A stretch of DNA of 39,598 nt, taken from NCBI GenBank assembly GCA_944372445.1, contig CALVZE010000006.1, positions 1 through 39,598 of the forward strand, read 5' to 3'. The translations under genes and the position numbers were made by a program. Below, one piece after another: positions 1 through 39,598 of this stretch. This stretch comes from an uncultured Clostridia bacterium. GTDB taxonomy: Bacteria > Bacillota > Clostridia > Christensenellales > UBA1242. The notes below the pieces were generated by a model. The model worked only from the letters and a program-made list of their open reading frames with translations. It ran no database searches and was not told the DNA's origin. Position 1 is the stretch's first letter. Each line of letters begins with the position of its first letter.

Positions 1-1659
1 GTGGTTATGAAATTAAATCCTATGCCAAGAATGGACAGCGAAAAGCAGATTGATAAGGCAATTATGGAAATGGAGTCAAAACTTGGCAAAGCGGGCAGAA
101 GTTCAACACAGATTGACTATCAAACTCACCTTGACACTTTAAGACAGTTACTTGTAAGTTTGAAGAACAATAATGAACAACTTTTTAATGTAAACACTTA
201 CATAACAAGTGAAGAGTCGGCAAAGAAAGATGTTAGGGCTATGCTAAAACAACAAGGTTTTAGATATAGCGAAATGTTCTCTCGTCAAATTGATGGTTTT
301 ATTTCTTCTAACATCTCTCGCCTTGACACCATGAAATCGACCATGCGTGGTATTCCAACAACCACTCTTGCGGCAGCATTTCCATTTATCTCAAACTCGT
401 TGCAGGATGAAAACGGTATGTATTTAGGAGATAATGAATACCCTGTTTTTGTCGACTTTTTCAAGCGTGACCGCGAAAGAGTTAACTCAAACATGATGAT
501 TATCGGAAAGTCCGGTTCTGGTAAAAGTTATGCGACCAAGACACTTCTTACCAACCTTGCCGCGGACAACTGTAAGATTTTTATTCTTGACCCTGAAAAT
601 GAGTATAAGGCTTTGACCAAAAATCTAGGCGGTAAGTTTATCGATGTTGGCTCATCTCTTCAAGGAATTATCAATCCTTTCCATATTATTACATCACTTG
701 ACGCTTCTGAAGATGAAAAGGTGGAGTATGACGAATACGGCGAGGTTATTGAAAAGGAAATTGTTGAAAATGTCGATGACTCTTTTGCTCAACACTTGCA
801 ATTCTTAGAGCAGTTTTTCAGAGTGATACTAGAAGGTATCAATTCTGACGCGTTTGAGGTCTTAAACTCCTTGATTATTGATATGTATAAAGAAAAGGGG
901 ATTGATTACAAGACTAATCTTTCAAAGTTTAAGCCAGAAGATTACCCTATTTTTGACGACCTTTATAACCTTATCTTGAAACGCTTAAAGACGGCAAAAG
1001 ACGATTTCTCAATAAGAAATTTAATGACTGTTGAAACATATATTAAGAAATTTGCCACGGGTGGGCGTAATAGTGCTCTATGGAATGGACCGACTTCCAT
1101 TGAAACGAATGAAAACTTTGTTACCTTCAACTTCCAATCTTTGGTTGCGGGAAATAACCCAACGGTTACTAACGCGCAGATGCTTCTTGTGTTTAGATAT
1201 TTGAATAACGAAATTATAAATAACAAAGACTTCAATGCCAAATATCATAAAAACAGAAAGATTATTGTTGCGGTCGATGAGGCGCATATCTTCATTAACC
1301 CTAAATATCCTATCGCGCTTGACTTCATGGCGCAAATGGCTAAGCGTATCAGAAAATACGGCGGTATGCAAATTGTCATCACTCAAAACCTTGCGGACTT
1401 CATTGGCACCGATGAAATTAAAAGGCAATCGACTGCCGTTATTAACGCTTGTCAATATTCCATGATTTTCTCGCTTGCTCCAAACGATGTTAACGATTTA
1501 ACCGAACTTTATAAAAAGTCGGGCGGTATTAACGAAGAGGAGCAAAACTCTATTGTTACCGCTGGCGTTGGTCAGGCCTTTCTTATAACAGGACCAACAT
1601 CCAGAACGACAGTGCAAGTTGTGGCAAACGATTATGTTAAACAGCTCTTTGGTGGCTGA
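1..1659 (+). CDS. VirB4-family conjugation/type IV secretion ATPase (5' end outside window)
   Basis: This is the C-terminal part of a VirB4/TrbE/TraE-type ATPase, the cytoplasmic motor that energises conjugative or type IV secretion. The 552 visible residues contain Walker A GKSGSGKS at 169-176 and a Walker B-like strand IIVAVDEAH at 421-429, followed by an arginine-rich RKYGG and an ITQN segment typical of the RecA-like fold of this family. Residues 1-150 look like the end of the N-terminal VirB4 domain. Family members are usually 600-850 aa and the frame is open to the first base, so the GTG at position 1 is probably not the true start. The stop TGA at 1657 lies 13 bp before the next gene, so the two are likely co-transcribed. 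It may belong to an integrated conjugative element or a domesticated T4SS extending to the left; no other T4SS component is visible here. Confidence 0.88.
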   Translation: MVMKLNPMPRMDSEKQIDKAIMEMESKLGKAGRSSTQIDYQTHLDTLRQLLVSLKNNNEQLFNVNTYITSEESAKKDVRAMLKQQGFRYSEMFSRQIDGFISSNISRLDTMKSTMRGIPTTTLAAAFPFISNSLQDENGMYLGDNEYPVFVDFFKRDRERVNSNMMIIGKSGSGKSYATKTLLTNLAADNCKIFILDPENEYKALTKNLGGKFIDVGSSLQGIINPFHIITSLDASEDEKVEYDEYGEVIEKEIVENVDDSFAQHLQFLEQFFRVILEGINSDAFEVLNSLIIDMYKEKGIDYKTNLSKFKPEDYPIFDDLYNLILKRLKTAKDDFSIRNLMTVETYIKKFATGGRNSALWNGPTSIETNENFVTFNFQSLVAGNNPTVTNAQMLLVFRYLNNEIINNKDFNAKYHKNRKIIVAVDEAHIFINPKYPIALDFMAQMAKRIRKYGGMQIVITQNLADFIGTDEIKRQSTAVINACQYSMIFSLAPNDVNDLTELYKKSGGINEEEQNSIVTAGVGQAFLITGPTSRTTVQVVANDYVKQLFGG

Positions 1660-1672
1660 TAAAAGGAGCGTT

Positions 1673-4600
1673 ATGACCAAACTTTATAAAAATATCATAT
1701 TAAGTGTGCTAACCGCAATCGCTTTTGCCTTTGCAGGCCTCTTTTTTGTTGGTTGTAATAAGGTAGATTATTCTGATGTGACAATCGCTTCAAATATTTC
1801 ATCTATAAATTTGCAAGTGGGCGAAAGTCAAAATGTTACATTTACCATAGAAAATGCTACTGACTCTTTTTATAAAGTTTTAAGATTTTCGGTAGATAAT
1901 GAGAGTGTGGTTAAAATATCAAGTGTTAAATATGATGATAATGTTGCCACAGTTTCGATTGAGGGACTAGCTGGCGGAAGTGTCAATTTGATGGCGACAT
2001 CAGAAGAGGGATATAAGTGGACAACCATTAGAATTAATGTCATAGAACACTCATCTTCATTGTCGTTTGACGGAAGTAAATTGTATCTTACAAGTGGCAA
2101 TGAAATCTCTGAGGCAAGCGCATTAAAGCTTACAAGCAGTAACTATATCTTTGACGCCAACACAACAGACAAGGCGCTAACTTTCTATTATCTATATCAG
2201 AGCGAAAACGCAGATTCTGTAAATATCGGAACGCTTACTTTTAAGGGCTTTGCCAGCGGAACCGACTTCGATTTTAGTGATGTTAATAATATAGGTATGC
2301 CTAGCGAGCCGACTTTGGAGTTTGAAGGCGAAAATACGGTGGAATACAATTTGAATGCGCTTAGATTTGATCGTGCTGAAATTGTAAACGGGGTGCTTAA
2401 CCTTTATTATAATGGCGAAATTGTGGCAAATAGCGATGCAAACAGCGAATTACATTTGTCTAGTTTAAGTGAGGCATTACGCACTCAAAAATTTCACATC
2501 ATTACATTTTATAATTACTCTATTTATGAAAATTCTAACTTGTTGGTCAAGAATTATCTTCATTATATGCACGAAGTGGAGATTTACCAAAATTTAGGTG
2601 TTAAAGTCTATGGAGGTTATTTAAAAACAGAAGGAACAGGTGTTGAAGAAAGTAGGACTGTTGACTTCTCTTCGGAATATGATGTTGATAGTAAGATAAA
2701 AATTGTAACAAACAATAAGGATTATAGCACTTATATTTTAAAAGTGACAACGGCTGTTGAAATTGAAGATTTGGAGTTTGGTATTGGTAATGTTGGAGAG
2801 TTATTATCTATTGAAACCTACACCCGTGAAGCGTGGGGAGACCTTAAAATTGGCGAAATCAATTCTACTACTACAACCGATAATGTTTTTTATATAATGA
2901 TTAATACTTCATCTTTTGCAAACAGCGAGCAAAAATTTGATATTTTTGTTAGATATGAGGGGATGGAGAGCGTTGAAAATGACTTTAATGTCAACTTCAA
3001 CCCTGAAATTTCTGTCGATGTGAACCTTGTTGCAACGGAAATTCTTTTAAATGATGTCAGTGCAACATCTTATAGCTCTGTAGATGATCGTATTTTAATT
3101 TATAACTTTTATAGATATCCTGAATTTGGTTGGCGTGAACTTAAATTATCGCTTTCCACAGGGCTGGATGCAGAAGCGGTATATTCTTATGCGACTATCT
3201 CATTTGACAGTGAAATAATTGATTTTAAACAAGGCACAAATGGTGAAGTTGTAGATGATGGCAAAATTTTTGATATTTCCACGAGTTTCTTTTATAGAGG
3301 ACGCACAGATGCAACCGAAAGTTTTGGTAATAAATTTACAATAACAATTTATTATTTAATTAAAGAAAACTCGCTTGATGAAAATTCGAATGAGTTGATA
3401 ACGGTTAGCTGTGATGTCTATTTTGATATAATAGCGGGCGCTAACAGTATTGCACGTGATGAAAGATATGGCGCTGGCGGTGAAGTGATTTACATAGATA
3501 TGCAGTCAGAGGGGACGACAAGCCTTGGCGATTATTTACACACCCAAAATGCCTTTCAGGCTGTCACGGTGAGCCATGCATCAGGCGAAAATGTGGTTTC
3601 TTTCATTGTTGATGAAGATTGTTGCCTTCCTAAATATGATGTAAATAATCAAGAGCTTTTATATTACGCTCTTAATCTATCTGTTTCACCTATTAAAACA
3701 GGAACGGGTATGTATCGTGTTATGCTTGACAACGGCGTCTTTGTCAGTGTCACAATTAATGTTATAAACACCTTACAAACGGATAATTTTGGGGTGGAAC
3801 TTGTTTCTTCCGATTATGTTGGCTATTATGAGTATAAAACGACAAGATTTGACGAAGAGGCGACAGAAACTTATACCAACACTTTATTGCTTGAAATTTT
3901 AAACAACACAGATGATTCCGACAATACTTATAGCGTTGTTTATGGCAGTGAGGTCGGCATTAAATTTTATGGCAACATACTATCTGATCCAATTTATACT
4001 TTGGAATATGGTAATGTGCTTTCAGTCGGTTCTAACGGAGATTTGTCATATGTTATAACCACGAGCGAAAACGGTGAGGCATTAGTAACTTTTGAAGTTG
4101 ATGGTTATAAAGTTGATGGACTTTTAAATCGTGGCACTATGTCGGTAAATTATTACATTGAAGCAAAATCCTATTCGCTTTTAGATGAATTTTACCTTAT
4201 GAATGAAGGAAGATATGCCGTTGACAACATTGTTTATTATGGACAAAATCAAAATTCTAACCTTCCACCTGAGGCAACAAGTGTCACTTTTGAGGTTTAT
4301 GCTGAAAATACGGAAGCTTTTGGCTTTTATAAATATAAAATCAGCGATAACTTTATTCAAGATATAATAGACAGCATCGAGATTAATGAGGGAGAACTTT
4401 CTTCATCTAATGCTAACGGTCTTGCTATTGCTCAATTAATACAAGAATTGATTGAAGCGGGCAAGGCTGGGGTGACTAATCCTATCGTGGAAGAAGAAAA
4501 CCCGGTAATCCTTGAAGTTGATGAAAGTTACGTTACATCTGAGCTTCAATATAAGAAATATGATAGAGATTACATTTACTTTTATGCCGATGCTAATTCG

Positions 4601-7600
4601 CGTTCTCTCACCACTTACGCAATAGCGCAGATTAAAATAACTCCAAGTGCAGGGGGACTGACTTCTACTTATCCTCTTTACTTAGAGTTTGACAACGGAA
4701 TTATGTTTGACCTTAAAAACAGCATAACAGAGATTTATACTTATAACTTTAACAACATAGACTACAATATCGAAATTAGTTTTGATAACACATATAGTCT
4801 TTCGGGAGATTTTGGGCCACAAGGTGAATTTGATTTTAGCACCTTTACTTACACGCAAACCGCTGCTGTCAATAGTGATTTTGTTTTGCACTCTTATATT
4901 AGACAAAGAAATTATACCGAAATGCAATACGATGCCAATATTGTCACTTCTGAATATATTGAAATTGAAAGAGTAAGCACTGCGTCAAGTATTGACGAAA
5001 TTGCCTTTACCAACGGCTATTTAAGTGATACCTTTGTTGTGTTTGTCAGCCCAACTGACGCCACAAACATCGACTTGAAAGCACAATTTGTTTCAACAAA
5101 TCAAATATCGCGCGACCTTATTACGACCAACATCGTCGAGCAGGGCGTAGGTGTATATCTAGTGGAAATTTCAGTGGAAGATTTCTACAACGCAAATAGC
5201 GCTATAATTAATACTATCGAAACTGCATTGTCTGGAACGCTTTATATTTACCCAACCGAATGGGGAGAAGATTATTCTGTTTTGGGCGAGCATACGCCAA
5301 TCAAGATAGATATTTCTTATCGAAATGGCTCGGAGGCTAATAGATATATCTTAGACTCTCCGGAAGATGTGCTTGCGATAAATAATAACGAAGAGACGCT
5401 TTCAAGTCACTATGAAATTAGGACTAACATTGATATGTCAACAGTGAAAGGCGAAACAATCGGCTTTGTTATTAATGCTGACGGCAGTCGACAACTTATA
5501 GGTTTTTCTGGCTCAATCGTTGGAACAACCTCACAAGCTGGTATCTCCAATTTTAAGCTGACGATGACACCAAGCAAGGACGCAGATGGCAGTATTTCGG
5601 CATTAGCACCGGGAGAAAATTCTTCTTATTATTATGCTGGACTTTTTGCTCAAATAAATCATGACGGCTACATAAAAAATCTGACGATTTCTGGCGTTAT
5701 GGATATGAATACGACAGGATATGAAAATCCTAACTTCTATATCGGACTACTTGCGGGAGTAAATTATGGCAAGATTTCAAATGTTAGTGCAGTGGTTTCT
5801 GGTGCCTCAGAGGTATTGGTTTGCAATAGCGGTGAGTTTTGCATAGGCGGACTTGTCGGCTTAAATGGTGTAATAAATTATGACGTTATTGAACATAAAG
5901 CTGGCGAGATTGTTCAAAACTTTAACTCCTATGTAGAAAAAGAAAGCGAGGAAGAGGAAGGAGCTAAGTTTACGATAGAAGATAGGGTGGGCGAATTTGC
6001 AGGACAATCACCAAAGAATATTGCTAACTTTAATGCTAAACTCACTATAACGCTTGATGGCACAGCAACGAGCGCAAGTGTTTATGCAGGTGGTATTGCA
6101 GGTCTTAGTCGAGGCGATATTTATCGAATAGACAACAGCGGGCTTAATATCTATGGCTATGCTTCTTATTCAAGCTTTACAAATATTGAAGTGGATGGCG
6201 GAACAGCAAATGAAATATTTGCAGGCGGAGCCGTTGGTTATTTGCAAGCGGAAGGAAATGTGACCTCTAATATAATTAAGACAACAGAGAATTCTAGTGG
6301 ACCTTTCTATGTGAACGCTAATCCGATTGAATTTAATGACAATGCCTTGCCGAGAGTTACGCTTTTTAACCTTCTAGTTGGCGGAGAAGTGGATGTAAAG
6401 AATAGCGCAGACTCTGTTGCAGTGGGTGGAATTGTGGGCTACGCAGGAGAAAGTGGTCAGCAATCCTATATTCTTGGAAATATTTCTAGGACTTTTGTTC
6501 GTGGTGGCGTTAACACGGGCGGTATCGTTGGTGTTGAAAATAATAATGGCGTTAATGTAAATTATTTACTACATAAAACCGACGAAAATGGTATGTTTGT
6601 TCAAACCGACGAATCTTCACGCGTTGTTTTAGAGAATACTATAAATAAAATTGAAGCCGTTGATGACGGCAGAGGTGCTTTTGATAGCTCCATGATGCTT
6701 TTAAGTGGAAAGATTAAAAAACTTGAACTTAACGATGAAGATTACAAAGACGGAGTAACAGAGAATGTTATCATTGCAATAGGTAATTCTTATGACATTG
6801 AAAGAAATTATAAATCGGATGGAATTGTATATGCTCTTTTTGATGTTTGTTCGTATGTCGATAGAGGGCTTAATAATAACGATGAAATTAATAAAAATGA
6901 CAATTCTCTCACAAGTTATTATGGCGACTATCTAATGTATGACGGTAGTGCTAAGTTTGAGCAATTTGAGTTTAATAAAGCTGAGGCAAATCTCGGCATA
7001 CAAGACAGTATCTATGCCATGAAGGCAGAAAGCGGAAAAGAAAATGTCTTTGTCATGTTTAACTTCAATGGTATGTTGACAGATGATGCAGAGGGAGTTG
7101 CACAGGACTATATTGATGCTTCAAACATTAACAAATTTGCTCCTAATTCTAGTCTTTATCCTTTTGCGTTAGATACGCGTGACGCGCAAATTTTGTCCAC
7201 CTCTACAAATCTTTTAAAGGTGGATGCGGACGGCAGTTTGACAACATATTCAAAAGGGCTTGCAAGTGTTAATTTGCAATCAATTCTAAATGTTCAAAAA
7301 TCAATTAACATCTATCTTTATATAGTAAACTATATGGACACGCAGTCTGAAAATTCTATCTTTTATTCGTCAAACACCACTGATTCGCTTAATATTATAA
7401 GCGGTTCGCAAGTCGTGGTTTATGGCACAAGACAAACCTCTGTCTATGCTGTTCCTACATATCGTCTAGGTGAAGGAAACTTGTCTTATGAGGTGGCAAA
7501 TGGCGAAAGACGAGATGTTGAGATAGACCCTGACGGCACATTCCTACTTAATAATGTCGGCATAAGGCTTAACACAAATGACAGTGTGGTTGTGGATGCC

Positions 7601-10600
7601 ACTTGCGAAAATCCTCTTTACACGACCTATAATGTCAATGGTCAGTCTATTCTTTTCTACGGTAAAGGAGACAATTTGCAGGGCACTGACACTTACAACC
7701 TCACATCTTATTTAGAAACCACTGTTGGCGATGATGTTTATAGGCTGGCTATTGGTGCATCTAAAAATACTGAAAATCCTGGCGTTGACATAAATGTTGA
7801 ATATAAGGAAACGGCGACAGGTATAAATGTGTCCTCAAACCTCATCTCAATGAAAACAAATGATGTTTATAATGAAAAAATTTATGTGACTTCAAGAAAC
7901 AATGAGTTTGTTTATTATGAAATTTTCTTTACTGACAATGATAATAACGAGTATAAAATTCAAGAGAGAATGAGTAACAGCTGGGCAGGTAATATTATAG
8001 AAGACGAACTTGACGATAGTGAATATGAAAATTATGTTCAATCATATGAAAACTATATAAAAAATGGCGAAAATGAATATAATGAAAATCTTTTCAATTT
8101 AGTTATTGATAAGGATGATGTAAATAGGAATAATAATGAATTTTCTTTTGCAATAAGTGTCAACAAGAATAGTTCCATGTATCAAAACAGGAAAAACGTA
8201 AACATCTATGGCACATATCGAATTGTCTTTTATGCGAATGAAATGTATGACGGGGTTCACACAAATTTCATCTTCTATTTAAGTGAAGCAGAAATTACAA
8301 ATGTGGACGCGGTTAATTACTCTAAGATGACCGATATGAGCGTGCGAGATGACAATATTGTGCCTTCACAATATGGACTTTTAGAGATTAATATTGACCC
8401 GATAGAAGCGGAATTTAATACATTTAAAATTGAAAACGACAGCATAAATTACTTAGAGGGCGCGGGTGAAGTTGACTTTACATTCATGTATCAATCTACA
8501 ACCGACGGCGTGATAAGATATCTTCCTGATGTCAACTTCGGTTTAAATATAAATGGCTCATTATCATTCTCTTATGAAGAATATATTGACTATCTTGACG
8601 CAAAAGGAGAAAGTTATAACGGCAAAATCTATGTGCGTTATCTTCTCGGTTCGCTTGGTGTTCAAGATGAGATGCCTATTAGATTTAACATTGAGGTTAG
8701 TTATCTAAGTGGTCAAGTGGAGTATGAAGAAGTCAATTTAACAACAAAGCTTGCTCATTATGCTCACCTTTCCTTTAATGACAGAGAAGAAAGCGACATT
8801 TATTATGTTGCGCGCGGACTTGATTATGAGATGACTCTTGACTTTTATGGTTTTGGTCTTAATGACATCTCAATTACAATGTCAGACGGAAGTATTGCTA
8901 CTCTTGTTGGAGAGGGCAGAGAGCGTTCTTTGAAAATAACTGACAGTGTCATCACTCCGACAGACGATATAGGTTACAAACTTAATATCTATGTCAACGC
9001 GAGCAGAGTGGTGGACAATGTCACTGTGCAATATTCGGAAATTTTGACCGTTTATATCATGGAATTTGTCTTTGACTATCAATATGTCATAGGACAAAAT
9101 GAAGATTTGGTGCGTGGCATGGAAGAGGGCGTTATATCTACCGCGGTTGGCAACGCCTACTCACTTGAAGTCGATATTTGGGACTTCCTTGAATATGATG
9201 ACACAAACAATTCTGTTATTAGGAATGTTCAAGAGTTCATCAATTCTTTGACAAGCAATGCAGAGTTTAAAATTTATGACGCGTCAAGCGGGCGAGATGG
9301 ATTGTTGCTTTCCTCTGACACCAATATAAGAAGTGATTATTATTACATCAACGGCTTGACTTTTACAGGTATCAGACTTTATGAGCCAGAACAAGATATA
9401 TATCACTTTTCAATGGAAGCAAAGTTTGTAAGACGAAATGGGTTATATGTTGTAGATGATGACGCCTTAGACAGTCAAACAATTTACACCGAATTTTCCT
9501 TCTATATTCATCAGCAATCGACAGATGAAAGTCCGCTTCCGATTGAAACTTACGAAGAGTTTATGAATATGGAAGATGGTCAGTATTATATCTTGCTTAA
9601 CGACATTGTTCTGCCAAACTCTGACACAGCACAGCCATTCACTCCAATCACCGCGAATGTGGCAGGATTTGACGGAAATGGCTACTCATTACTTCTCGGA
9701 GGAAATTACACTTTCAGCGGAAGCAATATTGGTGTGTTTGAAACTATTGGTGCGTCAAACGACGATGTTGTGGTTAAAAATCTCACTGTTGAGCTATACT
9801 TAAACACCATATTCACAGTCACAAGCGGAAACTTTACTCTCGGTCTTATAGCTGGCGGTAACAACGCTGTAATCACAAATTGTGAGGTTACAACCAACAA
9901 CAACTCGGCTCTATCGGTGTCCTGCACGGCATCAAGCTCATTTGTTGCGGGCTTTGTTGGAAGAAACAGTGGAATTATCACAAATTCGAGAAGCAGTGTA
10001 AGTATTTTTACAAATGTCAACTTATCAGGTTTTGTCGGCACGAACACAGGCACCATTTCTTCCTCATATTTCCACAAAGGAAGTCTTAGAAATGAAACGA
10101 CAACAACCTCGGAATACACGGCAGGCTTTGTAATCAACAACAGCGGAACGATAAACACCTCTTATGTTTCTGGCGAAGTTAATGACAATGAAGAGGTTTA
10201 CAGCAGAGATGAGAATAGTTTTATAACTTCACACAATGCAATATCTGGCTTTGTGTTCACAAATTCAGGCGTTGTTACTAATTGCTATTCAAACATCTAT
10301 ATGAACAACACAAGTTCTTATGCTTCTGGTTTTGTCTTTATCAATGAATCAGGCGGAGAGGTAAGTTCTTCTTTCTCAACCAGTGTTTTAGCTAGTAACA
10401 GCACGCTTAGTTACGGCTTTGCAAGAGCAAACTCAGGCTCTATCCATGATGCATATTATTTAAAAGATAAAAACATCAACGAGAGCGTTGGAACGGTGGA
10501 AAATGGTCCTAATACTTCTATTGAAGATTTGACTATTGATGAATTTAGTAGTGGCGATGAAAATTTTGCTGAACATTTCCAAAACTTCGTCTTTGTAAAT

Positions 10601-12796
10601 AGCAGAGGTTATAACGCCGTATGGTTCTATAACAACACGAATACTTCGGCATATTATAACGGGCAAAACTTTAATTTAAATAGGCTAGAACTTGTCGCTC
10701 CAAATATCCTCGCGTTCTCTCAAAGATATCTGTATTCCGCAGAGGAAGTAGTTGACCCTGAAACCGGCGTCACAACCGTTGTGTATCATTATGTCAACAC
10801 CGCCGAGAGTGGTGAGAGTGGCTCTATAAACAATCCTATAGTTCTTGATAACGCCGAAAATTTTGAAAACTATATTTTAAATGAAAACAACAACAATCAT
10901 TACAATCATTCTTATTATAGAGTGATAAATAATATAGATTACTCTGAGTATGATAATAACAGCGAACTATTCAAGACGCGTTTCATGGGTTACTTTGAAG
11001 GAAACTTCTTGACAATTTCAAATGTTCACATGGTCACAAGTGAGAGGTTGACATATGCAGGATTTTTCGCAGAAGTCGGCTCTTCGACAAGAGAGGGCGC
11101 TATCGGAACGGTTATGAACTTTAACTTAGAACCTTCTGAAATGGTATTTACAAACACTCAGGTTTCGGGCGGTATTGCTGGACGCGTAGATAATGGCGTG
11201 ATTGCGAATATCAATATCGTGAGCGATGATAATATCATGGTAACGGCAAACAATATCGCAGGCGGTATTGTGGGGCTTGCTGTCGGCAATTATGATATTG
11301 AAAATGTCAATTCTGATGCCTCAGCTAAGGCGACATATATACCAGAAAACGGCAGTAGCAACACCTTTAATGAAAGTAGCACTGATTTTTCAAGAAATTC
11401 CTATGCAGGTTCAGTTGTTGGTGTGGCAAGTGGCAATGGCAGTGTCAACAAGGTGAATGTAAATTCGGGCGTGGCAGTTATTGGTGGAACCTCGGGTGCC
11501 ATTATTGGTATGTTAAGCCGTGAAGCTCGTGCATCCAATTTAACACTTACTGTTGATACAGATTTAATGATAAATGCTTACTATTATGGCGGTTTAGTAA
11601 TAGGTGAAAGTGCAGGAATGGTTGATAATGTGTCTGTCATAGGAACAGGGCTATATGAAACCATCTTCAATAACATTCCAAATGACCCTGTGGCAGTTGG
11701 CGGTGTTGTCGGCTTAATGTCTAATGGCTCATTAAATAATGTTGAGGCTAATCAGAGTTTAAGCCTGTCAGTTGCTACTAATACCTCTGGCGTATCATAT
11801 TTAGGAGGACTAATAGGCTCAGTCGCTGGAAGTGTTGATATTTCAAATGTCGACGTTCAGGGCTCATATATCGGATTTAGCGTGGTCGGAGGCTTGATAG
11901 GTAGCGTAACCGAAGATAATGTGGTTGTTAATTTGAAGAATATTAGTTACACTGACGGTTATCTGGCTGTCCTTTCTACTCAACTATCGAATGCGTCAAT
12001 TGGTGGAGTAATCGGTTCTGCCACAGATTCGGCAAGTATCAATATAACGGCAGAATTGTCAACTTCTTTGAAGACAAATTTAACAGCGTATGCCAACACT
12101 TTGATGAGGGAAAATGATGCTGATAATACCTATCTAGAATTTACAGAAGTATTGAATGCTGGTGAAAATTATGCACTATCTACTGATATGTTCACTAATG
12201 ACGATAGAACCACTCTCAACTCTCAATATGTGAGTGAAGCAAACAAAATCGAGTTTGAAGCTCACGCTCTCGCATATGTATATGGAACCATACTTGATAT
12301 ATATCTAGGCGAAATTGTTGGAAACACTTTGAGCAGTATGGTCAATGTGAATAATACTATAAGCGTTATGACAGCTAATATTGAAAGTTATAATATGGGT
12401 TGTGTAAATCCTGGAACTTATACAGAGAGTGCATACATTACGCAAGGAACCTATAATTATAAATTGCACACCAATAGCGAAACGCTTGACGGCACGGGCT
12501 ACATCTTCACTGATTATCTTGACTTCTCTTCAACAGCCTCGGAAAGCAATGTTGGTCATATCATTCAAGATATTGAGACAACCTATATTCCTTCAACGGC
12601 AGTAGCTGGCGAAGAAGAGGGAACGGTGATAACAACGAATAGCTTTGGCGCAAATTTTGGCGACGATTTCTATGTTTTGCCGATTTATAGTCATAATGTA
12701 AGTTACACTTTCTATATGGAAGGCGGAGAGTCTGACCATAATCTTCACTTGACAAATTACGGAATGGGAGTGAGTGCAAACTTTACTACGCTTTAA
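1673..12796 (+). CDS. giant GLUG-repeat surface lipoprotein (3707 aa)
   Basis: I place the start at ATG 1673, preceded by AAAAGGAG at 1661-1668; an upstream in-frame ATG at 1619 lies inside the ATPase gene and lacks a site. The protein opens with a lipoprotein signal peptide (hydrophobic 8-26, lipobox-like FVGC with Cys28). Residues about 35-125 resemble a bacterial Ig-like (BIG2) domain. Long beta-rich segments follow, interrupted by three blocks with the GLUG pattern (GGIVG/AGLFA, then I-x-N-x-x-V) at about 1223-1630, 2620-2940 and 3047-3476; each opens with the leader typical of GLUG proteins (xxEDxxxIxNN ... NIDxS ... FxGxF). These blocks probably form right-handed beta-helices. There is no LPXTG motif or C-terminal membrane segment, so anchoring would be through lipid on Cys28. 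The role is unknown; an adhesin or cell-contact function is an inference from size and architecture. It follows the VirB4-type ATPase by 13 bp. Confidence 0.85.
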   Translation: MTKLYKNIILSVLTAIAFAFAGLFFVGCNKVDYSDVTIASNISSINLQVGESQNVTFTIENATDSFYKVLRFSVDNESVVKISSVKYDDNVATVSIEGLAGGSVNLMATSEEGYKWTTIRINVIEHSSSLSFDGSKLYLTSGNEISEASALKLTSSNYIFDANTTDKALTFYYLYQSENADSVNIGTLTFKGFASGTDFDFSDVNNIGMPSEPTLEFEGENTVEYNLNALRFDRAEIVNGVLNLYYNGEIVANSDANSELHLSSLSEALRTQKFHIITFYNYSIYENSNLLVKNYLHYMHEVEIYQNLGVKVYGGYLKTEGTGVEESRTVDFSSEYDVDSKIKIVTNNKDYSTYILKVTTAVEIEDLEFGIGNVGELLSIETYTREAWGDLKIGEINSTTTTDNVFYIMINTSSFANSEQKFDIFVRYEGMESVENDFNVNFNPEISVDVNLVATEILLNDVSATSYSSVDDRILIYNFYRYPEFGWRELKLSLSTGLDAEAVYSYATISFDSEIIDFKQGTNGEVVDDGKIFDISTSFFYRGRTDATESFGNKFTITIYYLIKENSLDENSNELITVSCDVYFDIIAGANSIARDERYGAGGEVIYIDMQSEGTTSLGDYLHTQNAFQAVTVSHASGENVVSFIVDEDCCLPKYDVNNQELLYYALNLSVSPIKTGTGMYRVMLDNGVFVSVTINVINTLQTDNFGVELVSSDYVGYYEYKTTRFDEEATETYTNTLLLEILNNTDDSDNTYSVVYGSEVGIKFYGNILSDPIYTLEYGNVLSVGSNGDLSYVITTSENGEALVTFEVDGYKVDGLLNRGTMSVNYYIEAKSYSLLDEFYLMNEGRYAVDNIVYYGQNQNSNLPPEATSVTFEVYAENTEAFGFYKYKISDNFIQDIIDSIEINEGELSSSNANGLAIAQLIQELIEAGKAGVTNPIVEEENPVILEVDESYVTSELQYKKYDRDYIYFYADANSRSLTTYAIAQIKITPSAGGLTSTYPLYLEFDNGIMFDLKNSITEIYTYNFNNIDYNIEISFDNTYSLSGDFGPQGEFDFSTFTYTQTAAVNSDFVLHSYIRQRNYTEMQYDANIVTSEYIEIERVSTASSIDEIAFTNGYLSDTFVVFVSPTDATNIDLKAQFVSTNQISRDLITTNIVEQGVGVYLVEISVEDFYNANSAIINTIETALSGTLYIYPTEWGEDYSVLGEHTPIKIDISYRNGSEANRYILDSPEDVLAINNNEETLSSHYEIRTNIDMSTVKGETIGFVINADGSRQLIGFSGSIVGTTSQAGISNFKLTMTPSKDADGSISALAPGENSSYYYAGLFAQINHDGYIKNLTISGVMDMNTTGYENPNFYIGLLAGVNYGKISNVSAVVSGASEVLVCNSGEFCIGGLVGLNGVINYDVIEHKAGEIVQNFNSYVEKESEEEEGAKFTIEDRVGEFAGQSPKNIANFNAKLTITLDGTATSASVYAGGIAGLSRGDIYRIDNSGLNIYGYASYSSFTNIEVDGGTANEIFAGGAVGYLQAEGNVTSNIIKTTENSSGPFYVNANPIEFNDNALPRVTLFNLLVGGEVDVKNSADSVAVGGIVGYAGESGQQSYILGNISRTFVRGGVNTGGIVGVENNNGVNVNYLLHKTDENGMFVQTDESSRVVLENTINKIEAVDDGRGAFDSSMMLLSGKIKKLELNDEDYKDGVTENVIIAIGNSYDIERNYKSDGIVYALFDVCSYVDRGLNNNDEINKNDNSLTSYYGDYLMYDGSAKFEQFEFNKAEANLGIQDSIYAMKAESGKENVFVMFNFNGMLTDDAEGVAQDYIDASNINKFAPNSSLYPFALDTRDAQILSTSTNLLKVDADGSLTTYSKGLASVNLQSILNVQKSINIYLYIVNYMDTQSENSIFYSSNTTDSLNIISGSQVVVYGTRQTSVYAVPTYRLGEGNLSYEVANGERRDVEIDPDGTFLLNNVGIRLNTNDSVVVDATCENPLYTTYNVNGQSILFYGKGDNLQGTDTYNLTSYLETTVGDDVYRLAIGASKNTENPGVDINVEYKETATGINVSSNLISMKTNDVYNEKIYVTSRNNEFVYYEIFFTDNDNNEYKIQERMSNSWAGNIIEDELDDSEYENYVQSYENYIKNGENEYNENLFNLVIDKDDVNRNNNEFSFAISVNKNSSMYQNRKNVNIYGTYRIVFYANEMYDGVHTNFIFYLSEAEITNVDAVNYSKMTDMSVRDDNIVPSQYGLLEINIDPIEAEFNTFKIENDSINYLEGAGEVDFTFMYQSTTDGVIRYLPDVNFGLNINGSLSFSYEEYIDYLDAKGESYNGKIYVRYLLGSLGVQDEMPIRFNIEVSYLSGQVEYEEVNLTTKLAHYAHLSFNDREESDIYYVARGLDYEMTLDFYGFGLNDISITMSDGSIATLVGEGRERSLKITDSVITPTDDIGYKLNIYVNASRVVDNVTVQYSEILTVYIMEFVFDYQYVIGQNEDLVRGMEEGVISTAVGNAYSLEVDIWDFLEYDDTNNSVIRNVQEFINSLTSNAEFKIYDASSGRDGLLLSSDTNIRSDYYYINGLTFTGIRLYEPEQDIYHFSMEAKFVRRNGLYVVDDDALDSQTIYTEFSFYIHQQSTDESPLPIETYEEFMNMEDGQYYILLNDIVLPNSDTAQPFTPITANVAGFDGNGYSLLLGGNYTFSGSNIGVFETIGASNDDVVVKNLTVELYLNTIFTVTSGNFTLGLIAGGNNAVITNCEVTTNNNSALSVSCTASSSFVAGFVGRNSGIITNSRSSVSIFTNVNLSGFVGTNTGTISSSYFHKGSLRNETTTTSEYTAGFVINNSGTINTSYVSGEVNDNEEVYSRDENSFITSHNAISGFVFTNSGVVTNCYSNIYMNNTSSYASGFVFINESGGEVSSSFSTSVLASNSTLSYGFARANSGSIHDAYYLKDKNINESVGTVENGPNTSIEDLTIDEFSSGDENFAEHFQNFVFVNSRGYNAVWFYNNTNTSAYYNGQNFNLNRLELVAPNILAFSQRYLYSAEEVVDPETGVTTVVYHYVNTAESGESGSINNPIVLDNAENFENYILNENNNNHYNHSYYRVINNIDYSEYDNNSELFKTRFMGYFEGNFLTISNVHMVTSERLTYAGFFAEVGSSTREGAIGTVMNFNLEPSEMVFTNTQVSGGIAGRVDNGVIANINIVSDDNIMVTANNIAGGIVGLAVGNYDIENVNSDASAKATYIPENGSSNTFNESSTDFSRNSYAGSVVGVASGNGSVNKVNVNSGVAVIGGTSGAIIGMLSREARASNLTLTVDTDLMINAYYYGGLVIGESAGMVDNVSVIGTGLYETIFNNIPNDPVAVGGVVGLMSNGSLNNVEANQSLSLSVATNTSGVSYLGGLIGSVAGSVDISNVDVQGSYIGFSVVGGLIGSVTEDNVVVNLKNISYTDGYLAVLSTQLSNASIGGVIGSATDSASINITAELSTSLKTNLTAYANTLMRENDADNTYLEFTEVLNAGENYALSTDMFTNDDRTTLNSQYVSEANKIEFEAHALAYVYGTILDIYLGEIVGNTLSSMVNVNNTISVMTANIESYNMGCVNPGTYTESAYITQGTYNYKLHTNSETLDGTGYIFTDYLDFSSTASESNVGHIIQDIETTYIPSTAVAGEEEGTVITTNSFGANFGDDFYVLPIYSHNVSYTFYMEGGESDHNLHLTNYGMGVSANFTTL

Positions 12797-13060
12797 TAAT
12801 TGAAACGCTTTTACTTTCGACAAAAGAAAACAAAATTTTTGCTTAATGACAATATTTGGGTAGATTTATATTATTAAATTTTATATCGAATTTCGTTGAA
12901 AATCTAAGAATATGAAAGGCTAAGTTATAAAACTTAGTCTTTTTGTATATAAATTTCTATACTTTTTATGAAAATTACTTGCTTTTTATTTGCTTTCTTG
13001 TTAAAATCTTATTAATTAAGTAGTTTTTTGCTATTTTTGAAAATTATTTTTAAAAAACTA
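12797..13060. other. intergenic region upstream of the rpoB promoter
   Basis: This AT-rich stretch between the giant lipoprotein gene and the rpoB promoter holds the terminator at 12917-12944. I see no further gene; a 15-codon ATG frame near 12968 has no ribosome binding site and is not called. Confidence 0.6.
12917..12944 (+). terminator. rho-independent terminator of the giant lipoprotein gene
   Basis: A ten-pair stem, AGGCTAAGTT with AACTTAGTCT (one G-U pair), closes a four-base ATAA loop and runs directly into a T tract. It lies about 120 bp after the stop codon and separates this unit from the rpoB promoter. Confidence 0.85.
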
Positions 13061-13090
13061 TTGACAAAGAGCTTTTATTATTGCTATAAT
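13061..13090 (+). promoter_or_regulatory. rpoB promoter (sigma-A type)
   Basis: A consensus -35 TTGACA at 13061-13066 is followed by an 18-bp spacer and a consensus -10 TATAAT at 13085-13090. Transcription would start near 13097, giving an rpoB leader of roughly 120 nt. Both boxes are perfect, in keeping with a highly expressed gene. Confidence 0.85.
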
Positions 13091-13143
13091 TAAGTGGTTA
13101 TTATCATAAATGTGGAAGAATATCGCGATTTTTAACTTAATAT

Positions 13144-13192
13144 AGGAAACATGGTGGCAAAAGTTTTTTTTGCCATATTGTTTCCTTTTTTT
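13144..13192 (+). promoter_or_regulatory. attenuator-like terminator hairpin in the rpoB leader
   Basis: GGAAACA at 13145-13151 pairs with TGTTTCC at 13179-13185, and inside it TGGCAAAA at 13155-13162 pairs with TTTTGCCA at 13168-13175, with a small internal loop between. Seven T follow at 13186-13192. This is a strong intrinsic terminator between the promoter and the rpoB start codon, so transcripts must read through it, suggesting attenuation. No obvious antiterminator was found by eye. Confidence 0.75.
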
Positions 13193-13215
13193 AGTCTTAA
13201 TTTAAGGAGTATGTT

Positions 13216-16200
13216 ATGTCAGTTGCACTAAAAAAACAAAAATTTGGAAAAGCCGAAAGATATACCTTTGCAAAACTTAAAGACTATATTCAAATTCCGT
13301 CTCTTCTTGAAATTCAAAGAAAGTCTTTTAAAGATTTCTTGGAGCATGGTATTCGTGAGGCGCTTGATGAGTTTTCTCCTATCGTTGATTACAGCGGAAA
13401 GGCAAAACTTTATCTTCTTGATATCGTCATGGACAAAGAGCCTAAATATTCCACAAAGGAGTGCAAGCGTAGAAGTGCTACTTATTCTATTCCTTTAAAT
13501 GTTAGGGCTCGTTTTGTTGTGGAAGAAACAGGACAGGCGGTTGAAGATGTTGTCTTTTTGGGCGACATTCCTTATATGACTGATGACTGCACCTTTATCA
13601 TCAATGGTGTTGAAAGAGTTGTAGTTAACCAAATCATCAAATCACCAAATTATTATCTACTTAGAGATAAAAATCAAGACAATTCCACACTTGTAGGACA
13701 AATTATTCCAAAGCGTGGTATGTATATTGAGGTTAAACAGGGTGCTAATGAAGTTTTGAACATTGTGCTTGATAGGCGTAATAGAATCACCCTCGGTTTG
13801 TTCTTAAAGTGCTTTGGCTATAATGCCGATGAAATATCTAAGCTTTTCGGCGACCATAGACTTGTTAAGCATGTTCTTGAAAAGGAACCTCAGCAAACAC
13901 AAGAAGAAGCGCTCCTTGAATTTGCTAGAAAAACTCGTCCTGCCGATGTGCCTAGTGCTGAAACTACGAGAAACTATCTTAACCTTTGGTTCTTCTCTGA
14001 CCAATACTACAATCTTTCAAGAGTAGGCAGATATAATTTAAACAAAAAACTCTCTATTGCAAAGCGTATTGCAGGACAAGTTTCCGCAGAGGACATTGTA
14101 ACTGAGGATGGCGAAATCTTAGCAAGAGCTGGGCAAGAGATTGACGCAGAGACAGCAAATAAGATTAAGGCAAACGGCATTAATGAAGTTTGGCTTCAAC
14201 TTCCAGACAAGAAATATCTAGTTCGTGGAAACAACCGCGTTCGACTTTCAGATGTCTTCCCTTGCAATGAAAAGGAACTTGGTATTTTAGAGGAAGTTTA
14301 TTATCCTGTTCTTAAAGAAATATTAAAAGAAAACAAAACAAAAGAAAAGAGAATGCAGGCTATTCGTGAGCGCGCAAAAGACTTAATGATAACCACGCTT
14401 ACTATGGATGATATTTTGGCTTCTATCAGTATGTATTTAGATGTTATCGAGGGCATTGCTAAGACTGACAAGATTGAACACTTGTCAAACAAGAGAATTG
14501 CAACTTGCGGTGAACTTTTCTATGACCACTTCCGTTCTGGTGTCACAAAGCTTGTTTCTAATGTTAGAGAAACATTACAAGGTAAGGAGCTTTCTGAGGT
14601 TACTCCAAGACAGATTGTCAATCCTAAGGCTGTAAATAGAGCGCTCCGTGATTTCGTTGCAACTTCTCAGCTTTCGCAATTTATGGACCAGGTAAATCCT
14701 CTTTCAGGTATCACTCAGAAACGCCGTGTTTCCGCAGTTGGACCAGGAGGTATCAGAAAGGAAAGAGCGGATGCCGAAGTTCGTGATATTCACTACACTA
14801 ACTACGGCCGTATCTGTCCTATTGAAACCCCAGAAGGTCAAGCTATCGGACTTGTTAACACTATGACAAGTTATGCGAAGATTAATGAATATGGCTTCCT
14901 TGAAACCCCTTATAGAAAGGTCGATAAAGAAACAGGTAAGGTGTCTGATAAGTGCGAATATTACATGGCTGATATTGAAGATACGGCTTATATCGCTCAG
15001 GCGACTGAGCCTCTTGACGAAGAGGGTAGATTTGTAAACAAGAGAATTATCTGCCGTCACAAAGACTATGTTGTCGATGTTCCAGCAAGACAAGTCGATT
15101 TTGTGGACGCTTCTCCAAGACAATTTATCTCCGTTGCAACATCTTTGATTCCTTTCCTTAACTCAAACGAGGCTAACCGTGCGCTCATGGGCGCAAACAT
15201 GCAGAGGCAAGCTGTTCCTCTTTTAAGACCAGAATCTCCTGTTGTTGGAACGGGTATGGAAGAGGTAGTTGCGCGTGACTCTGGTTACTGCACACTTGCA
15301 AAGAACGCTGGCGTTGTTGAATATGTCAGTGCAGACGAGGTTAGAATTAAAAATAACGAAGGAACGGTTGATATCTATCCACTTACTAAGTTTGAAAAAA
15401 CCAATGACGAAACTTGCATAAATCAAAAACCTTGTGTAAAGAAAAGTGAGAAAGTAAATAAGGGTGATGTTATTATTGACGGCTATTCCTGCGAAAATGG
15501 CGAACTTGCTCTTGGTAAAAATGTGCTTGTTGGCTATATGAACTGGGAAGGTTACAACTTTGAGGATGCTATTATCATCAACGAAAGACTTGTTAAAGAC
15601 GATGTTTACACTTCGATTTGCTTGAAGGTGGAAGAACTTAAATGTAGAACCACAAAGCTCGGAGACGAACAGATTACTCGTGATATTCCAAACCTAGGTG
15701 AGGATGCTCTTAAAAATCTTGATGAAAATGGTATTGTCAGAATCGGAGCTGAGGTGCGACCTGGTGATATTCTTGTTGGTAAAGTGTCTCCTAAGGGCGA
15801 AACAGAGTTAAGTCCAGAAGAAAGACTGCTTCGTGCTATCTTCGGCGAGAAAGCAAGAGAAGTGAGAGATACATCTCTTCGTGTTCAACACGGTAAGGGC
15901 GGAATTGTTGTCGATGTTCAAGTATTTTCAAGAAAGAACAAAGATGAACTTGAACCGGGCGTAAATGAACTTGTTAAAGTTTATATCGCTCAGAAGAGAA
16001 AACTCTCAGTCGGCGACAAGATGAGCGGACGCTATGGTAATAAAGGTGTTGTTTCCATAGTTATGCCAGAGGCTGATATGCCATTTATGGCAAACGGAAA
16101 ACCTCTTGATATCGTGCTTAACCCTCTTGGCGTTCCTGCGCGTATGAATTTAGGGCAGGTGTTAGAGGTGCATTTAGGTCTTGTGGCAGGTAGCCTTGGT

Positions 16201-16926
16201 TGGAAAGTGGCAACTCCTGCTTTTGATGGCGCGAATGTTAATTCGATTAAGGAACTACTTAAAGAAAATAATTTCCCAGAAGACGGCAAGGTTCAGCTTT
16301 ATGATGGCAGAACCGGTGAGCCTTTTGAGAACAAAACCACAATCGGTATTAAATATATGCTTAAACTTAACCACATGGTTGACAGTAAAGTGCATGCTCG
16401 TTCAATTGGTCCATACTCACTCATAACTCAACAACCTCTTGGCGGTAAAGCGCTCTTCGGGGGGCAGAGATTTGGTGAAATGGAAGTTTGGGCTCTTGAA
16501 GCTTACGGCGCAAGCCATGTTCTTCAAGAAATGCTCACAGTTAAATCTGACGATGTTGTGGGAAGAGTTAAGACCTTTGAAGCAATTGTCAAAGGTGAAC
16601 CAATTTCTGAACCGGGTATTCCAGAATCCTTCAAAGTGTTAGTTAAGGAACTGCAAGCTCTCGCGCTTGATGTTAAGATTTTAACAGAAAACGACGAAGA
16701 AATTGACCTTCCAGAACTTTCACAAGATGAGCATGATAAGCCTTCAATGGAAAAAGATGTGGAAAATGACCTTAAAAATGTCACACTTGACCTTGATGAA
16801 CTTATAAATGACCAAGGCGAAGAAGAAAAAAAGACCGACCTTGAAGAGGCGATTGATGAACAAACTTCTACGCAAGGTATAGATGACATCGACCTGTTTG
16901 ATGATTTTGGAGATTTTGACGAGTAA
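13216..16926 (+). CDS. rpoB: DNA-directed RNA polymerase beta subunit
   Basis: This is the beta subunit of the core RNA polymerase, 1236 aa, a usual length for Bacillota. ATG 13216 is preceded by AAGGAG at 13204-13209. The rifampicin-pocket region SQLSQFMDQ..NPLSGITQKRR lies at 484-504, followed by GPGG and the invariant PIETPEGQAIGL block. Further on are the catalytic-centre region KMSGRYGNKG and the C-terminal segment GGKALFGGQRFGEMEVWALEAYGA that packs against beta'. The last 60 or so residues form a very acidic tail. Two rifampicin-pocket positions differ from E. coli: Gln501 sits at the place of His526 and Val508 at Leu533. The gene has its own promoter and leader hairpin and is not preceded by rplL, which is unusual. 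rpoC follows after 295 bp. Confidence 0.99.
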   Translation: MSVALKKQKFGKAERYTFAKLKDYIQIPSLLEIQRKSFKDFLEHGIREALDEFSPIVDYSGKAKLYLLDIVMDKEPKYSTKECKRRSATYSIPLNVRARFVVEETGQAVEDVVFLGDIPYMTDDCTFIINGVERVVVNQIIKSPNYYLLRDKNQDNSTLVGQIIPKRGMYIEVKQGANEVLNIVLDRRNRITLGLFLKCFGYNADEISKLFGDHRLVKHVLEKEPQQTQEEALLEFARKTRPADVPSAETTRNYLNLWFFSDQYYNLSRVGRYNLNKKLSIAKRIAGQVSAEDIVTEDGEILARAGQEIDAETANKIKANGINEVWLQLPDKKYLVRGNNRVRLSDVFPCNEKELGILEEVYYPVLKEILKENKTKEKRMQAIRERAKDLMITTLTMDDILASISMYLDVIEGIAKTDKIEHLSNKRIATCGELFYDHFRSGVTKLVSNVRETLQGKELSEVTPRQIVNPKAVNRALRDFVATSQLSQFMDQVNPLSGITQKRRVSAVGPGGIRKERADAEVRDIHYTNYGRICPIETPEGQAIGLVNTMTSYAKINEYGFLETPYRKVDKETGKVSDKCEYYMADIEDTAYIAQATEPLDEEGRFVNKRIICRHKDYVVDVPARQVDFVDASPRQFISVATSLIPFLNSNEANRALMGANMQRQAVPLLRPESPVVGTGMEEVVARDSGYCTLAKNAGVVEYVSADEVRIKNNEGTVDIYPLTKFEKTNDETCINQKPCVKKSEKVNKGDVIIDGYSCENGELALGKNVLVGYMNWEGYNFEDAIIINERLVKDDVYTSICLKVEELKCRTTKLGDEQITRDIPNLGEDALKNLDENGIVRIGAEVRPGDILVGKVSPKGETELSPEERLLRAIFGEKAREVRDTSLRVQHGKGGIVVDVQVFSRKNKDELEPGVNELVKVYIAQKRKLSVGDKMSGRYGNKGVVSIVMPEADMPFMANGKPLDIVLNPLGVPARMNLGQVLEVHLGLVAGSLGWKVATPAFDGANVNSIKELLKENNFPEDGKVQLYDGRTGEPFENKTTIGIKYMLKLNHMVDSKVHARSIGPYSLITQQPLGGKALFGGQRFGEMEVWALEAYGASHVLQEMLTVKSDDVVGRVKTFEAIVKGEPISEPGIPESFKVLVKELQALALDVKILTENDEEIDLPELSQDEHDKPSMEKDVENDLKNVTLDLDELINDQGEEEKKTDLEEAIDEQTSTQGIDDIDLFDDFGDFDE

Positions 16927-17221
16927 TGATATTAACTTTTGTAATGTCCAAAAGTTACAAAAGGAATTAGGGAGTTTCAATTCTCCCTAAACCACTTCAA
17001 ACGACTTACTTTAAAAAGTAAACAAAAGGCGTTGATAAAAATGGTTATCAAACAAAAATAGGAGAAAAATCAAATTTTTAAGTCTAAAATCGCAATTAAT
17101 AGCGGATAAAAAATAACGAGGTTTTATCTAAACAAGTTTGACAATTTAAAATGTTAAAATTAAAAAAACTAAACATTTGCACAAATGATGATATATACAA
17201 ATTTAATTTTAGGGGATTGTT
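16927..17221 (+). promoter_or_regulatory. rpoB-rpoC spacer with serial stem-loops
   Basis: This unusually long spacer holds a row of short inverted repeats: TTTTGTAA/TTACAAAA at 16937-16962, TTAGGGAG/CTCCCTAA at 16967-16990, TTACTTT/AAAGTAA at 17006-17021, TTGATAA/TTATCAA at 17032-17051 and GATAAAA/TTTTATC at 17105-17128. None is followed by a clear T run, so they look like RNA structure or processing sites rather than terminators. A TTGACA at 17138-17143 could be a -35 box but I find no good -10 at proper spacing. The rpoC ribosome site AGGGG is at 17211-17215. Confidence 0.5.
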
Positions 17222-20200
17222 ATGTTTGAACTTAATAACTTTGAAAAAATTAAAATAGGACTTGCTTCACCAGAAAAGATTAGAGAATGGTCACATGGTG
17301 AGGTCACTAAGCCAGAAACTATCAATTACAGAACTCAAAAGCCAGAAAAAGACGGCTTGTTCTGTGAGAGAATTTTTGGACCTAAAAAGGACTGGGAATG
17401 TCACTGCGGAAAATACAAAAAAATCCGTTATCGCGGTGTTATCTGCGATAAGTGTGGCGTTGAAGTTACAAGAAGCAAGGTGCGCCGTGAAAGAATGGGG
17501 CATATTGAACTTGCTTGCCCTGTGACACACCTATGGTATTTCAGAACAGTGCCATCTCGTATCGGCATGCTTCTTGACCTTACTCCGAAAACCTTGGAGC
17601 AAGTAGTTTATTACATCAATTATATCGTAACAGACCCTAAATCAACCGACCTTGAATATAAACAAATTTTAACTGATAAAGAATATCGCGATGCTCTTGA
17701 AAAATACGGCGCTGGCAGTTTTGAGGCTGGTATGGGCGCTGAGGCTATCAAAAAACTTCTAGGCGATGTTGACCTTGAAAGAGAGGCAAAAGAACTTAAA
17801 GAAGAACTTAAAAATTCCAAAGGGCAAAGAAAGATAAAGGCGGCTAAAAAGCTTGATATTGTGGAGTCTTTTAGAAAGAGCGGAAATAGTCCGACATGGA
17901 TGGTGCTTGATGTCATTCCTGTTCTTCCACCGGACCTTCGTCCTATGGTGCCACTTGACGGCGGACGATATGCAACAAGCGATTTGAATGACTTATATCG
18001 CCGTGTTATCAACAGAAACAACCGTTTGAAAAAACTTATGGAACTTGGCGCTCCTGATGTTATTTGCAGAAATGAAAAGAGAATGCTTCAAGAAGCAGTT
18101 GATAACCTTATTGATAATGGTAAGCGTGGCAAGGCTGTTCAAGGCTCAAAACAAAGAGATTTGAAGTCACTCTCTGCTATGCTCAGTGGTAAGCAAGGTA
18201 GATTCAGACAGAACCTTCTTGGTAAGCGTGTTGACTACTCTGGCCGTTCGGTTATTGTGGTAGGACCAGAACTAAAAATTTATCAATGCGGACTTCCTAA
18301 GGAAATGGCTTTGGAATTATTCAAGCCTTTCATTATGAATAGACTTGTTGAAATGAATTTGACAAACAACATAAAAACTGCAAAGCGTATGATTGAAAGA
18401 GAAAAGCCTGTTGTTTGGGATATCTTAGCCGATGTTATCAAAGACCATCCGGTGCTTTTAAACCGCGCTCCAACACTTCACAGACTTTCTGTGCAAGCTT
18501 TTGAGCCTGTGCTTGTTGAAGGTAAGGCTATTAAACTTCATCCATCTGCCTGCGCTGCTTTCAACGCTGACTTCGATGGTGACCAGATGCCTGTTCATAT
18601 ACCTCTTTCAATTGACGCAAGAACTGAGGCAAGAACCTTGATGCTTGCTTCTAACAACATTTTAAAACTATCTGATGGCGAGCCTATTGTTTCTCCATCA
18701 CAGGACATTGTGCTTGGATGTTACTATTTAACTCTTGTTCGTCCAGGTGCTAAGGGCGAGGGTAGCATCTTTGCTTCGCGCAATGAGATGATTTATGCTT
18801 ATCAGACAAAGAACCTTGACTTGCAGGCTGAGTGCACCGTTAGACTTTCTAAGGAAAAAGACGGAAAGACATATACAAAACGCGTTGTAACTACGGTTGG
18901 TAGAGTGCTATTTAACAATATCGTGCCACAAAACCTTGGCTATGTTGATAGGACTATTGAAGATAATATCTGCGAGCTTGAAATTAACAAGCCTGTCATG
19001 AAAAAAGAGCTTAAAAACTTGGTTGGCGATGTCTATGATAAGTTTGGAACAACAGCAACCGCTGACCTTGTTGATAAATTGAAAGAAATAGGTTACAAAT
19101 ATTCCACTCTTGCTTCTATCTCTGTTAATATATATGATATTGAAGAGCCAGAAGAAAAGAAAGAAATTATGAAAGAAGCGGAAAGTCAAGTGCTTGAAAA
19201 TGAAAAACTTTTAAACCGCGGTCTTATCACTATAAATGAAAAATTGGACGCAAATATTGATATTTGGAACCATGCGGTTAATAAGGTTCAAGATGCTGTT
19301 GTAAAATCTCTTGACCCATTCAACCCATTCTCACTTATGGTGCTTTCTGGTGCGCGTGGTAACACCGTGCAGTTGAATAGTGACTGTGGTATGATTGGTA
19401 TTAAAACTACCGCATCTGGAACAAAGATTGACACTCCTATTAAGTCATCATTTAGACAGGGGCTTACACCTATTGAATATTTCGTAAACTCTCGTGGTTC
19501 CAGAAAAGGTCTTTCCGATACCGCGCTTAAAACAGCGGACTCAGGTTATTTAACAAGAAGACTTGTTGATGTTGCACAAGATGTTGTGATAACGAGCGAT
19601 GACTGCTTTGCTGAAACCGGCGAAAAGATAAAAGGTGTTGTGGTTACCGACCTTGTCACAGATGGCTTTGTGCAAGAAACATTGGCTGAAAGAATTTATG
19701 GCCGTGTGGCTGTCGACGATATCGTAAATCCAAAGACAAAAGAAATTATCGTTCATTCAAACGAGATGATAACAAAAGAACAAGCCAATGAAATTACAAA
19801 AGCTGGAATTAAAGAAGTTCAAATCCGTTCGCTTATCACTTGCCGTTGCAAGCATGGTGTGTGCGCTAAATGTTATGGCAGAAATATGGCTGGAAAAGAT
19901 ATGGTTCCACTTGGCGAGGCTGTTGGTATCATTGCCGCTCAATCCATTGGTGAACCGGGCACTCAGCTTACCATGAGAACCTTCCACACTGGTGGTTCTG
20001 CGGTTGCTGCCGACATCACACAAGGTTTGCCGAGAGTGGAAGAAATTTTTGAAGCAAGAAAGCCAAAGGGCGAATGTATTCTTTCAGAGGTTGCTGGTAA
20101 AGTTCATATTAGAGAAGATGCTAAGAACTATACCATCACAATTTTAACTGGCGAAGGCGATGTTGATTATGAAGTTAGAAAGCCAGCAGTTTTAAAGGTT

Positions 20201-20752
20201 AGAGAGGGTGAAAGCGTAGAGCCGGGAACACAACTTACCGGTGGTGCAATCAATCCAACTGACCTCTTGCGCACAAAGGGACTTAAAGGACTTGAACAAT
20301 ATCTTCTTAGCGAAGTTATTAAGGTTTATCGCGGACAGGATGTTAAAGTTAACGATAAACATATTGAGATTATCATTCGTCAGATGCTTAAAAAGGTTAA
20401 GATTGAGGATGCTGGTGACACCAATCTTCTTACAGGAGAAATTGTAGACATTTCTCACTGCGATGAAGAGAATGAAAGAGTTTTAAGAGAGGGCGGTCGT
20501 CCTGCAATTGCAAGAAGAATGTTGCTCGGAATTACAAGAGCTGCTCTTATGACAGAGTCTTTCCTATCTTCTTCTTCCTTCCAAGAAACATCAAGAGTGC
20601 TTACAGATGCAGCTCTTAAAGGCAAGGTTGATAATCTTGTTGGTATTAAAGAGAATGTCATCATCGGTAAACTTATTCCAGCAGGAACGGGACTTAAAAA
20701 ATATCGTTCTGTTGTGCCTGTTAAAGTGGAAAATGAAGTAGATGCTATTTAA
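17222..20752 (+). CDS. rpoC: DNA-directed RNA polymerase beta' subunit
   Basis: This is the beta' subunit, 1176 aa, the compact Gram-positive form. The zinc-binding domain has Cys60, Cys62, Cys75 and Cys78. The catalytic Mg-binding motif NADFDGDQM carries Asp450, Asp452 and Asp454. A second zinc site is formed by Cys795, Cys874, Cys881 and Cys884, and the trigger loop [15 protein letters not shown] starts near residue 911. ATG 17222 has AGGGG six bases upstream. One oddity is Pro457 directly after NADFDGDQM, where E. coli and B. subtilis have Ala (QMAVH). The gene is followed by an intrinsic terminator at 20803-20832 rather than by rpsL/rpsG/fusA, so rpoBC forms an isolated unit. Confidence 0.99.
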
Positions 20753-20802
20753 TTTACTTGATATGGCTTTACATTTGAAAATTTTATTGATACAGAATAA
20801 AG

Positions 20803-20832
20803 AAGGAACTTTGAATTTAAAGTTCCTTTTTT
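20803..20832 (+). terminator. rho-independent terminator of rpoC
   Basis: AAGGAACTTT at 20803-20812 pairs perfectly with AAAGTTCCTT at 20819-20828 across a six-base loop, and the T run continues to 20832. It lies 50 bp after the rpoC stop. Confidence 0.9.
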
Positions 20833-20879
20833 ACTTTTTATCGTTAAATTTCACATTGTTTGATTTATTTATTTGTGAG

Positions 20880-20908
20880 TTGACAAGAATGTGAGTTTAT
20901 GCTAGAAT
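20880..20908 (+). promoter_or_regulatory. promoter of the 130-aa orphan gene
   Basis: TTGACA at 20880-20885, a 17-bp spacer and TAGAAT at 20903-20908. The spacing is ideal and the start codon lies 21 bp beyond the -10. Confidence 0.8.
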
Positions 20909-20929
20909 ACTTTTAGAGAGGGAGGGAGT

Positions 20930-21322
20930 ATGGACTATATTAGCGCTCCTAAAAACGCAGATTTGTTAGATTTTTTCAGAAAAGTTATAAAAGAAAATGC
21001 CGACGCCAAAATTTATCTAACGGGTGATATGGCGCGTAAGTTTTTGGTGTATGCAAGAGATAGGCACGCCGAAAGAGATGTAACCGGCGTAAGCGAAAGA
21101 GCGGTGCTTAGGCGTTATGAGTTTGAAAATGAAATGGGCGAAAAAATCTCTATGAAGATTATGGATGACCTTGACGATAGAGCAAAATATCAAGTTGTTT
21201 CTTTTTCTTGGCATGGTGGAACGCAGTTTGATTATAGAGTGAGCAAGTCATCAGAACAAAATTTTGTGTTAGCAAAAGAGGTGTTAATTTCAGATAGACC
21301 TTATGAGAAAGAACATTCATAG
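20930..21322 (+). CDS. hypothetical protein, 130 aa
   Basis: I do not recognise this family. The gene has clear expression signals: a near-consensus promoter, a GGAGGGAG ribosome site directly before ATG 20930, and a strong terminator after the stop. The product is a soluble, charged protein without signal peptide or membrane segment. The middle is rich in Arg/Asp/Glu (DRHAERDVTGVSERAVLRRY) and the C-terminal half alternates in a way that suggests beta strands (YQVVSFSW...FDYRV). It is a single-gene unit between rpoC and the convergent serS. Its function cannot be inferred from the sequence. Confidence 0.75.
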   Translation: MDYISAPKNADLLDFFRKVIKENADAKIYLTGDMARKFLVYARDRHAERDVTGVSERAVLRRYEFENEMGEKISMKIMDDLDDRAKYQVVSFSWHGGTQFDYRVSKSSEQNFVLAKEVLISDRPYEKEHS

Positions 21323-21329
21323 TGTATGT

Positions 21330-21375
21330 AAAAAGAATAGGACGAAACCCGTAGGGCTAAAATCCTATTCTTTTT
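21330..21375. terminator. bidirectional terminator between the orphan gene and serS
   Basis: AAAAAGAATAGGA at 21330-21342 pairs perfectly with TCCTATTCTTTTT at 21363-21375, with a small inner CCC/GGG stem. The A run on one side and the T run on the other make it work for both converging genes. Confidence 0.88.
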
Positions 21376-21430
21376 ATAATTTTGATGTGTAAAAACTATT
21401 TTATTTAAAAAAATCTTTGTTTTTATTTGT

Positions 21431-22717
21431 TTAATTAATTGGTTCAATCTTTGTTTTTCCACCCATATATTTTTGGAGAACTTTTGGCACCAAAATGCTT
21501 CCGTCTTCTTGTAAGTTATTTTCTAAGAGTGCGATTAAGGCACGCGTTGAAGCTAACACGGTGTTGTTTAAGGTGTGGACATAGTAATTTCCTTTTTCAC
21601 CTTTCGCCTTGATTCCTAGGCGTCTTGCTTGTGCGTCACCGAGAGTAGAACAAGAACCAACTTCGAAATATTTTTTCTGTCTTGGGCTCCACGCTTCAAC
21701 ATCACAACTCTTCACTTTTAAGTCTGCCAAATCGCCACTGCAACATTCAAGAGTGCGAACAGGAATATTCATATTGCGGAAAATTTCCACGGTGTAGCTC
21801 CACATTTTGTTATACCAGTCCATACTTTCTTCTGGCTTACAAAGCACAATCATCTCTTGTTTCTCAAATTGATGAACACGATAAATTCCGCGCTCTTCAA
21901 TGCCATGAGCGCCGACTTCCTTACGAAAACATGGACTGTATGAGGTCATGGTTATAGGCAATTCTTTTTCATTTACAATTTGATTTTTAAATTTGCCTAT
22001 CATACTATGTTCGCTTGTGCCTATGAGGTATAAATCTTCACCTTCTATCTTATACATCATGGCGTCCATCTCTGCAAAACTCATAACACCATTTACCACA
22101 TCGCTTCTAATCATGAAGGGCGGTATGCAATAGATAAAGCCTTTTTCAATCATATAATCGCGGGCGTAGTTTATCATGGCGCTCACTAAACGCGCTGGGT
22201 CACCGATAAGATAATAAAAGCCATTACCGCTTGTTCTTCCAGCACTTTCCTTGTCTAAACCATTAAATCTTTTAAGTATGTCGGCGTGGTATGGTATTTC
22301 AAAATCAGGTATTTTCGGCTCGCCAAATCTTTCGATTTCGATATTTTCGCTGTCATCTTTACCTATTGGAACGCTGGCATCAATGATGTTAGGAATTGTC
22401 ATCATAATCTGTTTTATTCTGAGTGACAGCTTTTCTTCTTCTTTTTCGATATCTGCAATACGCTCATTGTTCTTTTTAACAGTTTCTTTTATGGTGTTTG
22501 CTTCTTCAATTTTCTTTTCACGCATAAGTTTGCCTATTTGCTCGCTTAAACTATTGCGCGAAGCTCTTAATGCGTCTACTTCTTGTTTGAGCGCACGATT
22601 TTTTTTGTCTAGTTCTTCAACTTCATCGACAAGTGGAAGTTTTGCATCTTGAAATTTCTTTTTAATATTTTCCTTTACCAAGTCCTTGTTTGTTCTAATT
22701 AAGTTAATGTCAATCAT
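21431..22717 (-). CDS. serS: seryl-tRNA synthetase
   Basis: Class II synthetase that charges tRNA-Ser with serine, 428 aa, the usual length. Residues about 30-105 form the long antiparallel coiled coil that grips the tRNA-Ser variable arm. The catalytic domain shows the serine-binding TSEH at 234-237, motif 2 (CFRKEVGAHG...RVHQFEKQE) at 263-288 with Arg265, and motif 3 (HTLNN ... ASTRALIALLENN) at 381-401 with Arg392. The HTLNNTV form in motif 3 and EVGSCSTLGDAQARR before it differ from the HTLNGSG and SSCSN.xDFQARR common in bacteria and recall archaeal-type or variant SerRS. The start ATG has AAGGAG eight bases upstream on the minus strand. It is a single gene with its own promoter. Confidence 0.97.
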   Translation of the reverse strand: MIDINLIRTNKDLVKENIKKKFQDAKLPLVDEVEELDKKNRALKQEVDALRASRNSLSEQIGKLMREKKIEEANTIKETVKKNNERIADIEKEEEKLSLRIKQIMMTIPNIIDASVPIGKDDSENIEIERFGEPKIPDFEIPYHADILKRFNGLDKESAGRTSGNGFYYLIGDPARLVSAMINYARDYMIEKGFIYCIPPFMIRSDVVNGVMSFAEMDAMMYKIEGEDLYLIGTSEHSMIGKFKNQIVNEKELPITMTSYSPCFRKEVGAHGIEERGIYRVHQFEKQEMIVLCKPEESMDWYNKMWSYTVEIFRNMNIPVRTLECCSGDLADLKVKSCDVEAWSPRQKKYFEVGSCSTLGDAQARRLGIKAKGEKGNYYVHTLNNTVLASTRALIALLENNLQEDGSILVPKVLQKYMGGKTKIEPIN

Positions 22718-22751
22718 TTTTATAACTCCTTACGCCTATTATTTTAATCTA

Positions 22752-22780
22752 ATTTTAACTAAAAAGCAAGTTTTTAACAA
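22752..22780 (-). promoter_or_regulatory. serS promoter
   Basis: Read on the minus strand: TTGTTA (22780-22775), a 17-bp spacer and TAAAAT (22757-22752), about 35 bp before the serS start codon. Confidence 0.6.
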
Positions 22781-22795
22781 ATAAAAATTTTTAGA

Positions 22796-22876
22796 TCGGA
22801 CCAAGATGGCATAACCTGGCCTATACCCGCCATGCTACCGCAGGAACGCCTAGCGTTCCGTCATCGAAACATCTAA
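22796..22876. repeat. dispersed intergenic repeat with GGAACGC hairpin, copy A
   Basis: GGAACGC at 22843-22849 and GCGTTCC at 22853-22859 form a perfect hairpin with a CTA loop, followed by GTCATCGAAACATCTAAAA. The same layout recurs at 25786-25838, with the loop changed to TTT. The left part (22796-22842) is GC-rich and was not found elsewhere in the window. Confidence 0.65.
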
Positions 22877-22973
22877 AAAACAGGCTCTTACTTGTCATTT
22901 TTTCATATACCAAATGGTTAAATTGTATAATTATTAAAAAAAGTAAATTTTTATAAATATTTTAACATTTTGT

Positions 22974-23002
22974 TTGACTTTTCTTACATAAAACGATAGA
23001 AT
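22974..23002 (+). promoter_or_regulatory. ftsA promoter
   Basis: TTGACT at 22974-22979, a 17-bp spacer and TAGAAT at 22997-23002, 18 bp before the ATG of ftsA. Confidence 0.8.
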
Positions 23003-23020
23003 ATACTTAAAAGAGGGGTT

Positions 23021-24139
23021 ATGGCAGAGAATTGTGTAACGGTTATAGAAATAGGTTCATCTAAACTGTCATGCATGATTGCTGAAAGAGGTGTCAACAA
23101 CACCTTCAATGTCAAGGCGAAGGCATCTGTTGATTACGCTGGCTTTTTAGAGGGGGATTTTATCGAGAAAGCTTATCTCGATGACGCTGTCATGACTTTA
23201 TTTTCTCAAATCACTTCGATTTACAAGAAAAAAATAAAAAAAGTATATGTTGGTGTGCCTGCTGAGTTTTCTAAGGTTGTCACCAGCACCTGTCAACTTA
23301 ATTTTAAAAACAGGCATACAATTTCACAAAAGGACATTGATACCATCTTTGCCAAGGTGTCTGAACAGAGGTATGCTGAAGATATGGATATCATTTCTGT
23401 CAATACAATTTCTTATGCTTTGGATGAAACCAAAAATATTCAAAATCCGCTTAAACAAAAGTGTTATTTTATATCTTGTGAGCTATCTCTTGTTCTTGCG
23501 CAATCAAGTTTTATAAAGTTATTTAATAAGATTTGGTCAAAACTAGGTATAGAGCAAGTGGAATATTTAAGTGAACCACTTGCCGAGGGCATATTTATAT
23601 TAGAAGAAGAGGAAAGAGAGCGCAATTGTATTGTTATTGATGTTGGAGCAAGATCTACTAGCGTGGCTTTTATTAAAGGTAATGCAATGACAAATTTGAC
23701 TTCCTTTTCTATGGGAGGCTCTTACATAACAAGCGATTTGACTGAGGCGTGTGGTATAGGTTATCCTGAGGCGCGCAATCTCAAAAAACAAATTGTGCTT
23801 TCTCTTAAAGGTGACAAGGATGATACATATGAACTTCCTACGCTGGGCGGGAAAATCCTTAAACTTCCGCTTAATTTTGTCAACGAGGCAGTGTGTTATC
23901 GCATAGGGCTTATCGCTTCAACGGTCAATGAGTGTATTCGTGTGTTTGCTAAGGAATATGTGCCGTATTATCCTATTTATCTATGCGGAGCAGGGCTGAC
24001 AAAGATTAAGGGCGGGAAGGATTACCTAGCAAAATGCTTGAACAGAAATGTATCTTATGGTCGTCCTCCTATTCCGGGCATGGACAAGCCAGAACTAGCA
24101 TCTATCTTAGGTCTTGTCAACAGCGCACTTAGAAATTAA
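23021..24139 (+). CDS. ftsA: cell division protein FtsA (divergent, no C-terminal amphipathic helix)
   Basis: Actin-like ATPase that normally tethers FtsZ polymers to the membrane and recruits the divisome. At 372 aa it is shorter than typical FtsA (about 400-440 aa). The N-terminal phosphate-1 motif is IEIGSSKLSC at 9-18, the FtsA-specific 1C/SHS2 region is around VYVGVPAEF...LNFKNRHTISQKDID, phosphate-2 is VIDVGARSTS with Asp207 at 205-214, and the adenosine motif reads LCGAGLTKIKG. These are recognisable but divergent; most FtsA have DIGTSK, DIGGGTTD and TGGGA. The protein ends at GLVNSALRN, directly after the actin fold, and lacks the linker and amphipathic membrane-targeting helix. ATG 23021 follows GAGGGG. 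ftsZ starts 76 bp downstream. Confidence 0.88.
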   Translation: MAENCVTVIEIGSSKLSCMIAERGVNNTFNVKAKASVDYAGFLEGDFIEKAYLDDAVMTLFSQITSIYKKKIKKVYVGVPAEFSKVVTSTCQLNFKNRHTISQKDIDTIFAKVSEQRYAEDMDIISVNTISYALDETKNIQNPLKQKCYFISCELSLVLAQSSFIKLFNKIWSKLGIEQVEYLSEPLAEGIFILEEEERERNCIVIDVGARSTSVAFIKGNAMTNLTSFSMGGSYITSDLTEACGIGYPEARNLKKQIVLSLKGDKDDTYELPTLGGKILKLPLNFVNEAVCYRIGLIASTVNECIRVFAKEYVPYYPIYLCGAGLTKIKGGKDYLAKCLNRNVSYGRPPIPGMDKPELASILGLVNSALRN

Positions 24140-24168
24140 ATAATCTAAATGTAAATATTGTTAAAAAG

Positions 24169-24197
24169 TTGCAAATCACTTTAAAAAAAGTTAAAAT
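24169..24197 (+). promoter_or_regulatory. ftsZ promoter
   Basis: TTGCAA at 24169-24174, a 17-bp spacer and TAAAAT at 24192-24197 lie in the ftsA-ftsZ gap, so ftsZ can be expressed independently of ftsA. Confidence 0.6.
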
Positions 24198-24215
24198 ATA
24201 TAAAAGGAGAAAATT

Positions 24216-25394
24216 ATGGAACAACAAGATTTCAATTCTACATCAGTGGTAAAAATTAAGGTGCTAGGTGTAGGCGGTGGCGGAAATAACGCTGTAAACA
24301 GAATGATTGATGCAAATGTGGCATCCGCGGAGTTTGTGGCAATAAACACAGATAAACAAGCTCTTCTAATTTCCAAAGCTAACAAGCGCTTGCAAATCGG
24401 CGAAAGATTGACAGGCGGTAAAGGCGCTGGTGGTATTCCAGAAGTTGGCAGAAAGTCGGCAGAGGAAAGTAAGACTTCAATTACTGAGGTGTTGAAAGGC
24501 GCTGACCTTGTGTTTATCACTGCCGGTATGGGTGGTGGAACAGGAACGGGCGCTGCTCCTGTTATTGCGCAGATTGCTAAGGAGCTAGGCATACTTACAG
24601 TCGGCATTGTGACAAAACCTTTTGCTTTTGAAAATAGAAAGAGAATGGAAAATGCCGAAAAAGGTATTTCAGAATTAAAAAAATATGTTGACACAATTGT
24701 CATCATCCCTAACGAGCGTCTTGCCACAATTTTACCTGAGAAGATTACGCTTGTTGATGCGTTTAGATACGCAGACGATGTTTTAAGGCAAGGTATTCAA
24801 GGCATAAGCGACCTTATTGTTTTTCCAGGCATGATTAACCTTGATTTTGCTGATATCGAAACGGTTATGAAAAATCGTGGACTTGCTCACATGGGTATCG
24901 GCAGAGGTAAGGGAGAAAATAAGACTTTGGAAGCTGTGCGCCAGGCTGTTGCTTCTCCTCTTATTGAAACCACCATTGAAGGGGCTACGGGCGTGGTTTT
25001 GAATATCAAGGGCGGAAGCGATATCACACTTCGTGAAGTGACAGAAGCCGCAAACATGGTTAAAGAGGTTATTGACCCAAGCTGTAACTTGATTTTTGGT
25101 TCAAGTATTGACCCTGAAATGCATGACGAGGTAGAAATTACAATCATTGCAACAGGTTTCAAGGGCAAGGACGATGAAGAAGCGGACGAAAAGCAAGAAG
25201 AGCCAGAGGCAGAGAATTTAAAAGAGGAAGAAAAGGAAGAGGACGAATTTCAGAGCTTTAATCCTTTTGGCTATACCGCACCAAATGAAGAGGTTAAGCT
25301 TGAACAAAATGAGCAGTCTTCACGCGTAGATGTCAATCCAAGCTCTTCTATTCCACCATGGATAGAAAAAATTAGAAGCAAATGGAAAAAATAA
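24216..25394 (+). CDS. ftsZ: cell division protein FtsZ
   Basis: Tubulin-like GTPase that polymerises into the division ring. The 392-aa protein has the N-terminal [13 protein letters not shown], the NTDKQAL motif, the tubulin signature GGGTGTG at 106-112, and the T7 synergy loop NLDFAD at 208-213 that completes the GTPase site of the neighbouring subunit. An acidic disordered linker (about 320-370, rich in Glu) leads to a C-terminal conserved peptide reading [15 protein letters not shown], which is more basic and tryptophan-containing than the usual IPAFLRxR form. ATG 24216 is preceded by AAAGGAG. The gene has its own promoter and an intrinsic terminator, and no other dcw-cluster gene is nearby. 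Confidence 0.98.
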
Positions 25395-25461
25395 AATTAG
25401 AATTAATCAAAAAGAAGTTTTATCAAGGACGTTGTTTGATTAAAATGGACAACAAACAAAA

Positions 25462-25503
25462 AGAGAGATCATATTGAAATTGTAGTCAATATGTTCTTTT
25501 TTT
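25462..25503 (+). terminator. rho-independent terminator of ftsZ
   Basis: CATATTGA at 25470-25477 pairs with TCAATATG at 25486-25493; after one T-T mismatch the stem continues through AGAGA/TTCT with wobble pairs, followed by a T run to 25503. Confidence 0.75.
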
Positions 25504-25672
25504 GTCGTCCTGAGAGAATACGGCTTAATTTTTGAGATTCTTCGACCAAACGCATTTTGGATGTTTGTGTTTTATAACTCAAACTGCACTCTCTGAGATG
25601 TTTCGACGGCGGTCGTTACACTCCCATGCTCAACATGACGAAAGTCACATTCAAATTAAAACCTCTTTAAGT

Positions 25673-25715
25673 AGCGACCAATTCGCCAACGGAGTGCGAA
25701 TTGCGTTTGGTCGCT
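25673..25715. repeat. AGCGACCAA palindrome, copy 1
   Basis: AGCGACCAA at 25673-25681 pairs with TTGGTCGCT at 25707-25715, with an inner TTCGC/GCGAA stem. A reverse-oriented copy lies at 37552-37594, where the inner pair T-A is replaced by C-G, keeping the pairing. Confidence 0.8.
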
Positions 25716-25785
25716 GAAAGGAGCAAACAAATGAGTGATAAGTGATTTGATGAAAAGCAAATCACGAAATGAAGTGCAGTTTGCG
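25716..25785 (+). repeat. TAAG-stem-CGAAA hairpin module, copy 1
   Basis: AAAGGAGCAAACAA leads to ATGAGTGATAAG, then the perfect stem GTGATTTG (25742-25749)/CAAATCAC (25758-25765), then CGAAATGAAGTGCAGTTTGC. The same flanks with different stem sequences occur at 30481-30555, 37684-37752 and, inverted, 37450-37515. Confidence 0.75.
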
Positions 25786-25919
25786 ACGCCGTCATCCTGA
25801 GCAGGAACGCTTTGCGTTCCGTCGTCGAATGATCTAAAAAAATAAGGCTTAATTTTTGAGAATTTTGCTAAGTTTAGTCTTACAGCAAAAAGATTTTTTG
25901 GTAATTTTCAAAAATCATT

Positions 25920-25947
25920 TTGTAAAACTGACATTTTTTATTATAAT
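25920..25947 (+). promoter_or_regulatory. promoter of the 1453-aa surface protein gene
   Basis: TTGTAA at 25920-25925, a 16-bp spacer and TATAAT at 25942-25947. A second TATAAT at 25953-25958 is too close to the ribosome site to be useful. Confidence 0.55.
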
Positions 25948-25970
25948 AACTCTATAATAAAGGAGTTTGT

Positions 25971-28900
25971 ATGAGTGGAAAAATGAAAAGAATTTTAGTT
26001 TGTCTATTTTCTTTCCTTTTTGTAGGTTGTTCCATCGCTGGCGGAACAGTATTACTTTCAAACTCCTATATCAGCGATAATACCGGGGGGGGGGAATCGT
26101 CATCTCCCGAAAATGAAATAGAGAAAAACGCACCGACAAACACCGATTTTTGGACAGACGCTGGAAATTATGCTGACTCGTTTGCGGGAGGCGATGGAAC
26201 ATCAACAGATCCTTATCAAATTACAACAGCCGAGCAACTTGCGAGGTTGGCCTTCTTAATAAACGATTCTTCTACAAATTCTACATATAAATCGCTATAT
26301 TATGATGTAACTAGTGATATTGATTTATCCCTGCACTATTGGGAGCCGATAGGAAATAGGTCTTATAATTTTTCCGGTCACCTAAATGGTAAAGAACATG
26401 TTTTTACTGGGGTTTTTACGAATGTTGAAGGTAGTAACCAAGGGTTGTTCGGTTATTTACGTGGTGCTAACATTTGTAATTTAAGTATAGCAAATTCTGA
26501 AATTGTAGGAACATATTATGTTGGCTCGGTTGCAGGTTATGCTTCGAATACTACAATTTATAATTGTCATAACCGTAGCCCGATTGCTGGGGTATTTCAT
26601 TCGACAGTTAGTGATTCGTATATAGGCTCTGGCGGTGGAATTGTTGGGTATTTATCTGACTCTTCTTCCAAAGTATATAAATGTAGCAATTCTGGAACGC
26701 TAGATGGTGAAAGGGCTGGTGGAATAGTGGGTTATGCTACAGGTGATGCTCAAATTTATGACTGTTTTAACGAAGGTGTAAGAAATGTTGATAACAATAA
26801 GTTTGTAGGTGGAATAGCATACAAGATTAATTCCGCTGAAATTTATAATTGTTACAATACTGCTAGAATTAATGGATATGGCGCGGGAATAGTTTCGCAG
26901 GTTGAAAATGGTTCGGTTCAATATTGTTATAATACTGGAGTCATCGCAAACATAAACAGGTTTGGGGGCGGAATTGCACGTGAAGTTATTGGAAGTGGTA
27001 CTATATCAAATTGTTATAATACAGCGATTGTTTATGGCGGTGGCATAGTTGCAGATTTGACTTCTGGTGATGTTACTAAGTGTTACAATACAGGTAATAT
27101 TTATACAGACGGTGGCTTAGATTGCGGAGGAATAGTTGCGTGTTCAGAGGGAGATATTGGTTTTTATATAGCTAATTGCTATAATACTGGGACTATCACA
27201 CAAAAGGGAATAGGAAATGTTGGTGGCATTATTGGGAGCGGAGAAAACGGCTCTGTGCATCTCTCATACAACATAGGAGAAGTTGTAAATTATACAACTA
27301 TAAGTGTTTCCCATCCTGGAAGGACAGGGGGTATTATAGGAGAAAGTTATCATTGCAATATAATTAATTGTTTTGTTTTAAGTAATATAAGCACTAGATA
27401 TTTAGAGCCGGGTGCAATAGTAGGGTATCATTATGGTCAAGATGTTGATAATACTTCATATTATATAAGAAACTGTTATTGGGGTGGAGATTGTGCGCTT
27501 GAAAATGTTGTAGGTGCTTCATCAAGTTATGTTAGCGATTGTGGAACTTGCACTTTTGAGGATGCTAAAACCTTAACATGGTTTATACACGGCAAATGGT
27601 GTATTTCATATGAAACATATAAATGGAATTTTTTAACTACTTGGCAAATTGATAGTGATATAAATCAAGGTTATCCAACATTAAAATTTCCACAAGCAAT
27701 TAAACCAGATGCTTCAGAGCCAGATAATACATCAATTTTTTGGACTGATAACGGAATTTACGCAGATAGTTTTGCAGGTGGGGATGGAACAGAAGACAAT
27801 CCTTATTTAATTTCAACATCAGCACAACTCGCAAGGCTAGCATATTTAATTAACAATAGTAGCACAAATGCAGATTATAGAAACCTATATTATAAGCAAA
27901 CTACCAATCTTGATATGTCGGCTTATTGGTGGGATGCAATAGGAACTTCATCGGCTCGTTATTTTAGTGGAAACTTCGATGGTGGCGGGTTTACCATTTC
28001 AGGGCTCTACACACAATCAGGAATGACTTCAACTTATAATTATCAAGGATTGTTTGGATATGTACGAGGGATAAATAGTTCGTCTTATGCAGAAATTCAT
28101 GATGTAGGCATCATAGATTCAAATATACGCGGTTATGATTATGTGGGGGCTATATCGGGAGGGGCTGATAGGTATGTCATTATTAATAACTGTTATAATA
28201 AGGGAACGGTAACTGGCAATGATAGTATTGGTGGCATAGTAGGCGAAAGCTGGGGATATAGGCCTATCTCTACTACTGAGCACAATCAAATATATAATTG
28301 CTATAACGAAGGTGTTATAGTTGGAATAGATTATGTTGGAGGTATTGTTGGTCGCACTCATAGGACTGCGGTTTATAGTTGTTATAATTTGGGAGAAATA
28401 AATTCTAATGAGTATGTGGGAGGTATTATAGGTTGGGCTCAAGAAGATGCAATGATATATAATTGCCATAATATAGCAAAAATTTCAGGTGGAAGTGAAG
28501 TTGGTGGGATTGTAGGATCGTTTTCGTCAACCAGTAGCGATATTGATCTATACAATTCATATAACGAGGGTGAAATTATTGGCGTGCTCGATTGTGTGGG
28601 CGGAATTATAGGTAGCTTTAGTGATGGCTCTATCTACAATTGTTATAACAATGCCAACGTAACCAGTCGGGGTGGCGAATATATAGGTGGAATTGCTGGA
28701 GAGATGAATAGTGATGGCTCTATTTATTTGTGTTACAATAAAGGTAATATAAGCGGTTATAATACAGTTGGTGGAATTTTAGGAGAAATTCGTATTTCAA
28801 TCAACACTGAGGTAGTAAATAACTTTAATGTGGGTGCGGTAACTGCAAATGGAAGTTATGTTGGAGGTGTAATCGGCAGGTCTTCTCAAGATTATAATTA

Positions 28901-30332
28901 TTGCGGAGGAAATTGCACTGTTGACGTGAACGATGCAAACATTATGACAAACGCAAAAACACTTAGTTGGTATCAAGATAGTAGTAAATGGAGTCCGGAT
29001 TATACATGGGATTTTGATACTGTTTGGATGTTCGCAGAGGGGATAAATGATGGTTTTCCGATTTTTCGTGGATTTTTGATTGAAGTTACTTATTATTCAA
29101 ATTTTGGAAACAACGATATGCAAAGTGTTTACTTCAATCGAGGAGATAGTATAACTATTGAAGATACAAATTTATTTACTCGCACAGGCTATCACATCAA
29201 AAGCTGGAACACAATGGCGAATGGCGGTGGGCTGACTTATATGCCTGGTGATGTTTATCGAGGCAGCAATGGTTTGACGCTCTATGCTCAGTGGGAGGCT
29301 GAGATTTATACAATTACACTAAATAAAAATGGTGGAACTGGTGGCACAAGCACGATATATCTAAAATACGAAAGTGGTTGGTATTCTAATAGTTCTTGCA
29401 CAAATTCCATTACGTCAATCACAAAACCAACGTGCGCCGGGCTTACTTTTAATGGCTATAATACAGCACTAAATGGCACGGGAACAACTCTGATTGATGC
29501 CAATGGTGATATAATAGCAAGTGACACATTTTACTCTACCGATGATACAAAGACGATATACGCACAATGGCTAGCGAACAATAAGGCATACTTTGATGAT
29601 GAAGGTGGATATTGGTATGTAGAGTTGGGCAAAATGCCACAGAGCAAGGTGTCCGAATTATTAAAGTCAACATTATCTTCTAATTGGGCAAGCTTATCTA
29701 CTGGTGATATTTATTATTTCGCTGGGATGGCATTAACTTCAAAAGTGCATAACAGCAAAGAGTATTGTCAGTATAACGAAGAGTATTACTTAGTCATGCC
29801 GATTAGGTGGCGACTTGTATATTCGTCAAGTCAAACCTCTGGTTACGGCACAACGACCGATACACTTGCAGTTATGGATGAGATTGTCTATGTTGACGCC
29901 TTTTCAGATAGTTACATCGGAGCGGGTGCGGGTTATTCAAGTGAAAGCGTGACGGAGTTTATGAAAAATCAAATTGATAGTTCATACCTAGTAAGCGAAA
30001 GTAAGAGTATGTCGACCTTTGGCTCGACTTCGCTTAATGGCACTGCGAAGAGTGTGTCCGGTAATATGTTTGTGGCGTCATATGATGACCTTTCGAATTT
30101 TACAACAAACAAAAATGGAACGGAAAAGCTTGGAAAGATCAAGTTTTCAGACCTAACAAAAGACTACCTTAGAGCAAATGGCAAAGATACACTATATTAC
30201 ACACGCGACCTAGGGAAAAGCTATAATCACATCTACTGCATGAACGCCAACGGCGACAGGGTGCAGTATAAGGCACAAAACTATTTCGGCGTGCAGTTTA
30301 CGATTAAAGTGACGGAATACGCCTGCATTTAG
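25971..30332 (+). CDS. GLUG/InlB-repeat surface lipoprotein with a poly-G tract (1453 aa)
   Basis: ATG 25971 follows AAAGGAG. The N-terminus is a lipoprotein-like signal (KRILVCLFSFLFVGCSIAGG). Directly after it, codons 39-42 contain ten consecutive G (26085-26094), a slippage-prone tract. Two homologous modules follow, starting with FWTD(A/N)G at Phe60 and Phe590, about 530 residues apart. Each has the leader YADSFAGGDGT..(D/N)PY.I.T..QLARLA and about ten GLUG-type turns (GGI(V/I)G ... I-Y-N-C-Y-N-x-G), with a Cys at the same place in most turns. Residues about 1038-1113 and 1113-1202 look like InlB B-repeats ending in LYAQWEAE and IYAQWLAN. Residues about 1203-1453 resemble a DUF6273-like domain (YVELGKMPQ ... 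MPIRWRLV). It is likely a cell-surface adhesin-like protein; the function is inferred. A paralogue starts at 39513. Confidence 0.9.
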   Translation: MSGKMKRILVCLFSFLFVGCSIAGGTVLLSNSYISDNTGGGESSSPENEIEKNAPTNTDFWTDAGNYADSFAGGDGTSTDPYQITTAEQLARLAFLINDSSTNSTYKSLYYDVTSDIDLSLHYWEPIGNRSYNFSGHLNGKEHVFTGVFTNVEGSNQGLFGYLRGANICNLSIANSEIVGTYYVGSVAGYASNTTIYNCHNRSPIAGVFHSTVSDSYIGSGGGIVGYLSDSSSKVYKCSNSGTLDGERAGGIVGYATGDAQIYDCFNEGVRNVDNNKFVGGIAYKINSAEIYNCYNTARINGYGAGIVSQVENGSVQYCYNTGVIANINRFGGGIAREVIGSGTISNCYNTAIVYGGGIVADLTSGDVTKCYNTGNIYTDGGLDCGGIVACSEGDIGFYIANCYNTGTITQKGIGNVGGIIGSGENGSVHLSYNIGEVVNYTTISVSHPGRTGGIIGESYHCNIINCFVLSNISTRYLEPGAIVGYHYGQDVDNTSYYIRNCYWGGDCALENVVGASSSYVSDCGTCTFEDAKTLTWFIHGKWCISYETYKWNFLTTWQIDSDINQGYPTLKFPQAIKPDASEPDNTSIFWTDNGIYADSFAGGDGTEDNPYLISTSAQLARLAYLINNSSTNADYRNLYYKQTTNLDMSAYWWDAIGTSSARYFSGNFDGGGFTISGLYTQSGMTSTYNYQGLFGYVRGINSSSYAEIHDVGIIDSNIRGYDYVGAISGGADRYVIINNCYNKGTVTGNDSIGGIVGESWGYRPISTTEHNQIYNCYNEGVIVGIDYVGGIVGRTHRTAVYSCYNLGEINSNEYVGGIIGWAQEDAMIYNCHNIAKISGGSEVGGIVGSFSSTSSDIDLYNSYNEGEIIGVLDCVGGIIGSFSDGSIYNCYNNANVTSRGGEYIGGIAGEMNSDGSIYLCYNKGNISGYNTVGGILGEIRISINTEVVNNFNVGAVTANGSYVGGVIGRSSQDYNYCGGNCTVDVNDANIMTNAKTLSWYQDSSKWSPDYTWDFDTVWMFAEGINDGFPIFRGFLIEVTYYSNFGNNDMQSVYFNRGDSITIEDTNLFTRTGYHIKSWNTMANGGGLTYMPGDVYRGSNGLTLYAQWEAEIYTITLNKNGGTGGTSTIYLKYESGWYSNSSCTNSITSITKPTCAGLTFNGYNTALNGTGTTLIDANGDIIASDTFYSTDDTKTIYAQWLANNKAYFDDEGGYWYVELGKMPQSKVSELLKSTLSSNWASLSTGDIYYFAGMALTSKVHNSKEYCQYNEEYYLVMPIRWRLVYSSSQTSGYGTTTDTLAVMDEIVYVDAFSDSYIGAGAGYSSESVTEFMKNQIDSSYLVSESKSMSTFGSTSLNGTAKSVSGNMFVASYDDLSNFTTNKNGTEKLGKIKFSDLTKDYLRANGKDTLYYTRDLGKSYNHIYCMNANGDRVQYKAQNYFGVQFTIKVTEYACI
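26085..26094 (+). repeat. G10 homopolymer tract inside a coding region
   Basis: Ten G in a row encode Gly39-Gly41 and the first base of Glu42, just behind the signal peptide. Gain or loss of one G would frameshift the rest of the 1453-aa protein. Confidence 0.9.
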
Positions 30333-30364
30333 GACAGACACCAACTACGCATAACGGAGAAAAT

Positions 30365-30394
30365 AAACATGCTAGCAAATTGCTAGCATGTTTT
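30365..30394 (+). terminator. rho-independent terminator of the 1453-aa protein gene
   Basis: AAACATGCTAGC at 30365-30376 pairs with GCTAGCATGTTT at 30382-30393 across a short AAATT loop, ending in a T tract. It begins 33 bp after the stop. Confidence 0.85.
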
Positions 30395-30720
30395 ATATAC
30401 GAATTAGACACAATCTATGAGATTCTTCGACGGCGGACACATGCTGGGCCCCCGAAAAATGCTTGCCATTTTTTGGGAAAAGGAGCAAACAAACGAATGG
30501 TAAGCGTTTTGGCACTCATGCCTAAACGCGAAATGAAGTGCAGTTTGCGACGTCGCTCAGAATGACAGTATAGGTTTGATTTATGAGATGTTTCGACAGC
30601 GTAGCGTTCAGCTACTTACTCAGAATGATAAAAGAGTTAAGCATAAGAAACATCAAGCGTCTAGGCATTGCTTGGTTGAAGGATTTCAAAGGAAACGGCT
30701 TGATTTCGAAGTCTTAAAAT
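30395..30720. repeat. composite block of dispersed structured repeats, block C
   Basis: The stretch holds TGAGATTCTTCGACGGCGG at 30418-30436, a hairpin CCCGAAAAATG/CATTTTTTGGG near 30451-30477, the TAAG-stem-CGAAA module at 30481-30555 ending in CTCAGAATGAC, and a second TGAGATGTTTCGACAGCG element at 30584-30630 with a GTAGC/GCTAC hairpin and CAGAATGA end. Short frames here match frames in the other blocks only because the DNA repeats; I do not call genes. Confidence 0.7.
30481..30555 (+). repeat. TAAG-stem-CGAAA hairpin module, copy 2
   Basis: AGGAGCAAACAA, then GAATGGTAAG, then the stem GCGTTT-T-GGC (30504-30513)/GCC-T-AAACGC (30520-30529), then GAAATGAAGTGCAGTTTGC. The flanks match copy 1 almost exactly, while the stem sequence is different but still pairs. 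Confidence 0.75.
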
Positions 30721-30744
30721 ACACTTTTTTTCATATATTAATTT

Positions 30745-30885
30745 ATGAAAAAGTTGAAGTCATATGGTGAGTCATATGAAACTATAAAAAAGGGTTATAA
30801 GGTTAAACTCAGAATTGTTTTACCTCTCTTTTTTATTATATCCTTTTTCATTGTTCTCGTTTGTAGGCTTTTTGGTATAGGTTAG
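30745..30885 (+). CDS. possible 46-aa single-pass membrane peptide
   Basis: An ATG frame encodes a Lys-rich N-terminal half (MKKLKSYGESYETIKKGYKV) followed by a hydrophobic stretch of about 18 residues (VLPLFFIISFFIVLVC) and RLFGIG. The charge pattern suits a single membrane span with the N-terminus inside. It lies 88 bp before the M50 protease gene. Against it: no Shine-Dalgarno site and no clear promoter, whereas most other genes here have AAGGAG-type sites. A weak hairpin (30801-30823) followed by CTCTTTTTT lies within it and could instead be a terminator. Confidence 0.3.
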   Translation: MKKLKSYGESYETIKKGYKVKLRIVLPLFFIISFFIVLVCRLFGIG

Positions 30886-30973
30886 TGAATTTGTTTTCAG
30901 TTTCTTCTTTTAATTGAGGTTAAATAATGCAAAAAATTTAAGCTTAAAAAATAAGGATTAAAAAAGGTAAAAA

Positions 30974-31855
30974 ATGGAAAATTTGTTAAAAAATACAATA
31001 AAAATTAAAAAAAATAGCAAATTTGGAGTAAATCCTGCCATTTTTCTTATTCTTTTATGGCTTATTTTTAATTTTGGATTGATAATTTTTTTTAGTTATT
31101 TAACCGCTATCGTTTTGCATGAGCTTGGACACTATTTTATGGCGAAAGCTTTTGGATATAGCCTTTCAAAATTTTCACTTTCGCCTTACGGTGTCAGTCT
31201 TTCTTATTATGGTGAGGAGCTTGAAGAGCGTGATGATATATTTATTGCCTTGGCAGGACCTTTAACAAATATAGTTTGTTCACTTTTATGTTTGGCGCTT
31301 TGGTGGATTTTTCCTGTTTCGTATATTTTCCTTTCGCCGTTCGTTGAGGTTAGTTTGGTTATTGCGCTTTTCAATCTCTTGCCTGCATATCCGCTTGACG
31401 GCGGAAGAGTTTTCGTATCTTTTTGTGCTAAGTTTATGGAAAGAAAAAAGGCGATAAAATTGACAATGATTTTTAATTTATTGTTTGCCTTTTTCTTCTT
31501 TATCATTTTTATAGTTTTATGTTTTATTAATTTTAATCCAACATATCTCCTTTTTGCTGTGTTTTTAATTTTAGGTCTCTTAGATTTGAATTTTTTAAGT
31601 AAATATGAAAAGATTTCCGCTTTTAACAAAAGTTTTAAAAATTTTTCCAAACCTAGAATTTATATAATTGATGAAAATGTTACTCTTAAATCTATGTTAA
31701 GGCGGGTGAGAAAAAATCGAACTTGTCTGTTTATTTTGATTAAAGAAAATGGAAAGAGTATTTTGTTAAGCGATGAGGCGATATTAAAAATTTCGCTAAA
31801 AACGGACATTAACGCAAAAATCTCTGATTTGTTCCGAAAAAGTGTGAATAAATAA
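30974..31855 (+). CDS. M50-family (site-2 protease/SpoIVFB-like) membrane metalloprotease
   Basis: Intramembrane zinc metalloprotease, 293 aa. The HExxH motif is HELGH with His49, Glu50 and His53 inside a hydrophobic segment, and the third zinc ligand lies in PLDGG with Asp142. Four or more membrane spans are visible (about 20-45, 85-130, 160-205), after which a soluble C-terminal tail of about 75 residues (IIDENVTLKSMLRRVRKN...LLSDEAILK) resembles the tail of SpoIVFB. Such enzymes cut membrane-bound regulators; in spore formers SpoIVFB activates sigma-K. The context gives no proof of a sporulation role. The ribosome site is weak (AAAAGG before ATG 30974). It converges on pyk. Confidence 0.88.
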   Translation: MENLLKNTIKIKKNSKFGVNPAIFLILLWLIFNFGLIIFFSYLTAIVLHELGHYFMAKAFGYSLSKFSLSPYGVSLSYYGEELEERDDIFIALAGPLTNIVCSLLCLALWWIFPVSYIFLSPFVEVSLVIALFNLLPAYPLDGGRVFVSFCAKFMERKKAIKLTMIFNLLFAFFFFIIFIVLCFINFNPTYLLFAVFLILGLLDLNFLSKYEKISAFNKSFKNFSKPRIYIIDENVTLKSMLRRVRKNRTCLFILIKENGKSILLSDEAILKISLKTDINAKISDLFRKSVNK

Positions 31856-31893
31856 AATATTTTTTGCTTTTGACTAATTTTATTATAAAAAAA

Positions 31894-31921
31894 GATATAT
31901 TGTTTTCAATATATCCTTTTT
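31894..31921. terminator. bidirectional terminator between the M50 protease gene and pyk
   Basis: GATATATTG at 31894-31902 pairs with CAATATATC at 31907-31915 over a TTTT loop. An A run precedes and a T run follows, so it serves both convergent genes. Confidence 0.8.
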
Positions 31922-31998
31922 CATTTATTGTCTAAGTTTAGCATATTTTACCTTTATCAGTTTTGATAGGCAACATCTTTTGAAGTTTCAAAACCATG

Positions 31999-33396
31999 TT
32001 ATTTAATCTTTTTGACCATTAAGAGGTTGCTACCGCTCATGCCAGCCTTTCCTCCCGTTTGCACAATTTTATCTCCACTTTTAACAAGTTTTGTGTCAAT
32101 TGTGTGTGCTAAGCCATGTTTTAACACATCTTCCATATTCTTGTATTTTTGTTCAAGCACAGGAACAACACCGTATAATATGCTCATTTGATAATAAGTT
32201 TTGCTTGTTGGGGTGCAGGCTATGATTGGAATTTGCGGTCGGAACCTGCTAACATTTTTCGCTGTCAGTCCTGTCTTTGTTCCTACATTTATGGCTTTTA
32301 CATTTTCCGTTTGTGCCAAGCTACAAACGGCGTAGCCGATACTTGCGGTTGTGTTATGTGTTTTAAAATCGACAGGCTCGAATTTTAAGTGTGCTTCCAT
32401 TTCCTCCGCAATTTTGCGCATTGCCATTACGCTTTCAACAGGATACTTACCAGAAGCGGTTTCACCTGACAGCATGATCGCGGTGGTTCCGTCAAATATT
32501 GCATTGGCGACATCGCTTACTTCTGCTCGTGTTGGGCGGATGTTGTAAATCATACTTTCAAGCATTTGGGTGGCAGTTATAGATATTTTTCCTTGTTCAT
32601 TGCATTTTTTTATAAACTCTTTTTGTAGTAGTGGAAGCTTCATAAATTCTATCTCCACTCCTAAATCTCCTCTTGCCACCATAATGCCATCGCATAAACT
32701 TAAAATTTTATCAAAGTTTTTAACGCCATCTACACTTTCGATTTTGGCTATTAAAAGCGGTGTGGTGAATTTTATTTCTTTTAAATAATTGATGACATCT
32801 CTAATATCGTTGGCGCTACTTACAAAGGACAATGAAAGAAAATCGGCGTTCATTTCTTTTGCAAACATTAAATCAGCCTTATCTTGCGCGCTTAGGTATG
32901 GCATGTCGGTTTTTACGCCAGGGATATTTATGCTTTTGTGGTTTGAAAGCGTTCCGCTTGTCATAATATCGCAGATACAATCTGTGCTTGTCAATTTTTT
33001 TACTTGAAGTTCAATCACGCCATCGTTTAAAAGAATTTTGTTGCCCTTTTTTAATATTTTTGGAAGGTTTTTGTAGGTAACGGCAACTTCTTTTTCGTTT
33101 CCTAACACCGCTCTTGTCGTGAGTGTAAATTCATCACCTTTGTTAAGAAAAACGCTACCATTTTCAAAATCGCGCACTCTTATCTCTGGACCTTTTGTGT
33201 CTATCATTATGCCAATTGAAACTCTAAGTTTCTCGCGCACACACTTCACTTTGTCAATCATGGACTTATGAGATTCGTGGGTGCCGTGGCTCATGTTAAA
33301 TCTAGCAACATTCATGCCATTTAGTGCCATTTTTTCTAGTATTTCCACATCGTCACAGCTGGGACCGATGGAACAAACAATCTTTGTCTTATTCAT
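31999..33396 (-). CDS. pyk: pyruvate kinase
   Basis: Glycolytic enzyme transferring phosphate from phosphoenolpyruvate to ADP, cytoplasmic. The 465-aa protein has the N-terminal ARFNMSHGTH at 31-40 (Arg32, Asn34), MIDTKGPEIRV at 64-74, the catalytic lysine region IAKIES with Lys218, the metal/PEP motif MVARGDLGVE at 239-248, and ITATQMLESM at 273-282 followed by PTRAEVSDVANA and SGETASGKYP. It ends after the standard C-terminal domain and lacks the extra PEP-utiliser domain found in many Bacillus-type enzymes. On the minus strand AGAGG lies before ATG at 33396. It is a single gene with its own promoter. Confidence 0.98.
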   Translation of the reverse strand: MNKTKIVCSIGPSCDDVEILEKMALNGMNVARFNMSHGTHESHKSMIDKVKCVREKLRVSIGIMIDTKGPEIRVRDFENGSVFLNKGDEFTLTTRAVLGNEKEVAVTYKNLPKILKKGNKILLNDGVIELQVKKLTSTDCICDIMTSGTLSNHKSINIPGVKTDMPYLSAQDKADLMFAKEMNADFLSLSFVSSANDIRDVINYLKEIKFTTPLLIAKIESVDGVKNFDKILSLCDGIMVARGDLGVEIEFMKLPLLQKEFIKKCNEQGKISITATQMLESMIYNIRPTRAEVSDVANAIFDGTTAIMLSGETASGKYPVESVMAMRKIAEEMEAHLKFEPVDFKTHNTTASIGYAVCSLAQTENVKAINVGTKTGLTAKNVSRFRPQIPIIACTPTSKTYYQMSILYGVVPVLEQKYKNMEDVLKHGLAHTIDTKLVKSGDKIVQTGGKAGMSGSNLLMVKKIK

Positions 33397-33418
33397 AAAA
33401 TACCTCTTTTTCTTTTAT

Positions 33419-33447
33419 ATGATAGCAAAATGAATAAAAAAACGCAA
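33419..33447 (-). promoter_or_regulatory. pyk promoter
   Basis: Read on the minus strand: TTGCGT (33447-33442), a 17-bp spacer and TATCAT (33424-33419), about 22 bp before the start codon. Confidence 0.5.
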
Positions 33448-33548
33448 ACAATTTCCTTTGTAATTTGCTCGTTGTAAAGAGAAAGGTTGCGAGTTGTTGT
33501 TTACTACACAAAAATTTAGGAAAAGTTTATGAAAAAACTAAAAAATAG

Positions 33549-33577
33549 TTGTATTATTTAAAGTTTTGTGCTAAAAT
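33549..33577 (+). promoter_or_regulatory. promoter of the small membrane protein-secG-rnr unit
   Basis: TTGTAT at 33549-33554, a 17-bp spacer and TAAAAT at 33572-33577. It lies 20 bp before ATG 33598; the next two genes follow with gaps of 17 and 1 bp. Confidence 0.55.
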
Positions 33578-33597
33578 ACCTTAGCAAGGAGTTTTAT

Positions 33598-33831
33598 ATG
33601 AGTATGCTTTGCAACCTTTGGACAGATTTTCAAGATTGGATATCGCATGGTTGGTCGGATGTAACTTTCTATATTGTCATATCAATTTTGACCATTCTTG
33701 GGTTACTCGCTCTCAGCACGTTTGTTAAAGGCTCTTACAATAAAGAGGGGAAGATTAAATGGCTGAAACTTGTTGGAAGTATCATCTGTCTCGCCGTTGT
33801 TACGGTGCTTTGTGTTGCAAAATTTGCTTAA
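33598..33831 (+). CDS. small two-span membrane protein, 77 aa
   Basis: The start is ATG 33598 with AAGGAG just upstream; an in-frame GTG at 33568 overlaps the promoter and is rejected. The product has two likely membrane spans, about 24-43 (FYIVISILTILGLLALSTFV) and 54-76, joined by a short basic loop (KGSYNKEGKIK). It is the first gene of a unit with secG and rnr, and its hairpin-of-two-helices layout is like SecG, but I see no sequence signature that would assign it to that family. Confidence 0.75.
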   Translation: MSMLCNLWTDFQDWISHGWSDVTFYIVISILTILGLLALSTFVKGSYNKEGKIKWLKLVGSIICLAVVTVLCVAKFA

Positions 33832-33848
33832 ATTAAAGGAGATTTATT

Positions 33849-34187
33849 ATGGACGGACAAACGCAAATTCCTCTTTGGATATCACAATCTTTTCCTATTA
33901 TTAGGATTGTGCTTTTTTGCTTAATTTTTGCTTGCGCAATCATTATGATTATTGCAATATTATTTCAATCAGAAGACGCAGGTAGCACAGAATCAATCAC
34001 CGGTATCAAAGAAAGTTATTATGCTCAAAACAAGGGCAGTTCAAGAGATGGAAAACTTAAACTTATCACCACAATTATGGCTATTGTGATTTTTGTTTGT
34101 GCTATTCTTTACTTTGTTACCCTAATTCCTTTTGGTGGGGCTGAGTCTGAAGCATCTGCAATAGTAGCAAGTTTATTAGGAGCTTAG
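33849..34187 (+). CDS. secG: preprotein translocase subunit SecG
   Basis: Small subunit of the SecYEG channel that assists protein export across the membrane. The 112-aa protein has two membrane spans (about 17-38 and 66-92) flanking the typical SecG loop with LFQSEDAGSTESITG, which matches the family pattern LLQ.....GLSGAFGG in position though not closely in sequence. It is longer than B. subtilis SecG (about 76 aa) by a C-terminal extension. ATG 33849 follows AAAGGAG. The position directly before rnr and smpB is the classical Bacillota arrangement and supports the call. Confidence 0.85.
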   Translation: MDGQTQIPLWISQSFPIIRIVLFCLIFACAIIMIIAILFQSEDAGSTESITGIKESYYAQNKGSSRDGKLKLITTIMAIVIFVCAILYFVTLIPFGGAESEASAIVASLLGA

Positions 34188-34188
34188 A

Positions 34189-36270
34189 ATGAATAAAAAA
34201 GAGCAAATTCTTTCGCTCATAGACAAAAATAGTTTGGTCTTTTCAAACATAGACAAACTATTTTTATTTATGTCCTCAGCATTAAATACTTCCGTTGAGG
34301 TGGTTAAAAAATTGTTCTATGAGCTGGTGAACAATGGCGACATCTATGAGATAAGGAAAAATAAATTTATCACAATTCCTTCGCACGGTTATGTTAAAGG
34401 TGACTTTATCGGAACAACCAAAGGCTTCGGTTTTGTTAATGTCAAAGGTATGGCAGACGACATCTTTATTCCAACCAACAAAACGTTAAATGCGCTTGAC
34501 GGTGAGAAGGTGATTGTAAAAATCATATCTCAAACAAATGAGGGGTGTGACGGCGAGGTTGTCAGTATTTATGACGAATTAAAAAATATTGTTGGTCTTG
34601 TCAAACTTGTGGCAGGCAACTACTTTTTGGACCCTGATAACAAAAGAATTGTCACAGATTTTCCTATTGTTAAAACAGGCTTAAAGATTAAAAAGGACAT
34701 GAAAGTCAATGCAAGAGTTGTGAGGACAGATAAAGGCAAAATTAAATGCATTGTTGATGAGATTTTGGGCATGAACGACGACATCAAAACTTTGGAACTT
34801 TCGCTCATCAGGCAACATCATTTATATGAAACCTTTCCTTCTGTTGTTGTCGAAGAAGAGAAGCGCGTTCCGAAAGAAGTTGCCGAAAAGCAGAAAAAAG
34901 GCAGGCTTGACCTTACAAATGAAATAATTTTCACAATTGACGGTGCAGACGCCAAAGATTTGGACGACGCGGTGTCTATAAAAAAATTTGATAATTACTA
35001 TGAACTAGGTGTGCATATTGCCGATGTCGGCGAGTATGTTCCGCGTGACAGTGTGATTGATGAAGAGGCGTATCGCAGGGGAACAAGTGTATATTTTCCA
35101 ACCTCAGTTCTCCCTATGCTTCCGCGTTCGCTATCGAATGGTATATGTTCTCTTAATGAGGGCGTAGAGAGGTTGACATTGTCTTGTATAATGAAAGTCA
35201 ATTTCCAAGGCGAAGTGATAGATCATAAAATTTGTGAAAGTGTTATTAAGAGCAAAGCGCGCCTTACCTACGATGAAGTATACGAAGCCTTGTCGGAAGG
35301 AAAGGTAAATGAAAAAACAAAGGATTTGCTTTCTCATTTCAAAACCATGCGAGAACTTTGTGATATTTTAGAGGCAAATGCAGTTAAGCGTGGTTCGCTT
35401 GACTTAGAAGTGCCAGAAGTTGAGTTCATCTTTGACGATCGAGGTATCGCTGTTGGCATCAAGCGTAGAGAAAGAAATGAGGCGCATAGGCTTATTGAAG
35501 ATTTCATGGTGCTTGCAAATATTGTTGTGGCTAAGGAATTTGATACTCTTAAAATACCATTTGTTTATCGCGTGCATGAAGCTCCGACAAAAGAAAAGGT
35601 GTTTGCGCTTTGTGATTTTATCAAAGGGTTAGGCGTTAGGTATCCGAAAGTGCCAGATAATATCACACCTTCTTATTATCAGCAAATCTTGGAGTGCGCA
35701 GAAGAAAGTTCGTCAAAAGATGTTATAAACAAGATGCTTTTAAGAAGCATGCAAAAAGCTAAGTATATGAATAAAAATTTGGGACATTTTGGTTTGGCAC
35801 TTGATTATTATTGCCACTTCACTTCACCAATTAGACGTTATCCAGATTTATGCATTCATAGGATTATCAAAGATTATCTTCACAAGAAAATTGATACAGA
35901 AGAAAAGGATGATTTAGAAGTCTTCACTTTTGATGCAAGTGAGCAATCTAGCGAATGTGAAAGAAATGCAGACATGGCAGAGCGTGATGTTGATGACCTT
36001 TGGAAGGCATATTTAATGAAAGATAAGGTTGGACAGGTGTTTGATGCAACAATTTCATCGGTTACAAATTTTGGTGTTTTTGTGGCGCTTGATAACACCT
36101 CAGAAGGACTTGTCAGACTTGAAGCGCTACCTGATGACACCTACATTTATCTTGAAAAACAACTTAAATTAAAAGGCTCATCCAATGTTTTTTCGATAGG
36201 TGACAGGGTGAAAGTTGAACTTATAAATGTCAATTTATATAGCAGAGAAATAGATTTTAAAATGGTATAA
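34189..36270 (+). CDS. rnr: ribonuclease R
   Basis: Processive 3'-5' exoribonuclease of the RNB family, active on structured RNA and, with SmpB-tmRNA, on faulty mRNAs. The 693-aa protein has an N-terminal winged-helix segment (about 5-60), cold-shock domains (about 65-215), the RNB catalytic domain with TIDGADAKDLDDAV (Asp251, Asp257, Asp259, Asp260, matching E. coli Asp272, 278, 280, 281), and an S1 domain at about 625-693 beginning GQVFDATISSVTNFGVFV. It ends right after S1, without the basic tail of the E. coli enzyme. The start is one base after the secG stop, with AGGAG inside the end of secG, so translation is probably coupled. Confidence 0.98.
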   Translation: MNKKEQILSLIDKNSLVFSNIDKLFLFMSSALNTSVEVVKKLFYELVNNGDIYEIRKNKFITIPSHGYVKGDFIGTTKGFGFVNVKGMADDIFIPTNKTLNALDGEKVIVKIISQTNEGCDGEVVSIYDELKNIVGLVKLVAGNYFLDPDNKRIVTDFPIVKTGLKIKKDMKVNARVVRTDKGKIKCIVDEILGMNDDIKTLELSLIRQHHLYETFPSVVVEEEKRVPKEVAEKQKKGRLDLTNEIIFTIDGADAKDLDDAVSIKKFDNYYELGVHIADVGEYVPRDSVIDEEAYRRGTSVYFPTSVLPMLPRSLSNGICSLNEGVERLTLSCIMKVNFQGEVIDHKICESVIKSKARLTYDEVYEALSEGKVNEKTKDLLSHFKTMRELCDILEANAVKRGSLDLEVPEVEFIFDDRGIAVGIKRRERNEAHRLIEDFMVLANIVVAKEFDTLKIPFVYRVHEAPTKEKVFALCDFIKGLGVRYPKVPDNITPSYYQQILECAEESSSKDVINKMLLRSMQKAKYMNKNLGHFGLALDYYCHFTSPIRRYPDLCIHRIIKDYLHKKIDTEEKDDLEVFTFDASEQSSECERNADMAERDVDDLWKAYLMKDKVGQVFDATISSVTNFGVFVALDNTSEGLVRLEALPDDTYIYLEKQLKLKGSSNVFSIGDRVKVELINVNLYSREIDFKMV

Positions 36271-36310
36271 AAGTTAAAATAATGCAGAAAATTTAAGAAA
36301 AAATTGAAAA

Positions 36311-36347
36311 ATTGGCGAAATTTGAGTGATTTTTGCCGATTTTTTTG
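36311..36347 (+). terminator. rho-independent terminator of rnr
   Basis: ATTGGCGAAA at 36311-36320 pairs with TTTTGCCGAT at 36331-36340 (two G-U pairs), followed by a T run. It separates rnr from the smpB promoter. Confidence 0.75.
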
Positions 36348-36400
36348 ATTTTTTCGTTTTTCAAATCCATATTGTTATTTATTATTTTCTGGCTAAGTAC

Positions 36401-36430
36401 TTGCAAAATATCATATATTTATGATATAAT
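36401..36430 (+). promoter_or_regulatory. smpB-ssrA promoter
   Basis: TTGCAA at 36401-36406, an 18-bp spacer and a perfect TATAAT at 36425-36430, 28 bp before the smpB start. Confidence 0.75.
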
Positions 36431-36458
36431 ATACACGAACGCTTTAAGAGGAGGAAAT

Positions 36459-36902
36459 ATGAAAATTATAGCTAACAACAAAAAAGCATTTCATGATTAT
36501 TTCCTTTCAGACTTAACTGAAGCAGGTGTTGCTTTGGAGGGAGCGGAAGTAAAATCGGTGCGCGGTGGTGGAGCAAGTTTGCTTGACAGCTTCGTTCAAG
36601 TAAAAAATGGCGAAATGTTTTTAAAAAATGCATATATTAAACCATACGAGAAGGCAAATGTTTTTAAAAGCGACGAGCGTAGAACGAGAAAACTTCTTCT
36701 TCATAAGTCTGAAATTTTAAAGTTTGAAAAGGCGGTGAAAGAAAAGGGATTTTCCATTATGCCAACCAAACTCTACATCAATGATAAGGGCGTGGTGAAA
36801 GTGGAAATTGCTCTTGCCAAAGGTAAAAAACTTTACGATAAAAGGCAAACTTTAAAAGAACAAACGATAAAGCGTGATATCGCAAGACTGTCTAGTCGTT
36901 AA
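36459..36902 (+). CDS. smpB: SsrA-binding protein SmpB
   Basis: Partner of tmRNA in trans-translation; it binds the tRNA-like domain and brings it to stalled ribosomes. From ATG 36459, preceded by AAGAGGAGG, the protein is 147 aa, the usual size. A longer frame opening at 36333 would add 42 hydrophobic residues upstream of the promoter and is rejected. Family motifs include NKKAFHDYFL, EAGVALEGAEVKSVR, the SLLDSF(V)Q and MFLKNAYIKPY segments, RTRKLLLHKSEI, and the basic tail KGKKLYDKRQTLKEQTIKRDIAR that enters the mRNA channel. The stop is four bases before the tmRNA, so the two partners are probably transcribed together. Confidence 0.97.
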   Translation: MKIIANNKKAFHDYFLSDLTEAGVALEGAEVKSVRGGGASLLDSFVQVKNGEMFLKNAYIKPYEKANVFKSDERRTRKLLLHKSEILKFEKAVKEKGFSIMPTKLYINDKGVVKVEIALAKGKKLYDKRQTLKEQTIKRDIARLSSR

Positions 36903-36906
36903 ACAT

Positions 36907-37298
36907 GGGGGCGATTTAGTTTCGACAGGGTTTTATTTAGGGAATGTAAAGCATGTGGCGAATGTCCTGACGCCTTAAACCGGACAAAAAATTAAACGCA
37001 GACAAAAATGACAATGTTGTTTCAATGAACGCTATGCCTTGCGCTGCCTAGTTGGAATAATAGCCTGATTAGAGCATAATCTAATTCGCCATGTTTTGAG
37101 TTGCCGACAAAACTTAGGTGTCAAATAGGCAAAAACTTTATGCAAAGTTCTTCCTTATATGCATAAAAAATTTAAAGGAATAGTTATGATAACCTGTTTG
37201 TGGGTGACATCATGATGAAGTTTAAACATAAACTAAACATGTAGAAAAGTTTTCTAAAAGAATTTTGGACTCGGGAGCATAACCCGACGCCTCCACCA
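36907..37298 (+). ncRNA. ssrA: transfer-messenger RNA (tmRNA)
   Basis: The gene starts GGGGGCG (36907-36913) and ends CGCCTCC-A-CCA (37288-37298), which pair as the acceptor stem with an encoded CCA. TTTAGTTTCGACAGGG near the 5' end and GGACTCGGG...CCCGACG near the 3' end are the standard D-like and T-arm regions. The tag frame begins at GCA 36998 and ends at TAG 37049-37051, encoding ADKNDNVVSMNAMPCAA. The tag ends in CAA rather than the more usual LAA or IAA. Pseudoknot-rich sequence lies between the tag and the 3' domain. It lies four bases after smpB. Confidence 0.97.
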
Positions 37299-37449
37299 AA
37301 ATGGCGAAAACTGCGCTTTTGCTCATTTTCGAAACAAGTTCGAAAAGTATCGCTTTAACGCTTGTTTTCGCCATTCCGCGACCAAGCGAAAATCGCATTC
37401 ACATCTGTTCATTGGCGATTTTGTCGCGACTTAAAGTTGTATTGATTGT

Positions 37450-37515
37450 AGAACAACGCTCCATTTCGTGGGTTGTCTTTTGTCAACGCACTTATCATTC
37501 GCTTGTTTTTGCCTT
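37450..37515 (-). repeat. TAAG-stem-CGAAA hairpin module, copy 4 (inverted)
   Basis: On the minus strand it reads AAACAAGCGAATGATAAG, a stem, then CGAAATGGAGCG. On the plus strand the stem is GTGGGTTG (37468-37475)/CAACGCAC (37484-37491) with one mismatch. Flanks match the other copies while the stem sequence differs. Confidence 0.65.
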
Positions 37516-37551
37516 TGGGGTTCCCCGAAAGTGACACTTTTGGGGTGGATA

Positions 37552-37594
37552 AGCGACCAAACGCAACTCGCACTTTGTTGGCGAGTTGGTCGCT
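37552..37594. repeat. AGCGACCAA palindrome, copy 2
   Basis: AGCGACCAA at 37552-37560 pairs with TTGGTCGCT at 37586-37594, with an inner CTCGC/GCGAG stem. It is a reverse-oriented copy of the element at 25673-25715. Confidence 0.8.
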
Positions 37595-37683
37595 ACTTAA
37601 AGTTGTTTTGATAATAGAACTACGCTTTTGCTCATTTTCGAAACGCAAATGGAAACCTGAAAAACATTTTTGTTTTTTGGGAA

Positions 37684-37752
37684 AAGGAATAAACAAGTGA
37701 TAAGCGGTTTTATTTAAAACCACGAAACAGAACGCAGTTTGTGACGCCGTCG
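37684..37752 (+). repeat. TAAG-stem-CGAAA hairpin module, copy 3
   Basis: AAGGAATAAACAAGTGATAAG precedes the stem GGTTTT (37706-37711)/AAAACC (37716-37721) and CGAAACAGAACGCAGTTTG follows. Just upstream is a second hairpin, GAAAAAC/GTTTTTT, near 37658-37677. Confidence 0.7.
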
Positions 37753-37910
37753 CGACGCGAAGAATGATTAAATTAGAGTATATTTCTTTTATTTCATGAT
37801 TGTTTTTTTGGCGTGTTATCGTAGGGACACTTTTGCGTTCAGTTGTCACATCATCTTTTAAATAAGTAAGTCTTTCTTAGATCCTTCGACAAGCTTAGGA
37901 TGACAAATAT

Positions 37911-38026
37911 GGGCTTATAAAAGATAAAAAACTTAAAATTTTGCCTTAATTTTAAGCAAAAAACTTAATTTTTAATGCATTTTTGCTATTTTTTATTAAA
38001 AAATAGAGATTTTTAGATTTTTGCTA
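37911..38026. other. AT-rich region upstream of the coiled-coil protein promoter
   Basis: An inverted repeat CTTAAAAT/ATTTTAAG at 37932-37956 has no T run of note. I see no gene here. Confidence 0.5.
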
Positions 38027-38055
38027 TTGACTTATTGTTTTAGATATGATAAAAT
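38027..38055 (+). promoter_or_regulatory. promoter of the membrane coiled-coil protein gene
   Basis: TTGACT at 38027-38032, a 17-bp spacer and TAAAAT at 38050-38055, 40 bp before the start codon. Confidence 0.7.
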
Positions 38056-38095
38056 ATGGGTGAATAAAAACTTTAAAAGGTAAGGAAGGTGTATT

Positions 38096-39211
38096 ATGTT
38101 AAATTTGTTAAGCGCAAATGTAGAATCGACCTTGATGGAAGTGTTCATAATTCTCGGTGTTGTTATTGCGGCAAGCTTAATCATCTATTTCATTTGGGAG
38201 GCTGTTTTAACTTATACTGCAAAAAAGAAAGGCGATGACAAGAAAACAACATCTAATAACAATACAAATGAAATGAATGTTCAAAGTTATACTTTTGAAG
38301 AACAACCAAAATTACTTGAAAATACTAACATTGTGGATGTTGACACAGATAAGGCTCAGGAAGAGGAGCAAGAAATTGAAGAGGCAGAGTCCGAAGAAGA
38401 GCGTTTAAATCGCGAAAGAAGAGAATATCTTGAAAGACGCCGTCAAGAACTTATAAGAAAACTTCAAGAAGAACAAGAAGAGCAAGAGGAAGAGGTTGAA
38501 GAACCTGAGGAAGACGAAGAAGTTGAAGAAGAAACAGTTGTTGACGATGAAGAAGAGGAAGTAGAAGAAGAGCAAGAAGAACAAGAAGAGGACGATAGCG
38601 CCGAAGAAATTGCAAGACTTCAAGCTGAAAAAGAGGAGCTTCTTAAAGAGAAAGAAAGATATGAAGAAATGTGCAGAGCGCTTGAAGAAGAAAAACAACA
38701 ACTTCTTGAAAGCGTGGAACTAAACAGCAATCTTCCTGTTGTTGTGGCACCAAAGCTTACCTTAGAAGATTTAGAGGAACGCTTGCGTGAAGCTGAAGAA
38801 AAGTTAAAAGCTAACGAAAAAGATTTGAAACAATGCAAGAAAGATTTTGTTCCTCTTAACAGGATCTGGAAAACGCACGAGAAAGATAAGAAGAAGCTTG
38901 AAAGAAAAGAGGCTAAGGTTGCTAAGCAAAAAGTTATGCTTTATGGCGTAAATAACTATGAAGATATTGACGAAGAGAAAGCAAGAAAGTTAGCTGAGGA
39001 TTTAGACCTCTATGATGGACTTAAACTTTCCGTGCAACATTGCGAAGAGGTTATGGAGAAGAATGCAGACAGATATCCACTTCTTAAAAAGATGTATGAA
39101 GTTTTGAAGCGTCAAAACACTGAACTTAAAGATGAAATTAAGTCATTAAGAGAACAGATTGCGGAAATTGAGGCTGAACAAGAAAATCCTAGTGAAGGCG
39201 AAGAAGAATAA
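38096..39211 (+). CDS. membrane-anchored Glu-rich coiled-coil protein, 371 aa
   Basis: I do not recognise a family. ATG 38096 follows AAGGAAGG. One membrane span lies at about 14-36 (MEVFIILGVVIAASLIIYFIW), followed by lysines, so the bulk of the protein should be cytoplasmic. Residues about 80-170 are extremely acidic, with runs of Glu and Asp. Residues about 165-245 and 300-365 show heptad-like Leu/Glu/Lys patterns typical of coiled coils. The layout of N-terminal anchor plus cytoplasmic coiled coil recalls EzrA-like or scaffold proteins, but this is only a shape comparison. It is a single-gene unit with promoter and terminator. Confidence 0.8.
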   Translation: MLNLLSANVESTLMEVFIILGVVIAASLIIYFIWEAVLTYTAKKKGDDKKTTSNNNTNEMNVQSYTFEEQPKLLENTNIVDVDTDKAQEEEQEIEEAESEEERLNRERREYLERRRQELIRKLQEEQEEQEEEVEEPEEDEEVEEETVVDDEEEEVEEEQEEQEEDDSAEEIARLQAEKEELLKEKERYEEMCRALEEEKQQLLESVELNSNLPVVVAPKLTLEDLEERLREAEEKLKANEKDLKQCKKDFVPLNRIWKTHEKDKKKLERKEAKVAKQKVMLYGVNNYEDIDEEKARKLAEDLDLYDGLKLSVQHCEEVMEKNADRYPLLKKMYEVLKRQNTELKDEIKSLREQIAEIEAEQENPSEGEEE

Positions 39212-39224
39212 TAAAAATTTAAAG

Positions 39225-39254
39225 TAGTCGTTATTTACATAACGGCTATTTTTT
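39225..39254 (+). terminator. rho-independent terminator of the coiled-coil protein gene
   Basis: TAGTCGTTAT at 39225-39234 pairs with ATAACGGCTA at 39239-39248 (one G-U pair) over a TTAC loop, followed by six T. Confidence 0.87.
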
Positions 39255-39316
39255 ATTGATTTTGTTTAACTTTTTTAATTATTATAGTGATTTTATTGTA
39301 AATTTGTTAAAATATT

Positions 39317-39344
39317 TTGTGAAAATAAAAATATTTGCTATACT
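39317..39344 (+). promoter_or_regulatory. possible promoter of the last gene
   Basis: TTGTGA at 39317-39322, a 16-bp spacer and TATACT at 39339-39344. This would give a leader of about 160 nt containing the two AACTATACTAAC repeats. Confidence 0.45.
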
Positions 39345-39435
39345 AAATATGGTAAGTATTTATAAGTAAGCTAAAAATCGGAAGTTCCAAAACAAAAACA
39401 TTAACTACATGATTTTGTAAAACTAAAAATGATAA

Positions 39436-39471
39436 AACTATACTAACTATAAACAATAGAACTATACTAAC
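39436..39471. repeat. 12-bp direct repeat pair in a leader region
   Basis: AACTATACTAAC occurs at 39436-39447 and 39460-39471. Each copy contains a -10-like TATACT. They could be regulator sites or alternative -10 boxes. Confidence 0.5.
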
Positions 39472-39512
39472 GAAGGTGAATGATTTTTTATAACAAGAAG
39501 GAGTTAAAGATC

Positions 39513-39598
39513 GTGAAAAGAATAAAAAATATGAAAAGATTTTTAATATGTCTATTTTCCTTTTTATTTATAGGTTGTTCCATCGCTGGCGGAGCGGT
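39513..39598 (+). CDS. start of a second signal-sequence paralogue of the 1453-aa lipoprotein (3' end outside window)
   Basis: Only 28 codons are visible. GTG 39513 has AAGGAG at 39498-39503; an in-frame ATG at 39531 is too far from that site. The encoded MKRFLICLFSFLFIGCSIAGG nearly equals residues 5-25 of the protein at 25971, and the DNA is identical over more than 20 bp around the lipobox. It is therefore expected to be another surface lipoprotein of this family. Where the poly-G tract would lie is beyond the window end. Confidence 0.75.
   Translation, partial: MKRIKNMKRFLICLFSFLFIGCSIAGGA

Follow-up and report, generated by a model that had tools for sequence, protein, structure and literature searches.

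The window, a stretch of 39,598 nucleotides, is the start of contig C6 in a 1.12-Mb assembly of an uncultured Clostridia bacterium (37 contigs, 99.7% complete). The gene of interest runs on the forward strand from an ATG at 25971 to 30332 and encodes 1453 aa; by open reading frame, Pfam match and fold model its product is an exported GLUG-repeat beta-solenoid protein. Judged by this gene, the nearest named relative is Candidatus Caccovivens faecavium, also of the Clostridia. A probable ribosome-binding site, AAGGAG, can be read ahead of it at 25960..25965 (forward strand) and is common to a paralogous copy on contig C2. The gene opens with a 5' cassette for the export signal and a short linker (25971..26084), followed by ten consecutive G (26085..26094) and by the body of the protein (26095..30332), all on the forward strand. 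The G10 tract fills codons 39–41, extends one base into codon 42, and is the sole G or C run of at least 7 in the window; its placement in codons 39–42 of a 1453-aa gene, given in a preliminary description, is borne out by the sequence and its reading frames.

When tract length was varied in silico, G10 gave 1453 aa, G9 gave 49 aa and G11 gave 48 aa, in agreement with the earlier expectation that nine or eleven G would end the protein early. G7 and G13 also kept the frame open. The body is thus read only with a tract of G7, G10 or G13, and the assembly holds the gene in frame (ON).

The 5' cassette recurs nearly unchanged in the C2 paralog (91% protein identity, with DNA alignment) and is partly kept in a third copy at the very end of the window (39528..39598, forward strand). 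Only the start of that third copy is present, with 82% identity to residues 4–25, because the contig ends before its tract. Upstream of the G10 gene, the intergenic stretch at 25400–25900 holds a direct repeat of 33 nt (82%), with copies at 25510 and 25834, and an inverted pair at 25538 and 25699. Elsewhere in the window, a 3725-aa ORF (1619–12796) has an export signal ending FFVGC, no Pfam match and no G tract; it encodes a very large surface protein and adjoins an ATPase of VirB4 look.

The encoded protein and its family copies

The Pfam Glug profile matched the window protein at 1.9e-21 (75.3 bits against a cut-off of 20.5), placing it among GLUG-repeat proteins (PF07581), and the same scan gave a weak Flg_new match. 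An AlphaFold2 model built on a thin alignment of four sequences (mean pLDDT 75.8, pTM 0.80) has a regular beta-solenoid strand pattern over residues 50–570. Its best structural matches in the PDB were beta-helical parts of IgA1-protease-type proteins, at TM-scores of 0.10–0.37, which are too low to support more than a fold class, so we claim no enzymatic role. GLUG repeats and a beta-solenoid are common to these proteins and to the window protein; unlike IgA1-protease-type proteins, the window protein had no protease domain in the Pfam scan, and the structural match is weak. The export signal and repeats suggest that the protein is located at the surface or secreted. The preliminary description had called it a surface lipoprotein: the length and export signal stand, and the lipoprotein label is uncertain, as the signal region holds a possible but atypical lipobox (LFVGC) whose cysteine is absent from homologues in three relatives (G036, G002 and G077).

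The earlier suggestion that matching tracts be sought in other genes of the family gave a positive outcome, with G9 in the C2 paralog and G7–G11 in the five-copy families of two relatives. The C2 paralog and the window gene match in the bases just upstream, in the signal peptide and in the flank that leads to the tract. At the same place the paralog has G9, so that its signal peptide and its 822-aa body, itself intact, lie in different frames; this body carries the same GLUG and Listeria-Bacteroides repeats as the window protein. Relative G069 has five copies with a near-identical cassette and tracts of 9, 10, 7, 8 and 10, of which the G9 copy alone is in frame; G036 also has five, with tracts of 9, 8, 11, 9 and 10 and one in frame. 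None of the nine tract-bearing copies found in G002 is in frame, eight having G9 and one G8, and in G077 one copy of nine is in frame, with G13. Counted over these relatives and the source genome, five genomes in all, the 30 family copies divide into 4 in frame and 26 out of frame. Tract lengths for both ON and OFF states therefore occur, as seen among paralogs and related species rather than strains of one species. Related surface genes in G084 (L259–L262) carry G9 or G10 in a promoter spacer and not behind the signal peptide, suggesting that the same genes may be switched there by a different route. Homologues in G064, G067 and some of those in G032 have no tract.

A contig scan for another strain yielded a related species (Caccovivens, L070), whose contig begins a few codons 3' of the tract. 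Assemblies thus break at or beside the cassette both in the window contig (39528–39598) and in the related contig (L070 1–10); since the repeated cassette breaks assemblies, family copies are probably under-counted.

Out-of-frame bodies are kept intact under purifying selection. No internal stop was found in 22 OFF bodies totaling 45 kb and spanning about 300 to 1244 aa, where neutral drift would be expected to bring about 2300 stops for each substitution per site. This implies a short mean time since last selection and bounds mean OFF time to roughly 0.0013 substitutions per site, with the caveat that each OFF body was defined by the longest frame left open beyond the tract. In well-aligned blocks, dN/dS between the window body and the C2 body was 0.21. 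It was 0.20–0.25 for pairs of OFF copies within G069 (680–790 aligned codons, 82–84% identity) and 0.11–0.46 over all family pairs, where restriction to well-aligned blocks biases the values of more distant pairs downward.

G and C runs in frames and promoters

The source genome contains 13 G/C runs of at least 8, including 6 of at least 9, and the window G10 is the longest. In a 144-kb sample picked to include every run of at least 8, counts fell through lengths 3–7 (801, 135, 21, 2 and 1) and then rose to 7, 5 and 1 at lengths 8, 9 and 10. A decay fitted on lengths 3–7 only predicts 0.9 runs of at least 8 and 0.15 of at least 9 in the whole genome. The repeat is thus longer than genome composition predicts, as expected of a slipped-strand locus.

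Export signals precede or contain four of the tracts: the window G10, in frame, and G9 on C2, G9 on C28 and G8 on C29, all out of frame. Two more come early in a gene, a G9 in a PfkB-family kinase on C3 and a G9 in a protein without Pfam match on C13, both in frame. Another is intergenic on C12, and on C8 a gene carries one at its 3' end. This last, a G9 at C8:13725 (L025 4726–4734), overlaps the start region of the next gene and is about 5 kb from mutL and mutS.

The other five tracts occupy spacers of 15, 15, 16, 16 and 18 between TTGACA and a box resembling TATAAT. C5 carries three of them, and C12 and C16 one apiece; the window gene itself is not among these loci. Only 0.25% of random positions satisfied the same strict promoter rule. 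Two of the five promoters precede similar lipoprotein-like genes. From their position, the spacer tracts would affect expression only and not coding. Perfect TTGACA and TATAAT boxes with G8 or a longer run between them gave 67 matches, spread over 35 of 297 genomes from the order; a reversed-pattern control gave none in the same genomes. Outside the order the pattern had 2 matches in 372 genomes of the class (Fisher p about 3e-11). Spacer lengths across the order lay between 12 and 23, most often at 16, in a range whose middle the search pattern itself favours. In G055, similar promoters stand before long open frames with G18 in one (L226 2471, spacer about 25) and G10 in the other (L236 2475, spacer 17); they are likely to form an OFF/ON pair of promoters, belonging to a different family within the order.

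The poly-G tract set is restricted to the lineage. A single genome of the genus can hold as many as 25 exact-G9 tracts, which lie partly in promoters and partly behind export signals. Tract-bearing genes in relatives include glycosyltransferases, an acyltransferase-like protein, surface families and housekeeping-like genes. In G001 an in-frame G9 (L135 2502–2510) lies inside an apparent thymidylate kinase, an essential enzyme and an odd site for an unstable tract. We considered loss of mismatch repair as a cause and rejected it: MutS and MutL were each found in 60 of 61 genus genomes, and both are present in the source genome.

A proposed slipped-strand switch and its alternatives

We interpret the G10 tract as, very probably, a slipped-strand phase-variation switch and one locus of a multi-locus set. 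Slipped-strand mispairing in replication would remove or add one G and shift the frame just behind the export signal. Tracts of G7, G10 or G13 would yield the full 1453-aa exported beta-solenoid protein, and other lengths a peptide of about 47–50 aa. Because the same 5' cassette heads several paralogs, a set of loci would be switched in this way. In promoter spacers, a change in poly-G or poly-C length would alter the spacing of the -35 and -10 boxes and with it transcription. The phase-variable surface protein proposed in the preliminary description finds support in the tract lengths of the paralogs, in intact OFF bodies under purifying selection and in the promoter-spacer tracts; toggling of expression by a one-unit change is an in silico result, through truncation of the frame by G9 or G11. 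Fast, reversible switching in living cells, with surface variation as its use or benefit, is what we infer from these results. Against a switch stand the presence of MutS and MutL, the tract-free homologues and the occurrence of some G9 tracts in housekeeping-like genes.

Mismatch-repair genes that are intact would also suit a slower process, in which lengths change on evolutionary time, between lineages, and too rarely within a population to amount to phase variation. Such frame drift has a precedent in Propionibacterium acnes, whose G/C tract lengths mostly follow clades (PMC4746626). It accords poorly with five near-identical cassettes of four different lengths in one genome, and with the stop-free OFF bodies, which hold mean OFF time to roughly 0.0013 substitutions per site, subject to the longest-open-frame caveat; we regard it as improbable. 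That the assemblies show 26 of the 30 family copies out of frame could instead mean that RNA polymerase or the ribosome slips on the G run in a programmed manner, so that all copies are expressed somewhat. The copies would then need different shifts, with G7, G8, G10 and G11 standing beside an in-frame G9, and many tracts lie in promoter spacers where they have no coding role, so programmed slippage is less likely; we give it very little weight.

The same 26 of 30 might be dead pseudogenes, with the tract a chance glycine linker. This we find scarcely credible, as bodies of about 300 to 1244 aa have no stops and dN/dS well below 1, and tract length is their sole lesion. Homopolymer errors of sequencing or assembly could produce length differences as well: all the genomes are drafts, contigs break inside or beside the cassette, and runs of G18 and longer at contig ends in some members of the order resemble artefacts. 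Indel errors cannot, however, yield the excess of runs or their placement behind signals and in promoter spacers, and tracts occur inside contigs, on both strands and in independently assembled genomes, which makes error a highly improbable source. Slipped-strand switching remains our preferred reading of the tract.

A more speculative proposal within phase variation is that the family forms the surface coat of a commensal, with one member displayed at a time: many paralogs share a 5' cassette whose G tract would slip, and selection would favour cells in which no more than one copy is in frame. In-frame copies numbered 1 of 2, 1 of 5, 1 of 5, 0 of 9 and 1 of 9, or at most one ON in each of the five genomes. 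The probability of this under independent random phases is about 0.004, a figure that assumes independence for copies that share ancestry and are read from assemblies that are population consensuses. Shared ancestry and a preferred G9 length would also give at most one ON. We hold such a coat to be doubtful and treat the one-ON pattern as a lead, not a result.

Comparison with known systems

According to a 2025 review, multi-locus phase-variable genomes appear confined to pathogens, a pattern that it singles out as a major question. Our literature search, over open-access sources, found no report of phase variation in this order, Christensenellales, or in this lineage. Slipped-strand phase variation is an established mechanism; what appears to be new is a multi-locus set of this kind in an uncultured gut lineage of Clostridia. 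The lineage comprises uncultured Clostridia of roughly 1 Mb, related to Candidatus Caccovivens from chicken gut, with intact mismatch-repair genes. Such tract-rich genomes with intact mismatch repair make the question testable with existing metagenome reads. A practical consequence is that annotation pipelines will label most of these surface proteins as pseudogenes or split genes.

In Neisseria porA and opc a homopolymer lies between -35 and -10, and its length changes the spacing. Homopolymers between these boxes also occur in this lineage of uncultured Clostridia, where their length may affect expression. In Campylobacter jejuni the surface-related genes of a small AT-rich genome contain numerous G runs, each about 8 to 11 long, and the species is generally held to lack MutS/MutL repair. 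The source genome is like it in its many frame-toggling G runs and surface-related genes, but the lineage belongs to a different phylum, has both MutS and MutL, and carries many of its tracts in promoters. The principle of frame toggling by poly-G is set out for C. jejuni contingency genes (PMC8437040).

Propionibacterium (Cutibacterium) acnes has almost only G/C tracts, in frames and promoters, with lengths mostly by clade (PMC4746626). It is a Gram-positive commensal and in the placement of its tracts resembles the Clostridia lineage, whereas here near-identical cassettes differ in length within one genome. In a Gram-positive commensal, then, such tracts may vary slowly, by clade. In the vlhA family of Mycoplasma gallisepticum, GAA repeats lie in the promoter region (PMC6258824), in contrast to the G runs in the coding part here. 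That lipoprotein family shares with ours many paralogous surface proteins and repeat-based control, with few expressed at a time, a likeness that for our family concerns predicted frames only. Multi-gene switching sets are known mainly from pathogens; here about a dozen tracts are found in the small genome of a gut bacterium.
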